Source: an uncultured Clostridia bacterium (GTDB taxonomy: Bacteria; Bacillota; Clostridia; Oscillospirales; Acutalibacteraceae). Taken from it: a DNA stretch of 62,235 nt. Positions within the stretch are counted from its first letter, which is position 1, and the number at the start of each line of letters is the position of its first letter. Positions 1 to 62,235 of this stretch are shown here, piece by piece. Made by a program: the position numbers and the translations under genes. Below the pieces are notes generated by a model. It had not been told where the DNA came from. It saw only the letters and a list, made by a program, of their open reading frames with translations, and did not search any database. The stretch is from NCBI GenBank assembly GCA_944380845.1, contig CALWIU010000025.1, forward strand, positions 1 through 62,235. The letters are read 5' to 3'.

Positions 1-185
1 CATTTGAAAATATGCAAAAAGCCATCCTTGCGCAGTATGACGCTACGGTGGAAAAAATGGCAAAGCTCAAAGCCGAAGGCAAGGAAAAAACCGTCACCTA
101 CCGTCAGCTTTTTGCCAATAAATTGCAACTTCAGGCGATGCTGTCCTATTATCGGGCTTATGGGCTGTTGGAAAACAACGAATAA
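1..185 (+). CDS. 3' end of a small conserved-looking ORF, function unknown
   Basis: An open frame enters from the left edge (codons starting at position 3) and stops with TAA at 183-185, giving about 60 residues. The piece is helical and rich in Lys, Gln and Ala, and ends in a Tyr-rich stretch before the final Glu. An internal ATG at 12 would give a 57-residue protein, but no ribosome site can be judged because the upstream sequence is missing. No domain is recognised. It could be the tail of a longer protein or a complete small one. Confidence 0.5.
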   Translation, partial: FENMQKAILAQYDATVEKMAKLKAEGKEKTVTYRQLFANKLQLQAMLSYYRAYGLLENNE

Positions 186-502
186 AAACCGGCGGCATAA
201 AATTTAACGATCGGGAAATTGCAGAAAATGGAGATCAACGATGGCGATCCGTAAAAAGTTGGAAATCATTGCTCAGAACGGGCGGCATTCGCTCCCTTCA
301 TAAATACAGACGGAACCTGTATTTTGCAAAGAACCGTTGCGTTTGACGCGCCCAGCGGCGCGATGCAATGCTTTCAACCGCATGATCCCGCTGAGCGGGA
401 AGCGGCAATGCCTTTCCTTCTGTTTCGGTTCCCTGTTCTGTTGATCGCACAGTCTCAACAAAACGATAGCATGGATCCCATGCAAAAAACCTTTGCTTTT
501 GC
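186..502. other. Gene-free stretch with short hairpins only
   Basis: No coding frame with a credible start and ribosome site was found on either strand. Short inverted repeats occur: a 7-bp stem near 303-323 (AATACAG/CTGTATT) and a 5-bp GC stem near 384-397. Neither is followed by a clear T-run, so neither is a convincing terminator for the flanking convergent genes. Confidence 0.5.
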
Positions 503-1093
503 TTACAGGCGAATGGATTCACCGGGTTTTACGATCAGAGCGCCGGGAGCGGTGAATTGCTTTGCCCTGTCAGGATCAAACAGCTTTCCGGGCGACATAT
601 GCACCGGAATGTTATGCTTTGCTGCAATTTGCCTGGCACAATGAATCGCTTCCGGAACATCCATTGTATAGGTTTCATCCATCGGCAAAACGGCATAATC
701 CAGTTTTCGCTCCGCCATGCGTGACATTTCAGATGTTTCCCCGGTGTCACCGGCAAAATAAACCGAAACGCCGTCCGCCGTTACAAGATATCCCACGCAT
801 TCCGATTTTTTATGATGGTGATTGTAGGCTTCTACCGCTTCAACAACCGCAAAATCAAGCGTCAGGGTCTGATACGCCCCGTTTTTTAACGCGTCAAAAT
901 TTTGCCAAATCACACAGCCCGGATTTTTTGCCGGCAAATCGATGCAGTTATGATCATGGTGCTGGTGGGTCACCAAAATCAAATCCGCCGGGGCGTCGTA
1001 TCCCTCCCCCGCAAAGGGGTCAATATAAAGAACCTTGCCGCTGTCTGTGGTCATACGAAGGCTGCCGTGCCCCTGATAAAGTAAAGTTGCCAT
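503..1093 (-). CDS. MBL-fold metal-dependent hydrolase
   Basis: 196 residues, metallo-beta-lactamase fold. The metal-binding signature HxHxDH is complete (His43, His45, Asp47, His48), and the second metal region GDTGE follows at about residue 114. The chain is about the length of the UlaG/YtnP-like single-domain group, with no extra domain. Cytoplasmic; no signal peptide. The substrate cannot be read from the sequence. An AGGAGG site lies about 10 nt upstream of the ATG. It is convergent with the ORF at the left edge and appears to be its own transcription unit, separated by about 100 bp from the next gene upstream. Confidence 0.85.
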   Translation of the reverse strand: MATLLYQGHGSLRMTTDSGKVLYIDPFAGEGYDAPADLILVTHQHHDHNCIDLPAKNPGCVIWQNFDALKNGAYQTLTLDFAVVEAVEAYNHHHKKSECVGYLVTADGVSVYFAGDTGETSEMSRMAERKLDYAVLPMDETYTMDVPEAIHCARQIAAKHNIPVHMSPGKLFDPDRAKQFTAPGALIVKPGESIRL

Positions 1094-1196
1094 AAAGGAA
1101 GAACCTCCTGTTTGGGTATTTTACAAAAGTTGAAAACTCCAGCCGTGCGTTCCCGCTGCCTCTGCCAGATGCGCCGCGGGGAAAGCATTGTTTACA

Positions 1197-1589
1197 TCAG
1201 AAGACAATGACAACCGGTTCGCTTGTGAAAGAGCAGATGGTGGCGGTAGCGTTTTTCATATAGAATACCTGGGTATTGTCATCGTTTTCATCGTACAGGG
1301 AACGAAGATTCGGATAGGCATCCAGCATGGATTTTTTCGCTTCCACGCGCTCATCCTCGACCAGTTCACAGGCAACACGGATCCATTCCCCGCCGCAGAA
1401 GGCGCAAATCTCGACCTTGGGGTTTGCGGCGATCTGGTGACTGACCGCTTTTACCTTGCCGGTCTGGATATAAAGTTTTCCTTCAAATTGATGGATCGTT
1501 CCGAACGGCCGCACCCGCGGCTGATCGCCTTCGACCGTTGCGAGATAGTAGGTTTCCGCTTTTTTCAAAAAGTCATATACGCGTTTCAT
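1197..1589 (-). CDS. Pyridoxamine 5'-phosphate oxidase-like flavin-binding protein
   Basis: 130 residues, a split-barrel flavoprotein of the pyridoxamine-oxidase-like superfamily. The N-terminus has the typical pattern of a short helix, then AETYYLATV and RVRPFG, a strand-turn-strand unit that normally binds FMN phosphate. A second half with GEWIRV follows. The length matches the small clostridial members of this group, which are usually of unknown substrate and are not true PdxH enzymes. A GAGGAG site precedes the ATG. Flavin binding is inferred from the family; a deazaflavin or heme ligand is also known in this superfamily. Confidence 0.8.
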   Translation of the reverse strand: MKRVYDFLKKAETYYLATVEGDQPRVRPFGTIHQFEGKLYIQTGKVKAVSHQIAANPKVEICAFCGGEWIRVACELVEDERVEAKKSMLDAYPNLRSLYDENDDNTQVFYMKNATATICSFTSEPVVIVF

Positions 1590-1664
1590 ACGATTTTCTG
1601 CTCCTCTTTTCTTTTTTCTGTCTGTAGTCTGTCATCTTCTGCCGGCTTCAACGCCGGTGATTTT

Positions 1665-2462
1665 TTACGGCATTTCCCGGTGCGGTTCATTGCCGGCAGG
1701 CACCGCGTCTGTGGGTTCAGCAACCCTGTTTTGCCGCGCGTCCGCTATCGCACCGCCCCGATCTGCCGGCAGTTTCCGGTTGCCTTTTCTATTGGCTGGG
1801 TCAAGCGTTTTCCTGATTTTTTTCCAACCCTTTACCAGCCCTTCTCCGCTCTCTTTCAATTCTTTTCGCTCTGTGTATATCTGAGCCGCAAGACCGGCGG
1901 CGCCGAGCAGCAGGGAAAAAACAACGACCCAACCGTCAGACAGCAGGGTTTTCGCCTGAATCGGCACAAAAAACAAGGATGCGCCTGTAAAGGCTGTCGT
2001 GACAATCGTCATAATGTATTTATACTTTGTGCTGATGATTCCAACAACAATACCGCCGACAAAGCCGATCAGTGTGCTGACTGCGTCCCCCAAAAAGGAA
2101 AGGTAAGTCGGCAAGGCGGCAAAAACAAGAAAAAATGTCGTGACAAAAAGTTGCAGCTTAAACAGCTTTTTTGAAAAATAGGCACATAAACCGCCGGTGA
2201 CAACGCCAAACAAAATCAGAATATCCATTCCGGTTCCTTTTGGCGAAGTCAGCAGACCGATAACAAAAACCGGAACCAGAAAACCGATCCAAAAGAAGAA
2301 AAAGGCGTTCCAGATCTTATGCACCTTATGTCCGAAAAAACAGGTTGCCAACGCACAAATTCCCATCACCCACGGGAGCGCAGAACGAAGCAGGGCAACG
2401 ATGTTTTCATAGCCGGCAGGCGCGGCGTCAATGATTTTTTCCAACAGTTCATAAAATTCCAT
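1665..2462 (-). CDS. TMEM198-like/DUF4203-type membrane protein
   Basis: 265 residues with about seven hydrophobic segments between residues 25 and 195, including Gly-rich helices (for example GFVGGIVVGII). A polar C-terminal tail of roughly 70 residues is rich in Lys, Arg, Ala and Pro. The arrangement fits the DUF4203/TMEM198-like family of integral membrane proteins, whose function is unknown in bacteria. There is only a weak ribosome site (GGATAAAATG upstream), so the start is less certain. It lies downstream of the upp terminator, so it is probably transcribed separately. The basic tail likely faces the cytoplasm. Confidence 0.65.
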   Translation of the reverse strand: MEFYELLEKIIDAAPAGYENIVALLRSALPWVMGICALATCFFGHKVHKIWNAFFFFWIGFLVPVFVIGLLTSPKGTGMDILILFGVVTGGLCAYFSKKLFKLQLFVTTFFLVFAALPTYLSFLGDAVSTLIGFVGGIVVGIISTKYKYIMTIVTTAFTGASLFFVPIQAKTLLSDGWVVVFSLLLGAAGLAAQIYTERKELKESGEGLVKGWKKIRKTLDPANRKGNRKLPADRGGAIADARQNRVAEPTDAVPAGNEPHREMP

Positions 2463-2501
2463 TTTTACATTTTATCCGATCGATCAAAAAATTTCTTTCA
2501 C

Positions 2502-2551
2502 AAAAAAAGGGCAACGATCAAAGCAAGGAAAAATGCTTCAATCGGCTGCCC
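2502..2551 (-). terminator. Rho-independent terminator of upp
   Basis: An imperfect 17-18 bp stem (arms 2509-2525 and about 2534-2551) is followed on the minus strand by a run of seven T (complement 2502-2508). It lies about 55 nt past the upp stop. Confidence 0.75.
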
Positions 2552-2606
2552 TGTTATGTTACGCCAAAAAATATTCTGTCTTCAGAAAACCGGGCATCGA
2601 TACCTC

Positions 2607-3239
2607 TTATTTTGTACCGAAGATCCGGTCGCCGGCGTCGCCAAGGCCGGGAACGATATAGGCGTGCTCGTTCAGTTTTTCATCCAGCGCCGCCAAATAG
2701 ATCTGCACATCGGGGTGCGCTTTTGTCAGGGCTTCCAGCCCTTCCGGCGCGCCGATGATGCCGATAAATTTAATGGAATGGGGCTTGCGCTTTTTGATCT
2801 GATTGATTGCGTCAATGGCAGAGCCGCCGGTGGCAAGCATGGGGTCAAGCAAAATGACATCCCTTTCATGAACATCCGCCGGGAGCTTGCAATAATATTC
2901 AACCGGCATATGGGTGTCAGGATCCCGATACATACCAATGTGACCGACCCTTGCGGAAGGCAGCAAGGCAAGCATACCATCAACCATGCCGATACCGGCA
3001 CGAAGAATCGGAACAAACGCCAGCTTTTTACCGGAAATGACCTTTGCTTTTGCGACTGCCACAGGGGTTTCCACTTCCACTTCCTCTAAAGGAAGATCTC
3101 TTGTCGCCTCGTAGCACATAAGCATGGAAATTTCGCGAACCAAATCACGAAAATCCTTGGAACTGGTGTTTTTATCCCGCAGAATGGCCAGTTTATGCTG
3201 GATCAGGGGATGATTGGTAACTGTGACTTGCTGATTCAT
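2607..3239 (-). CDS. upp: Uracil phosphoribosyltransferase
   Basis: Salvage enzyme that joins uracil to PRPP to give UMP. The 210-residue chain has the usual family length. The PRPP-binding loop is clear ([12 protein letters not shown]), with the upstream PILRAGIGM segment and the C-terminal uracil-site region GLGDAGDR. The ATG at 3239 is preferred because GGAGG lies about 10 nt upstream; a GTG two codons earlier (3245) is also possible. It is a single-gene unit with its own consensus promoter and terminator. Confidence 0.95.
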
Positions 3240-3274
3240 CGACACAAAACCTCCGACTGTTTTTTTTCAAAACA

Positions 3275-3303
3275 ATTATACTATTCCGCTGTCGAATTTG
3301 CAA
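3275..3303 (-). promoter_or_regulatory. Sigma-A type promoter of upp
   Basis: TTGCAA at 3303-3298 and TATAAT at 3280-3275, separated by 17 bp, about 36 nt before the upp start. Confidence 0.75.
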
Positions 3304-3330
3304 GACAGAACCGGGATTTTGCCGTAATTT

Positions 3331-6168
3331 TTAAAACCGCTCCCCGTTGAACACACGCTTCAGATACTGCCCGGTATAGCTCTGCTCAACCTCGGCGACC
3401 TGCTCAGGCGTGCCATGAGCAATAACAGTCCCACCGCCGTCGCCGCCTTCGGGTCCCATATCGATAATGTAATCGGCCGTTTTGATGACATCCAGATTGT
3501 GCTCGATCACAACAATGGAATTCCCCGCATCCACCAATTGTTGCAAGACATCAATCAGTTTATGCACATCTGCGGTATGCAGGCCGGTCGTCGGTTCGTC
3601 CAGAATATAGATCGTCCGCCCTGTGGCGCGCTTGGACAGCTCTGTTGCCAGCTTGACGCGCTGCGCTTCGCCGCCGGACAGGGTTGTTGCCGGCTGTCCG
3701 ATTTTGACATACCCCAGCCCCACATCATAAAGCGTGCGCAGCTTGCGTTCAATTTTCGGGATGCCGGAAAAGAAGTTCATTCCCTCTTCAATGGTCATTT
3801 CCAGCACATCATAAATGCTTTTTCCCTTATATTTGACTTCCAGTGTTTCGCGGTTGAAGCGCGCGCCTTTACAGACCTCACAGGGGACATACACATCCGC
3901 CAGAAAGTGCATTTCTATTTTTACAATGCCGTCGCCCTGACACGCTTCGCACCGGCCGCCGGGCACATTAAACGAAAACCGTCCCGGTGAATACCCGCGC
4001 ATTTTGGCGTCCTGGGTCATGGCGAAAAGCTGACGAATGTCGGTAAACACGCCGGTATAGGTCGCCGGATTGGAACGGGGCGTTCTGCCGATGGGGGATT
4101 GATCGATGTTGATGATCTTGTCCAAATTTGACACGCCGAGAATGTCATCGCACAGCCCCGGTGCTTTTTTGGCTCCGTTCAGTTCGTTCGCAAGACGCTT
4201 ATACAAAATTTCGTTAATCAGAGAGGATTTTCCCGATCCGGATACGCCGGTCACACAGACAAATTCTCCCAGCGGAATACGCACATCAATATTTTTCAAA
4301 TTGTTTTCCCGCGCGCCGCAAATTTCCAAAAACTGCCCGTTTCCGGCTCTTCTTGTTTGCGGGATCGGGATCTGCTTTTCGCCGCTCAGATATTGCCCGG
4401 TAATGGATTTTTTACATTTCAGAAGCTGCTTCAGCGTGCCGGCGCAAACGACCTCGCCCCCGTGGATGCCAGCGCCGGGACCGATATCCACGATATAATC
4501 CGCCGCATACATGGTTTCCGCGTCGTGCTCAACGACGATCAGCGTGTTCCCCAAATCGCGCAGCTCCTTCAGGGTTTGCAGCAGTTTGGCATTGTCGCGC
4601 TGGTGAAGCCCGATGCTCGGTTCGTCCAAAATATACAAAACGCCCATCAGAGAAGAGCCGATCTGCGTTGCCAGCCGGATCCGCTGGCTTTCACCGCCGG
4701 ACAGCGTCGCCGACGCCCGCGCCAAGGTAAGATAGTCCAGTCCCACGCTGACCAGAAAATGCAGCCGGGAACGGATCTCTTTCAGGATCTGTTCAGCAAT
4801 CATCTGTTCGCGTGAGGACAGTTTGATCTGTTCAATAAATTCCAGCGCTTTTTTTACCGACAAATGGGTGAACTCATCAATGTTCTTTCCGGCAACCGTT
4901 ACGGCAAGGATTTCCTTTTTCAGCCTTGCACCGCCGCAGTCCGGGCAGGTCTCGGTCGACATGAACTGCTCAATTTCATACCGCGCCCATTCGCTGGTGG
5001 ACTCGCGATAGCGTCTGTCCAGATTGTTGACGATTCCTTCAAACTCATGCAGATATGTGCCCGACCCATATCCCCCGCTGCGGGTCAGTTTCAGCTTTTC
5101 CTTACCTGTGCCGAACAAAATTTTATCCACAACCTGTTTCGGCAGATCCTTGACCGGCGTATTCAGGGAAAAGTCGTATTGTTTTGCCAGGGCGTCCATA
5201 TACATTCTTGCCACGGTGCCCTTGTCCATAACCGTCCAGCCCGGCGCGCGAATCGCCCCTTCGGCAATGGAAAGCCGTCGATTCGGGATCACCAGATCGG
5301 GATTGACCTTCATAAAAAAGCTCAAGCCGGTACAGGTCGGGCAGGCGCCGGCGGGGTTATTGAACGAAAACATCCGCGGCGTCAGTTCCTCCATGCTGAA
5401 ATTATGCTCGGGGCAGGACCAGTTCTGAGAAAAGAGCATTTCCTCCCCGCCGATCACATCCACAAGCACCGTGCCGCCGGTCAGCTTGGAAGCGATTTCG
5501 ATGGAATCGGTCAGGCGGGATCGAACGGAGCTTTTGACCGCCAAACGATCGACCACCACATCGATGGTATGCTTTTTGTTTTTGTCCAAAAAGATTTCTT
5601 CCGACAGGTCATATAGATTTCCGTCTACGCGCACGCGGGCATATCCGGAACGGCGGGCTGCGTCAAGCTCTTTGATATGCTCGCCTTTTCTGCCGTTGAC
5701 CGTCCGCGCCAGCACCTGAAAACGGGTGCCTTCCGGAAGCTCCAGAATTTTATCAACGATCTGATCGACCGTTTGCTGTTTGATCTCTCTGCCGCAAACC
5801 GGGCAATGCGGAATGCCGATGCGCGCATACAGCAGACGCAAATAGTCATATATCTCCGTAACCGTTCCGACGGTGGAACGGGGGTTTTTGGAGGTGGTTT
5901 TCTGATCGATGGATATGGCGGGAGAAAGCCCGTCAATGGAATCGACATTGGGTTTTTCCATCTGCCCTAAGAACTGACGCGCATAGGAGGACAGCGACTC
6001 TACATAGCGCCGCTGCCCCTCGGCATAGATCGTATCAAACGCCAGTGAAGATTTTCCCGAACCGGATAAACCGGTAAAAACCACCAGTTTGTCTCTTGGA
6101 ATCGTTACATCAATATTTTTTAAATTGTGCTCGCGCGCACCTTTTACAACCAGATTTTTTTGTGCCAC
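3331..6168 (-). CDS. uvrA: Excinuclease ABC subunit A
   Basis: Damage-recognition ATPase of nucleotide excision repair; works with UvrB. 945 residues, the normal length. Two ABC ATPase modules are visible: Walker [10 protein letters not shown] near residue 33 and GVSGSGKSS near 640, with ABC signatures TLSGGESQR and TLSGGEAQR. Cys pairs of the zinc modules are present ([19 protein letters not shown] with CEVCKG). The start is a GTG located 2 nt after the uvrB stop, so the two genes are translationally linked. No separate promoter is visible. Confidence 0.97.
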
Positions 6169-6170
6169 TG

Positions 6171-8132
6171 TTATTTTCCCTGCCTTAATTTTTCGATGCG
6201 GTCGCGCAAATACGCCGCGTGTTCAAATTCCAGTATCTTTGCTGCTGCCCGCATTTCCTTTGTCAATTTTTCAATCAATTCTTCACGCTCACGGCGGCTG
6301 AGCTTTTTGGTCGATTTCTTTTCCGTTTCGGCTTTGGAAGAAATTTCAATGATATCGCGCACATCTTTGTGAATCGTTTGCGGAACGATTCCATGCGCCC
6401 GGTTATATGCAGCCTGTTTTTCCCGACGGCGCAGCGTTTCACGAATCGCCCGCTCCATGGACGGCGTAACCGTATCGGCATACATAATGACCATACCGTC
6501 GGCATTTCGCGCCGCTCTGCCGATGGTCTGGATCAGCGATGTTTCCGAGCGCAAAAAGCCTTCTTTGTCGGCATCAAGAATGGCAACCAGAGAAACTTCA
6601 GGAATGTCCAGTCCTTCGCGCAAAAGGTTGATACCCACCAGCACATCAAATTCGCCCAGACGCAAATCCCGTATGATCTCCATGCGTTCGATGGTATCCA
6701 CATCATAATGAAGATACCGAACCTTGATGCCGAAGGTCTGCAAATAGTCGGTCAGATTTTCCGCCATTTTTCGCGTCAGCGTGGTGACCAGGACGCGTTC
6801 ATTCTTTTCGACGCGCAGTTGGATTTCACCGATCAGATCATCCATCTGGCCTTCTGTGGCGCGAACGCTGATGTCCGGATCCAGCAGGCCGGTCGGACGA
6901 ATCACCTGTTCGGCAATGACAGCGCTTTGCGACCGCTCAAATTCACCGGGCGTTGCGCTTATAAAGATTTTTTGCCCGGTCGCAGCGTAAAATTCATCGA
7001 AGGTCAGCGGTCTGTTATCAAAGGCAGACGGCAGACGGAAACCATACTTTACCAGATTTTCCTTGCGGGAGCGATCTCCGCCGTACATGGCGCGCACCTG
7101 CGGTAAGGTCACATGGCTTTCATCCACAAACAACAGAAAATCCTTTGGAAAATAATGAAGAAGCGTGAAGGGCGGTGAACCCGGTTCCCTGCCGCTCATG
7201 ACCCGGGAATAATTTTCAATGCCCTTGCAAAAGCCTGTTTCCCGAAGCATCTCGATATCATATTCCGTGCGCTGACGAATGCGCTGCGCCTCGATCAGCT
7301 TGCCTTCTTTTTGAAATTGCGCTTCACATTCCAGCATTTCCTGATAAATCGCAGCAATCGCCTGCTCCAGCTTTTCACGCCCGACAACATAATGAGACGC
7401 CGGATAGATCGCCACATGGTTCAGGATCCGCCGCACCTGTCCGGTCAGCGGATTGATTTCGCTGATACGGTCAATCTCATCGCCGAAAAATTCCACACGA
7501 ATTGCAAATTCATCGGTATAAACCGGAAAAATCTCTACCGTATCGCCCCGCACACGGAACTTGTTACGAGTAAAATTGATATCGTTTCGCTCGTACTGAA
7601 TCTCGACAAGTTTTTTCAGCAGGTCGTCCCGTTCCTTCTGCATCCCGGGACGAAGAGAAATAACCATGCTGCGGTAATCAATGGGGTCGCCCAACGAATA
7701 GATGCAGGAAACGCTGGCGACGATAATCACATCCCGCCGTTCGGACAGCGCGGATGTAGCAGAATGGCGCAGGCGGTCGATTTCATCGTTAATGGCAGAA
7801 TCCTTTTCGATATAGGTATCGGTGGTGGGGATATATGCTTCCGGCTGGTAATAATCGTAATAGGAAACAAAATATTCCACGGCATTTTCAGGGAAAAATT
7901 CTCTGAACTCACTGCAAAGCTGCGCCGCCAATGTCTTATTATGAGCCAGAACCAGCGTCGGACGATTTAAGCGCTCGATGATATTTGCCATCGTGAAGGT
8001 CTTTCCCGAACCGGTTACCCCCAAAAGAGTCTGCTCCCTGTTCCCTGCCTGAATACTGCGGCACAGCTCTTCAATCGCCTCGGGCTGATCGCCCATCGGC
8101 TTAAAATCCGAATGCAAAACAAACCGATCCAT
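6171..8132 (-). CDS. uvrB: Excinuclease ABC subunit B
   Basis: DNA helicase-like damage-verification subunit that takes over from UvrA and recruits UvrC. 653 residues. Walker A is GVTGSGKT. The DNA-inserting beta-hairpin region, rich in Tyr, begins [12 protein letters not shown]. The C-terminal UVR motif (last 40 residues) is the UvrC/UvrA contact. The ATG at 8132 has GGAGG 7 nt upstream; a TTG two codons earlier is less likely. First gene of uvrB-uvrA. No LexA-type box was found upstream. Confidence 0.97.
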
Positions 8133-8272
8133 CGCCAAACCTCCTTTTTTTACCGGACAACATCCCGTTCAGCAGGCTGTTTTTATTTGTCTTTTTCCAA
8201 AAGACCAGCCGTGCTGCCGTCTCTCTTTTCCGAAACTGGCAAACCAAAAAACAGCCAGAAAACCAATTCTAT

Positions 8273-8301
8273 ATTTTATCATAATACCACACATTTTGCA
8301 A
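8273..8301 (-). promoter_or_regulatory. Putative promoter of uvrB-uvrA
   Basis: TTGCAA (8301-8296) and TAAAAT (8278-8273) with a 17-bp spacer. This would give a leader of about 130 nt before uvrB. The rest of the roughly 400-bp gap 8133-8534 holds only this site and the 8461-8494 terminator. Confidence 0.5.
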
Positions 8302-8460
8302 CACCGCAGCTACGGGAAAAACTTTTACCAAAGCAGGCGGTGTTTTTGCCTGTCGGGATCCGCCTTTCTGCCAGCGCGAGCAAAAAGCATCCGCACCGTT
8401 CTTGTAGCAGAACCGTTCATCCGCACCTTGCTTTTCCTTTCCGGCGGCCTGCCGGCAAAA

Positions 8461-8494
8461 TAGAAAAGCGCCGTTCGTTTGACCAAACGGCGCC
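8461..8494 (-). terminator. Terminator downstream of the Gfo/Idh/MocA gene
   Basis: Perfect 8-bp GC-rich stem (8468-8475 with 8486-8493) followed on the minus strand by CTTTTCTATTTT. It ends the 8535-9593 gene, about 40 nt past its stop. Confidence 0.75.
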
Positions 8495-8534
8495 AAAATC
8501 TTCTGTTCTTACCGGCTCCCCTGCAAGGACTGTC

Positions 8535-9593
8535 TTAGATCCGGCAGGGCAAACCATGCCCCACGCGATCCACTTCAAAAATCAGGTCGATCACGCGCAT
8601 GACACGCAAGGCCTGTTCAGGACGGACAAGGAGTTCTTCTTTGCCTTCCATGGCTCGCAAAACATTGGGATAAAAGGTTAAAAAGCTGTCGCACGAAAGC
8701 TCCGGAAGAGGCAGCTCCCGCACGGTATCCCTGGGGCGGGGCGCCATGGTTCTTGTTGGCCCTGCCGCCGTATAAACGATGTCGTCGCCCCATTCCATCT
8801 CGCCGTCACCGGCAAGCTGCACCATTCGTCCGCTGCACTCCCAATTGTCGATCACAAGCGTGCCGTTATCGCAGGAAACATGCCATCGGGGATGGTTGAT
8901 AAAGCAATTGGTGGAAAACTCACACACGCCGGTAACGTCGTTTTCAAAATGCAAAAAGATTTTTACATTATCGTCTACCTCATCGGAAAAGAGCTTGACA
9001 AGATGAGCGTCTACCGCAGTCACAGGCGCCGGGATCATATCAAGCAATTGATCGATCAGATGAATGCCCCAATCATAGGTCATGCCGCCGCCGTTGATTT
9101 TGTGACCACGCCAGCCGTGCATGGAGCCGCGGGAGCCCTGCACACGGCTTTCAATAAAATACGGCTTGCCGATGGTGCCGTCCTCGAGCACCTTACGCAC
9201 CATTCGGTAATCCCGATCCCAGCGACGGTTTTGGTGAACCGTAAACAACAGATCCATTTCGCGGGAAACCGCAATCATTTCTTCGAGCTCCGCCGCATTC
9301 AGAGCAACCGGTTTTTCACAAATGACATGCTTGCCCGCGCGCAGGCTGCGGATGGTTAAATCCTTATGCACATCGTTGGGGGTAGCGACCAGAACCAGTT
9401 CGATTTCGGGATCTGCCAGCAGATCGTCAAGGGTCGGATAAACCACCAGCCCCTTTTCCGCCGCTCGCTCACACGCCTCCTCACGGATATCGTAAACGCC
9501 TTTGACAAACAGATCGGGGATACGATCGCAAATGGAATGATAATGATAATTTGCCATGCCGCCAAACCCAATGATTGCCATGGTATGCCTCAT
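8535..9593 (-). CDS. Gfo/Idh/MocA family NAD(P)-dependent oxidoreductase
   Basis: 352 residues. The N-terminal Rossmann fold has the motif GFGGMAN near residue 9. The family motif EKPVALN (about residues 93-99) supplies the catalytic Lys. The C-terminal alpha/beta half contains the GGGMTYDWGIHLIDQ-type active-site segment (His at the usual place). Such enzymes oxidise or epimerise sugars, inositols or their derivatives; the substrate is not readable. It is a monocistronic gene with a strong promoter and terminator. Two starts are possible: 9593 (GGAGG 12 nt away) and 9581 (GAGG 6 nt away). Confidence 0.88.
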   Translation of the reverse strand: MRHTMAIIGFGGMANYHYHSICDRIPDLFVKGVYDIREEACERAAEKGLVVYPTLDDLLADPEIELVLVATPNDVHKDLTIRSLRAGKHVICEKPVALNAAELEEMIAVSREMDLLFTVHQNRRWDRDYRMVRKVLEDGTIGKPYFIESRVQGSRGSMHGWRGHKINGGGMTYDWGIHLIDQLLDMIPAPVTAVDAHLVKLFSDEVDDNVKIFLHFENDVTGVCEFSTNCFINHPRWHVSCDNGTLVIDNWECSGRMVQLAGDGEMEWGDDIVYTAAGPTRTMAPRPRDTVRELPLPELSCDSFLTFYPNVLRAMEGKEELLVRPEQALRVMRVIDLIFEVDRVGHGLPCRI

Positions 9594-9637
9594 AAAACAT
9601 CAACCTCCCGGTGGGACAACGCCCATTTCACACTTGC

Positions 9638-9666
9638 ATTGTAGCAAACCCGTTTCGACAATACAA
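9638..9666 (-). promoter_or_regulatory. Promoter of the Gfo/Idh/MocA gene with an operator-like palindrome
   Basis: TTGTAT (9666-9661) and TACAAT (9643-9638) with a 17-bp spacer. The spacer contains a 13-bp near-palindrome at 9645-9657 (CAAACCCGTTTCG on the plus strand), the right place for a repressor site. The rest of 9594-9924 holds AT-rich sequence and the 9883-9907 terminator. Confidence 0.55.
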
Positions 9667-9882
9667 GACATAGGTCCGTCATTTTTAGACCTTTTTTTCA
9701 TAAAAATACGAGAATTTCAGAATCTATTATAAAAATACACCAAAAAAGAACAATTTCCGCCACTTGCCGAAACCGTGGCAATCGAATCAAAAAAGCGGCG
9801 CAAAAAGGCCGCTGCCTGCCGGATCTTCTGCCTGCCTTGAAAAAGCGCTGTCGGCTGACGAGAGAACCGCGCTTTCCCCAAT

Positions 9883-9907
9883 AAAAAAAGCTCCCCCTAA
9901 GGGGAGC
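9883..9907 (-). terminator. Terminator of the TetR-family gene
   Basis: Stem GCTCCCC/GGGGAGC at 9890-9907, followed on the minus strand by a run of seven T. It lies 17 nt past the regulator's stop codon. Confidence 0.85.
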
Positions 9908-9924
9908 AAAATAACAGAGAAAAC

Positions 9925-10467
9925 TTATCCGTTCGATTTAACGCGGTTGATCATCGTCAGCGCCGTTTCGGAAACGGTCGGGATCGACTCTTTCATGTTG
10001 CCGGCAATCCAGTGTAAAATGATGCCCACGCAGCCAGCCAGAGCAAAAGAAAAACCGTAGTCTGAATAATACTGCTGATCAAAACATTTATCCATAACCA
10101 CGCGCACCAGTTTTGTAAAAAACTTTTTGTCGCCGTTGGGACCGAAAAGCGCAACGCAAAGATCCTTATTTTCCTGAATAAGCATCAGGAGGCGATTAAA
10201 GGCGCGCAAAAACTGTTTGTCGTTGAAGTTGACATTCAAATCATCACAGATGGTTTCAAACTTATGGACAATTTCCCACTCGAGCTGATCCAGCAGGTCA
10301 AACACATCGGTATAATGCAAATAAAAGGTTGCCCGGTTGATATCCGCCCGTTCGGAAAGTTCCTTAATCGTAATGTCTTTGATGGGTTTTTCCGTTAACA
10401 ATTCGACCAACACCTTATACAGGCGCTCTTTGGTCTTTTGCACGCGTCTGTCGGTCTTGCCTTCCAT
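9925..10467 (-). CDS. TetR/AcrR family transcriptional regulator
   Basis: 180 residues. The N-terminal 60 residues form the TetR DNA-binding domain: PIKDITIKELSERA, then the recognition helix segment INRATFYLHY. The C-terminal ligand-binding part has a Trp-containing helix (GIILHWIAGNMKES) like the C-terminal domain seen in DhaS/YbiH-like clostridial regulators. Its targets are not visible. No transporter is adjacent, and the neighbouring Gfo/Idh/MocA gene downstream has its own promoter. The gene probably controls itself, since a palindrome overlaps its -35 box. Confidence 0.88.
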   Translation of the reverse strand: MEGKTDRRVQKTKERLYKVLVELLTEKPIKDITIKELSERADINRATFYLHYTDVFDLLDQLEWEIVHKFETICDDLNVNFNDKQFLRAFNRLLMLIQENKDLCVALFGPNGDKKFFTKLVRVVMDKCFDQQYYSDYGFSFALAGCVGIILHWIAGNMKESIPTVSETALTMINRVKSNG

Positions 10468-10555
10468 ATCGATCTCATCTCCGCAACTAACACAAAATCG
10501 TGTCCTATATCATAGAAACAGGTAAAAATAGCGCGTCTCCTGTGGGAATAATATT

Positions 10556-10590
10556 ATTATAGTACAATTTACCAGATATAGTCAAGACTA
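10556..10590 (-). promoter_or_regulatory. Promoter and candidate operator of the TetR-family gene
   Basis: TTGACT (10585-10580) and TATAAT (10561-10556) with an 18-bp spacer. A perfect 5+2+5 palindrome, TAGTCAAGACTA, at 10579-10590 covers the -35 box and suggests autorepression. Confidence 0.6.
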
Positions 10591-10686
10591 ACTCGTACAA
10601 AACAATGAAAAGTGTTAAATAATATTCTTGAAGTCGTCAATTTGTCAGATTGCGGACAGCGGAAAAACACGAGAAAAAAGCCCCGG

Positions 10687-11157
10687 TTAATCGGCAATAT
10701 CTGCCGTTTGCAGCCGAACCACTTTTCCCAGCGAGGCAAGGGAGGTCTGCACCTGATAGCCGATCTTGCCGGCGCTGTAGAGAATGGTTTCAAACTGTTC
10801 CGCCGTGCGGTCAATCGTCACCGGGAACGGTTTTTTCAGGCCGATGGGCGAGCAGCCGCCATGCACATACCCCGTCAGCGGCAGCAGATCCTTTTGATGG
10901 ATCATCTCGACGCTTTTTTCCCGCACAGCTGCCGCCGCTTTTTTCAAATTCAGTTCCTTTGCCACCGGTACCATAAAGACAAAATATTTTCCGCTTTTCC
11001 CTTTGGTCACCAGCGTTTTAAATACCTGATCGGGATTCTGTTTCAGCACCGAAGCGACTTCAACACCGCTGAGCGCATCCGTTCCGACATAAGAATGAGC
11101 GGTATAGGGAATTTTTTTCTGGTCTAAAATCCGCATCACATTGGTTTTTTCTTCCAT
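10687..11157 (-). CDS. ybaK: YbaK/EbsC-type Cys-tRNA(Pro)/Cys-tRNA(Cys) deacylase
   Basis: 156 residues, complete YbaK/aminoacyl-tRNA deacylase domain. Visible signatures are the substrate-pocket Lys in QVFKTLV, the strand GKYFVFMVPV, and the Gly-rich loop GYVHGGCSPIGLKK that is typical of YbaK. The protein hydrolyses Cys that ProRS places on tRNA(Pro) by mistake. It lies directly downstream of cysS, a sensible neighbourhood, although a terminator-like hairpin stands between them. The weak AAAGGA ribosome site is about 10 nt before the ATG. Confidence 0.92.
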   Translation of the reverse strand: MEEKTNVMRILDQKKIPYTAHSYVGTDALSGVEVASVLKQNPDQVFKTLVTKGKSGKYFVFMVPVAKELNLKKAAAAVREKSVEMIHQKDLLPLTGYVHGGCSPIGLKKPFPVTIDRTAEQFETILYSAGKIGYQVQTSLASLGKVVRLQTADIAD

Positions 11158-11179
11158 TTTTCATCTTCCTTTGTTCATC

Positions 11180-11206
11180 AAAAGAGCCGCCGTACAGACG
11201 GCGGCT
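11180..11206 (-). terminator. Terminator-like hairpin after cysS
   Basis: Perfect 8-bp stem GCCGCCGT/ACGGCGGC at 11186-11205 with a 4-nt loop; on the minus strand it is followed by CTTTTGATG. The T-run is short, so some read-through into ybaK is possible. Confidence 0.55.
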
Positions 11207-11285
11207 GCAATCATTATACATGACACGGCGAAACCGCCGCCTGAAAGCAGATCCCATCGCCGCATGCTGCGGGGTTGGAACCCCC

Positions 11286-12680
11286 TCAGGCTCTGTGCCA
11301 TTTAACGCCCTGCGGCGTATCTTCCAAAAGAATGCCCATTTCTTTGAGCTGATCGCGGATCCGGTCGGCTTCCGCCCAGTTCTTTTCTTTTCTCGCCTGG
11401 GTTCTCTGCTCAACCAGCGCATTGATTTCATCATCCAGCGAACCGTTTTCTTTCCGGTTGTAAACCAACCCCAGCACGCCGGTCAGCTCATCAAATATTT
11501 TTGCGGCATATTCCGTTTCTGAACGGATGGGCGCATCGGTCAGCACCAGCTTGTTGATATCGCGTACCAGCTCAAAAACAGCTGCGATTGCATCGGCTGT
11601 GTTCAGATCATCGTCCATGGCGGCGCAAAATGCACGAACATGGCTGTCAATAACGGCTTTGACCTCTTCCCGCATGGGCGCGTCCACAGCGTTGCCGGCG
11701 CTGAAATCCAACGCATCCCGGCAGGTGTACAGCCGCTGCAAAGACGCCTTGCACTGTTCAAGGGAAGCATAGCTGTAATTGATGGGGCTGCGGTACTGAC
11801 AGGAAATCATCAGGTACCGGATCGGTTCATAGCCGAACTGTTCGGCGACATCGCGCACTGTGAAGAAATTCCCCAGCGATTTTGACATTTTCTGGTTATC
11901 CACGGTAATAAACCCGTTGTGCATCCAGTAACGCGCAAAGGGCACGCCATTGCAGCACTCGCTTTGTGCGATTTCATTTTCATGATGGGGAAAGATCAAA
12001 TCCTGCCCGCCGCAATGAATATCAATGGTGTTGCCCAAAAAACGGCGGCTCATGGCGGAGCACTCGATGTGCCAGCCGGGACGGCCCTTGCCCCACGGGG
12101 ATTCCCAATACGGCTCACCGGGTTTTGCGGCTTTCCACAGCGCAAAGTCCATGGCGTCCTTTTTGGTTTCGCCGATGTTGATACGCGCGCCTGCTTCCAG
12201 CTCTTCCAGCGGCTGATGCGACAGTTTCCCGTATTCGGGGAATTTTTTGGGACTGAAATACACATCCCCCTGCGATTCATAAGCATATCCTTTTTCGATC
12301 AGAGAAGATACAATCGAAAGGATCTCGTCGATATTTTCCGTCGCTTTCGGATGCACGGTCGCTTCTCTGACATTCAGACCGGCGGCATCGACCTTATATT
12401 CGGCAATGTATTTTTCAGAAATTTCCTTATAGGAAACGCCTTCTTCATTGGCGCGCTTGATGATCTTGTCGTCAATATCGGTGAAGTTCTGAACAAAAAT
12501 CACGCGATAACCGCGGTATTCCAAATACCGGCGCAAGACATCAAAAACGCAGATCGGACGCGCGTTGCCGATGTGGATATAATTATACACCGTCGGTCCG
12601 CAGGCATAAATGCGGAACTCGCCCTCGTGCAGAGGCACCAGCTCTTCTTTTTGACGGGTCAGGGTATTATAAATTTTCAT
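11286..12680 (-). CDS. cysS: Cysteinyl-tRNA synthetase
   Basis: 464 residues, class I synthetase. The HIGH signature appears as HIGN near residue 31, and the KMSKS loop is exact near residue 270. Zinc ligands are seen in YACGPTVYN (Cys) and in the [22 protein letters not shown] segment. The start at 12680 is chosen because it begins the normal N-terminus MKIYNTLT and has AGGAG upstream. It overlaps the end of cysE by 14 nt, so cysE-cysS form one unit supplying cysteine precursor and charging. Confidence 0.97.
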
Positions 12681-13323
12681 CTTGCTTCTTTTCTCCTTTC
12701 CTCTCGCCGTTTGCAGCGAGCAGGGCGTCAATTCGGGCGTTCAGCCGCGCCAGCTCCTGGGCAACGGGATCAGGAATATGAATCTGATCCAGATCATCCA
12801 CCCGCTTGCCTTCGATTTTAACCACGCGGGCGGGCACGCCCACCGCTGTGGCATTGGGCGGGATTTCCTCAAGCACCACTGCGCCGGCGGCAATGCGGGA
12901 ATGATCGCCGATGCGAAAAGGACCCAATACCTTTGCGCCGGAACCGATCATGACATGGTTGCCCACCGTTGGATGACGCTTACCGACATCTTTGCCGGTA
13001 CCGCCTAAGGTCACGCCCTGATAAATGGTCACATCATCGCCGATTTCAGCGGTTTCACCAATCACCACGCCGGTGCCGTGATCGATAAAAAACCGTCTGC
13101 CGATCTTTGCGCCGGGATGGATTTCTATCCCGGTTTTGCGTGAGGCACGCTGAGAAATCCACCTTGCCAAAAAACGAAGGTTATGTTCATAACACCAGTG
13201 CGCTTTTCGGTGGGCGCGAACCGCTTTATATCCGGGATATAAAAGCATGATCTCCAGCGCCGAGGACGCGGCAGGGTCGCGCTGCTTGACACAGGCGATA
13301 TCCTCTTTTATTCGATCAAACAT
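12667..13323 (-). CDS. cysE: Serine O-acetyltransferase
   Basis: 218 residues. Makes O-acetylserine from serine and acetyl-CoA, the committed step to cysteine. The left-handed beta-helix hexapeptide repeats run from about residue 65 to 165, with the active-site region [14 protein letters not shown] (catalytic His/Asp) and the Gly loop GGTGKD. The ATG at 13323 sits 5 nt after GGGGGA; an ATG two codons earlier touches the ribosome site. The gene overlaps cysS, as in many Bacillota where cysE and cysS are paired. Confidence 0.94.
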
Positions 13324-13354
13324 ATCCATCCCCCAATGGCCGGTCCAGTACCGG

Positions 13355-14725
13355 TCAGATATCCAGTCCTTTTTCCTTCAGCGACATCTTCACCTGTGCG
13401 CTTTTGCGAATTTTGGCAAACACCGACTGCCGTAAAAACATCGGCGCGTGTGATTCACTCAATTCCTTCAGCGCGTCCAAATGCAGCGGTGTACCGTCTT
13501 TGACGACCAAAAGCATATGCGATTTTGACCGCTGTCTTGCCGCCGGGAAAAAGTTGTCGTCCGGCAGCACACAAAGATTCGGCATGGATCGATACTGCTG
13601 CGGTACGGCATCGGAAAAGCTCTCACGCACGGCAATTTCAAAAAACGGAAAAGTCTGATGATACAACGACTCCAAAAAAGGCGCGTATTGCTCTTTTTGC
13701 GGAAAGGACAGGGCAAGCATACAAAGAAATTCCGCATCATGGCGGCTTGCAAAGATATGCGGCGCGCCGATATAGGCATACTGTGCATTGAGTTTTTTCT
13801 GTTTTTCCGGCTGGAGCTTTTGCATAAGCTGCTGGTATTTTTCAACAAACAGCGCGTAGGTTTCGTCATCCATCAACCAGAAATAGCGATAAAATTTTTC
13901 ATACAAATTACAGATCCAGCGGTACAAGACCTCTTGCAGATACGATTCGTCGCCATCGACAGGCGCCTGACTGTCCTGGGCGATGGTCTCCGCGGCTATG
14001 CTGTAAATCTCGGAAAACATATCGCAAAACGCCAAAAGATGTTCTTTGGTAGGCGTATCCCGCCGGGAATCTTGCAGCGGCAGGATCTGACGCTCATGAA
14101 AAGCGTTGGGACAGCCCATAACATGACGGGCAAAAAGGAAGGCGCGGAAAATAAAAAGATAATCCGAATAGGGATTCTCTGTATCAAAATACAGCCGGCG
14201 ATTTTCCAAAAATGCCTTACGGTAACATTTATTGCCCAGCGCAAACGCCCGAAGGAACAAATACTCATACTTCGGCGCTTCCGGCAGCGGCGCCAGTTTG
14301 TCTTCGTATTCATCAAAATGAGGAAGCATTCCTTCCCCAAACAAATAATTGCGAAAGACCACGACATCGGGCTTTTTTTCACTTGCGTCAATGGTTTCGC
14401 ACAATTTTTCTATCGTCTCGTCGGTAATAAAATCCTTCGCCGATAAAAAAAGCACATAATCGCCCTCCGCCGACTTCAGCCCGCGGTTCATGGCTTCAAA
14501 GGGCGTTTCAAAATTTCCTTTTATTAAATAAAAACCAACATATTTTTCACACGCCACTGCGGCGGTGTCTAAAGACCCGTCCGTTGAGCCGCCGTCCACA
14601 ATCACCACTTCAAAATTTTCATCCGTCTGGTGGATCAGCGCATCGAGGGCTTTTGGCAAATATCGGTTGTCATTTTTAACAGGAAGAATAACGGAAAATT
14701 TCGGCAAAACAAACCGCCCTTTCAC
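13355..14725 (-). CDS. Family 2 glycosyltransferase with long C-terminal extension
   Basis: 456 residues. The N-terminal 240 residues are a GT-A fold: [14 protein letters not shown], then [12 protein letters not shown], and a later sugar-nucleotide segment [12 protein letters not shown]. At the position where most relatives have DxD this reads SAKD, so metal binding may be changed. The second half (about residues 250-456) is not a recognised domain. The GTG start overlaps the stop of the IspD/TarI-like gene as GTGA, so the two are translationally coupled, suggesting a shared product such as a CDP-linked polyol-phosphate glycan. Donor and acceptor are unknown. Confidence 0.8.
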
Positions 14726-15399
14726 GAAAGTTTCAAATCGGAAGGAACCGTGATTTTAATATTTTCACGGCTGCCTGCCACCAGTTTTACCGGCTCGCCG
14801 CTGACCACAAAAACAGAACAGCCATCTGTCAGGCGGGACAAGTCGTCGTCAGACATACGATCCATCAGCATTTTGAGTTTCAGAGCGGAAAAGCTCTGCG
14901 GCGTCTGCGCGTGATAAAGAGTCGCACGATCCGGCACCGACGAAATGTATTCGCCGTCCAGACTGACCAGAATGGTATCAACGGCGGGGACGACCGTATT
15001 GCACGCGCCGCATTCCCGGGCGGCACGGATATTCTCAGTAATCATTTTTTCTGTCACGAAGGGACGCACACCGTCGTGTGTAACCAGAATCGTATTTTCA
15101 TCTGCGCCCATTTGCGCAAACACAAAATCGACCAGACGGCGAAGGGTCGCGCTGCGGTCTTTGCCGCCGCTTATCAGGAAAAACCGATTCTGAGGGAAAT
15201 AGTCGTCTAAAAGCTTTTTGCCGTAGTCCAGATAATCAGAAGGCAGGGCGATTAAAATCTGCCCGATGTCACGGCATTCGGCAAAACGGCGGACAGAGTG
15301 AACAAGGATCGGTTCGCCGTCAAGGGGCAAAAATTGCTTGGGCAGCGCTGTGCCCATCCTGCTGCCGTGCCCGGCGGCAAGGATCACGCCGATGTTCAC
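14722..15399 (-). CDS. IspD/TarI family cytidylyltransferase
   Basis: 225 residues. Transfers CMP to a polyol phosphate. The signature ILAAGHGSRMG with PKQF is at the N-terminus; the VTHDGVRPF, AVDTI and TPQSF segments line the active site. Either it makes CDP-methylerythritol in isoprenoid synthesis (IspD) or CDP-ribitol for teichoic-type polymers (TarI). VTHDGVRPFVT and YHAQTPQSF read closer to TarI as I remember the families, and coupling with a glycosyltransferase agrees with that, but IspD is not excluded. The GTG start at 15399 has GGGAGG 8 nt upstream. Confidence 0.85.
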   Translation of the reverse strand: MNIGVILAAGHGSRMGTALPKQFLPLDGEPILVHSVRRFAECRDIGQILIALPSDYLDYGKKLLDDYFPQNRFFLISGGKDRSATLRRLVDFVFAQMGADENTILVTHDGVRPFVTEKMITENIRAARECGACNTVVPAVDTILVSLDGEYISSVPDRATLYHAQTPQSFSALKLKMLMDRMSDDDLSRLTDGCSVFVVSGEPVKLVAGSRENIKITVPSDLKLS

Positions 15400-15438
15400 A
15401 AAAATCGCCTCCCTGTGAACGGATAAAACAACGCCTAT

Positions 15439-15467
15439 AGTATAGCATGGAAGCCAGCATATTGCAA
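15439..15467 (-). promoter_or_regulatory. Promoter of the cytidylyltransferase-glycosyltransferase pair
   Basis: TTGCAA (15467-15462) and TATACT (15444-15439), spacer 17 bp, about 40 nt before the GTG start. cysE-cysS may be transcribed from here as well, as no promoter was seen in the 31 bp before cysE. Confidence 0.65.
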
Positions 15468-15484
15468 GGGGCGAAAAGCGAAAC

Positions 15485-15512
15485 AAAAAGGGCTGCCGCA
15501 TTACGACAGCCC
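15485..15512 (-). terminator. Terminator of rhaA
   Basis: Stem GGGCTG/CAGCCC at 15490-15512 followed on the minus strand by TTTTT. It begins about 12 nt after the rhaA stop. Confidence 0.75.
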
Positions 15513-15523
15513 CGATAAAGAAA

Positions 15524-16756
15524 TCAGCGGCACAGTGTTTTTTCGTATGCGCGCACTTCTTCGAGATACGCACCGGGAACGCCCTGCCTTGTCAGATATT
15601 CCATCCAGACATCGCCAAACGGCGCGGTTTTCAGTTCCTCCTGCCAAACCATCAACGCGGTCATATCATTTTGATCCTGAAGAGACCGCAGGGTTTCATT
15701 GGGCTGCAACAGCGCAAAAAGCAGGGCTTTCTGTACATTCCGCACACCGGTGATCCATGCGGAAATACGATTGATTGACGCATCAAAATAATCCGTTGCC
15801 AAAAACACGCGGGACAACGCATCTGCGCGGACGATCTCCCGGGCGATTTCACGGGTTTCGTCGTCAAAAAGAACCACATGGTCAGAATCCCAGCGCATTG
15901 GGCGCGTAATATGCAGCGCGATTTTTTCATGGAACAAAAGCAATGAGGAAATCTTATCGGATACCAGTTCGGTGGGATGATAGTGACCGTTGTCCATCAG
16001 CGGCGTGATTTTGCGGCCGGCTGCATAACTCAGCGCAAATTCAGCAGAACCGACCGTATATGCCTCCAGACCAATGCCGAAAACTTTGGATTCCAGCGTT
16101 ACATACACCTTGGAACGATCAAAGGGGACTGACAAAATTTCATCCAGTGATTCCATGAACCGGCGGCGGGGCGCCATGCGGTCGCCGGGGATATCTTTCA
16201 TGCCGTCGGGGATCCAGATATTCATGACGCAGCTTTCCCCTGTTTCTTCCGCAAAATATTCGGCAATCGCAAGGCAGCGCTTGCCGTGTTCAATCCAGAA
16301 AGAACGCACGGATTTATCCGGAGAGGACAGCGTCAGGTTGTTTTTCACCATCGGATGCGCAAAAAAGGTAGGGTTAAAATCCAGCCCGACACCGTGCGCT
16401 TTGGCAAACTCGACCCATTTTTTGAAATGCTTTGGTTCGATCGTATCTCTGTCAATATGCTCGCCCGGCTCGGCAATGGCGTAACTGGCATGGAGATTCA
16501 GTTTCTTTTTGCCGGGGATCAGCGAAAAAGCTTTGTCCAGATCCGCCATCAACTCGTCGGGCGTGCGGGCGCGTCCGGGGTAATCGCCTGTTGTTTGAAT
16601 ACCGCCGCTGAGCGAATCGCTGCCATCAAACCCGATGACATCATCTCCCTGCCAGCAATGGATCGAAATCGGCACCGTTGCCAGCTTTTGCAAAGCCTGT
16701 TCGCAATCCACCCCGAACGAGGCGTATTGCTTTTTTGCTTCTTCATACCGTGACAT
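15524..16756 (-). CDS. rhaA: L-rhamnose isomerase
   Basis: 410 residues, the usual RhaA length. Interconverts L-rhamnose and L-rhamnulose. Recognisable segments are ISIHCWQGDDV near the N-terminus, NPTFFAHP, and the metal-site region LMDNGHYHPTE. The ATG at 16756 has AAGGAGG 7 nt upstream. It stands alone: no rhamnulokinase or aldolase gene is adjacent. It has its own promoter and terminator, so it is not part of the glycan operon next to it, which would use dTDP-rhamnose rather than free rhamnose. Confidence 0.93.
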   Translation of the reverse strand: MSRYEEAKKQYASFGVDCEQALQKLATVPISIHCWQGDDVIGFDGSDSLSGGIQTTGDYPGRARTPDELMADLDKAFSLIPGKKKLNLHASYAIAEPGEHIDRDTIEPKHFKKWVEFAKAHGVGLDFNPTFFAHPMVKNNLTLSSPDKSVRSFWIEHGKRCLAIAEYFAEETGESCVMNIWIPDGMKDIPGDRMAPRRRFMESLDEILSVPFDRSKVYVTLESKVFGIGLEAYTVGSAEFALSYAAGRKITPLMDNGHYHPTELVSDKISSLLLFHEKIALHITRPMRWDSDHVVLFDDETREIAREIVRADALSRVFLATDYFDASINRISAWITGVRNVQKALLFALLQPNETLRSLQDQNDMTALMVWQEELKTAPFGDVWMEYLTRQGVPGAYLEEVRAYEKTLCR

Positions 16757-16796
16757 GGTAGGCCCTCCTTGGCGCACATGCGCAATCTTTTTGTTT

Positions 16797-16824
16797 ATCA
16801 TACCATATCGCGGAAAAAAGTAAA
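16797..16824 (-). promoter_or_regulatory. Promoter of rhaA
   Basis: TTTACT (16824-16819) and TATGAT (16802-16797), spacer 16 bp. An inverted GCGCACATGCGC occurs just downstream in the leader (plus strand 16776-16787). Confidence 0.5.
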
Positions 16825-16865
16825 GAGTTTTTAGATAATACCAACAAAAAACTTCCCTTTGTTTG

Positions 16866-16901
16866 CAAAAAAAGATCCCGCCGATCCAGAATCAGCGGGT
16901 C
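16866..16901 (-). terminator. Terminator of the glycan operon, overlapping the last stop codon
   Basis: The stem 16874-16901 with a run of seven T on the minus strand (complement 16867-16873). The 5' arm includes the TGA stop (16894-16892) of the last glycosyltransferase, so the hairpin can form only as the ribosome finishes. Confidence 0.8.
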
Positions 16902-17866
16902 AGAAGATACGGCAAAAGATACAGTCGGAAAAACCGCATTTGATACAAAAGCTTCGCTTTCCAATTTTCGCAGGGATGAGAAACGCCCAGCAGCGTAATG
17001 CTTTCGCGGAACATCGGGCTTTCACACAGCGAACGGTAGCGGCGGCAGGTCAGTTTACCGCCCGCTTTCTCACTACGCATCAATTCATAAAACAGAAAAT
17101 CCATATAAAAGGCTGCAAGCTGTTTTTCCTTTTCCGGGCAGCCGGCAACAAGCGTTCGGCAGCAGGAATATTCTTTCGCCAGACTTTCGGCATAGCCTTT
17201 TTTGCAGGGGGTGCGGGTAGCGGATTGGGCGGTATCCAGCCAATATTCATAAAAACTGCCGCGCACTGCGGCTGCACGCCGGGCAAGCATCAGCGCTTCG
17301 ATATTAAAAACCATATCTTCGCTGACCGTCATATCCTCGCGGAACCGAAGATGATTCTTTTGCAAAAAAGGAAGAGAAAAGCAAACCCGGACGCTGTAGC
17401 AGAGGTCAAAAGAAAAAAAAGGCGCGGGGTTCGCCTTGGCTAAATCCGTCCCCGGCATGACGCAGTTTACGGGGAAACCGGTTTTTTCCGTCCGGTTTTC
17501 CGGCATCAGCGTGATATCGGAAAACAGCACTTCGGTGTCCAGCTCACGGGCTGTTCGGCAAAAGGTCAGAGGGAATCCCTCCCCTGCCCGGTCGTCGCTG
17601 TCCAGAAAGCAAACATACGATCCCTGCGCATTGGCAAGTCCGGTGTTGCGGGCAGCGGAAACGCCCCGGTTCTCCTGCCGCAGCACCCGGATGTTTTCTT
17701 TTTGATAGGCAAGCGGGATATGTGAATGCGCTTCGTCTGAACCGTCATCGACGATCAGCACCAACACCTCGGGCGGCACATGACCCAGCGACTGCATACA
17801 GCGGTCAAAAACCGCCCGGTCGGTATTATAATAAGGAACAATCACCGTACAAAGTCTTTCGCTCAT
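16892..17866 (-). CDS. Family 2 glycosyltransferase, last gene of the glycan operon
   Basis: 324 residues. GT-A fold: CTVIVPYYNTDR, VLIVDDGSDE, and the metal-binding motif CFLDSDDRA. A helical C-terminal region of about 120 residues follows. The start at 17866 is used because it has GGAAGGG upstream and overlaps the flippase stop as ATGA. Donor sugar unknown. As the last of the nine operon genes it probably adds one sugar to the lipid-linked repeat unit on the cytoplasmic face. Confidence 0.88.
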   Translation of the reverse strand: MSERLCTVIVPYYNTDRAVFDRCMQSLGHVPPEVLVLIVDDGSDEAHSHIPLAYQKENIRVLRQENRGVSAARNTGLANAQGSYVCFLDSDDRAGEGFPLTFCRTARELDTEVLFSDITLMPENRTEKTGFPVNCVMPGTDLAKANPAPFFSFDLCYSVRVCFSLPFLQKNHLRFREDMTVSEDMVFNIEALMLARRAAAVRGSFYEYWLDTAQSATRTPCKKGYAESLAKEYSCCRTLVAGCPEKEKQLAAFYMDFLFYELMRSEKAGGKLTCRRYRSLCESPMFRESITLLGVSHPCENWKAKLLYQMRFFRLYLLPYLLTR

Positions 17867-19422
17867 GAACGCGCCCTTCCTTTTGGCAGCTTGCTTTTTA
17901 CAATGCCGATCATATTGCCAGCCGCACTTTTGAACATGGCAAACTCCTTTGTCCGCAAAAAGACCAGTACAAATACCAGATTCGGCACGATGCTGCAAAT
18001 CACAAATTTTAAGATCAGATCCACAATCGGCTGAATATGTATCCACCCGCAAAGGAAATGACAAATCATACATTCACCGCACAAAATCAGCAAATACACA
18101 AAATATCTGCCGAAAAACGGCGCGCTGCTTTTGTGGAACCCATGCTTATACAGCGCCCACGGGCTGTACCAAACATCCGTCACGATCCGCGCGAACGCAG
18201 TAGAAATCTGGATGCCGAACACGCCATAATCCGCGCCAAGTAAAATCGACAGGGCAATTTTGATTCCTGCGGTCACAAAAGAGATCAGCCGCCCGTAATG
18301 AAAGATGCCGAGCGTCTGCATATAGGTCCATACCGCGCTCTGCATACCGACCAGATAAAAATTGATGGCAAGTGCCACCGGAATGGATGCGTCCATCACA
18401 AACTCTTCGCCGAAACAGACGCGAACCAGATCGGAAGAAACGAAAATAATGCCAACCGTCCCCCAGCTGTACAGCCAGAAATTGCTCAGGTTGATGAAAC
18501 GAAACATTTCATATCGCTTTTCGTTGTCCTCCAGCGCGTTATGATTGCCGATGCTGGCGGTCATGCCGTCAAAAACCTGAGAAAAAAGCGTGGTCAGGGT
18601 GCTGATAAACAGCGTGTAGTTGGAAGTGATGCCAGAAGTCAGCAAACCACGGAAATATGTGATAATAATATTGTCGGTGTTGTTGACGACCAGTCCGGAA
18701 ATCCGCGTCAGCAAAAGATCGCGGGTGTTGGCGAAAAGCAGACGGCGGGTCTTTTTGTCTAAGGGAGCGGCGTTTTTATCGGCGATATATGGATATTTTT
18801 TGCGGGCGATGATATATATCGCCAGATTGTACAGCACCGTTCCGACCGTCTGGATGGCAAGATAGCTGATATAGTTACGCGTGATGGCAAGAAAAATCAT
18901 TTGCAGGATACTTTGCAAAATCGTTGTGACATAACTAAGCCCCGTAACAATATAGTTTTGCTGAGACGCCAGCAAAAAAGAGCCGCGGAAGCTGAAAAAA
19001 TAAGCGATCACCTGATTAAAGAGGAAAACGCCGTATAAAAAATACACGCTTTCGCTGATGGAATCCGGCATTTCCACCAGATACTGCAAAAACGGCGCCA
19101 CCGCGATTCCCAACACAGCGGTCACGATGCCGATGATCCGGTAGGCTTTCGCGAAAAAACGCATGAGGGAAGCGACCCTCGCGGTATCGTTTTCGGCAAT
19201 CGCCCCGTAAAGAGAATATACAATGGCAATGCCGATGCCCAATTCAGCGATGGTCAGCATGGAAAGAATATTGGAGAAAAAGCCGCTTACGCCCAGATAA
19301 TCATCGGGTAGAAAACGGACAAATACGATTCGGCACACAAAGCCCAAAAGCGTATTGACAACATAGCCGCCGATGCCGACAGCAATGTTGCGCATGGAAT
19401 TTTCAGTGCGGGAATGGCTCAC
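17863..19422 (-). CDS. Polysaccharide flippase (Wzx/MOP superfamily)
   Basis: 519 residues with about 14 hydrophobic helices across the chain, beginning RNIAVGIGGYVVNTLLGFV. It has the MOP-superfamily feel: an N-terminal GVSGFFSNILSMLTIAELGIG segment and paired halves. It moves lipid-linked oligosaccharide across the membrane. The start is a GTG with GGAGGG upstream; an internal ATG at residue 10 is a possible alternative. The downstream glycosyltransferase overlaps it by 4 nt. No Wzy-like polymerase was seen in the operon. Confidence 0.87.
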   Translation of the reverse strand: MSHSRTENSMRNIAVGIGGYVVNTLLGFVCRIVFVRFLPDDYLGVSGFFSNILSMLTIAELGIGIAIVYSLYGAIAENDTARVASLMRFFAKAYRIIGIVTAVLGIAVAPFLQYLVEMPDSISESVYFLYGVFLFNQVIAYFFSFRGSFLLASQQNYIVTGLSYVTTILQSILQMIFLAITRNYISYLAIQTVGTVLYNLAIYIIARKKYPYIADKNAAPLDKKTRRLLFANTRDLLLTRISGLVVNNTDNIIITYFRGLLTSGITSNYTLFISTLTTLFSQVFDGMTASIGNHNALEDNEKRYEMFRFINLSNFWLYSWGTVGIIFVSSDLVRVCFGEEFVMDASIPVALAINFYLVGMQSAVWTYMQTLGIFHYGRLISFVTAGIKIALSILLGADYGVFGIQISTAFARIVTDVWYSPWALYKHGFHKSSAPFFGRYFVYLLILCGECMICHFLCGWIHIQPIVDLILKFVICSIVPNLVFVLVFLRTKEFAMFKSAAGNMIGIVKSKLPKGRARS

Positions 19423-19463
19423 CAGTTCTCTACCCTCCTTACGGTGCGACTTTCGGTCATGCT

Positions 19464-20330
19464 TTATGATTTTTTAATAAGTCTTTTGATTTTCCGGGGA
19501 AGCCGATAGGTCAAAAGATGCAGATTTTTATAAACGGTATAATCCTGCAAATAGAAATCCGGATCCTTTGAGGAAGTCTGACGGTTTCGATTCAGCCCCT
19601 CATGCAAATAATATTTCTGCACAAGGTCAAGTTTGCTGTATAAATTGGCGTTTTTGAGAATCGCCCGCTCACAGATCCGGCTGATTTCATCCTGACTGCG
19701 GGTGCTGGTCAGATTTTCCGCATGGCGGCGATACGCATAGAGGGTTTTTTCAATGGGCTTGACCTTAAAATTCGCAAAAATGCGCTGCCAGTAATCAAAA
19801 TCTTCCGCCAAAAACAGAGAAGGGTTATAGTCGCCGACAATGGCATAGACCCGGCGCGTATACATAAAGCAGGCGCCGACAATGTTTGTGCCCATGATTT
19901 GGCGCAGCTCCATGTTTTCGGGCATGATCCATTCGTCCACTTTTTTGCCGTCGGCGTCAATCACATCGCAGGATGAAAAAACAAAACCAAGCTCCCGGTC
20001 AGATTCCAGTGTTTTGACCATGGTTTCAAAGGCATCGGGATAATACACATTATCGTCGGATGTCCATGTCAGGTATTCGCCGACCGACATGGCAAAGCCG
20101 CGGTTCAGGCTGCGGGGAAGCTGAATGTTTTTGGGATTCTTATAATAGGTGATCCGTTTGTCCTTGTCAGCATAAGAACGCGCGATCTCCTCGGTTCGAT
20201 CGGTCGAGCCATCGTCTATAATAATCAGTTCCCAATCCGAATAAGTCTGGGCTAAAACGCTGTCAATGCTTTGCGACAAATACTTTTCTCCGTTATAAGT
20301 CGGAAGAACGACGGATACCATTCTGTTCAT
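19464..20330 (-). CDS. Family 2 glycosyltransferase
   Basis: 288 residues. GT-A fold with VSVVLPTYNGEKYL, IIIDDGSTDRT and the DxD-like WTSDDNVYY. The later EDFDYWQRIF motif supplies the ED(Y) acceptor-activation region common in this group. A strong AAAAGGAG site precedes the ATG. Sits between the epimerase and the flippase gene, consistent with building a repeat unit that contains ManNAc or a derivative. Confidence 0.9.
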   Translation of the reverse strand: MNRMVSVVLPTYNGEKYLSQSIDSVLAQTYSDWELIIIDDGSTDRTEEIARSYADKDKRITYYKNPKNIQLPRSLNRGFAMSVGEYLTWTSDDNVYYPDAFETMVKTLESDRELGFVFSSCDVIDADGKKVDEWIMPENMELRQIMGTNIVGACFMYTRRVYAIVGDYNPSLFLAEDFDYWQRIFANFKVKPIEKTLYAYRRHAENLTSTRSQDEISRICERAILKNANLYSKLDLVQKYYLHEGLNRNRQTSSKDPDFYLQDYTVYKNLHLLTYRLPRKIKRLIKKS

Positions 20331-20361
20331 ATCTATTCTCCTTTTTTATATAAAAGTTATT

Positions 20362-21456
20362 TTATCTGTTTTCCAGAATATCGGCAATCTGGCAGCAGGC
20401 GGTGCCATCTCCGTATGGGTTGACTGCCTTCGCCATCTTTTCATAGGCGTCCGGCTGTTCCAGCAGCTCCCGGCACGCCTGATACAGGCTTTCCTCACCC
20501 GTGCCAACCAGCCGCAGCGTACCCGCCTCTACTCCCTCGGGGCGTTCGGTGGTATCCCGCATGACAAGGACGGGTTTGCCAAGGGCGGGGGCTTCCTCCT
20601 GGATACCGCCGCTGTCTGTCAGCACCAGAAAACTCCTTGCCAGAATGTTGTGGAAATCCAAAACATCCAGCGGCTCAATCAGTCGGATACGGTCATCACC
20701 CGCCAAAATTTCATCGGCAATTTCACGCACCGCCGGGTTTAAATGGATGGGATACACCGCCTTGACATCGGGATGTTCATCCACGGTACGGCGAATCGCG
20801 CGGAACAGGCGCCGCATCGGGTCGCCGAGATTTTCCCGCCGATGCGCGGTAATCAAAATCAACCGGCTGCCTTTTGCCCAATCCAGCACCGGGTGCGAAT
20901 AGTCTTTGCGCACCGTGGTTTTCAGCGCATCGATCGCCGTATTGCCCGTAACAAAAATCGTGTCCTCTTTTTTTCCTTCGCGCAAAAGATTCTGTCTGGC
21001 CTTTTCGGTGGGCGCAAAATGCAGTGCGGCGGTCAAAGAGATCGCCTGACGGTTGAATTCCTCAGGATAGGGCGACAGCAAATCATAGGTTCTCAGGCCG
21101 GCTTCCACATGGCCAACGGGAATTTGCCGGTAAAATGCGGCAAGCGAAGCGGTAAAGGCGGTGGTTGTGTCACCGTGAACCAGCACCACATCGGGGGAAG
21201 TCTGACGAAAAACCTCATCCATTTTTAAAAGGATAGCGGATGTGATGTCAAAAAGCGTCTGCTTTTCCTTCATGATATCCAGATCAAAATCCGGCGTCAC
21301 ATCAAAAGCGCAAAGCACACTGTGCAGCATTTCCCGATGCTGACCGGTGACGCAAACTTTCACGCTGAAACCTTTTCGTTTTTTTAATTCTTTGACCAGA
21401 GGGCACATTTTAATTGCCTCCGGCCGCGTGCCAAAAACAAGCAGTACCGTTTGCAC
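20362..21456 (-). CDS. wecB: UDP-N-acetylglucosamine 2-epimerase (non-hydrolysing)
   Basis: 364 residues. Converts UDP-GlcNAc to UDP-ManNAc. Motifs: FGTRPEAIKM at the N-terminus, VTGQHREM, HGDTTTAF, HVEAGLRT, TAHRREN and the late TDSGGIQEEA with RDTTERPEG, in the expected order. Starts with GTG after an AAAGGAGG site. In this operon it provides ManNAc for the surface glycan, or the linkage unit of a teichoic-type polymer; no UDP-ManNAc dehydrogenase (wecC) is present nearby. Confidence 0.95.
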   Translation of the reverse strand: MQTVLLVFGTRPEAIKMCPLVKELKKRKGFSVKVCVTGQHREMLHSVLCAFDVTPDFDLDIMKEKQTLFDITSAILLKMDEVFRQTSPDVVLVHGDTTTAFTASLAAFYRQIPVGHVEAGLRTYDLLSPYPEEFNRQAISLTAALHFAPTEKARQNLLREGKKEDTIFVTGNTAIDALKTTVRKDYSHPVLDWAKGSRLILITAHRRENLGDPMRRLFRAIRRTVDEHPDVKAVYPIHLNPAVREIADEILAGDDRIRLIEPLDVLDFHNILARSFLVLTDSGGIQEEAPALGKPVLVMRDTTERPEGVEAGTLRLVGTGEESLYQACRELLEQPDAYEKMAKAVNPYGDGTACCQIADILENR

Positions 21457-21482
21457 TGGCAGAACCTCCTTTCACGGGATCC

Positions 21483-22445
21483 TTACAGCCCGATACGCAG
21501 AACATTGCGAAGACAGGCTGTGATATATGAAAAGTTCAAAAAACCGATTATCCAGTTTTTTTGTTTGGCGTCCGCAATGGACAACACGGCATTGCCGTCA
21601 ATCATACGGGCAATTTCCCGAATTTCTTTCAGACACTTTTTTCTTTCCGCAGACGGTTTTGTCAAAAGAAAATGCTGATACTGATACATGGCGTTCTGCA
21701 AAAGAGCATAACAGCTGTCCGGATACAAGGACGGCATATTCTCTTTCAAAAACGCTGTTCGCGCCTGCATGGCATACAGCGCATCCAGCCGCTTTCTTGT
21801 GAAAGCCGATCCGGAAATGCTGTCGGAACGACGGAAATAATAATACCCGCAAAAGTCGGCTTTGACAACCGTTTCCGCCCGGAAAAAAGTCCGCCAGGTA
21901 AAATACTCGTCCTCATGGTATTTTCCGACCGGGAATGTCAGACCTTCCAACACAGGGCGGCGGTATAATTTATTCCAGACAACCTGATGGAATGTGCCTT
22001 CCTGTATCAGTTCCCGCATGGCGTCTTCTTTTCGATATACCCTGAAATCATCAGAAAAAGAAACAGACGGAATTTGATCCGAAAAAGGCAAAAAACAGCA
22101 TTCGGCAATATCACTGCCGGTTTCAATCAGCGCTGCATACAATCCGTAAAGGTAATTTTTTGACAGACAGTCATCACTGTCTACGAAAGCAATATATTCG
22201 CCCGCTGCCGCCTCAAGTCCCCGGTTGCGCGCTGCGGAAAGACCCGCATTTTCCTGATGAATCACATGGAACCTCTTATCGCGCGCAGCATAGTCATCGC
22301 AAATCTCACCGCAGCGATCCGGTGAACCATCGTCAATCAAAATCGCTTCCCAATCCGTTACCTGCTGTGACAGGATACTGTCCAGACAACGCGGCAGATA
22401 CGCTTCTACTTTGTAAACCGGCACGATAACAGAAATCAAACACAT
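21483..22445 (-). CDS. Family 2 glycosyltransferase
   Basis: 320 residues. LISVIVPVYKVEAYL, ILIDDGSPDRCG, then the DxD-type FVDSDDCLS; KYHEDEYFTW gives the acceptor-site acid. This is the EpsJ/CapG-like GT2 group of capsule and exopolysaccharide clusters. The ATG overlaps the end of the preceding gene by 10 nt, so translation is coupled. The C-terminal 90 residues are helical, without a membrane segment. Confidence 0.9.
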   Translation of the reverse strand: MCLISVIVPVYKVEAYLPRCLDSILSQQVTDWEAILIDDGSPDRCGEICDDYAARDKRFHVIHQENAGLSAARNRGLEAAAGEYIAFVDSDDCLSKNYLYGLYAALIETGSDIAECCFLPFSDQIPSVSFSDDFRVYRKEDAMRELIQEGTFHQVVWNKLYRRPVLEGLTFPVGKYHEDEYFTWRTFFRAETVVKADFCGYYYFRRSDSISGSAFTRKRLDALYAMQARTAFLKENMPSLYPDSCYALLQNAMYQYQHFLLTKPSAERKKCLKEIREIARMIDGNAVLSIADAKQKNWIIGFLNFSYITACLRNVLRIGL

Positions 22446-23656
22446 TCCCCCCTTTGCAAAATCAGATTCATAATTCGCTCGACTGAAAAATCCGGCAGAC
22501 TGCGCGCGGTTTCCCGGTACTTGCCGGCAGCCAGTTCATCCATGGCGCGCTGGATATCTGCAATGGTATTTTGGCAAAAAACATAGCGGTTAAACGGTTC
22601 AAAATAGCGGCGAATTGCAAGCTGTTCCTCCTCAGAGCCATCCAAGATAAAAAGGATCAGTTTGTCCGTTGCCGAATACTGGTAAATTTTACCGGGGATT
22701 TGTCCGCCTCTCAGGTTACACAGGAAAATCAGCACATTGACCTGCTGTTCATATTCGCGCAGGCTGTCTCGATCCATCCTGCCATGCACAGCGATCTGCC
22801 CCCGGCTTTCCAGCAAACCGGAAGGATTCCCGCAAATGGTCAGCGGAACATCCCGCTGCAGCGCCGCATGGTAACAGGGCGCAAGATCCCGCACTTCGGG
22901 AGAAAAATCACCGAAATACCCATAGCGCAGATGATCGAAAGACGGGGCTTCGCCGGTATCGTCATAATAAGTCGGCAAGGGCACAAAACGCATTTTAGCA
23001 GCGGAAGCCGGAAACAATTTTTTTTGATAGGAAAGCGTCACCGGGCTGACATAAACGATATCCTCCGCAACAGAGCAAAGAAATTCCTCTTCCTTTTTGC
23101 ATTCTTCGGTGTGGGAATCGTATGCGATATCGGAAAACCAGGGATCTTCCCAAATCTGGATCCATTTTTTACACTGGATCCGATGATTTTTCAAAAGGGT
23201 ATACGCCGCATAATGGCTGATAAAGGGACAGGAAATGGAAAGCAGAACATCATACGGCGTGTCGCTTGAAAAATGCCGCGCCTTAACGAACCACGCTTTC
23301 GAGGGGCCATACACGCCGTACAGCGAACGAACCGACGCTTTTACGCCGTGCAGAAGCGAATCGCCGTTTCCCGTCTCTGCGGGGGCAGCCGTTTTTTCCG
23401 CCGATGGCTCCGGCTGTTTCTGCGCGGTATGATGCTTTAAATGCGATAGTTTTTCATATAACGAAACGCCGTACATATGGCACCGGATTTCCGATGGAAT
23501 GGAAAGCGCTTTGTCCGATCGCGCGCCTTCATCTTTTGCGCAGAGCAGATCCACTTCGGCGCCCAGCGCCACAAGCCCGCGAAGATATGCCAGATGGCAC
23601 AAATTGGCAGAAGAGTTGACCGTCAGACAATCGCCGATGATAACCAATATCTTCAT
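22436..23656 (-). CDS. GT-B fold (family 4-like) glycosyltransferase
   Basis: 406 residues. The opening MKILVIIGDCLTVNSSA and the Rossmann-like layout fit a GT-B enzyme. An acidic/Pro-rich insert lies at about residues 80-105 (QPEPSAEKTAAPAETG). The C-terminal half contains YGYFGDFSP, LTICGNPSG and IPGKIYQYSA, resembling the nucleotide-sugar site of GT4 proteins, although the usual EGFG/EP motif is replaced by GGQIPGKIYQY. Starts with ATG after GGGGGTGG and overlaps its upstream neighbour by 4 nt. Specific sugar unknown. Confidence 0.72.
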   Translation of the reverse strand: MKILVIIGDCLTVNSSANLCHLAYLRGLVALGAEVDLLCAKDEGARSDKALSIPSEIRCHMYGVSLYEKLSHLKHHTAQKQPEPSAEKTAAPAETGNGDSLLHGVKASVRSLYGVYGPSKAWFVKARHFSSDTPYDVLLSISCPFISHYAAYTLLKNHRIQCKKWIQIWEDPWFSDIAYDSHTEECKKEEEFLCSVAEDIVYVSPVTLSYQKKLFPASAAKMRFVPLPTYYDDTGEAPSFDHLRYGYFGDFSPEVRDLAPCYHAALQRDVPLTICGNPSGLLESRGQIAVHGRMDRDSLREYEQQVNVLIFLCNLRGGQIPGKIYQYSATDKLILFILDGSEEEQLAIRRYFEPFNRYVFCQNTIADIQRAMDELAAGKYRETARSLPDFSVERIMNLILQRGECV

Positions 23657-24507
23657 TTTTCCACCCCCGTTTTCTGTAAGATCCGATGCAGGATTCGCAC
23701 GGGGCTGACCGTTTCGGTCTTGTAGTCCACCACTTCTATTTCATCGGTTCGGTTATAGGTGTGAACGCCGAGGACCGGCGCTGTTTCGCCCCGGATCGGA
23801 AGACTATCCGGAGAGAGCGTAAAAAGAGAAGAAAAAGAGGAAAAAGCCGGATCGGTTTGATAAAAAACCAGTTCGCCGCCATAGGTTTTTTCACAGTTCT
23901 GGGTCGGGAAGATCCAGTTGTCACCCTCAACCAGAACCGCTCCGCCGGGACGCGAACGCAGCAGCGGACGCAGACCGGTCAGATCCCGAAGAACTCTGCC
24001 GTTTTCAACGGACGCCAAAAGACAGGCGTGCGGCTCGCCGCCTTGGATATCATAAGCGATCAGGCGTTTTTCGTCCGGCAACAGGGTGGCGTCCACCCAG
24101 CGAACACCCTTTTGCAAGACGGCGCATTTTTCCCATCTGTCGGGAAAAGAAACCGCCCGGTATAACAGCAATTGCCCCGCTTCGCCTGTTTCCGGCAGCA
24201 TATACACATCCTCGCCCCTGCAAAAAACCTGCGGATACGACAGATGAAACGGCTCGCAAAGCACCTCTTTCCACGCAGAAAAACATTGCTTTTCCGCGTC
24301 AAACCGGCAGCAGGATATCAGCCCTCTCCCGAAACGATAGGAAAAATATTCGGCAAAGAGCCACAAGGCACCGTCCTTTTTCAGCAAAAAAGGATCGGCA
24401 TACCAGCCGCCCGCATCGCCGGGGATTTTTCGGTACGGGTTGTCCGTCCGGCGAAAATCTGACGCCGGGCGAAACGCAACATTCCATTTTTCGGTTCTGA
24501 TGCCCAT
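23653..24507 (-). CDS. GINT1-like beta-propeller protein of a glycan operon
   Basis: 284 residues. Motifs such as GGWYADPFLLKKDG, WLFAEYFSYRFGRG, SYPQVFCRGEDVYMLPE and WVDATLLPDEKR have the blade pattern of five-bladed GH43/GH32-like propellers. This matches the bacterial homologues of the N-terminal part of glucosamine inositolphosphorylceramide transferase (GINT1). These are common in polysaccharide loci and often fused to formyltransferases; here the propeller stands alone. The biochemical role in bacteria is unproven. It lies between two GT-B genes and overlaps the downstream gene by 4 nt. Confidence 0.7.
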   Translation of the reverse strand: MGIRTEKWNVAFRPASDFRRTDNPYRKIPGDAGGWYADPFLLKKDGALWLFAEYFSYRFGRGLISCCRFDAEKQCFSAWKEVLCEPFHLSYPQVFCRGEDVYMLPETGEAGQLLLYRAVSFPDRWEKCAVLQKGVRWVDATLLPDEKRLIAYDIQGGEPHACLLASVENGRVLRDLTGLRPLLRSRPGGAVLVEGDNWIFPTQNCEKTYGGELVFYQTDPAFSSFSSLFTLSPDSLPIRGETAPVLGVHTYNRTDEIEVVDYKTETVSPVRILHRILQKTGVEK

Positions 24508-24516
24508 AGGATATCC

Positions 24517-25611
24517 TCACAAAGCCAATAGATACTTTTCAATCGCCTGTACGGCTTTTTCCTTATCAAAAAAAGCCCCGCGTTTTTTTGCCTGTTCCCG
24601 CAAAGGCGCGCTCGTCCGGCGCAGTACATCGCACAGGCACGCATAAAGCGCCTGATCGTTATTATCACAAATGATTCCGCCCGGTTCGTCTTCGCCCAAA
24701 ATTTCACGCATTCCCGGCAAATCAACGGTCACGACAGGGACGCCGCAAATCAGGGCTTCCGCCGCAGCCGAGCTGAAACCCTCACGGTGTGAACAGCAGA
24801 CAAACCAGTCACAGCGAGACAGAACAGCATACGGATTTTCTAAAAAACCGGTCAAAAACAGCCGATCGGCAATGCCGGCATCCTTTGCCGCGCGCAGCAG
24901 ATTTTCCCGTTCGGCGCCCTCCCCCAACAGATAGCAGCAAACCGGGAACCCGTTATCCTTCAGCCGCCGCAAAATCGGGATCAGGCGGTCAAAACCCTTG
25001 ACTGCGGTCAGCCTGCCGATACAGCACAGCTTGATATTCCCTTCCGGCAGAGGGAAGGGCGGTTCCTGCGCTGCCAACCGGCGAATGGCGCGCGCATCGA
25101 TGGGATTATAAAGCACCGCGGCTTTTTCCTGCGCGACAGGCAGATCCTGCCGGACGCTTTCGGAAACACAGACCAACCGGTCAAAAGATTCATAACAGCG
25201 GATCGCTTCTTCTTTATTACGGAAACCGGCGGTAAAAACCTGCGGACTGCGAAGCGAAGTATGGATCCAGCAGACCTTTCGCGTCGATGGCGAAACACAG
25301 CCGCTGACCAATCGCGCCGCCGTCCCTTCCAGAAAGGAAACGACAATGTCATATTCCTCCGGTATCCAGCGGCGGTACAGCGCTTCGGGCGAAAACAACT
25401 GAAAAAGATGGCTGTTTCCGCGGAACTGTTTTTTAAAAATACTGCGGTAAGCAATCGACACCGGCAGACGCTTTTTGTTTTCACCGCAGTCGAATATGGC
25501 CAGGAGAGAAACGGAAAACAAAGAAGGATCCAGCGAGCCGAGCAGCCCTGTCAGCACACGCTCCGCGCCGCCGCCGCGCAGATCCGGAATGACGAAGAGA
25601 ATCTTTTTCAT
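24517..25611 (-). CDS. Family 4 glycosyltransferase
   Basis: 364 residues. Classic GT4 of the GT-B fold: KILFVIPDLRGGGAERV at the N-terminus, CIGRLTAVKGFDRLI, LLGEGAEREN, and the nucleotide-binding HREGFSSAAAEAL at about residues 272-284. Retaining transferase, cytoplasmic. Overlaps the stop of the upstream gene by 4 nt. The donor is not known. Confidence 0.93.
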   Translation of the reverse strand: MKKILFVIPDLRGGGAERVLTGLLGSLDPSLFSVSLLAIFDCGENKKRLPVSIAYRSIFKKQFRGNSHLFQLFSPEALYRRWIPEEYDIVVSFLEGTAARLVSGCVSPSTRKVCWIHTSLRSPQVFTAGFRNKEEAIRCYESFDRLVCVSESVRQDLPVAQEKAAVLYNPIDARAIRRLAAQEPPFPLPEGNIKLCCIGRLTAVKGFDRLIPILRRLKDNGFPVCCYLLGEGAERENLLRAAKDAGIADRLFLTGFLENPYAVLSRCDWFVCCSHREGFSSAAAEALICGVPVVTVDLPGMREILGEDEPGGIICDNNDQALYACLCDVLRRTSAPLREQAKKRGAFFDKEKAVQAIEKYLLAL

Positions 25612-26408
25612 CGTCTGCTCGCCGCCTTTGCCCGGTGTAAAATACGGTAAAGAAACGCAGGACAGAGCCCCAAAAGCAGGGGGCGCAGCGCGCCGATTTC
25701 AGCGGCTATGCCCAGCTTGAATTCCTTTGCGATCCGGCGTTTCAAAATAAATTCGTTGATGCGGTAGCGGAATTTTTTACGAGAAACGGCGTTTCTGTCA
25801 TCGCGCATGGCATACAGCGGTTCCGGGATATTATATCCTTCAAATCCCGCCTGATAGAGCCGGAACCACAGGTCGAAATCCTCGACTCGCAGCCGGTTTT
25901 CATCTTCAGAATAGCCGCCGACTGCATCAAAAGCATCTTTCCGGATCATTGCGCCAGCATGGCAGAAGGGGGAATTGCCCGCAAAATCCGATTTTTGCGG
26001 CGTTTCCCGATATATTTTTTGCCCCCATACACCGTTTTCATCAAAAAAAGTCATGCCGCAGCTGACCACGGCATATTGGCCCCGGCGGATCACCGCCAGC
26101 TCTTTTTCAAAACGCGAGGGGTCGCAGCGGTCATCCCCGTCCATACGCGCAAGATATGGCGCTTTTGCCAGAGCAGCACAGCGGTTCAGCGTTTTGGGCA
26201 AACCGAGATTTTTTTCGTTTTTCAAAAGATGGATACGCGGATCCGACAACGCCAGCTTTTGCGCGACGGCATAGGTGCCGTCCGTCGAACCGTCGTCGCA
26301 TAGCAGCAGTTCCCAATCGGAAACGCTTTGGCGAAGAAGGCAGCCGACGGCTTCCGCCAGCGTATCGGCACAGTTATAAACCCCCATTAAAACGGAAATC
26401 TCCGGCAC
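25608..26408 (-). CDS. Family 2 glycosyltransferase, first gene of the glycan operon
   Basis: 266 residues. EISVLMGVYNCADTL, LLCDDGSTDGTY, then ARMDGDDRCDP with the DxD motif and VEDFDLWFRLY with the acceptor acid. Similar to amylovoran/EpsE-type GT2 enzymes. Starts with GTG, with GGAAGG about 10 nt upstream. First of nine genes transcribed toward 16.9 kb. No priming phosphoglycosyltransferase is next to it. Confidence 0.9.
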   Translation of the reverse strand: MPEISVLMGVYNCADTLAEAVGCLLRQSVSDWELLLCDDGSTDGTYAVAQKLALSDPRIHLLKNEKNLGLPKTLNRCAALAKAPYLARMDGDDRCDPSRFEKELAVIRRGQYAVVSCGMTFFDENGVWGQKIYRETPQKSDFAGNSPFCHAGAMIRKDAFDAVGGYSEDENRLRVEDFDLWFRLYQAGFEGYNIPEPLYAMRDDRNAVSRKKFRYRINEFILKRRIAKEFKLGIAAEIGALRPLLLGLCPAFLYRILHRAKAASRR

Positions 26409-26468
26409 GGCGCTGCATCCTTCCTCTCAAGTTTCTCGACAAGTGTACATTTCACAGAATTCGGTAAT

Positions 26469-26497
26469 ATTTTATCATATATACCGTCAAAAATCAA
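26469..26497 (-). promoter_or_regulatory. Promoter of the nine-gene glycan operon
   Basis: TTGATT (26497-26492) and TAAAAT (26474-26469), spacer 17 bp. The leader is about 60 nt. The gap 26409-26814 otherwise holds AT-rich sequence before the divergent gene at 26815, with no strong second promoter (a weak TTGGTG/TAATAA pair at 26651-26678). Confidence 0.6.
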
Positions 26498-26814
26498 TAG
26501 AGAGTCGGCGCCTTATCCGACAGAAAATTGCAGCGCTGCCATATACAGCAGGCAGACGGCAGCCCGGCAGAAAAGCAAATTTAGAAAAGCAATGCAGCAA
26601 AATATTCAACAAATTTAACAGAAAATATTTGTATCATTTTCCTATTTTCATTGGTGATTTTTTGTTATACAATAATAATAGCAAAGGAAAGTCATCCGCT
26701 GAATCCAGTTGTTCCGTACTTCTGCCCGATCTGCAATGTGCTGTGCAGCTCTGCCTGCAGCTGCCCTCGACCGGTAAACTTTTCATCCCAAATTGATGAA
26801 ATGAGGTGAAGGAA

Positions 26815-27882
26815 ATGAAAGTCAAAAAATCAAATGGTCAACGGCGCGGGATTCTGATTACCTTTCTTTTTCTCTGTGTTATTCTTATGATTTTTACAAT
26901 CCCGCCGCTGATCCGATCGGTGAAGCAAAATGATGTTGTTTCATCGGAAGTTGCCAAGCTATATCAAGAAGATGATTTCAAAAGTCTTGTTCAGCAAGTG
27001 CAATCCAAGCCTTCCCTTCAGGAAGTTGATCTGGACGCCTGCGAAGCGCTTGCCAATCGACTGCGTGACGCGGATCCGCAGGTATTTGCCGCTTTGATTC
27101 AAAGCAAAGACAGCAATCCTGTTTTACAACAGGCTCTGATAAGCGCTGCGTCTTACAACCATGTTTCCCTGCCGGAAGATGTTGTGGAAGATATTCTTTT
27201 GGATACCAATGCCAATACCGACACGCGAATAGAAATGCTTTTCTATTGCAGCGATCAAGGCGAAAAATATTCTGACAGGATCGAAAAGGTTCTGTCAGAT
27301 GAAGAAATCGGGTTTTACGCGATTCGGGAGTATTATGGGAAAAACCCCCGAGCAGCTACAGCCTTCGCAGACAACACCTTGCAAGACTATAACGGCACAT
27401 ATTCTCAGCAGCTTCAGGGGGCGCTTTGGGTCAAAACTCAGACTCTTACTGCCAGTTCCAGCGAAAAGGAGCGGCAGGAGTTTGTTTCCTTTTGCGATCG
27501 GCTAATCGAAGACAACGCCGAGAATCAAACAACGAAAAAACTGATTCTGAATTATCTTGGTACAATCGACAGTTGGGAATCTCTTCATTATTTGATAGAC
27601 AACAAAGATTATGTCGAGTTTCTTCCGCTTTTAGCGGATGCAAACAGCAAAACGATTTGCGGCATTCTGGAAGAGGAACCAGATGCACAGCGGCTGGAAG
27701 TTGCGCTTCGCGCCATTACCTATGGTGCAAAAGCGCATTTCCATGAAGCGCTGTCCAGCAACATGAACAATCATGCCGCCTTTTATGCCAACCACCCGGA
27801 TCTTCAATCCTTAGCCGAGCAAGCGCTCTCTCTGGTTCAGGAAGAAGTGCAATGGATGCAAAAATATGGCTCGCAACAGTAA
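26815..27882 (+). CDS. Membrane-anchored helical-repeat protein, function unknown
   Basis: 355 residues. A basic N-terminus (KVKKSNGQRRG) is followed by one transmembrane helix at about residues 12-32. The rest is an outside-facing acidic chain made of paired helices about 35-40 residues apart (for example FAALIQSKDSNPVLQQALI), as in HEAT- or TPR-like solenoids; no family is recognised. The ATG at 26815 follows GAGGTG by 6 nt. It is a single-gene unit with a strong terminator, transcribed away from the glycan operon. It could be a scaffold or a regulator of surface assembly, but nothing in the sequence proves that. Confidence 0.75.
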   Translation: MKVKKSNGQRRGILITFLFLCVILMIFTIPPLIRSVKQNDVVSSEVAKLYQEDDFKSLVQQVQSKPSLQEVDLDACEALANRLRDADPQVFAALIQSKDSNPVLQQALISAASYNHVSLPEDVVEDILLDTNANTDTRIEMLFYCSDQGEKYSDRIEKVLSDEEIGFYAIREYYGKNPRAATAFADNTLQDYNGTYSQQLQGALWVKTQTLTASSSEKERQEFVSFCDRLIEDNAENQTTKKLILNYLGTIDSWESLHYLIDNKDYVEFLPLLADANSKTICGILEEEPDAQRLEVALRAITYGAKAHFHEALSSNMNNHAAFYANHPDLQSLAEQALSLVQEEVQWMQKYGSQQ

Positions 27883-27900
27883 ACTGCACGCATCATCTGT

Positions 27901-27945
27901 AAAAAAGCAGCCGGTTCCCTCGATGGTACCGGCTGTTATTTTTTT
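27901..27945. terminator. Bidirectional terminator
   Basis: Stem CAGCCGGT/ACCGGCTG (27908-27935) with a T-rich run on the plus side (27936-27945) and six A (27901-27906) on the other side. It serves the 26815 gene and the convergent feoA. Confidence 0.85.
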
Positions 27946-27995
27946 ACCTTAAAAAAGAAGCACAGTCTGCACCTGAAGCACCGCCCGCCGATCTT

Positions 27996-28259
27996 TTATC
28001 GCGCTTGCGACCCCTGCTTTTCCGGCTTGTTTTCTTTACAGATCACCCGCCTTGCGTCCCGATGCGAAAGCGCGACCAGGCAGTCGCCGACCCGATAAGC
28101 GGCGGGAGAATCCGCCGTTCCTCCGCTTTGGCAAACCACAACGGCACCGGGAACAACCCCCATGCGCATTAGACGCTGTCTGGCTTTTTTCCCGCCGGTC
28201 AGCGCCGTGACCGTCGCTTCCCTGTTTTTCCTCAGCATACTTGCCCTCATTCGATTCAT
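27996..28259 (-). CDS. feoA: FeoA-domain protein
   Basis: 87 residues, a single FeoA-like SH3 barrel: VTALTGGKKARQRLMRMGVVPGAVV is the characteristic core. The C-terminus has the AYRVGDCLVALSHRDARRV strand pair. FeoA normally assists the ferrous-iron transporter FeoB, but no feoB is near this copy; stand-alone FeoA proteins also occur. Starts after AGGAGG. The C-terminal tail is polar and may be disordered. Confidence 0.8.
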   Translation of the reverse strand: MNRMRASMLRKNREATVTALTGGKKARQRLMRMGVVPGAVVVCQSGGTADSPAAYRVGDCLVALSHRDARRVICKENKPEKQGSQAR

Positions 28260-28334
28260 TCCGCTCCCTCCTGCAATGGCATTCCTTTACAGTATATTCC
28301 CGGGAACCATGAACGCTATCGTTTAAATCAACGA

Positions 28335-28363
28335 TTGACGGAAGCGTATTTTTGGTTTACAAT
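28335..28363 (+). promoter_or_regulatory. Promoter of mscL-nudix-DUF368
   Basis: TTGACG (28335-28340) and TACAAT (28358-28363) with a 17-bp spacer, about 35 nt upstream of the mscL start. Confidence 0.7.
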
Positions 28364-28402
28364 AAGGCAGGTACGATATGGAATATTGGAGATTGAAAAA
28401 GA

Positions 28403-28927
28403 ATGAAAGGCAAAAAAATCATCGGCGAATTCAAAGAGTTTATATCCAAAGGCAACGCCATGAATCTTGCCGTCGGCGTAATCATCGGCGGCGCGTTTCA
28501 GGCCATTGTTAATTCTCTGGTCAATGACATCATCATGCCCGTTGTCAGCCTGTTTACCAGCGGTTTTGATTTTGTCAACAAGCTGTTTATTCCATTGGAC
28601 GGACAATTTGACGCGTACACGACCATTGAACAGGCAAAAGCCGCGGGCGTTGCTACGCTGAACATCGGTTCCTTTATTTCCGCCGCAATCAATTTCTTTA
28701 TCATGGCAATTGTGATTTTTACCATTGTAAAAATCCTGAATTCCTTGTCCGGCGAACTGAAAAAGCATACCATCATCGGCGAGCTCGCACCGGAAGAGAC
28801 ACCGAAAAAACCACGCCTCTGCCCCTATTGCAAATGTGAAATCGCGGATGACGCTACCCGCTGCCCGCATTGCACATCGGTACTGACAGAGGAACCCGCT
28901 CCCGCAGAGGAGGCAAAAACAGAATGA
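28403..28927 (+). CDS. mscL: Large-conductance mechanosensitive channel with C-terminal zinc ribbon
   Basis: 174 residues, longer than the usual 130-150. The MscL core is complete: FKEFISKGNAMNLAVGVIIG (helix 1), the extracellular loop, then a second helix at about 91-115 and the cytoplasmic helix. An extra C-terminal module (residues 138-160) has two CxxC pairs, Cys140/143 and Cys154/157, typical of a zinc ribbon, and an acidic tail. The channel releases solutes during osmotic downshock. The last 4 nt overlap the nudix gene. The ribbon may tune gating or bind a partner; that is inference. Confidence 0.93.
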   Translation: MKGKKIIGEFKEFISKGNAMNLAVGVIIGGAFQAIVNSLVNDIIMPVVSLFTSGFDFVNKLFIPLDGQFDAYTTIEQAKAAGVATLNIGSFISAAINFFIMAIVIFTIVKILNSLSGELKKHTIIGELAPEETPKKPRLCPYCKCEIADDATRCPHCTSVLTEEPAPAEEAKTE

Positions 28928-29406
28928 ACCTTCCAGCCGAACTAACCAATATGGTTATGATCGAAGACCGCAAAAAGGAAATGCTGCTGGTTCAGCGCCG
29001 CCGCCTGTACTGGACGGGACTTTCCTTCCCCGGCGGCCATGTGGAAGCCGGTGAAAGTTTTTATGATTCCGCTGTCCGAGAGGTCAAAGAGGAAACCGGA
29101 CTGGATGTACAAGACCTTCGCTTTTGCGGCGTTATCCACTGGTTTGACCGAATCAAAGGCGAACGGTATCTGGTTTTTCTTTACAAAACCGATCACTTTT
29201 CCGGCGAACTGCTTCCCGAAACCCAGGAAGGGGAAGTTTTCTGGATGCCGACGGCACAGCTGCGCGACCGGGAAAAAAGAGCAAAGCTCCCCCTTTCTCC
29301 GCATTTTGACACCTATCTCGATCTTTTCTTTCAGGAGGAAAAAAGCGAAGCCTTTGCCGTTTATTCATCCGACGGGACAGATCCGGGTTTACTGGTCATA
29401 AAATAA
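28924..29406 (+). CDS. NUDIX hydrolase (MutT-like)
   Basis: 160 residues. The Nudix box is intact at residues 38-60 (GHVEAGESF, then REVKEETGL), and the Glu residues that bind metal are in REVKEE. The preceding LSFPGG is typical of 8-oxo-dGTP or related nucleotide diphosphatases. The substrate is uncertain. ATG overlaps the mscL TGA as ATGA, indicating translational coupling. Confidence 0.9.
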   Translation: MNLPAELTNMVMIEDRKKEMLLVQRRRLYWTGLSFPGGHVEAGESFYDSAVREVKEETGLDVQDLRFCGVIHWFDRIKGERYLVFLYKTDHFSGELLPETQEGEVFWMPTAQLRDREKRAKLPLSPHFDTYLDLFFQEEKSEAFAVYSSDGTDPGLLVIK

Positions 29407-29420
29407 TTTGAGGTGATTTC

Positions 29421-30314
29421 ATGAAAGATATCTTAATCAATTTTTTCAAAGGTCTTTGGACCGGCGGCACCATGACGGTTCCCGGCGTCAGCGGCGGATC
29501 CATGGCGATGATTTTGGGCGTTTACGACCGGCTGGTGTATTCGGTCAGTCACATTTTTAAAGATTTCAAAAAAAGTTTTTTATTCCTTCTGCAATTCGGA
29601 TTGGGCGGCGTTCTGGGCTTTTTCCTGTTCGCCGGTTTCATTTCCCGCCTGCTGGAAAATCCGACCATGAGCATTCCCCTGCACTTTTTCTTCCTCGGCG
29701 CGGTAGCGGGCGGCATTCCGATCATTTTTAAAAGCGCGCAGGTCAAGAAGTTTTCCGCAGGCTGTATTTTATTTCCCATTATCGGCATTGTCTGTGTGGT
29801 GCTGATCTCCTTTTTACCGGAGGGGCTGTTCTCCGTCAATTCCTCCGACGGGATGGTCAAGTTTATTCTGTTGCAGCTGTTCGGCGGCTTTATCATCGCT
29901 TTTGCGCTGGTTCTGCCGGGTATCAGCACCTCGCAAATGCTCAATATGCTGGGCATCATGGATGAACTGTACGCCGTGATTGACGCGCGGGACATCATGG
30001 GGCTGCTCAAATACATTCCGCTTGCGATCGGCGGCGTGGTCGGAACCTTTGTCATTGCAAAAATTCTGGAACCTGCCATGGAGAAATTCCCGCAAGCGAC
30101 CTACCTGATTATTTTCGGGTTCCTGCTCGGCTCCCTGCCGGAGCTTTTGACCGGCGTGGACTTTGCAAAAGGCAGTACGCTTTCCTGGATATTAAGCGTG
30201 GTTGCCGTGGCGGCGGGCTTTGCTGCGTTATACTTCATGTCGAGGCTGGAGATCAAGCGGATCGAAGCAGCGAACCAAACCAAAGAAGCATCCGCAAAAG
30301 AATCCGACAAATAA
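29421..30314 (+). CDS. DUF368 polytopic membrane protein
   Basis: 297 residues with about eight transmembrane helices. The family starts with KGLWTGGTMTVPGVSGGSMA, a conserved Gly-rich stretch, and has a repeated Gly/Pro motif near VLPGISTSQMLNMLG, which suggests an internal two-fold repeat. DUF368 proteins have recently been linked to undecaprenyl-phosphate recycling. If that applies here, it would support cell-wall and glycan lipid-carrier turnover; the link is by family only. GAGGTG precedes the ATG, and the gene follows the nudix gene by 14 nt. Confidence 0.88.
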   Translation: MKDILINFFKGLWTGGTMTVPGVSGGSMAMILGVYDRLVYSVSHIFKDFKKSFLFLLQFGLGGVLGFFLFAGFISRLLENPTMSIPLHFFFLGAVAGGIPIIFKSAQVKKFSAGCILFPIIGIVCVVLISFLPEGLFSVNSSDGMVKFILLQLFGGFIIAFALVLPGISTSQMLNMLGIMDELYAVIDARDIMGLLKYIPLAIGGVVGTFVIAKILEPAMEKFPQATYLIIFGFLLGSLPELLTGVDFAKGSTLSWILSVVAVAAGFAALYFMSRLEIKRIEAANQTKEASAKESDK

Positions 30315-30324
30315 CCTTCTTGCC

Positions 30325-30363
30325 AAAAAAACCGGAAGCAAAATAGCTGCTTCCGGTTTTTTT
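30325..30363. terminator. Bidirectional terminator
   Basis: Stem ACCGGAAGCA/TGCTTCCGGT (30331-30357) with A-run on one side and T-run on the other; it ends both the DUF368 gene and the convergent GH2 gene. Confidence 0.85.
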
Positions 30364-30377
30364 ATGTAGATTGATCT

Positions 30378-32630
30378 TTACGGTTTTTTGATTTGGGAAA
30401 GCTGCTCGCTGACCCAGACCTTGGTATTTGCCGGCAACCGGCTGCCCGCCATATCAAAGACCTTGGAGACGGTAAAGCCCTTCGCCATGCTCAGCATTCC
30501 CTTGTTGATATTCATATTCAGCGCTTTCCCCGCCATCGCGATCATCTCGCTGATGAATTTTTCTCCATCCGGGGTTTTCATAATATCGCCGATCTTATCG
30601 TCCAGCGTAAAATACCCTTCGCGCACGACGATCTCGGTGCCTTCGGTCGTCAGATCATCAAACCAGTTTTTGCCGTCGTTCTTTCCGCCGCCCTCCGGCA
30701 CATGATACGCCGGATTCGGCTCGGTGACGCGCTGTATCTTCATGCTGTCCGAACAGCCGTCGGCTTTCGCTTCAATCAGCGTTTCTCCGACTTGTTTCAG
30801 CGGAACCTTTTCAAAGACAAAAACCGTTTCGCCTGTCAGCTCAGCAAATTCCTTACCCTCGACAAAAAGAGTGACCTTGGGAAGCGTTGAATACACCTTG
30901 ACCGTCGTTGTTTCTACCGCGCGGTCATGGTAACGCTTGCCGCAGAGATGGACAAACGGCTCTTTTGTCCATGCGGCCTTATACAGGTAAAAGGAATCCT
31001 TTTTCAGTTTACGGTCAAAGGATACCAGTCCCTTATTGTTTCTGCCTTTGACGCCGCCTTCATCGCGCATATCGCTGCCAAAATCAAACATATTCCAAAC
31101 ATGTGTGCTCCACAGGAAGGGACGGGTCGCAAAGGTTTTTATCATCTGCTCATGGTAATACGCCTGATAGTCTTCCGTATAATCCTGCATTTTCGGATTT
31201 TCGCTGTGATACGCCGGGATGCCCTCGGCGCCGTATTCGGAAAGGCCAAGGCAAACATCCGGGTTCTGCTTATGGAACGCATCAAGCCAGGGGCCGTTAT
31301 CCTCAACGCTGCCCATATACCAGCCAAAATAATGGTTATACGACAGGATATCCGTTAAATGATTCAGCGGACTGTCCATCTCCACCATCGAAAGGTTCGC
31401 CATGGTGGTCAGGCGCGTATCATCCAGATGATGACACAAATCATTCAGCGCATGTAAATTATCCATCAGCGCCTCCGACGCGCCGCCGATCGTGATTTCA
31501 TTTGCAATTCCCCAGCAAACAATGGACGGATGGTTATAGTTCTGTACAACCAGTTCCTTCATCTGCATGACGGTATTGGCGCGTGCGCCGGGGGTATCGG
31601 AAAATGCGGAAATAAACGGAATTTCCGCCCAGACAATCATGCCGTATTCGTCGCATAGATCATAAAAGGCCTGCGCATGCTGGTAATGCGCCAGCCGGAT
31701 GGTATTGGCGCCGATCTCGGCGATCAGCTCCATATCCTCTTTCTGCTCTTTTTCCGTGATCGCCCAGCCCATATTTTCGCGGTCCTGATGCCGCGCCACA
31801 CCGTGAAGCGCATAGGGCTTACCGTTCAGGAAAAATCCTTTTTGCGGATCAACGCGGAAACTGCGCACGCCGAACCGGGCGCTGACGCGGTCAATCACAA
31901 CGCCTGCGCTGACCAGCTGCGCTTCAGCGGTATACAGGAACGGATCGTTTCTGCCGTCCCACAAATGCGGTTTTTCCAGGCGGAAAACCGCCTCGGCATT
32001 GCGGTGGGACACTTCTTTTACCTCTCCATCCACCAGAAAACGCACGGTATCAATAATGGTTGTGCCGGTGCAATAGGCTTTCAGCGTAACCGTTGCCGTT
32101 CCGTCATCATTCAGCACCGGTTTGACATAAAATCCCTGATTGCCGTAATAATCCAAATCGAAATGCCGCTTCGGCACCACGATCAGTTTCACATTCCGGT
32201 AAATGCCGCCATAGAAGGTAAAATCCGCTGTCCGCGGGTACACATCGGCATGATCGCGGTTATCTGCCATCACGGCGATTTTTACCTTGCCGCGGCGAAT
32301 ATACGGCGTCAAATATACCCGAAAAGTGGAAAAGCCGCCGGTGTGCCGCGCAACAAAAACGCCGTTTGCGTACACTTCACAGCAAAGACTGACGCCCTCG
32401 AATTCCAGATACACATCCTCATCTTCACCGGGCAAAACATGAATGGTTTTCATATACCAGCAGGCATCGCGGTAATAATCCATTCCGCCGTCCTGCCCGT
32501 CCAGTGCGTTCCATGTATGCGGAAGCGTTACGGTCTGCCAGTCTTTTTTTGGCCGGGAAGGCGTTTTTCCCCGTTTCATCGGTCCTTTATGAAAAGACCA
32601 GCCGTCGTTGATAATGGTAATTTTTCTCAT
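30378..32630 (-). CDS. Glycoside hydrolase family 2 (beta-galactosidase/beta-glucuronidase type)
   Basis: 750 residues, no signal peptide, so probably cytoplasmic. An N-terminal jelly-roll domain (about 1-155), an Ig-like domain, then the TIM barrel from about 265. Acid/base Glu378 lies in IANE and nucleophile Glu465 in LSEYG. An NNKG motif resembling the Asn-x-Lys pair of glucuronidases follows, but many beta-galactosidases share a similar segment, so the sugar is not certain. A C-terminal helical extension (about 660-750) is not part of the usual family. The start overlaps the symporter stop by 4 nt, so the two genes act together. Confidence 0.9.
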   Translation of the reverse strand: MRKITIINDGWSFHKGPMKRGKTPSRPKKDWQTVTLPHTWNALDGQDGGMDYYRDACWYMKTIHVLPGEDEDVYLEFEGVSLCCEVYANGVFVARHTGGFSTFRVYLTPYIRRGKVKIAVMADNRDHADVYPRTADFTFYGGIYRNVKLIVVPKRHFDLDYYGNQGFYVKPVLNDDGTATVTLKAYCTGTTIIDTVRFLVDGEVKEVSHRNAEAVFRLEKPHLWDGRNDPFLYTAEAQLVSAGVVIDRVSARFGVRSFRVDPQKGFFLNGKPYALHGVARHQDRENMGWAITEKEQKEDMELIAEIGANTIRLAHYQHAQAFYDLCDEYGMIVWAEIPFISAFSDTPGARANTVMQMKELVVQNYNHPSIVCWGIANEITIGGASEALMDNLHALNDLCHHLDDTRLTTMANLSMVEMDSPLNHLTDILSYNHYFGWYMGSVEDNGPWLDAFHKQNPDVCLGLSEYGAEGIPAYHSENPKMQDYTEDYQAYYHEQMIKTFATRPFLWSTHVWNMFDFGSDMRDEGGVKGRNNKGLVSFDRKLKKDSFYLYKAAWTKEPFVHLCGKRYHDRAVETTTVKVYSTLPKVTLFVEGKEFAELTGETVFVFEKVPLKQVGETLIEAKADGCSDSMKIQRVTEPNPAYHVPEGGGKNDGKNWFDDLTTEGTEIVVREGYFTLDDKIGDIMKTPDGEKFISEMIAMAGKALNMNINKGMLSMAKGFTVSKVFDMAGSRLPANTKVWVSEQLSQIKKP

Positions 32631-34024
32631 TTTACTTTGCCCTTCTTTTTCTGATTCAATTGTTCCATAAAGGTTTCGTCGCCTTTTTTGTCGCCTAAGT
32701 TATACAAAACAAGCAGGAAAACAAAACACAATACGCAGCCCACAAAGGGGATCAGCCCCGTAGTGAAACGGACGCGGTCTGCGACCGTTGCCGCCTGTTG
32801 GGCAACGGTTAAATTTTCGTCATAGCCGGTCCACGCCAGCGCCAGAGCGGTGATGCCCTGCCCGACGCCCTGCGACGCGTTGCGGCAGAAAGAATAAATG
32901 GCGTAAATGGTGCCTTCCTCGCGCTTGCCGGACAGCTCCTCCTGATAATCAATGCAGTCGGATACCATCGCCCAGATCAAAACCATAAAGCAGCTTGTGC
33001 CCATCATGGCAATGCCGGCAAACGCCATCCAGGCGTAGGGGCTGGGAAGCGGGATAAAGGTGATGACCGCCGTACAGAGAATCGAAAGGATAAACGGATA
33101 GGTACAAACCTGTTTTTTGGTGAACCGGTGCAGCAGGGGTTTGGAAAGAAAGATGCCAACCACCATCGGCAGTCCACAGATCACAACGGCAATGGAAATC
33201 AGATCTGTATTTTTATAATACAGCATGAAAATATAATGCAGGTAACTGGTCAGCGTGTTCAGGCAGGAAATCTGTGCAATGGTGGCAAAGCACAAGCCCA
33301 AAAGCGGACGATTGCGGAAGAAAGCGCGCAGGGTGAAAAAGATATTGGTATTCTCCAGTTCCTCAGGAAGCGCTTTATCATCATGCACACGCTCTGTTAC
33401 CAGTTTTGTCAGCGCGGTAAAGGCAACAAGCCCCAAAATGCCCATGACCAAAACGATCCAGACAAAACGGCTGCCGACCGGATCGTCGTTTTGATCGTAA
33501 ATCAGTTTGGGCACCAGAATCATCAGCGGGATCTGCGCAAGCATGGCACCGACACTGCGGTAAGTGGAAAGGGACGCGCGCTGGTCGCCGTCTTTTGTAA
33601 TAACAGATTGCAGGGAACCATACGGCACATTGACCGCCGTATAGGCGATACCCCAGAAGAAATAGACCACCAGACAGTATACCACGCGGAACCAGTAATC
33701 CGTTCGCGAAATATCAACAAACAAAAGCACGCTTGTCACCAGCAGCGGGATGCAGCCCCAGCGGATCCACGGCAGGAACTTGCCGCCGTCCGTATGCTTT
33801 GCCCGGTCACAGAGTCTGCCGATGACAATATCGTTCATGGCATCCAGAATTTTGGAGATCAAAATGATGAACGCGTAATGCACGGGGTCGATGTGCATAC
33901 AGGTGACAAAAAACAACTGCATATAGTTGTTTGCAAAAGCAAAACTCATATTGCAGCCGAAGTCCCCTAAGCCATAACCGATCTTATCGCGCATGCCAAA
34001 GGGTTTGATTTCTTTTTTTTGCAC
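32627..34024 (-). CDS. Glycoside-pentoside-hexuronide (GPH) cation symporter
   Basis: About 465 residues with 12 transmembrane helices. Family markers at the N-terminus are IGYGLGDFGCNMSFA and the loop DRAKHTDGGKFLPWI. Related to MelB and UidB, which take up melibiose or glucuronides. The promoter at 34060-34088 forbids any start above about 34050; a GTG at 34024 is preferred, with GGGGAG upstream, but 34036 (GTG) or 33994 (ATG) are possible. It delivers the substrate for the coupled GH2 enzyme. Confidence 0.88.
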   Translation of the reverse strand: MQKKEIKPFGMRDKIGYGLGDFGCNMSFAFANNYMQLFFVTCMHIDPVHYAFIILISKILDAMNDIVIGRLCDRAKHTDGGKFLPWIRWGCIPLLVTSVLLFVDISRTDYWFRVVYCLVVYFFWGIAYTAVNVPYGSLQSVITKDGDQRASLSTYRSVGAMLAQIPLMILVPKLIYDQNDDPVGSRFVWIVLVMGILGLVAFTALTKLVTERVHDDKALPEELENTNIFFTLRAFFRNRPLLGLCFATIAQISCLNTLTSYLHYIFMLYYKNTDLISIAVVICGLPMVVGIFLSKPLLHRFTKKQVCTYPFILSILCTAVITFIPLPSPYAWMAFAGIAMMGTSCFMVLIWAMVSDCIDYQEELSGKREEGTIYAIYSFCRNASQGVGQGITALALAWTGYDENLTVAQQAATVADRVRFTTGLIPFVGCVLCFVFLLVLYNLGDKKGDETFMEQLNQKKKGKVK

Positions 34025-34059
34025 GCACAGAATCACTCTCCCCTTTCCCTTTTGGTAAC

Positions 34060-34088
34060 ATTCTAACAATTTCCACAAAAAAAGTCAA
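34060..34088 (-). promoter_or_regulatory. Promoter of the GPH symporter-GH2 operon
   Basis: TTGACT (34088-34083) and TAGAAT (34065-34060) with a 17-bp spacer. No operator was recognised; a controlling regulator is not adjacent. Confidence 0.65.
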
Positions 34089-34120
34089 TACATATCACCA
34101 GTTTTACGCAAAATCAGTAC

Positions 34121-34165
34121 AAAAAAGACCGTTTGCCGACAGAAGGGCGAAACGGTCTTTTTCCT
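34121..34165 (-). terminator. Terminator of clpX
   Basis: Stem AAGACCGTTT/AAACGGTCTT spanning 34125-34159, with an A-run before it (T-run on the minus strand). It lies about 20 nt past the clpX stop. Confidence 0.8.
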
Positions 34166-34183
34166 TTTTGGTGGTGTATTTGT

Positions 34184-35482
34184 TTAAATCGCCTTTTTCG
34201 GCGCGGGTTCCTCTTTGGTACGCTCAGGATTCAACAGCAGCTTGGGCGCTTCTTCCCCGCGGGCGCAGGCAGGTGTGATAATCACCTTTTCAATGGATCG
34301 GTCAGAGGGCGCGTCATACATAATGGGAATCAGGATATTTTCCGTAATGGAGCGAAGGCCTCTTGCGCCGGTTTTCTTTTCCAGCGCGAGATCGGCGATA
34401 GCTTCCAGCGCGCCGTCAGCAAACTCCAACTCAATATTATCCATCTCAAACAGGCTTTTATACTGTCTGGTGAGGGCGTTTTTCGGCTCGGAAAGAATGC
34501 GAACCAGTGCTTCGCGATCCAATCCGTGCAGAGGCGCAAGGACGGGAATTCTGCCGACGATTTCCGGGATCAGTCCATAACGAACCAGATCCTGCGGAAT
34601 GACATCCGCCATGACATCCTCAATCGCGATCTGCGATTTGCTTTTCACATCGGCGCCAAAACCGAGAGAAGAAACATTTTTTCGTTTTTCAACGATTTTT
34701 TCAATTCCGTCAAAGGCGCCGCCGCAGATAAAGAGGATATTGGAGGTATCGACCTGCAAAAATTCCTGCTGCGGATGCTTTCTTCCGCCGGTGGGCGGAA
34801 CATTTGCCACTGTGCCTTCCAAAATTTTCAGAAGCGCCTGCTGTACGCCCTCGCCGCTGACATCACGGGTGATGGACGGATTTTCACTCTTGCGGGCGAT
34901 TTTGTCGATCTCATCCACATAGATGATTCCTTTTTCTGCCCGCTCGATATCAAAATCAGCAGCCTGCACCAAACGCAGCAGAATGTTTTCCACATCTTCA
35001 CCGACATAGCCGGCCTCTGTCAGGGTCGTTGCGTCCGCAATGGCAAAAGGCACATCCAAAATTTTGGCAAGTGTCTGGGCAAGCATGGTTTTTCCCACGC
35101 CGGTCGGCCCCAAAAGAAGCACATTGCTTTTTTGGATTTCCACATCGGATTTGACGCCGTAGGTAATTCGTTTGTAATGGTTATAAACGGAAACGGCAAG
35201 GATTCGTTTCGCTTCGTCCTGACCGATCACATATTCGTCAAGCATTTGCTTGATTTCATGGGGTTTCGGAAGATTCCGTTTCACAGCGGGGGCGTTTTTG
35301 GCGCTCGGCCGGCGGCGCTCTTTGTAATCCGCTTCATCATCAATAATGGAACAGCACAAATCAATGCACTCGTCGCAGATATACACATTGGGACCCGCGA
35401 TCATCCGCATGACCTGATCCTGCGTTTTTCCGCAGAAAGAACAGCGAATGGTCTTTTCTTTTCCCTCGTCCTGTTTAGCCAA
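34184..35482 (-). CDS. clpX: ATP-dependent Clp protease ATP-binding subunit ClpX
   Basis: 432 residues. Unfoldase that feeds substrates to ClpP. N-terminal zinc-binding domain with Cys14, Cys17, Cys36 and Cys39. AAA+ module: Walker A GPTGVGKT near residue 120, Walker B IIYVDEID, and the pore loop GYVGEDV. The ClpP-contacting motif [11 protein letters not shown] sits at the usual place, which suggests the IGF-type loop is nearby. Starts with TTG after GGAGG. Tig-clpP-clpX order is the standard Bacillota layout. Confidence 0.97.
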
Positions 35483-35519
35483 AAGGACTCATCCTCCTAT
35501 ACTCTGGTGTCAGACAAAA

Positions 35520-36092
35520 TCAAAGAACCTTATCGATCAGCCCGTATTCCAGCGCTTCCTGAGCGGACATATAATTATCGCGGTCCGTATCGAGCGCGAT
35601 CTGCTCGATGGGCTTTCCGGTATTTTCGGAAAGGATTCGATTGAGTTTATCTTTGATCTTCAAAATATGGTCGGCGACGATCTTCATATCGGACGCCTGC
35701 CCGCGGGAACCGCCGGACGGCTGATGAATCATGATCTCGCTGTTGGGCAGGGCATAGCGTTTGCCTTTGGCGCCTGCCGCCAGAAGGAACGCACCCATGG
35801 AAGCCGCCATACCCATACAAATGGTGGAGACATCGCATTTGATATAATTCATCGTATCAAAAATCGCGAAGCCAGCCGTCACACTGCCGCCGGGGCTGTT
35901 GATGTAAAGGCTGATGTCTTTTTCCGGATCCTGCCCTTCCAAATACAAAAGCTGCGCGACCACAACGCTCGCCGTAGCGTCGTTGACCTCATCGGATAAA
36001 ACGACAATGCGGTCGTTCAACAGGCGGGAAAAAATATCAAACGCTCTCTCGCCGCGATTGGTCTGTTCGACAACGGTAGGTACCAATGACAT
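35520..36092 (-). CDS. clpP: ATP-dependent Clp protease proteolytic subunit
   Basis: 190 residues. Self-compartmentalised serine protease. The catalytic Ser98 lies in [10 protein letters not shown] and His123 in MIHQPSGG; the third residue is an Asp in the ALDTDRD segment. [10 protein letters not shown] is the conserved strand before the active site. No propeptide. The ribosome site is only AAAGAG. No CtsR or CIRCE box was seen upstream. Confidence 0.97.
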
Positions 36093-36150
36093 GATGTATC
36101 AACTCTTTCTGTTTTATTCAGTCAATCACAATAAAATTCCAATATAGTCA

Positions 36151-36173
36151 AACCGGCGGCAGCGCCGCCGGCT
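36151..36173 (-). terminator. GC hairpin between tig and clpP
   Basis: Perfect 8-bp stem CCGGCGGC/GCCGCCGG with a 3-nt loop at 36153-36171. The sequence after it on the minus strand has only TTTGACTATATT, so it may attenuate rather than end tig transcription. Confidence 0.45.
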
Positions 36174-36271
36174 AAACTGATCACTCCACTTGCTGCCGCA
36201 CAAGACGCGCCGGGAATTTTCACGACATTGTAGTATAGTGCCGCGCTTCGGCGCTTATACATCCGAAAGGC

Positions 36272-37696
36272 TTATTCTTCAGATTTCTTTTCTGAATCGG
36301 CCTTTTTTTCTTCAGAAGCGGCCTTTTTTGCGCTTGTTTTTCTTGTGCGCTTCGGTTTTTCAGCGGGTGCTTCCTCAGCGGGTTTTTTCTCTTTTTCTTC
36401 CTCAGCGGGTTTGGGATCGATGCGTTTTACATTGTCGCGAACGAATTCCGCTGTTTTACGGAACAGCAATTCTTCTTTGACTGCGTCTTCGCTGACAGCT
36501 TTTTTGACTTCTTCCACATCCATCGAATAGGCGTCAGCCATCTTCGCATATTCAGCAGCCAGATCTTCGTCAGAAACGGTAATGTTTTCATCTTTTGCGA
36601 TTTTTTCCAGCGCCAGGTCTACACGAACATCTTCCTGCGCTTTGGGACGGTACTGCTCACGCAGAGCCGAAACATCCCCGCCGAAGAGCTTGGCATAAGC
36701 GTCAAGGCTGTAGCCCTGCATCTGCAAACGATATTCCATCTCACGCATACTTCTGTCGATGGCGCTTTCGATCATCGCGTCGGGGATCGAAGCCTCGACC
36801 AGCTTGGCAAGCGCTTCCAGAGAATGGTTGAGCAACTGCCGGTCAGCAGCCTCTGCGCGGTCTTTTTCAAGTTTTTCACGGGTATTGGCTTTCAGCTCGT
36901 CCAGCGTGTCAAACTCGCTGACATCCTTCGCAAAATCATCATCCAGTTTGGGCAGTTCCTTGATCTTCAAAGCCTTCAGCGTGACTTTGAACACTGCGTC
37001 CTTTCCGGCGAGATTTTCCGCATACTGTTCAGGGAAGGTCACATTGACATCAAAGCTGTCGCCGACAGCATGGCCGACGATCTGCTCTTCAAAGCCGGGA
37101 ATAAAGGTTCCGCTGCCCAAAGTCAGGTCATAATCTTCCCCTTTGCCGCCGTCAAAAGCAACGCCGTCCGTAAAGCCTTCAAAATCGATGTTGGCAATAT
37201 CGCCGTCCTGCGCATTTCTGCCGTCGACATCGATCATACGGGCGTTTTCTTCCTGCATATGGGAAAGTTCATGCTCCACATCCTCATCGGTTACCGGTGC
37301 GGCGGCTTCACTTTCCACTTCCATGCCCTTATACTCACCCAGTTGGATTTCGGGTTTGGAAGCTACTTTCACTTTCAGTTCAACGCCGTCTTTGCCAATG
37401 GAAACAATATCCAAATCAAAAGGAGCGGAGACAGCGTCAACGCCGGATTCCTTCAGCGCTTCGGAATAAGCGGTGGGGAACACATCGTCCAGCGCGTCTT
37501 CATAAAACACGCCGGTGCCGTACAGCTTCTCAATGAAGGCACGGGGCGCTTTGCCCTTGCGGAAGCCGGGAACATTGATCTTATTTTTTTGTTTGAGATA
37601 AACCTGATTGACAGCCGCCTCAAATGTCGCGCCATCCACGGTAACGGTAAGGGTATACTCGTTCTCGCCGGTCTTTTCTGATACTTTCAGAGCCAT
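36272..37696 (-). CDS. tig: Trigger factor
   Basis: 474 residues. Ribosome-associated folding chaperone with prolyl isomerase activity. N-terminal ribosome-binding signature VPGFRKGKAPRAF (residues 39-51), the FKBP-type domain around 150-245 (DGDIANIDFEGFTDGV), and a helical C-terminal substrate cradle. Odd: a charged tail of about 50 residues (425-474) made almost only of Lys, Glu, Ala, Pro, Arg and Ser, absent in most relatives. GGAGG upstream of the ATG. Confidence 0.96.
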   Translation of the reverse strand: MALKVSEKTGENEYTLTVTVDGATFEAAVNQVYLKQKNKINVPGFRKGKAPRAFIEKLYGTGVFYEDALDDVFPTAYSEALKESGVDAVSAPFDLDIVSIGKDGVELKVKVASKPEIQLGEYKGMEVESEAAAPVTDEDVEHELSHMQEENARMIDVDGRNAQDGDIANIDFEGFTDGVAFDGGKGEDYDLTLGSGTFIPGFEEQIVGHAVGDSFDVNVTFPEQYAENLAGKDAVFKVTLKALKIKELPKLDDDFAKDVSEFDTLDELKANTREKLEKDRAEAADRQLLNHSLEALAKLVEASIPDAMIESAIDRSMREMEYRLQMQGYSLDAYAKLFGGDVSALREQYRPKAQEDVRVDLALEKIAKDENITVSDEDLAAEYAKMADAYSMDVEEVKKAVSEDAVKEELLFRKTAEFVRDNVKRIDPKPAEEEKEKKPAEEAPAEKPKRTRKTSAKKAASEEKKADSEKKSEE

Positions 37697-37748
37697 TTTT
37701 CATAACCTCCGGTTTAATCTGTTGATCTTTGTTGGATATAACCGTGAT

Positions 37749-37777
37749 ATTATAGCAGATTCTTTTGAGAATTTCTA
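37749..37777 (-). promoter_or_regulatory. Promoter of tig
   Basis: TAGAAA (37777-37772) and TATAAT (37754-37749) with a 17-bp spacer. The -35 is weak, the -10 perfect. Confidence 0.55.
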
Positions 37778-37801
37778 CTGTTTTTTTAAGATTTTCCGGA
37801 A

Positions 37802-38500
37802 TCATTCAGATTTCTCAATCAATTTCGGGCAAAAAGAGAGAAAATCCGCTGAAACCAGAGAGAAGGTGATGCCATCGCGGGTAAATTTTTGATATCTGCC
37901 GGTGCGCTCTCCGTGCATATGTCCGAAAAAGCAGCGGCGGATCTCATATTCGAGCAAAACGGAATAGATCTCGTCACAAACGCTTTCGCCGTCGTCATAA
38001 AAGGGCGGATAATGCAGAAAGACCACCGGTTCCAGTCCCGTCTGCAACGCCTTTTGGATCGACAGGCGAAGTCTGCCTGCCTCTCGCCGGATGACCTTGC
38101 CGCCATCCGCTTTTTCCTCCGCGCCCCAGCCTCTGGTTCCGCAAACGGCGATGCGTTCCGCCTCGACTGCATTGTTAAACAGGAAGGTCAGCGACAGCAA
38201 ACCGAATTTCTCCTTCGCTTCTTCCAGCTTTTTCATGGTCACCCACCAATAGTCGTGGTTGCCTTTAAGCAGGATCTTTCTGCCGGGCAGCTCATGAAGA
38301 AAGCGAAGATCTGCCGCAGCCTGTTCAATATCCATCCCCCAGGAGATATCCCCGGGGATCACAACGGTGTCGTCCGGCTGCACCAGCCGACGCCAATTGC
38401 TTTCAAGGCGCGACACATAATCCTGCCATCCGGGAAAAACATCCATCGGCTTATCGCAGGCAAAAGAAAGATGTGTATCGCCGATTGCAAATACTGCCAT
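37802..38500 (-). CDS. Metallophosphoesterase
   Basis: 232 residues. Calcineurin-like fold: MAVFAIGDTHLS (GDxH), VVIPGDISWG (GD), LLKGNHDYWW (GNHD) and GHMHGE (GHxH), complete set of metal ligands. The length matches the clostridial YkuE/CpdA-like small cytoplasmic group. The substrate is unknown. GGAGG lies 7 nt before the ATG at 38500. Confidence 0.92.
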   Translation of the reverse strand: MAVFAIGDTHLSFACDKPMDVFPGWQDYVSRLESNWRRLVQPDDTVVIPGDISWGMDIEQAAADLRFLHELPGRKILLKGNHDYWWVTMKKLEEAKEKFGLLSLTFLFNNAVEAERIAVCGTRGWGAEEKADGGKVIRREAGRLRLSIQKALQTGLEPVVFLHYPPFYDDGESVCDEIYSVLLEYEIRRCFFGHMHGERTGRYQKFTRDGITFSLVSADFLSFCPKLIEKSE

Positions 38501-38534
38501 GGTATTCCTCCGGAATTGCCCTTTCGTCAAAAAA

Positions 38535-40034
38535 TTACGCCAGACCCAGCATCTGATAGACTTTTTCGCTCATTTCCGTCTTGTCGCAGACATCGGTAAA
38601 GCGGGGCGTCTGCCCACGCAGGGAGCGAAGCTGTTCAGGAGCGGGAACTTTCGTTTTTTCTTCCAGTTCATGCACCATGGAAAATTCATCTTCCGAACGA
38701 ATGCTTCCGTCGGTCAGCGCGTCTAAAACGCTGGCGGAAAATTTATAAGGACTGGCCGTAGAGGCGATCACCGCCGGCGTCTGATCGCCGGTCTTTTGCA
38801 GATACGATTCATACACATGAACCGCGACCGCCGTATGTGTGTCGCACAGATAGCCTTTTTCGCGGAACAGCCGCGCGATGGTCTCTTTGGTTGCCTGATC
38901 GTCGCAGTATCCGGCAGCAAACAGCTCTTTCACCTTGGCGGCGACAGCATCGCTGACGCGGAAGGTGCCGTTTTCGGCAAGGGAGGCATACAAAGAGCGA
39001 ATCACGCTGTCGTCTCCATCCGAAAGCATAAACAGAAGCCGCTCCAAATTGCTGGAAATCAAAATATCCATGGACGGGGAAATCGTTGTGTAGAACTTAC
39101 GGTTTCTGTCATAGAATCCGGTTTCAATAAACTCGGTCAAAACATTATTGGCATTGGACGCGCAAATCAGCTTGTTGACCGGCAGCCCCATCCGTTTTGC
39201 ATAATACGCGGCAAGGATGTTGCCAAAATTGCCGGTGGGAACAACAATGTTGATGGGATCCCCCATTGCGACCTTCTTTTGCGAAACCATATCGGCATAA
39301 GCGGAAAAATAATAAACGATCTGCGGAACCAGTCTGCCCCAGTTGATGGAATTGGCAGAGGAAAAAACATAACCGTTTTTCAGCAGTTTTTCCTTGATGG
39401 CAGGATCGGTGAAAATTGCTTTTACGCCGCTTTGCGCATCATCAAAATTACCGCGGATGGCACATACGCCGACATTATCACCCTTCTGGGTGGTCATCTG
39501 CAATTTTTGCATCGGGCTGACGCCATCCACAGGATAAAACACCAGAATGCCGGTGCCTTCCACATCCCGGAACCCTTCCAGCGCCGCTTTGCCCGTGTCG
39601 CCTGAGGTGGCGACCAGAATAATGATCTTGTTATGATTGTTGATTTTTTTGGCGCTGCCGGTCAAAAGATAAGGTAAGATCTGAAGCGCCATGTCCTTGA
39701 AGGCGCAGGTCGGACCGTGCCAAAGCTCCAAAATGTTCAGGTGCTCGTCAGCGCTGACGACCGGCGCGGGAACAGAGCCGCTGAACTTTCCGCCGCCGTA
39801 GGCGCCCTGCGCATAACGGCGAAGCTCTTCTTCGCTGAAGTCCTCCAAAAACAGGCGCAGCACGGAAACGGCGCGTTCGATATAATCCTTGTTTTGAAGC
39901 GACTCTAAAAACGCCCTGTCGATGGCAGGAATGCTGACAGGAACAAACAGACCGCCATCCTCGGAAATACCCCGGGTGATCGCCTCGGCGGCGCTGATTT
40001 TGACTTCATGATTTCGTGTTGATGTATAAAGCAT
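38535..40034 (-). CDS. thrC: Threonine synthase
   Basis: 499 residues, the longer class common in Clostridia. Converts O-phosphohomoserine to threonine. The PLP Lys is Lys113 in PTCAFKDMALQ, and the N-terminal YTSTRNHEV and GGLFVP segments are characteristic. The Gly-rich phosphate-binding part is GDTGKAAL. Strong RBS GAAAGGA. It lies just upstream of the phosphoesterase gene in the same direction (gap 34 nt), but no other threonine biosynthesis gene is close. Its own promoter was found. Confidence 0.95.
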   Translation of the reverse strand: MLYTSTRNHEVKISAAEAITRGISEDGGLFVPVSIPAIDRAFLESLQNKDYIERAVSVLRLFLEDFSEEELRRYAQGAYGGGKFSGSVPAPVVSADEHLNILELWHGPTCAFKDMALQILPYLLTGSAKKINNHNKIIILVATSGDTGKAALEGFRDVEGTGILVFYPVDGVSPMQKLQMTTQKGDNVGVCAIRGNFDDAQSGVKAIFTDPAIKEKLLKNGYVFSSANSINWGRLVPQIVYYFSAYADMVSQKKVAMGDPINIVVPTGNFGNILAAYYAKRMGLPVNKLICASNANNVLTEFIETGFYDRNRKFYTTISPSMDILISSNLERLLFMLSDGDDSVIRSLYASLAENGTFRVSDAVAAKVKELFAAGYCDDQATKETIARLFREKGYLCDTHTAVAVHVYESYLQKTGDQTPAVIASTASPYKFSASVLDALTDGSIRSEDEFSMVHELEEKTKVPAPEQLRSLRGQTPRFTDVCDKTEMSEKVYQMLGLA

Positions 40035-40073
40035 AATTTCGTCCTTTCAGAATACAGCTTTTGTCACCAAAAC

Positions 40074-40102
40074 AGTATAACAACAACTGCTGAAAAAGTA
40101 AA
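40074..40102 (-). promoter_or_regulatory. Promoter of thrC
   Basis: TTTACT (40102-40097) and TATACT (40079-40074), 17-bp spacer, about 40 nt from the start. No T-box or attenuator was seen in the short leader. Confidence 0.6.
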
Positions 40103-40121
40103 GAGCTGTCTTGTGAAAAGC

Positions 40122-40160
40122 AAAAAAGGGCCATTCCGCCGGAACTGACGGAATCTGCCC
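40122..40160 (-). terminator. Terminator of the SCP2-like gene
   Basis: Imperfect stem of about 11 bp (GGGCAGATTCCG with CGGAATGGCCC on the minus strand) at 40128-40160, followed by six T. Confidence 0.75.
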
Positions 40161-40175
40161 CTTGCTCAGCGCAGC

Positions 40176-40796
40176 TTATTTGCTTGTTTTTGCGGCGGAT
40201 TTTTTTGACGCTTCGGCTTTTTTGGGCTCTGCCGTTTTCTTATCAGCGGCCTTGGGCGCTTCTACTTTCTTTTCAGCGGCCTTAGGTGCTTCCGCTTTCT
40301 TTTCGGCAGCCTTGGGCGCTTCCGATTTCTTTTCAGCGGCTTTCGGCGCCTGCGCTTTCTTTTCGGTTTTCTTTTCCGCAGAAGCCGGGTGTTTTTCTTC
40401 CTTCTTCGGTTCCGCTTTTTTGGCGGCGGGTTTTTTCGCTGCCGCTTTTTTGGCTGCGGGCTTTTTCTCTTCCTTCGCCATCAGATCAACGAGCATCAGC
40501 GCGTGATCCACACTGCCTTCCACCTGAAGAGCACCGTTCAGGAAAAGCTGAACCGGATCGGCCTTTTTCGCAAGGACCGCTTCCAGATTGGCAACGGACA
40601 GAGTAATCATTGAGGTGTGATCTCTGTAATCATAAGGTTCGACGGAAAAGACACCGTTCACGAAGGCAACATAGAAGGTGCCCGCGCTTTCATCTTCCGT
40701 CATGTTGACCTGAATCGCAAAAGGCTCGGTCAATTTGGATTCGTCAACCGTTCCGTATTTCGCTTTGAGTTCGTCAAATTTTTCACGGAAAGTCAT
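40176..40796 (-). CDS. SCP2-like sterol-binding-domain protein with a Lys/Ala repeat tail
   Basis: 206 residues. Residues 1-105 read as an SCP2-type fold: alternating strands such as FAIQVNMTED, GTFYVAFVNG and the motif DHTSMITLSVANLEAVLAKKADPVQ cut here by eye. Bacterial members bind hydrophobic ligands of unknown nature. The tail (106-206) is low complexity, with a run of PAAKK units and then four 10-residue repeats of the form PKAAEKKxEA. The start at 40796 has GAGAGGA upstream. Divergent from the threonine dehydratase gene. Confidence 0.75.
   Translation of the reverse strand: MTFREKFDELKAKYGTVDESKLTEPFAIQVNMTEDESAGTFYVAFVNGVFSVEPYDYRDHTSMITLSVANLEAVLAKKADPVQLFLNGALQVEGSVDHALMLVDLMAKEEKKPAAKKAAAKKPAAKKAEPKKEEKHPASAEKKTEKKAQAPKAAEKKSEAPKAAEKKAEAPKAAEKKVEAPKAADKKTAEPKKAEASKKSAAKTSK
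40227..40346 (-). repeat. Four in-frame 30-bp coding repeats (PKAAEKKxEA)
   Basis: Residues 151-190 of the SCP2-like protein: four degenerate 10-residue units, three ending EA and the last ending AE. At DNA level the units differ at several third positions, so they are old or under codon drift. Confidence 0.8.
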
Positions 40797-41007
40797 GGGT
40801 ACATTTCCTCTCTTTATCTTTGTTTTGGAAATAGTATACCACTTTTTCCGAAAAAATTCCAGTACCGGCAAGGTGGTTTTTGAAAAAAATTCGTTTTTGG
40901 AGGAAAAATTTATTCCGTTAATTTTAAAAAAATCTGTGCAAAAATGGCAAAAAATCAGCTTGCGCACTTATTTTCCGGCATAAGGACGCTTTTGCTTCTC
41001 GCCGTCC

Positions 41008-41036
41008 TTGACAAGAAAGCGACGGCGTAATAAAAT
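41008..41036 (+). promoter_or_regulatory. Strong promoter of threonine dehydratase-ridA
   Basis: Consensus TTGACA (41008-41013), 17-bp spacer, TAAAAT (41031-41036). Transcription would begin near 41043 and the ATG at 41068 follows. Confidence 0.8.
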
Positions 41037-41067
41037 AGATGGGAAATCTATGGAAAGAGGCGCTTGT

Positions 41068-42261
41068 ATGCTGACACTTGATAAATTCTATCATGCCGCC
41101 TATGTTTTGAAAGATGTGATCCACCAAACGCCGCTGGTTCACGCTCCGGGGATCAATCCTGCCGCGGATATTTATCTGAAACCGGAAAATCTGCAATTGA
41201 CCGGTTCCTTCAAACTGCGCGGCGCTGGCTATATGATTTCCTGCCTGTCCGACGAAGAAAAACGGCGCGGTGTAATTGCCTGTTCCGCCGGTAACCACGC
41301 GCAGGGCGTGGCGCTGGCTGCCACCAAATACAACATCAAATCCCTGATCTGCCTGCCGGATGGCGCGCCGATCTCCAAAGTGGAGGCGACCAAATCCTAT
41401 GGCGCAGAGGTCTGCATGGTGAAAGGCGTTTACGACGATGCGCATCAAAAAGCCTTGCAGCTGCGCGACGAAATGGGTTATACCTTTGTACATCCCTTTG
41501 ACGACGAAAATGTCATCGCCGGTCAGGGAACTATCGCCCTGGAAATTTTACAGGAGCTGGATGATACGGACGCGATCGTTGTTCCCATCGGCGGCGGCGG
41601 TCTTTGCTCCGGCATCGCTTTCGCTGCAAAAACGCTGAAACCCGATATCAAAATTTACGGCGTCCAGGCGGAGGGCGCACCCAGTATGTTCAATTCCGTT
41701 CACGACGGCAAAATCGAAACGCTTCCCTCTGTTTCCACCATCGCCGACGGCATTGCCGTCAAACAACCCGGCGAAAAAACCTTTCGCATTTGCGGTCAAT
41801 ATGTCGACGATATCGTAACCGTTTCGGAGGATGAGATTTCCACCGCGATTCTGACGCTGATCGAGCAGCACAAAATGATTGCCGAGGGCGCGGGCGCTGT
41901 TTCGGTTGCGGCGGCGCTGTTCAACAAAATTCCCATCGCGGGTAAAAAAGTCGTTTGCGTCGTCTCCGGCGGCAACATTGATGTTACCATCCTCTCTCGT
42001 GTCATCAAGCGCGGCCTGCTGATGACCGGAAGATCCTCAAGCCTTTGCATCGAGCTGCTCGACAAACCGGGACAGCTCATGGATGTGTCCGCCATCATTG
42101 CAAAATACGGTGCGAATGTGATCTCCGTGCATCATGAACGCGCCGGTGAGTCAAAAGACATCAACGGCTGCTATCTGCGCATCGTGCTGGAGACAAGAGA
42201 TTTTGATCACATTCACAAGATCAACGATGCCCTGACCAAAGCCGGGTATCATCTGGTCTAA
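41068..42261 (+). CDS. ilvA: Threonine ammonia-lyase (threonine dehydratase)
   Basis: 397 residues. PLP enzyme converting threonine to 2-oxobutanoate and ammonia. Lys49 in TGSFKLRGA carries PLP; the Gly-rich phosphate loop is VPIGGGGLCSG and SAGNHAQGVA is the substrate loop. A C-terminal ACT domain (about residues 325-397, LCIELLDKPGQLMDVSAII) follows, as in the allosteric clostridial type (IlvA/TdcB group). The ATG is preferred over one at 41050, which would lie 7 nt from the predicted transcript start. Followed 23 nt later by ridA. Confidence 0.95.
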   Translation: MLTLDKFYHAAYVLKDVIHQTPLVHAPGINPAADIYLKPENLQLTGSFKLRGAGYMISCLSDEEKRRGVIACSAGNHAQGVALAATKYNIKSLICLPDGAPISKVEATKSYGAEVCMVKGVYDDAHQKALQLRDEMGYTFVHPFDDENVIAGQGTIALEILQELDDTDAIVVPIGGGGLCSGIAFAAKTLKPDIKIYGVQAEGAPSMFNSVHDGKIETLPSVSTIADGIAVKQPGEKTFRICGQYVDDIVTVSEDEISTAILTLIEQHKMIAEGAGAVSVAAALFNKIPIAGKKVVCVVSGGNIDVTILSRVIKRGLLMTGRSSSLCIELLDKPGQLMDVSAIIAKYGANVISVHHERAGESKDINGCYLRIVLETRDFDHIHKINDALTKAGYHLV

Positions 42262-42284
42262 CGATAGAAAGGAAGATGTAAACC

Positions 42285-42659
42285 ATGCTTGAAAAAATCC
42301 ATACCGACAAAGCTCCCGCCGCTATCGGTCCTTATTCACAGGCGATCAAAATCGGCAACCGCATGCTGTCATCCGGACAGATTGCCATCAATCCGGCAAC
42401 GGGCAACATCGAAGGAACAACCATCAAAGAGCAGACGGTTCAGGTTTGTGAAAATCTGAAAGCGGTTTTGGAAGCTGCCGGTTCCTCTTTGGAAAAAGTG
42501 GTCAAAACCACTTGCTTTTTAAAGGACATCGGCGATTTTACCGCCTTTAATGAAGTTTATGCCCAATACTTCACCGAAAAGCCCGCCAGAAGCTGTGTCG
42601 GCGGTCTGCAATTGCCCAAAGGCGCCCTGGTAGAGGTTGAAGTGATCGCGGAATTATAA
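42285..42659 (+). CDS. ridA: RidA family enamine/imine deaminase
   Basis: 124 residues. Hydrolyses the reactive enamine/imine intermediates released by PLP dehydratases such as the one just upstream. Family motifs: [11 protein letters not shown] at the N-terminus, [12 protein letters not shown], and the active-site Arg in PARSCVGG (Arg102). The placement directly after threonine dehydratase is a functional pair. Ribosome site AAAGGA. Confidence 0.95.
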
Positions 42660-42670
42660 GCAGCAGAAAA

Positions 42671-42696
42671 AATGCCGTCCCATTTGGGGCGGCATT
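42671..42696 (+). terminator. Terminator-like hairpin after ridA (first copy)
   Basis: Stem AATGCCGTCCC with GGGGCGGCATT, one G·T pair. The following T-run is poor (TTGTCGTG). A near-identical hairpin recurs at 42926-42957. Confidence 0.6.
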
Positions 42697-42700
42697 TGTC

Positions 42701-42728
42701 GTGTAGAAAAAGGATCCTTTTTCTACAC
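42701..42728. repeat. Perfect 28-bp palindrome
   Basis: Perfect inverted repeat with no loop, centre at GGATCC, arms GTGTAGAAAAAGG/CCTTTTTCTACAC. Immediately follows the ridA hairpin. May be a cruciform or protein-binding site, or a mobile-element remnant. Confidence 0.85.
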
Positions 42729-42750
42729 GCTGCCAGACTGCGAGAAATGA

Positions 42751-42819
42751 GGCTGAAGAAAGGCTTTGGCGATTTGAGCCGTACAAAGGTACTGCCATGT
42801 CGCCAAAGCCTTTCAGCCA
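42751..42819. repeat. 69-bp interrupted inverted repeat
   Basis: Arms from GGCTGAA and CTTTGGCGA to TCGCCAAAGCC and TTCAGCC, with a 3-nt bulge; the loop contains a second small palindrome GTAC-AAAG-GTAC. Confidence 0.8.
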
Positions 42820-42925
42820 ATCAGATGTTTTTTGTGTTTATCGGTTAATGATTATTTTTCAGGTTGTGCTGAATCCTTTTTGCCTGTTGTTTTGGCGGTT
42901 CAGCCCACTTTATCGTCTGTCTGAA

Positions 42926-42957
42926 TGCCGTCCCATGTGGGGCGGCAATTTTATTTT
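42926..42957 (+). repeat. Second copy of the GCCGTCCC hairpin
   Basis: Stem TGCCGTCCC/GGGGCGGCA (42926-42947), followed by ATTTTATTTTC, a reasonable plus-strand terminator. 19 of the 20 core bases match the first copy at 42671-42696. Confidence 0.75.
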
Positions 42958-43066
42958 CAGAATGCGCGGTCCTTATCTTTCTGCGCTTATCGCAAACCGA
43001 TCATTGCCGAATGCGCCGCTTCTGCCGCCTCGAATCGAACCAAAGGCTCCGGACGGCAGAAGCCGC

Positions 43067-43489
43067 TTACCGATACCGATGGCGCAGATTTTTTCCGATA
43101 ACGGCGCCAATCAGAGAAAACAGCAAAATCACAAGCAGCGTCACAGCCAGTTGCAGCCCTTCCATGCTGCCGGCAAGGCGAAGAACCAGCGTATGCAGCA
43201 CAAGGAAGCCGAGCGCGTATGCCAAACCGGACAAAACGCCGCGCAAAGGCAGGCGCCCGGCTGCAAACAGGGCGGCGACGGCGGAGGAAAAACCGGCAGC
43301 CGCCGGATAAATCAACCAGAGATACGGGAAATCCAACGCTTTCAGGTAACAAATATATCCCAGAGAGAAAAACAGAAGCAAAAAGCAAACCGTATGCAGC
43401 AGGATGCTTCCGGCGATTACCAGCAGCAGACGGCGCTTGTTCGCGTCCCCTTCTTTTTTTTCTTTCTTTTTGTTCAACCGCTTCATCAT
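43067..43489 (-). CDS. TIGR04086-type membrane protein
   Basis: 140 residues. A basic N-terminus (KRLNKKKEKKEGDANKRR) followed by four transmembrane helices between residues 22 and 130; the order of helices and length fit the small clostridial family TIGR04086, function unknown. The start at 43489 is used because GAGGTG lies 8 nt upstream; an ATG one codon later is equally likely. The upstream frame runs open for another 80 codons, but its residues look non-coding. Confidence 0.7.
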   Translation of the reverse strand: MMKRLNKKKEKKEGDANKRRLLLVIAGSILLHTVCFLLLFFSLGYICYLKALDFPYLWLIYPAAAGFSSAVAALFAAGRLPLRGVLSGLAYALGFLVLHTLVLRLAGSMEGLQLAVTLLVILLFSLIGAVIGKNLRHRYR

Positions 43490-43693
43490 ACGCTTTGCCA
43501 CCTCACTGCAAGATATGTTCCGTATCTGCCGGATATGACGCTTTACCGGCAAAAAAGTCTTTTCACGAAAAGGCACACCCATTTTCTTCTCGTTACAGCA
43601 AGGGGAAAAGGAACGCGGCGTCCCGCCCGGATATTGGCAGGCATTCTCCTTCATACAGAGCATAAGGCATGGCGGCGAATCGGTTGACCATAC

Positions 43694-43723
43694 AAAAAAA
43701 GCCGGACGGCTGAGCCGTCCGGC
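43694..43723 (-). terminator. Terminator of the NAD-dependent epimerase gene
   Basis: Perfect 10-bp stem GCCGGACGGC/GCCGTCCGGC at 43701-43723 with a 3-nt loop and seven T on the minus strand. Confidence 0.9.
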
Positions 43724-43758
43724 AAAGGATAACAACCAAAAACGGTTACGACAGCGAA

Positions 43759-44781
43759 TTATTCGCCCTTCATTTCAAGCAGTTTTGCCGTACCCTTATA
43801 TGCTTCCTCACTGAGCTTGATGGAATCAAAAATAGCAGCTTTGATATCATCTTCCTGAACGCCCAGCTCGAGGCAGTATTTCTTATCGGTGAACAGATTC
43901 ATGTTCATGATTTTCGGCAGGAACATGGGATCCATACCACTGTCAATGCCGCGCTTTTTGTAATCTTTGACAACGCGGCCCATACCCATCTGCATCATCC
44001 ACGCGGGAACGCCGATGATCTTACGGTCTGCGCCCATGCCGCGGGCATCATAAACAATGGAAAGGAACTCTTTCCAGGTCATGTTATACATACCGATCGG
44101 CCATGCTTTGAAGCCGTGGACTTCTTTTTCCGCTGCACCGGCAATGGTCTGACCGACCTGTTTTGCGGTCAGCATGGTGGTGCCGCCCTTCGGATACATG
44201 GTGAAGGGCCACTTATCCATAAAGGCGATCTGCTCAATCAGGATAACCCAAACGGGGCGTCTGCCGGGCTGTGTGCCAAAAATGTAAGGCAGCTCCAGAA
44301 CAGAAACATCAAAAGTATCGTCAGCAAAGGATTTGCAGACATTTTCCTGATCGATACGGCTCTTGATGTAGGGGTTATGCTCGCAGATCGGCATTTCCGG
44401 ATGGCTCTTGGCAAGGCCGGAGAAATACGAGCCGAGAACGACCGCACGCTTCAGACCCATCTCTTTGCAAATCGGAAGGATTCTCTTCAGCGGGGCAATG
44501 TTGTACTTATAGTAGTATTCATAGACCGGGGCGGGGAATTCCACACGCTCGTCAACGCCGGCGGCAAAAATGAAGACATCGCAGCCCTTTGCCATTTCAC
44601 GGATCTCATCGTCGGTTTTCTTGTTGATATCACCGAAAATGATCTCCATTTCCTTCGGGATCGGAGCGCCTTCGGGCAGAGGAGGAAGAGCAACCGTAGT
44701 CACCTGATGACCACGCTCAATCAAGACTCTTGCGGCTTCACACCCCAAAAGACCGGTACCACCAATCATAAATACTTTCAT
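43759..44781 (-). CDS. NAD(P)-dependent epimerase/dehydratase (atypical SDR)
   Basis: 340 residues. Rossmann N-terminus MKVFMIGGTGLLGCEAA with GxxGxxG. The usual YxxxK catalytic pair is not clean: the best match is YIKSR, so it may be an atypical SDR that binds NAD(P)H without the standard chemistry. The C-terminal 150 residues, with PIGMYNMTWKEFL, are like those of sugar-nucleotide or flavonol-type relatives. The substrate is unknown. ATG at 44781 has AAGGTG upstream. Own promoter and terminator. Confidence 0.8.
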   Translation of the reverse strand: MKVFMIGGTGLLGCEAARVLIERGHQVTTVALPPLPEGAPIPKEMEIIFGDINKKTDDEIREMAKGCDVFIFAAGVDERVEFPAPVYEYYYKYNIAPLKRILPICKEMGLKRAVVLGSYFSGLAKSHPEMPICEHNPYIKSRIDQENVCKSFADDTFDVSVLELPYIFGTQPGRRPVWVILIEQIAFMDKWPFTMYPKGGTTMLTAKQVGQTIAGAAEKEVHGFKAWPIGMYNMTWKEFLSIVYDARGMGADRKIIGVPAWMMQMGMGRVVKDYKKRGIDSGMDPMFLPKIMNMNLFTDKKYCLELGVQEDDIKAAIFDSIKLSEEAYKGTAKLLEMKGE

Positions 44782-44848
44782 GATTTTCACCTTTTCTTTC
44801 TTTCTGGAAAAGCGGCCTGCACAGCCAAACTTTTCCGCGGTTGGTTAT

Positions 44849-44877
44849 AGTATAATACGAACGGCGAAAAGTTTCAA
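44849..44877 (-). promoter_or_regulatory. Promoter of the epimerase gene
   Basis: TTGAAA (44877-44872) and TATACT (44854-44849), 17-bp spacer, about 70 nt before the start. Confidence 0.65.
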
Positions 44878-45031
44878 GAACTATTAAAAAATTATACAAC
44901 AAATTGACAATTTAACCGGTTTTTCCCGATTTGCCGGGCAAAAGAGATGCCCGTAAACGACCGGATCGGCTAAAATCACCCGCGGCAGCAGCCGCTGACG
45001 GCAGCGAAATTGCAAACCTTCGGCTGCCGGT

Positions 45032-45526
45032 TTATTTTTTCGCGGCGGCGCGCGCTTTTTCCTGTTCTTTTTCTTCCTGCTTTTTCGCCAGATCGTTGGT
45101 ATCCATGGATTTCCCGTAAACCCAGAACCGGCAGACAAGGAATTCCGTCACCATATTACAGATCATGGTAACAGCCAGCACAATGTATTCGTTCACGCCG
45201 GCGTCTTCCGCCATATTGCCCAGCCATGTGGAAAGCGGCGTAAAAATACAATAATAAATGGCGACCTTCAGCATGGCGATGGGAACATTGTTCGCCGACT
45301 TGAAGGTAAAACGGCGGTTCACCGTAAAATTATAAAGCACCGACAAAACCAACGCCGGTAAATAGCTCAGCCAATAATCCAGCTTGAAAACCTCATTCAA
45401 AAGCGTAAAAGTAAGAACCTGAATGATGCCGGCACCCAGCGAAAACGCGACGAATTTTGCGACGCGGATCAGGGTTTGCCTGGCGGCGGGTTTCTTTGCG
45501 GACGCATTTACAGTTGCTTGGGACAT
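45032..45526 (-). CDS. GtrA family membrane protein
   Basis: 164 residues with four transmembrane helices between residues 25 and 140; the motif YNFTVNRRFTFK is diagnostic of GtrA. GtrA-like proteins are involved in moving lipid-linked sugars or in surface-glycan decoration. The C-terminal tail is Lys/Glu/Ala-rich (about 20 residues). The ATG at 45526 is supported by AAAGGA. No glycosyltransferase is adjacent, which is unusual. Confidence 0.88.
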   Translation of the reverse strand: MSQATVNASAKKPAARQTLIRVAKFVAFSLGAGIIQVLTFTLLNEVFKLDYWLSYLPALVLSVLYNFTVNRRFTFKSANNVPIAMLKVAIYYCIFTPLSTWLGNMAEDAGVNEYIVLAVTMICNMVTEFLVCRFWVYGKSMDTNDLAKKQEEKEQEKARAAAKK

Positions 45527-45610
45527 AATAACTTTCCTTTCTCTCAAGATCAAAGGCTGTGCCATAAAATTTGCTTTTATTATACGCCGGAATGGGTTTT
45601 GCTGTCAATA

Positions 45611-45645
45611 AGATGAAAGCCGACAGCTTTTTCAGCTGCCGGCTT
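45611..45645 (-). terminator. Hairpin after the zinc-ribbon gene
   Basis: Stem GCCGGCAGCTG with CAGCTGTCGGC type arms at 45618-45644. On the minus strand the following sequence is TTTCATCTTATT; a stronger T-run lies on the other side, so it may work better on the plus strand. Confidence 0.5.
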
Positions 45646-45653
45646 TTTTTGAT

Positions 45654-46175
45654 TTAAACATCCAGGCTGGAAAATTTTCGTGTCAAAACGGGAATGACCG
45701 CCTTGCCGGAACAAACCTGCACCGCTGCAACGATACAGCTGATAATAACGGCAAGGGCAAAAATCATGCCGGCAAAGGGAACAAGAAGCGTCCAGCAGAG
45801 CAGCGCGGTCAGCATCAGGGCAAACGCCTGCATAATATACAGCTTTAACGCCTGCTTGATATGGAAGCGGACATACTCGGACTTTGGCGCCAGAATGCCG
45901 GCGGCAATCACTCCTAAAAAAGAAAACAAATACGGCAGCACCGCATACAGCTTATTTTCGGAAATATCCTTCGGGTCAAAGGAAGCGGTCTTATCATAAA
46001 TATCATATACCGGCTGCGCATACGGCGGTGTTTGATAAGACGGCTGACCATAGGAAGGCGAATAGCTGCCGCCCATATCGGCCGTTTCAGCAGAAGCATT
46101 TTGATAACCGCAATTGGAACAGAAAATCGCTCCATCATCCATTGGAGCGCCGCATTTTTGACAGGTACGCATCAT
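45654..46175 (-). CDS. Zinc-ribbon membrane protein (DUF4870-like)
   Basis: 173 residues. A zinc ribbon at the N-terminus (Cys5, Cys8, Cys19, Cys22), a Tyr/Pro/Gln-rich linker of about 45 residues, then three hydrophobic segments from about 78 to 160. The membrane part APKSEYVRFHIKQALKL resembles the DUF4870 family. Function unknown. AAGGAGG is 6 nt from the ATG; a second ATG follows immediately. Confidence 0.78.
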   Translation of the reverse strand: MMRTCQKCGAPMDDGAIFCSNCGYQNASAETADMGGSYSPSYGQPSYQTPPYAQPVYDIYDKTASFDPKDISENKLYAVLPYLFSFLGVIAAGILAPKSEYVRFHIKQALKLYIMQAFALMLTALLCWTLLVPFAGMIFALAVIISCIVAAVQVCSGKAVIPVLTRKFSSLDV

Positions 46176-46411
46176 AAAAACCTCCTTAATTTGCAGGGCG
46201 TAAAAATCCGTTTCTGCTTTGTTTCATATCTATGCTCCGCACAGCCGGAAAAGCATTCGGAAAACAGAAATTTATGCGCAGAGCGCACAACGGAAAACGC
46301 TTATTGACATGATATCAAAAAATCTTCCGATTTTCAAGATGTTTCACTGCATTTCGTCAAAAAAGGACGGTTCTGCTTCCGGGTTCCGCCGGCTGGGACA
46401 GAGGATAAAAC
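46176..46411. other. Gene-free stretch before rpmB terminator
   Basis: No credible coding frame on either strand; AT-rich at 46300-46360. Together with the hairpin to 46452 it fills the gap between the zinc-ribbon gene and rpmB. Confidence 0.5.
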
Positions 46412-46452
46412 AGATAAACCCGTGTATTCTTCCGAAAAGAAAAACACACGGG
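46412..46452 (-). terminator. Terminator of rpmB
   Basis: Stem CCCGTGT/ACACGGG at 46419-46452 around a loop of about 20 nt; followed on the minus strand by TTTATCTGTTTTA. Confidence 0.55.
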
Positions 46453-46479
46453 CGATACAAATGATCGAAATCTTATCTG

Positions 46480-46668
46480 TCAGACAGCTCTGGTAACCTT
46501 GCCGGAGCGAAGGCAACGGGTGCAAACATTGATTCTTTTGGGTGTACCGTTCACAACGGCCTTGACCTTAACAACATTGGGTTTCCAGGTTCTGTTGGAG
46601 CGTCTGTGGGAATGGGAAACCTTGATCCCGAATGTAACTCCTTTGCCGCATACATCACATTTTGCCAT
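46480..46668 (-). CDS. rpmB: 50S ribosomal protein L28
   Basis: 62 residues, normal length. Begins MAKCDVCGKG and ends with a CTRCLRSGK segment, so it is the zinc-binding form with two CxxC pairs. The core HSHRRSNRTWKPN is typical of L28. AGGTG lies upstream. Monocistronic and divergent from recA. Confidence 0.97.
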   Translation of the reverse strand: MAKCDVCGKGVTFGIKVSHSHRRSNRTWKPNVVKVKAVVNGTPKRINVCTRCLRSGKVTRAV

Positions 46669-46715
46669 GCGGAACACCTCCTTTACTACGGGTTCACTTT
46701 CAAAACGCATACGAT

Positions 46716-46744
46716 ATCTTAACAGAATTTTTTTGAAAATGCAA
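46716..46744 (-). promoter_or_regulatory. Promoter of rpmB
   Basis: TTGCAT (46744-46739) and TAAGAT (46721-46716) with a 17-bp spacer. Confidence 0.65.
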
Positions 46745-46784
46745 GGGGTTTGCAAAAAATTTTCGGTTTCTTACAAGAAATATC

Positions 46785-46813
46785 TTGCTTTTTTTCACCG
46801 AATCGGCTATAAT
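46785..46813 (+). promoter_or_regulatory. recA promoter P1
   Basis: TTGCTT (46785-46790) and perfect TATAAT (46808-46813), 17-bp spacer. The LexA-type box starts 11 nt downstream. Confidence 0.75.
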
Positions 46814-46823
46814 AGGCAGAAAA

Positions 46824-46837
46824 AGAACATTCGTTCG
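46824..46837 (+). promoter_or_regulatory. LexA (SOS) box of recA
   Basis: AGAACATTCGTTCG: matches the Gram-positive consensus CGAAC-N4-GTTCG with one change at the first base. It overlaps the predicted P1 transcript start, as expected for repression. Confidence 0.8.
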
Positions 46838-46873
46838 GCTGGTTTTTTCTTCCGGGTCTTTCCTGCCTTTCTA

Positions 46874-46902
46874 TTGATTTTTTGTCGGTTCTGGTGTATG
46901 AT
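46874..46902 (+). promoter_or_regulatory. recA promoter P2
   Basis: TTGATT (46874-46879) and TATGAT (46897-46902), 17-bp spacer. It lies past the LexA box, so it could give a basal level that LexA does not fully silence. Confidence 0.5.
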
Positions 46903-46956
46903 AGACAGGATTGATACTGAAAAAATGCAGCCGCAAAACGGAAAGGATGCAATAGC

Positions 46957-48078
46957 ATGGCAGCTGATAAAGAAAAAGCTCTGAATACCGCTCTGGAGCA
47001 GTTGGAAAAACGCTTTGGCGCGGGAACCATCATGCGCCTTGGCTCTACGACCGCCCTGAATGTGGAAGCAATTTCGACCGGGTCACTGACGCTGGACGCC
47101 GCTACCGGTATCGGCGGCGTCCCGAAAGGACGCATTGTGGAAATTTTCGGACCGGAATCTTCCGGTAAAACGACCCTCGCACTGCACATCGTTGCCGAAG
47201 CGCAAAAGCAAGGCGGCGAAGCGGCCTTTATCGATGCGGAACACGCGCTGGATCCGGTGTACGCCGCCAATTTGGGAGTCGATGTCGATTCCCTGCTGGT
47301 CGCACAGCCGGATAACGGCGAACAGGCGCTGGAAATCGCCGAGTCTCTGACCCGCTCGGGTGCTCTGGATGTTATCATTGTAGACTCGGTGGCGGCGCTG
47401 GTGCCCCGCAGTGAAATCGAAGGCGACATGGGCGAAAGCCATGTCGGCCAGCACGCGCGGCTGATGTCGCAGGCGCTGCGGAAACTGGCGGGAGCCGTCA
47501 ACCGTTCCAATACCATCATTATTTTCATCAACCAGCTTCGTGAAAAAATCGGCGTGATTTACGGCAATCCTGAAACAACCACCGGCGGCCGGGCGCTGAA
47601 GTTTTACGCCTCCATGCGCTTTGATGTGCGCAAGGCGGAACAGCTCAAAGGCTCCGGCGGCGAATTCATCGGTTCGCGCACGCGTGTGAAGATCGTGAAA
47701 AATAAAGTCGCTCCGCCTTTCAAGGAAGCGGAATTTGACATCATGTACGGCAAGGGCATTTCAAAAGTCGGCGAGATCATTGACATTGGCGCGAAATACG
47801 ATATCATACAAAAAAGCGGCGCGTGGTTCTCCTATAACGGTTCCCGGCTCGGTCAGGGACGCGACAACGCCAAACAGTTTTTAACCGATAACCCCGAGCT
47901 GATGGCTGAAATTGAGCAGAAAACCATTGCCGCCATGAAAGAAGCGGCTGCCAACGCCAAAAAGCCCGCCTCACCGAAGACCGCCGTTAAAAAAGCAACC
48001 GCCAGCGAAAAAGCGGACGCGGTATCCAAAGCAGAAGCAAAAGCCATGCTGGACATTACGGTGGACGAGGACGAATAA
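46957..48078 (+). CDS. recA: Recombinase A
   Basis: 373 residues, longer than the usual 340-350. DNA strand-exchange and LexA co-protease. Walker A GPESSGKT at residues 65-72, VDSVAALVP (Walker B region), loop 2 region [16 protein letters not shown]. The C-terminus has an extra Lys/Ala/Ser-rich stretch before the acidic end ([20 protein letters not shown] and following). Ribosome site GGAAAGGA. Followed by recX 17 nt later. Confidence 0.98.
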
Positions 48079-48094
48079 CCCGGAGTGAGCAACC

Positions 48095-48709
48095 ATGAGA
48101 ATTACCACCGAGCAGACAAAAAACGGAAAGATTCGTGTTTTTGCCGACGGAGAGTATTCTTTTACGGTCAGCGGTGATTTCTGGTATTCCTTTTCGATTT
48201 ATGACGACGACGAAATTTCACCTGAACGCCTTTCCGAAATCCAGCGGATGGCGCTGGTGAACCGCTGCATCGGCAAAGCCTATTCCCTGCTGGCGCGCCG
48301 CGCACATTCCGAATGGGAACTGCGCAGAAAGCTGTCGGGCAGTTTTGACGAAGATGCGGTCGATCAGGCAATTGCGCAGGCAAAGGAGCTTTCCTTTTTA
48401 GACGATACGCGTTACGCCGCCGATTTGGCGGAAGAATTGCTGCGCCTGAAACACTATGCGCCTTCCCGCATTCGTGCCGAGCTGTTAAAACGCGGCGTCA
48501 GCCGTGACGATGCAGACAGCGCCCTTGCCACGCTGGATTTTGACGCGCAAAGGGAACTTCTCTTTTTATTGACGGAAAAACTCGTGTGGGATCCCTCTGA
48601 TGAAAAGGATCGGAAACGCGTTTTTCTTTCCTTACAGCGCCTTGGCTACTCCTATTATGATATTCAGGACGCGATGAACGACTTTCCCCGAAAAGAGGAA
48701 GATGAATGA
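48095..48709 (+). CDS. recX: Regulatory protein RecX
   Basis: 204 residues. Binds RecA filaments and modulates their activity. Contains two or three RecX three-helix repeats; the signature region ARRAHSEWELRRKL is at about residue 70 and the later RIRAELLKRGVSRDD repeat at about 130. The N-terminal part is all-beta. Overlaps rimO by 4 nt. Confidence 0.92.
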   Translation: MRITTEQTKNGKIRVFADGEYSFTVSGDFWYSFSIYDDDEISPERLSEIQRMALVNRCIGKAYSLLARRAHSEWELRRKLSGSFDEDAVDQAIAQAKELSFLDDTRYAADLAEELLRLKHYAPSRIRAELLKRGVSRDDADSALATLDFDAQRELLFLLTEKLVWDPSDEKDRKRVFLSLQRLGYSYYDIQDAMNDFPRKEEDE

Positions 48710-50034
48710 GTAAAATCGGTTTTATTTCTTTGGGCTGTCCCAAAAATCAGGTGGACGGAGAACGGATGCTTGCCCTTCTGCAAAACGCTGGGCATGAAAT
48801 CGTTGACGACATTGACGGCGCGGATGCGGTCATTGTCAACACCTGCGCGTTCATTGAGGACGCGAAAAAGGAAGCGATCGAAACCATTTTAGATGTGGTC
48901 TCAATGAAGGAAGATGGTATGATCGGCAAGGTCATTGTGACCGGCTGTCTGCCGGAACGCTACCGGGAGGAACTGCTGAAAGAAATCCCCGAAGCGGACG
49001 CCGTGCTGGGCATCGGCGCCAACGGCAACATTGTTTCCGCAGTAGAACAAGTGCTTTCACAGGACGAAAAGCTGGAAACCTTTCCGCCCAAAACCGAGCT
49101 GCCCGAAAACGGCGAGCGGCTGCTGACCAGTCCCCCTTATTGGGCTTATCTGAAAATCGCCGAGGGCTGTTCCAACGGGTGCACTTACTGCGCGATTCCG
49201 AAAATCCGCGGCAAATTCAGAAGCCGCGACCCGAAAGATATTCTTGACGAAGCGGCTTCTCTTGCCGGTCAGGGCGTAAAAGAACTGATTCTGGTCGCGC
49301 AGGATACCGCCCGTTACGGGGAAGATATCTGCGGCAAACCCGCGCTGGCGGCTCTTTTAAGAGAACTGGTAAAAATTGACGGGATCCGCTGGATCCGCCT
49401 GTTGTACTGCTATCCGGAACGGCTGAGCGACGAGCTGTTGGATTTGATGGCAACAGAAGAAAAAATTCTCCCGTACCTGGACATTCCCTTCCAGCACGCG
49501 GACAAGGATATTTTGCGCGCCATGGGGCGTCCCGGCAGCGGCGAGGAATATCTGACGCTTCTTGAAAAGATCCGTCAGAAAATTCCCGGCGTTACCATCA
49601 GAACCAGCCTGATTGCCGGATTTCCCGGCGAATCGCCGGAAGCGTTTGAGCGGCTGGCGGAATTTGTGAAAGAAGCGCGGTTCGACCGGCTTGGCTGTTT
49701 TGCCTACTCCCGCGAGGAAGGCACCAAAGCCTTTGACCTGCCGGATCAGATCGACCAGCAAACCAAACTGGATCGCGCGCAGATTATTGAGGAACAACAG
49801 GGGTTTATCACCGAGGAAAAAGCCCGGGAAAAAATCGGCATGGAGCTGCCTGTACTGGTAGAGGGGTACGACGGATACACCGACAGTTACAACGGAAGAA
49901 GCCCTGCCGATGCGCCGGAAATCGATCGCTGTGTCTATTTTACTTCTGAGAAAGAGTTAAATGACGGCGACCTTGTTACTGTGCGTATTTTTTCCTGCCG
50001 GGACGGAGATTTACTCGGTGAAGTTTGCGGCTGA
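48706..50034 (+). CDS. rimO: Ribosomal protein S12 methylthiotransferase
   Basis: 442 residues. Radical-SAM enzyme adding a methylthio group to an Asp of S12. N-terminal UPF0004 domain with Cys11, Cys47 and Cys81 (second iron-sulfur cluster), the radical SAM cluster Cys155, Cys159 and Cys162 in GCSNGCTYC, and a C-terminal TRAM domain (from about 375). SLGCPKNQVD is the RimO-type opening. Starts inside the recX stop as ATGA. Confidence 0.96.
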   Translation: MSKIGFISLGCPKNQVDGERMLALLQNAGHEIVDDIDGADAVIVNTCAFIEDAKKEAIETILDVVSMKEDGMIGKVIVTGCLPERYREELLKEIPEADAVLGIGANGNIVSAVEQVLSQDEKLETFPPKTELPENGERLLTSPPYWAYLKIAEGCSNGCTYCAIPKIRGKFRSRDPKDILDEAASLAGQGVKELILVAQDTARYGEDICGKPALAALLRELVKIDGIRWIRLLYCYPERLSDELLDLMATEEKILPYLDIPFQHADKDILRAMGRPGSGEEYLTLLEKIRQKIPGVTIRTSLIAGFPGESPEAFERLAEFVKEARFDRLGCFAYSREEGTKAFDLPDQIDQQTKLDRAQIIEEQQGFITEEKAREKIGMELPVLVEGYDGYTDSYNGRSPADAPEIDRCVYFTSEKELNDGDLVTVRIFSCRDGDLLGEVCG

Positions 50035-50060
50035 TACCACCCTGAAAGGAGCTTTTCCGC

Positions 50061-50642
50061 ATGAAAAGCACAACGATGAATACCCCAAACAAACTGACCA
50101 TCGCCCGCATGATCCTCACGCCGATCTTTTTATTTGTTTTTACCTTTGAAGCCATTCCGCAGCATGAGCTGTGGGGAACGATTCTTTTTGTCATCGGTTC
50201 CTTTACCGACTTTTTGGACGGAAAAATTGCCCGGAAACAAAATATTGTTACGACTTTCGGCAAGCTCACCGATCCCATTGCCGACAAAATGCTGACCACC
50301 GCTGCGCTGCTGATCTTTTTACGCGAAGGGCTTTGCAGCGTGTGGATTCCCATGATCGTTCTGACAAGAGAATTTGCCGTTGCTTCGGTGCGTATGGTAT
50401 CCTCTGCCCAGGGGCTGGTCATTCCCGCCAATGTTTGGGGAAAACTGAAAACCATCAGCCAGATGATTTTCACCATTTTTATCATGGTTCTGATGATTTT
50501 AGAGAGCAATTCGCTGCTGCCGGCGTCTTTCCCGCTGGCGACTCTTTCCAATATTTTATTATGGATCACCGCCGTATTGACCATCATCTCGGGCGTGATC
50601 TATGTGGTGAATGCCGCTAAAGTCATCGATTTTACCAAATGA
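50061..50642 (+). CDS. pgsA: CDP-diacylglycerol-glycerol-3-phosphate 3-phosphatidyltransferase
   Basis: 193 residues with about four to five transmembrane helices. The CDP-alcohol phosphotransferase motif is intact: DFLDGKIARKQ, then TFGKLTDPIADK, holding the four Asp residues that bind metal. First step of phosphatidylglycerol synthesis. The recA-recX-rimO-pgsA order seen here is common in Clostridia. AAAGGAG upstream. Confidence 0.95.
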   Translation: MKSTTMNTPNKLTIARMILTPIFLFVFTFEAIPQHELWGTILFVIGSFTDFLDGKIARKQNIVTTFGKLTDPIADKMLTTAALLIFLREGLCSVWIPMIVLTREFAVASVRMVSSAQGLVIPANVWGKLKTISQMIFTIFIMVLMILESNSLLPASFPLATLSNILLWITAVLTIISGVIYVVNAAKVIDFTK

Positions 50643-50655
50643 GAGGTTTTTACAT

Positions 50656-51975
50656 ATGCAGAAGTGGGACAAAAACCGCCCTGTTACAGCTGTGATCGTG
50701 GGGTGCGGCCATCGCTCCATGATCTATGCGTCTTACGCAAAAGAACACCCGGATCAACTGAAAATCGTCGGCGCTGCCGACCCGTCCGAAAAGGCGCTGC
50801 GGCAGGCGGCGGAAGAATACGACATCAAGAGCGAAAGGCTGTTTGCGTCCGCGCAGGCGCTCGCCGCTGTTCCGCCGTTCGCCGATGTGGTTATCAACGG
50901 CACCATGGATCAGCAGCATGTGCAAACTTCCCTGCCGCTTCTGCGCGCAGGATATGATATGCTGCTGGAAAAACCCTTTGCCGTTACCGCCGATGAGGCG
51001 CGGGAACTGCTGGACTGTGCCCGGCAAAACGGGAACCGGGTCATGGTTTGCCATGTGCTTCGTTACGCACATTTTTACCAAGCCATCAAAAAGAGGCTTC
51101 TTGCGGGCGAAATCGGCAAAATCATTACCATCGTTTCCAACGAATATGTTTCCTACGATCACATGGTGACCTCGTATGTACGCGGGAAATGGGCAAAATT
51201 TGAAAACTGCCATTCCTCCATGCTGCTGGCCAAATGCAGTCATGACATTGACATTCTGACATGGCTGCTGGGGACGGATCATCCCCGGAGCGTCTGTTCG
51301 TTTGGCAGCCGTTCTCTGTTTCGGGCAGAAAATGCCCCAAAAGAGGCAGGGAGCCGGTGCACGCTGGACTGTCCGCTGGTTGATCGCTGTCCGTATTCCG
51401 CAAAAAGGATTTATCTGGATCGTCCCGGCGCATGGGACGGCTATGTCTGGAAAGATTTTGGCTGCAAGCGCCCCGACAGCATGGCTGTCATGCTGGAAAG
51501 TCTCAGCACGGACAATCCTTACGGCAGATGCGTTTTTCGCTGTGATAACGATGTTGTTGACCGGCAGTCGGTGCTGATCGAATTTCAAAGCGGCGCAATC
51601 GGGTCGCATAATATGATCGGCGGCGCAGCAGGCGGCGGCAGAACCATTCATATAACGGGAACGGCTGGCGAAATCTACGGTTCTTTTGAACAACAGAAAT
51701 TGCATATCAAACACATTCATCCCACGCCGGACAGCCTGTTTGACGAAGAAGTGCTCGATTTTTCCGATGAAGATCTGAGCGGCCACGGCGGCGGCGACGC
51801 CCGTCTGATGGAAGATCTGATCCGGTTTGTGCGCGGCGAAGAAACATCGGTTTCCTGCACCGGTCTTGCCGACTCCATGCCCGGTCACATGACCGTTTTC
51901 ATGGCGGACAAGTCCCGCCTTGCCGGGGGCGCCCCACAGAAGATCGCGCTTGGCGACGCAATAAACACTTATTAA
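50656..51975 (+). CDS. Gfo/Idh/MocA family oxidoreductase with a Cys-rich segment
   Basis: 439 residues, longer than the 8535-9593 homologue. Rossmann N-terminus IVGCGHRSM and the Lys motif EKPFAVT at about residues 108-114. A Cys-rich insert at about 245-260 (RCTLDCPLVDRCPY) lies before the C-terminal part; such inserts occur in a subgroup of this family and may bind a metal. A His-rich GGHGGGD segment is near the active site. The start at 50656 has GAGAGG upstream. The substrate is unknown. Confidence 0.85.
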   Translation: MQKWDKNRPVTAVIVGCGHRSMIYASYAKEHPDQLKIVGAADPSEKALRQAAEEYDIKSERLFASAQALAAVPPFADVVINGTMDQQHVQTSLPLLRAGYDMLLEKPFAVTADEARELLDCARQNGNRVMVCHVLRYAHFYQAIKKRLLAGEIGKIITIVSNEYVSYDHMVTSYVRGKWAKFENCHSSMLLAKCSHDIDILTWLLGTDHPRSVCSFGSRSLFRAENAPKEAGSRCTLDCPLVDRCPYSAKRIYLDRPGAWDGYVWKDFGCKRPDSMAVMLESLSTDNPYGRCVFRCDNDVVDRQSVLIEFQSGAIGSHNMIGGAAGGGRTIHITGTAGEIYGSFEQQKLHIKHIHPTPDSLFDEEVLDFSDEDLSGHGGGDARLMEDLIRFVRGEETSVSCTGLADSMPGHMTVFMADKSRLAGGAPQKIALGDAINTY

Positions 51976-51991
51976 AACGGAGGTCTTTTTC

Positions 51992-52381
51992 ATGGCAAAC
52001 AAAAACAACCCCACGAAGAAACAACGCATTGATCTGATGGCAATCTTTTTCGGCGTCATGCTCTCATCCTTTGTCGTCGGCTGTCTGGTTGGAAACATTG
52101 AGCCGTACATTGGCGACGGAACTGCCGCTACCGCGCTGAGAACCGGGCTGTATGTGATGATCGGTGCCACCATGGTCATTAACGGCACGGTATTGCTCGC
52201 TCAGTATCTGTCCCGCCGCACAACCGTTTTCCGCACCGTTGCCGCCGTGCTTTGGCCGCTGACCGTGATAATCGGCGGGCTTGTCTGTGCTGTCGTTGCC
52301 ATTCCCTATCAAATTTACAATATCATTCGTATTGCTGCAAATAAAAGCGGCAAGGAACCGGCCGCGTCAAACAACGAATAA
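51992..52381 (+). CDS. Small membrane protein, function unknown
   Basis: 129 residues with three hydrophobic segments (about 15-35, 45-67 and 82-108), the second rich in Gly and small residues. A charged N-terminus and a polar tail. No family recognised. Follows the oxidoreductase by 16 nt, so probably co-transcribed, and has a strong terminator after it. AACGGAGG precedes the ATG. Confidence 0.7.
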   Translation: MANKNNPTKKQRIDLMAIFFGVMLSSFVVGCLVGNIEPYIGDGTAATALRTGLYVMIGATMVINGTVLLAQYLSRRTTVFRTVAAVLWPLTVIIGGLVCAVVAIPYQIYNIIRIAANKSGKEPAASNNE

Positions 52382-52405
52382 CCGGCTGCCCTGCTAACGA
52401 TCAGA

Positions 52406-52441
52406 AATCCCCGATGTGACAAGAACACATCGGGGATTTTC
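52406..52441 (+). terminator. Terminator of the oxidoreductase-membrane protein unit
   Basis: Stem AATCCCCGATGTG/CACATCGGGGATT at 52406-52438 with a 7-nt loop, followed by TTTTCT. It lies 24 nt past the last stop. Confidence 0.9.
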
Positions 52442-52458
52442 TATCCTGTATTTTCTAT

Positions 52459-52557
52459 AAAAGTTGCTTACGGAATGCCGGCAAGGCAGACGGGGGAAAA
52501 CACTGCGCCGACGGCAAAAACCTTTTTTTGTGGGATTTGCCGCTTCAGGCAACTTTT
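52459..52557. repeat. Nested inverted repeats between convergent genes
   Basis: Outer arms AAAAGTTGC (52459-52467) and GCAACTTTT (52549-52557); inner arms CGGCAAA (52512-52518) and TTTGCCG (52536-52542). Could end transcription of the dockerin gene, but no clean T-run follows the inner stem on the minus strand. Confidence 0.5.
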
Positions 52558-52590
52558 TTCACTGTCGCATGTCGTGCCTTGTACCCGTTC

Positions 52591-53211
52591 TTATGATTCT
52601 ACAATAATGTTTACGGTGAAAGAATCGACAATCGCCGTTTGACTGATTTGCACATTTTGCTGCTTGAATGTCACCTGATATTCCCCGGGCACATCAGAAG
52701 AAATAGAATAGGAATAGATGACAGGATCACCGGGGTTCCCCTCACCGGAAATATCTTTGGAAAGTTGAATTTGCAGATTTTCATCGGATCCTTCCGGATC
52801 GAGCCAGAATATCGAGCCGCTGCCGGCACTGGTCAGGCCTTTCAAAAGATAGGTCTGCCCTGCTTTCAGGACGGCTGAAGCGTCATTCAGATTATCCAGA
52901 CCAACAGCACTGCGCAAAATTTTGCGCGCCGTCGAAGAGGAAAAAGTTCTGTCACTACTCGTTGCCGCGTCGAGCACGCTGGCGGCGGCATTTTCCTGCC
53001 AGTCACCGTTCGGCAGAGCCTCAAGTCCGACGGCAGCCCGCAGGCACAATCTTGCATCAGCGGTGCTGATTTTTCCACTGCCATCCAAATCACCGGGCCG
53101 GTATGTCATTACCGGCGGCAAGGCATCTGGAACTTCATCGGCGGAAACCGGAAGAATCGCTGCACCGAACAGCAGGGAAAGACACAATACGAAAATCAAT
53201 CCTTTTTTCAT
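52591..53211 (-). CDS. Secreted protein with an N-terminal dockerin module
   Basis: 206 residues. A signal peptide (residues 1-24, cut after VSA) is followed by a type I dockerin-like domain. The first Ca loop is good (Asp41, Asp43, Ser45, Asp52 in GDLDGSGKISTAD) with helix RLCLRAAVGLE. The second repeat keeps the helix RKILRSAVGL but its Ca loop (from Asp81) is degenerate. A beta-rich domain of about 90 residues (115-206) ends the chain and is not recognised. Dockerins dock to cohesins on scaffolds or the cell surface; no cohesin gene is in view. Confidence 0.8.
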   Translation of the reverse strand: MKKGLIFVLCLSLLFGAAILPVSADEVPDALPPVMTYRPGDLDGSGKISTADARLCLRAAVGLEALPNGDWQENAAASVLDAATSSDRTFSSSTARKILRSAVGLDNLNDASAVLKAGQTYLLKGLTSAGSGSIFWLDPEGSDENLQIQLSKDISGEGNPGDPVIYSYSISSDVPGEYQVTFKQQNVQISQTAIVDSFTVNIIVES

Positions 53212-53632
53212 GTTATTTTTCTCCTCTCACAATTGGCAAGCGGCAATGATTCAAAGTCCCCAATGTTCTATGGAAACAGACGGCGTCTGCCATTAACCAC
53301 CCCGGGCAAAAGCGTCCGAAGGCACAATCCCAGCGTTCCCATCTCTGCACCCATTTCATTGCCGTTTTGAACAATTCTTATTTTGCAGCATAAAAAGACA
53401 CTGCTCTTTTTCGGAAAACCATCTGCTGCATGGGATTCACCCTCTTTCATGAATATCGGCAAATAGCATAGATTATTGATAATATTATTTATTTTTCATA
53501 TACTATTACCAATTTTATTTTACCAAAATTTGACACACAGATGTAAAGCAAATTTTAATATTCTGTAAACATACAATACAAACGCGCGGATTTCGTCTGA
53601 TCCGGCAGCGAAAAAAACAAGCGTCAAAAGAA
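53212..53632. other. Gene-free stretch, very AT-rich at 53461-53580
   Basis: The 53212-53460 part has GC similar to the rest; 53461-53580 is very AT-rich. No promoter with good boxes was seen for the dockerin gene. Only a 17-residue frame with a ribosome site (near 53417) exists, too short to call. Confidence 0.5.
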
Positions 53633-53673
53633 AGAAGCGGGAAACTCCCAAAAGGGAGCTTCCCGCTTCTTTG
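53633..53673 (-). repeat. 41-bp hairpin repeat, copy 1 (terminator)
   Basis: AGAAGCGGGAA arm, small loop and matching arm; on the minus strand it ends in CTTTCTTTTG. It abuts the stop codon at 53674. Identical at 40 of 41 positions to 56131-56171, in the same orientation. Confidence 0.85.
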
Positions 53674-54468
53674 TTATGGTGCTTCTGTTGGCAGTGCATC
53701 TGGTGGATTGGTGACACCGTTTTTTGCATTCTCAGCAGCTATCTCTGAAAGTTTTGCATATAAAAGTTCCTCTGATGATGGCAGTTTTTCCGGTTCTTGC
53801 CTTGCAGCCAGATACCGCTGTTTTTCTTTTCTATTATATGCACCATTTTGATACCCTGGATCCATTGCTGCGCGATAATGAGCCACTTCAAATGTCGAAA
53901 TCACTTCGTTATCGACATATTGACGGTACGCAGCCACAACATTTGATTCAGAAAGCGTATCAGCAGTTGCATTCGACTCTAATGCCGCCGTGCCGTTATA
54001 TCCACCACAGACCAATGTCCCGTCCTCTAATGCTAAACCAGTAAAAATATAATAGCCGCCCTTTTCCACCGGAATATCATATTCATATAAAGAAACTAAA
54101 TTTTTCCATTTTGAGATATATCCGCCGGGCTTATAGCAAGTTAGCGGCTGATTAAGAGGAAGATTTCCCTTGATGTTTTCAAGAATTCTGATCTGACATT
54201 CCGTATAGCAATCCGTCCCATCCTGAATAGACTCAGGGAAATTTCTGCTCTCTTTTTCCCGTACATAATCGTAAACCTCCAACACTTGGCAAACAAATAC
54301 ATAATCTTTGCTACCAACTAAAATATACGGATCGTCGAGATTGATTGCAGAATCCTGATGAATATAGTTAATTTTTGGTTCCTTCCCGAAATATAAAAGG
54401 CTGGAAACACCAACAATTAGCAGCACTGCGAAAACTCCGCCGCAAATAGCAAGCCACTTCCTTTTCAT
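53674..54468 (-). CDS. Membrane-anchored protein of unknown function, partner of the metalloprotease
   Basis: 264 residues. One N-terminal transmembrane anchor (residues 4-27) then an extracytoplasmic domain of about 180 residues with strands (DYVFVCQVLEVYDYV, YYIFTGLALEDG) and a GGYNGTAALE segment; last 50 residues are Gln/Glu/Ala/Pro-rich. No family recognised. The composition (more AT, more Asn, Lys and Ile codons) differs from the flanks. It starts 22 nt after the metalloprotease gene, with AGGAGA upstream, so the two are likely one operon. A role as guard, inhibitor or receptor for the protease is conceivable but unproven. Confidence 0.7.
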   Translation of the reverse strand: MKRKWLAICGGVFAVLLIVGVSSLLYFGKEPKINYIHQDSAINLDDPYILVGSKDYVFVCQVLEVYDYVREKESRNFPESIQDGTDCYTECQIRILENIKGNLPLNQPLTCYKPGGYISKWKNLVSLYEYDIPVEKGGYYIFTGLALEDGTLVCGGYNGTAALESNATADTLSESNVVAAYRQYVDNEVISTFEVAHYRAAMDPGYQNGAYNRKEKQRYLAARQEPEKLPSSEELLYAKLSEIAAENAKNGVTNPPDALPTEAP

Positions 54469-54490
54469 AATCTTATCTCCTTTTGTCCAG

Positions 54491-55525
54491 TTAATAATTT
54501 ACTATATTGTAATTATAGGAAGCTTTGTCATCCAAGGCTAATGATGTCCAATATGCGAACCCTCCTTGATTCATAATATTGCCCCCGGACTGTGAACTAT
54601 GGTCCAATCCAAGCACATGTCCTAATTCGTGCATGACGACCTTTTGACGAATAACATCGCCATCCAACGCGTCCATGGCGGAGGTATAAAAGGTTACTTT
54701 TTTATTTATATAATCTGTTGACGCCGTTGCATTCGGGTTCCCAGAAGCTACTGTTTCATCTTGTATTGTAAAATCATTGACTGTTAGATTTGTATCTTGA
54801 CGAAAACGATTCGTTCCCATATAGGCGTTCCACGCTGCTACGCCCCTATTAAAAAGAGCCTGATATTTTGTGGAGCCGCTATAATCACAGTGACCTAATA
54901 AATCCACCAAATGTGAAATACCATAAGACGGCATACGGTTTGTACTTTCAAAAACCCAATACTGGTTAAATGCTGTATCTACGGTTGAATAAGTATCCCA
55001 TTGCACAAGTTTAGTTTCATTACCTGTTGCACCATATAGAGCTTCCACATATTTGAGCGTTCCCTGCAAAAGTGATTGCTTATTAACAATTTTAGACACA
55101 CCATATTGATTATATGCTACAGTGGTAAAAATTGCACGAGACGGAATTGGTGTCCCGTCAGGAAAATATTCCAAAATAAGATAAGAGCCATTCGCTGCTG
55201 CTCCACCTTCCGATGATTCTAAATAGTTGACAGACAATAAATACCTATTATTGAGAGCAGAACGAATTAGGAAAAAACCATCAGAAAACATATAGATATC
55301 CCATTGCTGCGCCAATGATTGATTACCTTCATATATTTGCGCCTTTTCTCCTGACGATAATGTACCCCCAGGAACATCAATATATTTTCCACTTTTTACG
55401 CCTCGAATAAAGACTCTATCCCCGTGCGATATTTCAATTCCGACGGCCGAACTGTAAATGCTTGTGAGTGCAGTAATGCTAAGAATCACACAAAAAGCAA
55501 ATAATAAACACATCCATTTTCTCAT
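54491..55525 (-). CDS. Secreted RICIN-lectin/matrixin metalloprotease
   Basis: 344 residues. Signal peptide or anchor (residues 1-28). Residues about 34-195 look like a RICIN beta-trefoil lectin (GKYIDVPGG, QQWDIY, FFLIRSALNNRYL). The C-terminal domain is a matrixin-type zincin: HELGHVLGLDH with His299, Glu300, His303 and His309, and a Met-turn at Met318 (NIMNQGG). The enzyme would cleave proteins or peptides after lectin-directed binding. ATG 55525 has AGGAGG 8 nt upstream; a TTG two codons earlier is less likely. Codon use is AT-rich, suggesting acquisition. Confidence 0.82.
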   Translation of the reverse strand: MRKWMCLLFAFCVILSITALTSIYSSAVGIEISHGDRVFIRGVKSGKYIDVPGGTLSSGEKAQIYEGNQSLAQQWDIYMFSDGFFLIRSALNNRYLLSVNYLESSEGGAAANGSYLILEYFPDGTPIPSRAIFTTVAYNQYGVSKIVNKQSLLQGTLKYVEALYGATGNETKLVQWDTYSTVDTAFNQYWVFESTNRMPSYGISHLVDLLGHCDYSGSTKYQALFNRGVAAWNAYMGTNRFRQDTNLTVNDFTIQDETVASGNPNATASTDYINKKVTFYTSAMDALDGDVIRQKVVMHELGHVLGLDHSSQSGGNIMNQGGFAYWTSLALDDKASYNYNIVNY

Positions 55526-55736
55526 TAACAATACCTCCTTTTACGATTAAAAACGATAGACAAAATACTTTCCTGCAGAATATCACCTCCATTGAATATT
55601 TTTCCATGAGCGCAACAGCTATCCATTAAATTTTTCAGAAAGAAACTACCTATCAGGATTTTGCCACATGGTTGCTTTTCGCTTTGATTTCATCTTAATC
55701 AGCTGAATTTTCTAAAAACATATATATTGTAATTCG

Positions 55737-55765
55737 ATTATAGCAATACTTTTCCATGTAGTCAA
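55737..55765 (-). promoter_or_regulatory. Promoter of the metalloprotease operon
   Basis: TTGACT (55765-55760) and TATAAT (55742-55737), 17-bp spacer. The leader is about 200 nt, long enough to hold regulatory structure. Confidence 0.7.
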
Positions 55766-55839
55766 GATATATTTTTTGTTATTTCTCTATTTTGACATTT
55801 TCAACAAACATTTAAATGATTTTTTGTCATATTAACATA

Positions 55840-56107
55840 ACCACCAGTCAAACTAATGGTTTACGCAGCCGCAAGAAGGGGCGCCTGCTGATTCACCGCC
55901 CGAAAGGCGGCACTGACGGTTTGACATCGCATTTCTATTTCGAGCAACCGTATCAACATAATGTCCTTTAAACCAAAAATGCCGGCTGCCAAACCACTTA
56001 CATTTTCTTGGAGGTTTTCTTTTGTTCAACTGCTTTTCGGCTCACCTTTGCTCGCCGTTTCCCTCTTTACTAAAGTCTTTTTTATTCCCCCCGGTAAAAC
56101 CGGGGGG
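55840..56107. mobile_element. Putative IS200/IS605-type element remnant
   Basis: Begins with an imperfect hairpin ACCACCAG-TCAAA-CTAATGGT (55840-55860), has a second hairpin CCGCC-CGAAA-GGCGG (55896-55910), and ends with a perfect 8-bp stem CCCCCCGG-TAAAA-CCGGGGGG (56087-56107). Subterminal hairpins without a transposase gene and this sequence style fit IS200/IS605 ends as I remember them. No open frame remains. It may be a non-autonomous derivative. Confidence 0.45.
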
Positions 56108-56130
56108 TTATTTCTTTGCTAAAGACCAAA

Positions 56131-56171
56131 AGAAGCGGGAAACTCCTAAAAGGGAGCTTCCCGCTTCTTTG
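56131..56171 (-). repeat. 41-bp hairpin repeat, copy 2 (gatB terminator)
   Basis: Same element as 53633-53673, one mismatch (C/T). It lies 8 nt past the gatB stop and reads into a T-rich sequence on the minus strand. Confidence 0.85.
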
Positions 56172-56178
56172 CAGGTTT

Positions 56179-57612
56179 TCAGGATTCTTTCAATACTTTT
56201 TCCGTGATTTCGCCGAGTTTCACCGGGTTGGCTCTGCCGCCCAGGGCTTTCATGACCTGACCGACAATCGCCTTGGCGGCTGCGGTTTTTCCTTTTTTGT
56301 AATCCGCTACGCTCTTCGGGTTGGCAGCAGCGGCTTTGCGTACCTCCTGTTCCAGGATCGCCTCATCGTTGATCTGGGCAAGGTTTTCCTCCCGAACGGT
56401 TTTTTCCGGATCAATCCCGTCGGCGAACATACGCTGAAGCAGCTTTTTGGCGGTAGAAGAATTGATGACATCTTCACCAAACAGATCACAGAGTTTTGCC
56501 ATTTGATCCGGCGCGATGGGACAAGAAAAGCTTTCGGAATCCACCATGCGCAGGATGTCGCTGATCAGCATATTGGCGGCGATTTTCGGATAAGCAGTCT
56601 GTCCGGCGACCTGTTCAAACCAGTCCGCCATGGCGCGGTCAGCGGTCAGCTGTTCGCTGTCGTAAGCGCTTAATGCGTATTGCTGCATATATTTTGCTTT
56701 GCGCGCGTCAGGCAATTCGGGGATCTCAGCACGGAAAGCTTCGATCTGTTCACGGGTCAAAACGATCGGAGGAAGATCGGGGTCGGGGAAATACCGGTAA
56801 TCGTTGGCGTCCTCTTTGGAACGCATGGTATAGGTTTTTCCCGTATCCGGGTCAAAGCGGCGCGTTTCCTGCACGATGGTTTCGCCTTTTTCGATGGCCT
56901 CTACCTGTCGCTTATATTCGTACTCGATCGCTTTTACCACAAAACGGAAAGAGTTCAGATTCTTCATTTCGGTACGGGTGCCGAAAGCGGTTTCCCCGAC
57001 TTTGCGTACCGACAGGTTCACATCACAGCGCATGGACCCTTCGTTCATTTTACAGTCGGAAACGCCGGTATATAAAATCGTTGCACGCAATTTGCGCATA
57101 TACGCTTCCGCCTCTTCGGCTGAACGAATATCCGGCTCGGAAACGATCTCTATCAGAGGCACGCCGCAGCGATTGCAGTCAATCATGGTGCCGTGCTCGT
57201 CATCATGAACGAGTTTGCCTGCGTCCTCTTCGATGTGAATGCGGGTGATACCGATTTTTTTGGCGCCGTTTTCCGTTTCGATCTCCAGCCAGCCATGCTC
57301 GCACAAAGGCAGATCATACTGTGAAATCTGATACGCTTTCGGCAGATCGGGATAAAAATAGTTCTTTCGATCTTCCTTGGAATATTTTGCGATCTGGCAG
57401 TTGGTGGCAAGACCCGCCTTGACCGCGTATTCCACCACCTTGCCGTTCAGCACAGGCAGCGTTCCCGGAAGCCCCATACAAACCGGGCAGACATGGGTAT
57501 TCGGCGCAGCGCCAAAGGTTGTGGGACAGGAACAAAAGATCTTGGTTTCGGTGTTCAGCTCCACATGGACTTCCAGTCCGATAACCATTTCATATCCTTT
57601 ATAATATTGCAT
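56179..57612 (-). CDS. gatB: Aspartyl/glutamyl-tRNA(Asn/Gln) amidotransferase subunit B
   Basis: 477 residues. Kinase/amidation subunit of GatCAB, binding the mischarged tRNA. Family motifs: VIGLEVHVELNT, IFCSC, VCPVCMGLPG and the later RIHIEEDAGK, with the YqeY-like helical C-terminus (from about 400). ATG at 57612 is preferred over a GTG at 57621 that overlaps the gatA stop as GTGA; both are supported by AAGGA. Coupled to gatA. Confidence 0.95.
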   Translation of the reverse strand: MQYYKGYEMVIGLEVHVELNTETKIFCSCPTTFGAAPNTHVCPVCMGLPGTLPVLNGKVVEYAVKAGLATNCQIAKYSKEDRKNYFYPDLPKAYQISQYDLPLCEHGWLEIETENGAKKIGITRIHIEEDAGKLVHDDEHGTMIDCNRCGVPLIEIVSEPDIRSAEEAEAYMRKLRATILYTGVSDCKMNEGSMRCDVNLSVRKVGETAFGTRTEMKNLNSFRFVVKAIEYEYKRQVEAIEKGETIVQETRRFDPDTGKTYTMRSKEDANDYRYFPDPDLPPIVLTREQIEAFRAEIPELPDARKAKYMQQYALSAYDSEQLTADRAMADWFEQVAGQTAYPKIAANMLISDILRMVDSESFSCPIAPDQMAKLCDLFGEDVINSSTAKKLLQRMFADGIDPEKTVREENLAQINDEAILEQEVRKAAAANPKSVADYKKGKTAAAKAIVGQVMKALGGRANPVKLGEITEKVLKES

Positions 57613-57617
57613 CACGC

Positions 57618-59066
57618 TCACATCCTTTCCTTACGGGCATTTTCCAAAGCTGCGCCGACTCGATACAGCAGCGATTCGGAAAACACCTTTCCGATCAGCT
57701 GGCAGCCGATGGGCAGGCCGGTTTCGGTAGCTCCGCAGGGCAATGAAAGCGCGGGCACGCCGGCGATATTGACCGGCACGCTGTAAGCGTCGCCCATATA
57801 CATTTCCAGCGGGTCGGCGGATTTTTCACCGATTTTATAAGCGGGGGTCGGCGCAACTGGCGAAAGAATGACATCGCAGGATTCAAACACCCGGTTAAAG
57901 TCGGCGGTCACGAGACTTCTGACCTGCTGCGCTTTTTTATAATACGCATCATAATAACCGGAGGACAAAGCGAAAGTGCCAAGCATGATCCGGCGCTTGA
58001 CCTCTTTGCCAAAGCCTTCGGAACGGGACGACAGATAAAGGTCGGTAATATCATCAAAATCCTTTGCCCGGTAACCGTAGCGAATACCGTCAAAACGCGC
58101 AAGGTTGGAAGATGCCTCGGCGCTGGAAATGATATAGTACGCCGAAAGGGCATGGGGAATGGAGGGCATGGAAACTTCATGAAGCTGCGCGCCCATCTTT
58201 TCAAAGATTCCGGCGGCGTTCAAAACCGCATTTTTGACCTCGGGAGCAATTCCTTCCGCAAAGAATTCCTTCGGGATACCGATGGAAAGCCCTTTGACGC
58301 CTTTGCCGATATCTGCGGTAAAATCGGCTGTCTGGCGGGCAAGAGAAGTCGCGTCGCGCTTGTCATGACCGCTGATCGCGTTCAAAACAATGGCGTTATC
58401 TTCAACGGTTCGGGTCAGCGGCCCGATCTGATCCAGCGAAGACGCAAAGGCAATCAGCCCATAGCGGGAAACAGAACCGTAAGTCGGTTTCATACCAACG
58501 ACGCCGCAGAAAGACGCGGGCTGCCGGATCGAACCGCCGGTGTCGGAACCCAGGCTGTATGCCGCCTCCATCGCCGCCACAGCCGCCGCTGAACCGCCGG
58601 AGCTGCCGCCCGGCACCCGGGTGAGATCCGCCGGGTTATGCGTGGGGTGAAAAGCGGAATTTTCACAGGACGACCCCATGGCGAATTCATCCATATTTAA
58701 CTTACCCAAAAGCACATAATCATTTTTTTTCAGCCGCTCGATGACATCGGCGTCATAAGGCGGGACATACTCGCCAAGCATTTTTGACGCGCAGGTAGTA
58801 CGGATATTCCGGGTGCAGATATTATCCTTGATTCCGGCAGGAATCCCCGCCAGCAAAGCAAGGGGCTGTCCGGCGGCGCGTTTCTGATCGACCGCTTCTG
58901 CGGCAGCAAGCGCCTGTTCGGGGAAAATGCTGATGTACGCGCCGATATCTTTTTCTTTTTCTTCAATTTGCGTCAAATACGCCTGCGTCAGCTCTTTGGC
59001 GCTGAATTCACCGTTTTTCAGCCCGTCGATCTGTTGGCTGAGCGTGCGTTTCACCAATTCGTTCAT
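57618..59066 (-). CDS. gatA: Aspartyl/glutamyl-tRNA amidotransferase subunit A
   Basis: 482 residues. Amidase-signature enzyme that supplies ammonia from glutamine or asparagine. The catalytic Lys is in GIPAGIKDN (about residue 78), the Ser-Gly stretch GGSSGGSAAAVAA and the nucleophile-region GSDTGGSIRQPAS. It begins 12 nt after the end of the aspS-gatC gene (AAGGAGG between), so the three form one operon. Confidence 0.96.
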   Translation of the reverse strand: MNELVKRTLSQQIDGLKNGEFSAKELTQAYLTQIEEKEKDIGAYISIFPEQALAAAEAVDQKRAAGQPLALLAGIPAGIKDNICTRNIRTTCASKMLGEYVPPYDADVIERLKKNDYVLLGKLNMDEFAMGSSCENSAFHPTHNPADLTRVPGGSSGGSAAAVAAMEAAYSLGSDTGGSIRQPASFCGVVGMKPTYGSVSRYGLIAFASSLDQIGPLTRTVEDNAIVLNAISGHDKRDATSLARQTADFTADIGKGVKGLSIGIPKEFFAEGIAPEVKNAVLNAAGIFEKMGAQLHEVSMPSIPHALSAYYIISSAEASSNLARFDGIRYGYRAKDFDDITDLYLSSRSEGFGKEVKRRIMLGTFALSSGYYDAYYKKAQQVRSLVTADFNRVFESCDVILSPVAPTPAYKIGEKSADPLEMYMGDAYSVPVNIAGVPALSLPCGATETGLPIGCQLIGKVFSESLLYRVGAALENARKERM

Positions 59067-59078
59067 TCTGCTCCCTCC

Positions 59079-61163
59079 TTATTCCACGACGCGCGGAACG
59101 GTGACATAGCCGTCCGCCGTAGTCGGCGCCGCTTTCAACAGCTCGTCTCTGGTAAAGGCGGAAACCGCCCGATCTTCGCGAAACACATTGGAAAGGGGCG
59201 CGATATGCGCGGTTGCCTCGATGCCTTCGGTATCGATCGAAGCGATACTGTCGGCAAAATTGATGATGGAAACCATGTCCTGCGCCAGTTCCTTCTTTTC
59301 TTCAGCGGAAAAACGCAGGCGCGCCAATTTGGCGATATTATCAACATCAATATCCTTGGCGGTCTTTTTGCCGCTCTTTGCCGAATCGGTTTGAGCCGCT
59401 GTAAACGCCTTATCCAGACCTAAAATTTCAAGCTGCGCAGGATCCACATGATCCGGCGCATCGGTCAGCGGACAGGACGCGTCCTTATTTTTCGGGAAAG
59501 CGATGACCTCCCGCAAAGAGTCAGCGCCGACAAGCAGCATGACAAAGCGATCCAGACCAAAGGCAAATCCGGCATGAGGCGGCGTGCCGAAGCGGAACGC
59601 ATTGACCATAAAACCGAAACGGTCATGAATCTGCTCATCGGAAAGCCCCAGCGCCTCAAACATTTTTTCCTGAATGTCATGATCGTGGATACGAACAGAG
59701 CCGGAACCCAGCTCGATGCCGTTAAGCACCACATCGTATGCCTGCGCGCGCACCCGCGCCGGATCGGAAAACAGATACTGCACATCCTCCGGGTAAGGCA
59801 TGGTGAAGGGATGGTGCGTGGAAATGTAGCGGTGTTCCTCTTCGGAATATTCAAACTGCGGGAAGTCGGTAACAAAGAGGAAGCGATATTCATTTTTATC
59901 CCGCAGAGAGAGCATATCACCCAGCACAAGACGCAGGCCGCCCAGAACACGGCGTACCGTTGCCAGTTTATCGGCGCTGAACAGAATGAAATCACCGGGT
60001 TTGGCATCCATTGCCTGAAGCATCGCCTGCATTTGCTCATCGGAAAAATATTTGGTCAGGATAGAATAGATTTCGCCGTCCGGCTTCCATGCGATCCACG
60101 CCATACCTTTTGCCCCGAGCTTAACGGCTTTTTCGGTCAGATCCTCAATGGTGGAGCGGGTAAAATCCGCCTTGCCTTTGACATTGATCGCACGCACGAC
60201 GCCGCCCTTGTCCAAAACAGAACGAAAAACGCTGAACTGACAGCCACGGACGGTTTCCGTCAGATCGACAATCGGCAAATCAAAACGAATATCCGGCTTA
60301 TCCGATCCGTAAATATCCATTGCATCCGTCCATGTCATACGGGGGAAGGGGTCGGTGATTTCAATATTTTTGACCCGTTTCATCAAATATTTAAAAAGTT
60401 TTTCCAGATGAACCAGCACATCCTCCTGCTCGACAAAGGACATTTCCATATCCACCTGGGTAAATTCCGGCTGGCGGTCGGCACGAAGATCCTCGTCGCG
60501 GAAGCAGCGAGCGACCTGATAATATTTGTCAATACCGCCGACCATCAAAAGCTGTTTAAAAATCTGCGGAGACTGCGGCAGCGCGTAAAAGCACCCGGGG
60601 TGCACCCGGCTGGGAACCAGATAATCCCGCGCGCCTTCCGGCGTGGATTTGGTCAGCATCGGCGTTTCCACACAAAGAAAGCCTTCGTTGTCCAAATAAT
60701 CTTCCGCTGCCTTTTGAACAATATGACGGAACTTGAGGTTCCGGAACATTTCCGGGCGGCGCAAATCCAAAAACCGGTATTTCAGTCTGAGATCTTCGCG
60801 CACGGCGGAACCGTCCTCCAGCGCATAGGGAAGCGGATCCGACGGAGAAAGAAGCGTTACTTCATCCGCCAGAAGTTCTACCGTACCGGTTTTGATTTTC
60901 GGGTTCACGGTTTCTTCATCGCGCAGGCGAATCACGCCGCTGACGCAGATTACGGATTGATTGTGCAGCCCCTCGGCGGTTTTAAAATCGCTCGGCGGCA
61001 GACAGGAAGCGTTGCAAACAACCTGCATAACGCCCTCCCGGTCGCCCAGATCCAGAAAAATGACCCCGCCCATATCGCGCTTGGTCCAGACCCAACCGCA
61101 CAGGGTTTGACGGGTACCGATTTGCTTTTCGGTAATCAAACCACAATATTCCGTTCGTTTCAT
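59079..61163 (-). CDS. aspS: Aspartyl-tRNA synthetase fused to GatC
   Basis: 694 residues. The first about 582 are a bacterial class II AspRS: OB-fold anticodon domain at the N-terminus (TLCGWVWTKRDMGG), motif 2 with FRDEDLRADRQPEFTQ, motif 3 with GFAFGLDRFVML. A linker rich in Ala, Lys and Ser (583-600) leads into a complete GatC domain (about 601-694: IAKLARLRFSAEE, HIAPLSNVFRED). The single frame has no stop or start between them. The start at 61163 has AAGGATG upstream and the ordinary MKRTEYCG opening. The fusion would tether the synthetase to the amidotransferase. At the anticodon-loop position often Leu or His in discriminating or relaxed enzymes, Met is found, so tRNA choice cannot be read. 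Confidence 0.92.
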   Translation of the reverse strand: MKRTEYCGLITEKQIGTRQTLCGWVWTKRDMGGVIFLDLGDREGVMQVVCNASCLPPSDFKTAEGLHNQSVICVSGVIRLRDEETVNPKIKTGTVELLADEVTLLSPSDPLPYALEDGSAVREDLRLKYRFLDLRRPEMFRNLKFRHIVQKAAEDYLDNEGFLCVETPMLTKSTPEGARDYLVPSRVHPGCFYALPQSPQIFKQLLMVGGIDKYYQVARCFRDEDLRADRQPEFTQVDMEMSFVEQEDVLVHLEKLFKYLMKRVKNIEITDPFPRMTWTDAMDIYGSDKPDIRFDLPIVDLTETVRGCQFSVFRSVLDKGGVVRAINVKGKADFTRSTIEDLTEKAVKLGAKGMAWIAWKPDGEIYSILTKYFSDEQMQAMLQAMDAKPGDFILFSADKLATVRRVLGGLRLVLGDMLSLRDKNEYRFLFVTDFPQFEYSEEEHRYISTHHPFTMPYPEDVQYLFSDPARVRAQAYDVVLNGIELGSGSVRIHDHDIQEKMFEALGLSDEQIHDRFGFMVNAFRFGTPPHAGFAFGLDRFVMLLVGADSLREVIAFPKNKDASCPLTDAPDHVDPAQLEILGLDKAFTAAQTDSAKSGKKTAKDIDVDNIAKLARLRFSAEEKKELAQDMVSIINFADSIASIDTEGIEATAHIAPLSNVFREDRAVSAFTRDELLKAAPTTADGYVTVPRVVE

Positions 61164-61209
61164 ACTACCATCCTTTGCAAGAATCATAAAAGGATCCCAT
61201 AAATAAAAT

Positions 61210-61500
61210 AAAAAAACCTTTCCTCTCGAAAACTTCATCAAGAAGTGTTCGGGACGAAAGGGAACTTCCGCGGTGCCACCCGTATGGCTGCCGAAACAGC
61301 CGCTCAGCGGTACAGACATACCGCCGCGCTGTAACGGGCGCACCCGTACCGTTCTACTCACCCGCCGAAGCGGACTTTCTTCGGAAAGCTCAGGGCTGTT
61401 TTTCGTATTGACTGCTGACGCCGGCTCACACCAACCGCCGGCTCTCTTGGCTCAAAAAATCAACCTACTCTGCCCGTCTTTGCTGATTATTTATCAAATT
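61210..61500 (-). ncRNA. T-box riboswitch leader of aspS-gatC-gatA-gatB
   Basis: On the minus strand in order: stem I base GACGGGC with AGAGTA (61478-61466), the AGAGAGC and GCCGGC hairpin with GGTTGGTG, a specifier loop (61404-61398) containing GAA and AAC followed by A and GCCC that closes stem I, then the antiterminator T-box GGGTGGCACCGCGG (61281-61268) and an overlapping terminator (61262-61217) with a seven-T tract. Uncharged tRNA would stabilise the antiterminator. AAC (Asn) precedes the conserved purine; GAA (Glu) lies 1 nt upstream of it. Confidence 0.9.
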
Positions 61501-61506
61501 ATAGTT

Positions 61507-61535
61507 ATTATACTATTTTGTCTTTTCCTTGTCAA
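61507..61535 (-). promoter_or_regulatory. Consensus promoter of the T-box operon
   Basis: Perfect TTGACA (61535-61530) and perfect TATAAT (61512-61507), spacer 17 bp. The transcript would start near 61500. Confidence 0.9.
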
Positions 61536-61630
61536 TCATTTTTCCCGTATGTTTTTCCGCAGATTTACAGTATGACATATTTTTGCAACAAATAACCATT
61601 CTTGGCAACGCAATGTTTACATATCCTTCA

Positions 61631-61659
61631 TGAAATCCGTGAACAAAAACTGATATAAT
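61631..61659 (+). promoter_or_regulatory. Putative promoter of the alpha/beta hydrolase
   Basis: TGAAAT (61631-61636) and TATAAT (61654-61659), 17-bp spacer. The -35 is weak. The leader is about 75 nt. Confidence 0.5.
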
Positions 61660-61740
61660 TATGTATAGAAGTTGAACAAATAAGATTGTTCAGCTCGAAG
61701 TATCGTTTTTTCGACAAAATAATCATCAGGAGTGAGCAAT

Positions 61741-62235
61741 ATGTTTGAAAAAATCATCGCGTTTTTCTTGTCCATCATCGTATTTTTTGCAAACCTGTTC
61801 GGAATCAGCATTCCGGGCGTGACTGAGCCGGCGGATTCGGGAAGTTATATCTATACCGACGCCGCCTATGGCGATGAGGAACGCCAGATTCTGGATTTGT
61901 ACATTCCGAAAGAGTCGGACGGTACCATTGGACTGGCACTGTTTATCCACGGCGGCGCCTGGATTGCCGGCGACAAAAACGCTTACAGCGCCAATATGCT
62001 GCGCTATGTCAGCGAGGATGTTGGTCTTGCGGCGGCTGCCATCAACTACCGCTTTCTTTCGGAGACGGTCAATTTGCACGATATCATCGATGATATTGAT
62101 TTGGCGCTGCAATTTATCAAAGAAAAAGGCGAGGAAAACGGCGTTACCATCGATAAAGCCATGTTGACCGGCACCTCGGCAGGTGCGCACCTGTCGCTGC
62201 TTTACGCCTATTCCATGAAAGATACCGCCCCGATT
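61741..62235 (+). CDS. Alpha/beta hydrolase, 5' part (runs off the window)
   Basis: 165 residues visible, no stop before the edge. The N-terminus is a hydrophobic anchor or signal segment (residues 4-20). The body is an esterase/lipase of the HSL-like group: oxyanion motif HGGAW at about 74-78 and the nucleophile elbow GTSAGA at about 148-153. Ribosome site AGGAG 8 nt before the ATG. The acid and His of the triad lie beyond the edge. Substrate unknown; possibly a carbohydrate esterase. Confidence 0.85.
   Translation, partial: MFEKIIAFFLSIIVFFANLFGISIPGVTEPADSGSYIYTDAAYGDEERQILDLYIPKESDGTIGLALFIHGGAWIAGDKNAYSANMLRYVSEDVGLAAAAINYRFLSETVNLHDIIDDIDLALQFIKEKGEENGVTIDKAMLTGTSAGAHLSLLYAYSMKDTAPI

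Follow-up and report, generated by a model that had tools for sequence, protein, structure and literature searches.

Among the closest described systems is the T-box of the Clostridium acetobutylicum transamidation operon, which controls tRNA-dependent amidation and counts tRNA-Asn as one of its ligands; this organism can make Asn-tRNA by more than one route (Saad 2012 J Biol Chem and Saad 2013 PNAS, as reported in PMC4052509, PMC4206432, and PMC7778990). This T-box is reported to have overlapping Glu and Asn codons (PMC4052509, seen in part). Asn specificity is known among T-boxes more generally, and AAC makes up a fraction of 0.98 of the Asn specifiers in Table 1 of the T-box database TBDB (PMC7778990, in the sections consulted). 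The accessible parts of a 2008 survey report no T-boxes before the tRNA amidotransferase genes examined there, and place one of three C. acetobutylicum aspS genes under T-box control (PMC2494555). Fusions of AspRS to GatC are represented by NF009460/PRK12820, a bifunctional AspRS/GatC with two named activities. Among the titles and abstract openings that we saw in the open literature, none is about T-boxes of AspRS-GatC fusions, which we do not take as absence from print.

The DNA analyzed here (the window, a stretch of 62,235 nucleotides) contains a T-box leader followed by genes for an AspRS-GatC fusion, gatA, and gatB. As in C. acetobutylicum, a tRNA-dependent amidation operon stands under a T-box with tRNA-Asn as an indicated ligand, and the organism has redundant routes to Asn-tRNA. 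The leader differs from the C. acetobutylicum T-box in having no overlapping Glu codon, and the window's system differs in that GlnRS is encoded in the genome and there is a single GatB match, and perhaps also in its fusion of AspRS to GatC. The features are as follows.

61507..61535, minus strand: sigma-70 promoter, with TTGACA at 61535-61530, a 17-nt spacer, and TATAAT at 61512-61507 (12/12 consensus matches in a pattern scan)
61247..61489, minus strand: T-box leader RNA, RF00230 (99 bits, gathering score 93, E 1.3e-20)
61393..61475, minus strand: Stem I, closed at its base by the helix GGGC (61475-61472)/GCCC (61396-61393), by Rfam alignment
61466..61469, minus strand: AGUA, on the 5' side of the S-turn (loop E) in Stem I, by Rfam alignment
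61443..61447, minus strand: AGAGA, which with GGUGUGA at 61432-61426 makes up the apical double T-loop (tRNA elbow contact), by Rfam alignment
61402..61404, minus strand: GAA, on the 3' side of the same S-turn, the conserved GAA of the Rfam consensus; called a Glu codon in an earlier note on this DNA
61398..61400, minus strand: specifier AAC (Asn), preceded by A61401 and followed by A61397, by Rfam alignment
61250..61282, minus strand: antiterminator, by Rfam alignment
61275..61278, minus strand: UGGC of the antiterminator bulge, complementary in sequence to the GCCA of tRNA-Asn
61210..61261, minus strand: intrinsic terminator (hairpin plus U tract), which overlaps the 3' arm of the antiterminator
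59079..61163, minus strand: AspRS-GatC fusion, 694 aa, ATG at 61163 (Pfam tRNA-synt_2, GAD, tRNA_anti-codon, GatC)
57618..59066, minus strand: gatA (TIGR00132, 643.8 bits, cut-off 481.1)
56179..57621, minus strand: gatB (NF004012, 661 bits, cut-off 338)

The leader passes the RF00230 gathering score and shares with this family of transcriptional T-boxes the long Stem I with its AGUA/GAA S-turn and AGAGA apical module, Stem III, the UGGN antiterminator, and the terminator, with nothing of note that is different. We take AGUA and GAA to be the two strands of the S-turn, which fits the Rfam alignment, and AGAGA presumably contacts the tRNA elbow. The S-turn (loop E) above the specifier, and the role of the apical double T-loop as tRNA elbow contact, are both given in the parts seen of a T-box review (PMC7583486). 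The terminator folds at -22.2 kcal/mol (z -3.9), with 0/200 shuffles as stable, and is the one terminator-like site in a pattern scan in which 0.7 are expected; the antiterminator adopts the expected fold at -11.1 kcal/mol, which is not better than shuffles (z -0.27). The arms of these two hairpins overlap and both hairpins fold, as mutually exclusive structures should, and only the terminator beats its shuffles. Folding of Stem I by energy only did not yield the T-box fold (z -0.48), and RNAalifold and single-sequence folding told us little about the part of the stem beyond its basal helix. The RNA is thus a real, canonical transcriptional T-box, an ordinary tRNA-sensing switch.

The specifier loop has the letters that the earlier note gave, GAA-A-AAC before the closing GCCC: on the minus strand, 61405-61393 reads C-GAA-A-AAC-A-GCCC, and 61404-61398 (GAAAAAC) is the 3' strand of the loop. 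In the covariance alignment to the Rfam T-box model, a check that had been set beforehand, AAC stands in the specifier columns, followed by an A and then by the GCCC that closes Stem I, and no GAC or GAU specifier is seen. The proposal that AAC is the specifier, and that the operon is tuned to tRNA-Asn and not tRNA-Asp, agrees with this alignment and with the related leaders described below. The TBDB rule, which counts from the end of the specifier bulge, takes bases 2-4 as the specifier, and allows the -1 and +1 frames as alternatives (PMC7778990, seen in part), also gives AAC; the frames -1/0/+1 of the window loop are AAA, AAC, and ACA, and GAA is in none of them. The note had further described the Asn and Glu codons as overlapping, which is incorrect, as GAA (61404-61402) and AAC (61400-61398) share no base and have one A between them. 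Because the base before AAC is A, the overlapping codon in the one-base-shifted frame is AAA (Lys), not GAA. The GAA/AAC overlap of C. acetobutylicum is reportedly a one-base shift (GAAC), and the window loop reads AAAC at this place.

The GAA of the window aligns with the upper-case (conserved) GAA of the Rfam consensus immediately 5' of the specifier. As a control, a Stem I model (R1) made from seven AspRS-GatC leaders was run over 43 loci, consisting of these seven leaders, the seven other T-boxes of the source genome, and 29 top-scoring T-boxes of relatives; it matched 41 of them (not L002 or L099), two stray matches were dropped, and specificities were taken from the aligned letters, not from downstream genes. 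GAA is present at positions -4 to -2 in six of the seven AspRS-GatC leaders. It is also there in 28 of the 34 aligned T-boxes that have another specificity, a figure that leans to consensus-like loops because 29 of the 36 non-Asn control loci were picked by Rfam score. The source genome has eight T-box matches (specifiers Phe, Trp, Asn in the window, Leu, Ile, Ala, Trp, and Tyr), and among the seven outside the window, which are unselected, GAA precedes the specifier in four (Phe, both Trp, Ile) and is absent in three (Leu, Ala, Tyr). With GAA this common at -4 to -2 in other specificities, its presence there is no sign of Glu; many T-boxes carry GAA directly before the specifier as a structural element, and it is a trap for anyone reading T-box codons by eye. 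When 14 Stem I sequences of mixed origin were aligned with MAFFT, several specifiers came out in the wrong place, and that alignment was excluded from the counts.

Among 148 genomes, seven (the source included) encode an AspRS-GatC fusion of at least 63% identity, and all seven have a T-box just upstream with AAC as specifier. AAC is kept in these leaders although much of Stem I has changed; all four basal helix pairs are kept in 7/7 aligned leaders, two of the four with both sides changed, and the antiterminator has UGGC in four and UGGU in three. The comparison of the loop in relatives, which the earlier note had proposed, comes out in two parts: AAC is lost in none, and GAA is not kept throughout, being AGA in one of the seven close leaders (G005). 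We also took the best 80 named loci among the matches listed from GTDB species genomes. R1 finds a T-box at 60 of these (61 matches, one stray in L163 dropped), and the specifier columns read AAC in 60/60, a count to which R1 itself contributes a bias, being built from seven AAC leaders and favoring AAC-like loops, as does the counting script, which sought AAC. The specifier columns were, however, also read without an AAC search, and other T-boxes aligned by R1 show their own codons there. Three of the 60 loci encode the same protein as G058, G085, and G103. At L165 the T-box is seen by its core motif, with AAC by eye; of the other 19, four have 283 nt or less upstream and 15 are without a convincing T-box core in the 651-1000 nt examined. 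L209 and L212 gave stray-looking matches only.

The acceptor ends of the tRNAs agree with the specifier. The genome's own tRNA-Asn (GUU) ends in G73-CCA and has a U1-A72 pair, which is the tRNA-Asn identity pair recognized by GatCAB (PMC4206432, in the part seen). Both tRNA-Glu (UUC and CUC) and tRNA-Lys (CUU) of the genome have A73, and because UGGC pairs with G73 and not with A73, the antiterminator bulge favors Asn over Glu and Lys. G73 is shared by the tRNA-Asp of the two relatives in which this tRNA was identified (G085 and G103), so UGGC does not separate Asn from Asp; the specifier alone does.

The fusion protein is above the cut-offs of TIGR00459 (741.9 bits) and TIGR00135 (82.4 bits). 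It matches 699/723 positions of NF009460 and scores 634.7 against a cut-off of 1379, and is therefore not a member of that named family. With gatA and gatB downstream, GatC, GatA, and GatB are all encoded in the operon, the genes needed for tRNA-dependent Asn synthesis, and gatB is the only GatB match in the source genome (87% complete; E 1e-10). The genome also has a second AspRS (AspRS1; 805.7 bits, cut-off 443) beside hisS on contig C26, where none of the eight T-box matches lies, as well as AsnRS on C42 (581.8 bits, cut-off 342.6), LysRS on C41, GlnRS on C38 (727.6 bits, cut-off 425.8), and two AsnB over the cut-off. Since a GlnRS is present and only one GatB match was found, Gln-tRNA formation need not depend on GatCAB. 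Residues 29-33 of the fusion are RDMGG, as in 67/67 fusions, compared with RNLGS in AspRS1, and we presume that this site bears on tRNA discrimination by AspRS; the portions of the literature that we looked at for such a role make no mention of it. Fusion of AspRS to GatC, the presence of gatA and gatB, and the U1-A72 pair of tRNA-Asn all fit an Asn-tRNA reading of the operon. In three other genomes of the window's genus (G001, G002, and G006), whose assemblies are fragmented, there is a GatB match of 64-67% identity and no AspRS-GatC match of at least 63% identity.

We conclude with considerable confidence that this is a canonical transcriptional T-box riboswitch specific for tRNA-Asn that controls AspRS-GatC, gatA, and gatB. 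With AAC as the specifier, the operon should answer to uncharged tRNA-Asn, whose GUU anticodon would pair with AAC in the Stem I specifier loop while UGGC in the antiterminator bulge binds the GCCA at its end. Pairing at both sites would stabilize the antiterminator over the overlapping terminator and allow RNA polymerase to transcribe aspS-gatC, gatA, and gatB. The fusion AspRS would then be non-discriminating, probably putting Asp on tRNA-Asn, which GatCAB would amidate to Asn-tRNA-Asn, in addition to the route that AsnRS and AsnB of this genome provide. The only GatCAB operon found stands under an Asn T-box beside its own AspRS, and most simply this would be a further supply of Asn-tRNA-Asn that is switched on by starvation. 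Although the first gene resembles a plain aspS, the indicated ligand of the operon is Asn, not Asp or Glu, and this choice of ligand points to the fusion AspRS as a probable tRNA-Asn enzyme.

Three other ligand assignments deserve consideration. That the T-box answers to tRNA-Asp is what a plain aspS operon would lead one to expect, with AspRS as the first gene and a tRNA-Asp whose G73 could pair with UGGC in two relatives, but no GAC or GAU specifier occurs in the seven close relatives or the 60 named T-boxes, and another AspRS is available beside hisS on a contig without a T-box match; we regard this assignment as extremely improbable. Ambiguity between Lys (AAA) and Asn (AAC) would be a true one-base overlap in the window loop, which does read AAAC, and a Bacillus cereus Lys T-box is partly induced by low Asn-tRNA charging (PMC2916919, seen in part). 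However, the A73 of the genome's tRNA-Lys (CUU) is unable to pair with UGGC, the operon is without any lysine-related function, and the -1 base is G or U in 56/60 related leaders, so that a Lys response here is very improbable.

A T-box with one codon for tRNA-Asn and a second for tRNA-Glu, as described in the transamidation operon of C. acetobutylicum and as the earlier note suggested, has more to recommend it at first sight, because GAA stands in the loop of an operon that contains GatCAB, and related leaders show a GAAC arrangement whose distribution can be set against GlnRS (see below). Nonetheless, the GAA of the window begins four bases from AAC at the S-turn position, outside the -1/0/+1 frames and with AAA as the shifted codon; GAA is also a feature of T-boxes of other specificities; UGGC is unable to pair with the A73 of either tRNA-Glu; and GlnRS is encoded in the source genome. 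On position, other-specificity T-boxes, discriminator base, and GlnRS presence, we reject GAA as a second codon of a two-tRNA switch in this loop, and dual specificity of the window's T-box is accordingly a quite improbable reading. The tRNA-Asn-specific T-box is the reading that we retain.

The base before AAC varies among relatives. In the 60 named leaders it is G in 49, U in seven, and A in four, with GAA at -4 to -2 in 52; in the close set it is A in the window, G003, G004, and G058, and G in G005, G085, and G103. GAAC, the Glu/Asn codon overlap as reported for C. acetobutylicum, is therefore present in 49/60 relatives' leaders and absent in the window. G is also the -1 base in 9/9 rows reading GAA-N-UUC (Phe), with A in 4/4 reading GAA-N-UAC (Tyr), and since all Phe rows have it, G at -1 alone is no evidence of Glu reading. 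Six leaders with GAA-U-AAC (L150, L152, L157, L163, L166, and L182) are weak Stem I matches (18-29 bits), and L178 (36.5 bits) is likewise GAA-U-AAC; in all of these the -1 frame is a stop codon, which makes Glu reading impossible. AGGUGGC cores are present in L157 and L166, the two leaders whose sequence was read throughout.

We looked for GlnRS in 49 of these 60 genomes, with 34 over the cut-off, two partial matches, and 13 without, where absence may reflect an assembly gap because completeness is not given for the named genomes. On a tree of AspRS-GatC with 67 rows (60 named plus seven), the -1 base needs eight changes, at least six of them forced by supported branches. G is at -1 in 13/13 rows without GlnRS and in 28/42 with it (Fisher p 0.024), counted over the 55 tree rows with a GlnRS status, with L175 and L153 (partial matches) taken as having GlnRS and 11 further rows being without status; L146, with A at -1 and no GlnRS-family match in its genome, was left out and is an exception if counted as GlnRS-less. 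The tree has two rows each for three of the organisms (L148/L018, L184/L020, and L155/L019). Independent pairs are too few to carry the association, with two or three concordant and none discordant of six (p 0.25-0.5), and we treat it as suggestive only, a lead for dual reading in GlnRS-less relatives and not a result. A link between the -1 base and UGGN (UGGU in 45/52 G rows and 5/14 others, p 0.0003) vanishes in independent pairs (on average 1.5 the same way and 1.1 the other way) and was not used; between UGGU and GlnRS presence there is no relation (p 0.73).

Perhaps, in clostridial AspRS-GatC T-boxes, the Glu codon that overlaps AAC does confer a second specificity, but an optional one, which is retained in genomes whose GatCAB must also supply Gln-tRNA and disappears from those with a GlnRS, the window's lineage having become Asn-only through A at -1 and UGGC; we consider this doubtful. 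If true, it would provide a natural series for how dual-specificity riboswitches narrow to one ligand. The 60 leaders, with a constant AAC, a variable -1 base (G, U, or A), and genomes with and without a GlnRS match, are in any case material on which proposed two-codon T-boxes can be tested.

Five further fusions, with unbroken 40-43% identity along nearly the whole length (G016, G061, G069, G080, and G112), have a divergent form of T-box. We note this form upstream of second AspRS genes in more distant relatives, at L046, L047, L050-L054, L057, L058, L060, and L061. Its Stem I opens with AGAC, has GGAAA on the 5' side and AGUAG on the 3' side, and ends AAC-R-CU; AAC is invariant in the 11 aligned (of 20 regions), with G before it in 10/11. 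The seven loci tested against Rfam reach 32-53 bits, and a scan at the gathering score (93) therefore misses them.

Some additional genes lie in or near these operons. An extra open reading frame of 122-242 aa is present between the T-box and aspS-gatC at L148 (4234-4997), L162 (4139-5000), L167 (4177-5000), and L202 (3902-5000); a stretch AIEIDG.QH is common to the latter three, and the L148 frame looks unrelated. In the window, a 346-aa open reading frame on the minus strand at 54491-55531 has a hydrophobic start and the sequence HELGHVLGLDH, which we take to be like the zinc-binding motif of secreted metalloproteases. On the plus strand, within 61630-62235, a promoter-like site at 61630-61659 (10/12 matches) faces a divergent gene that starts near 61732 and runs off the contig end, and which is hydrolase-like by eye.
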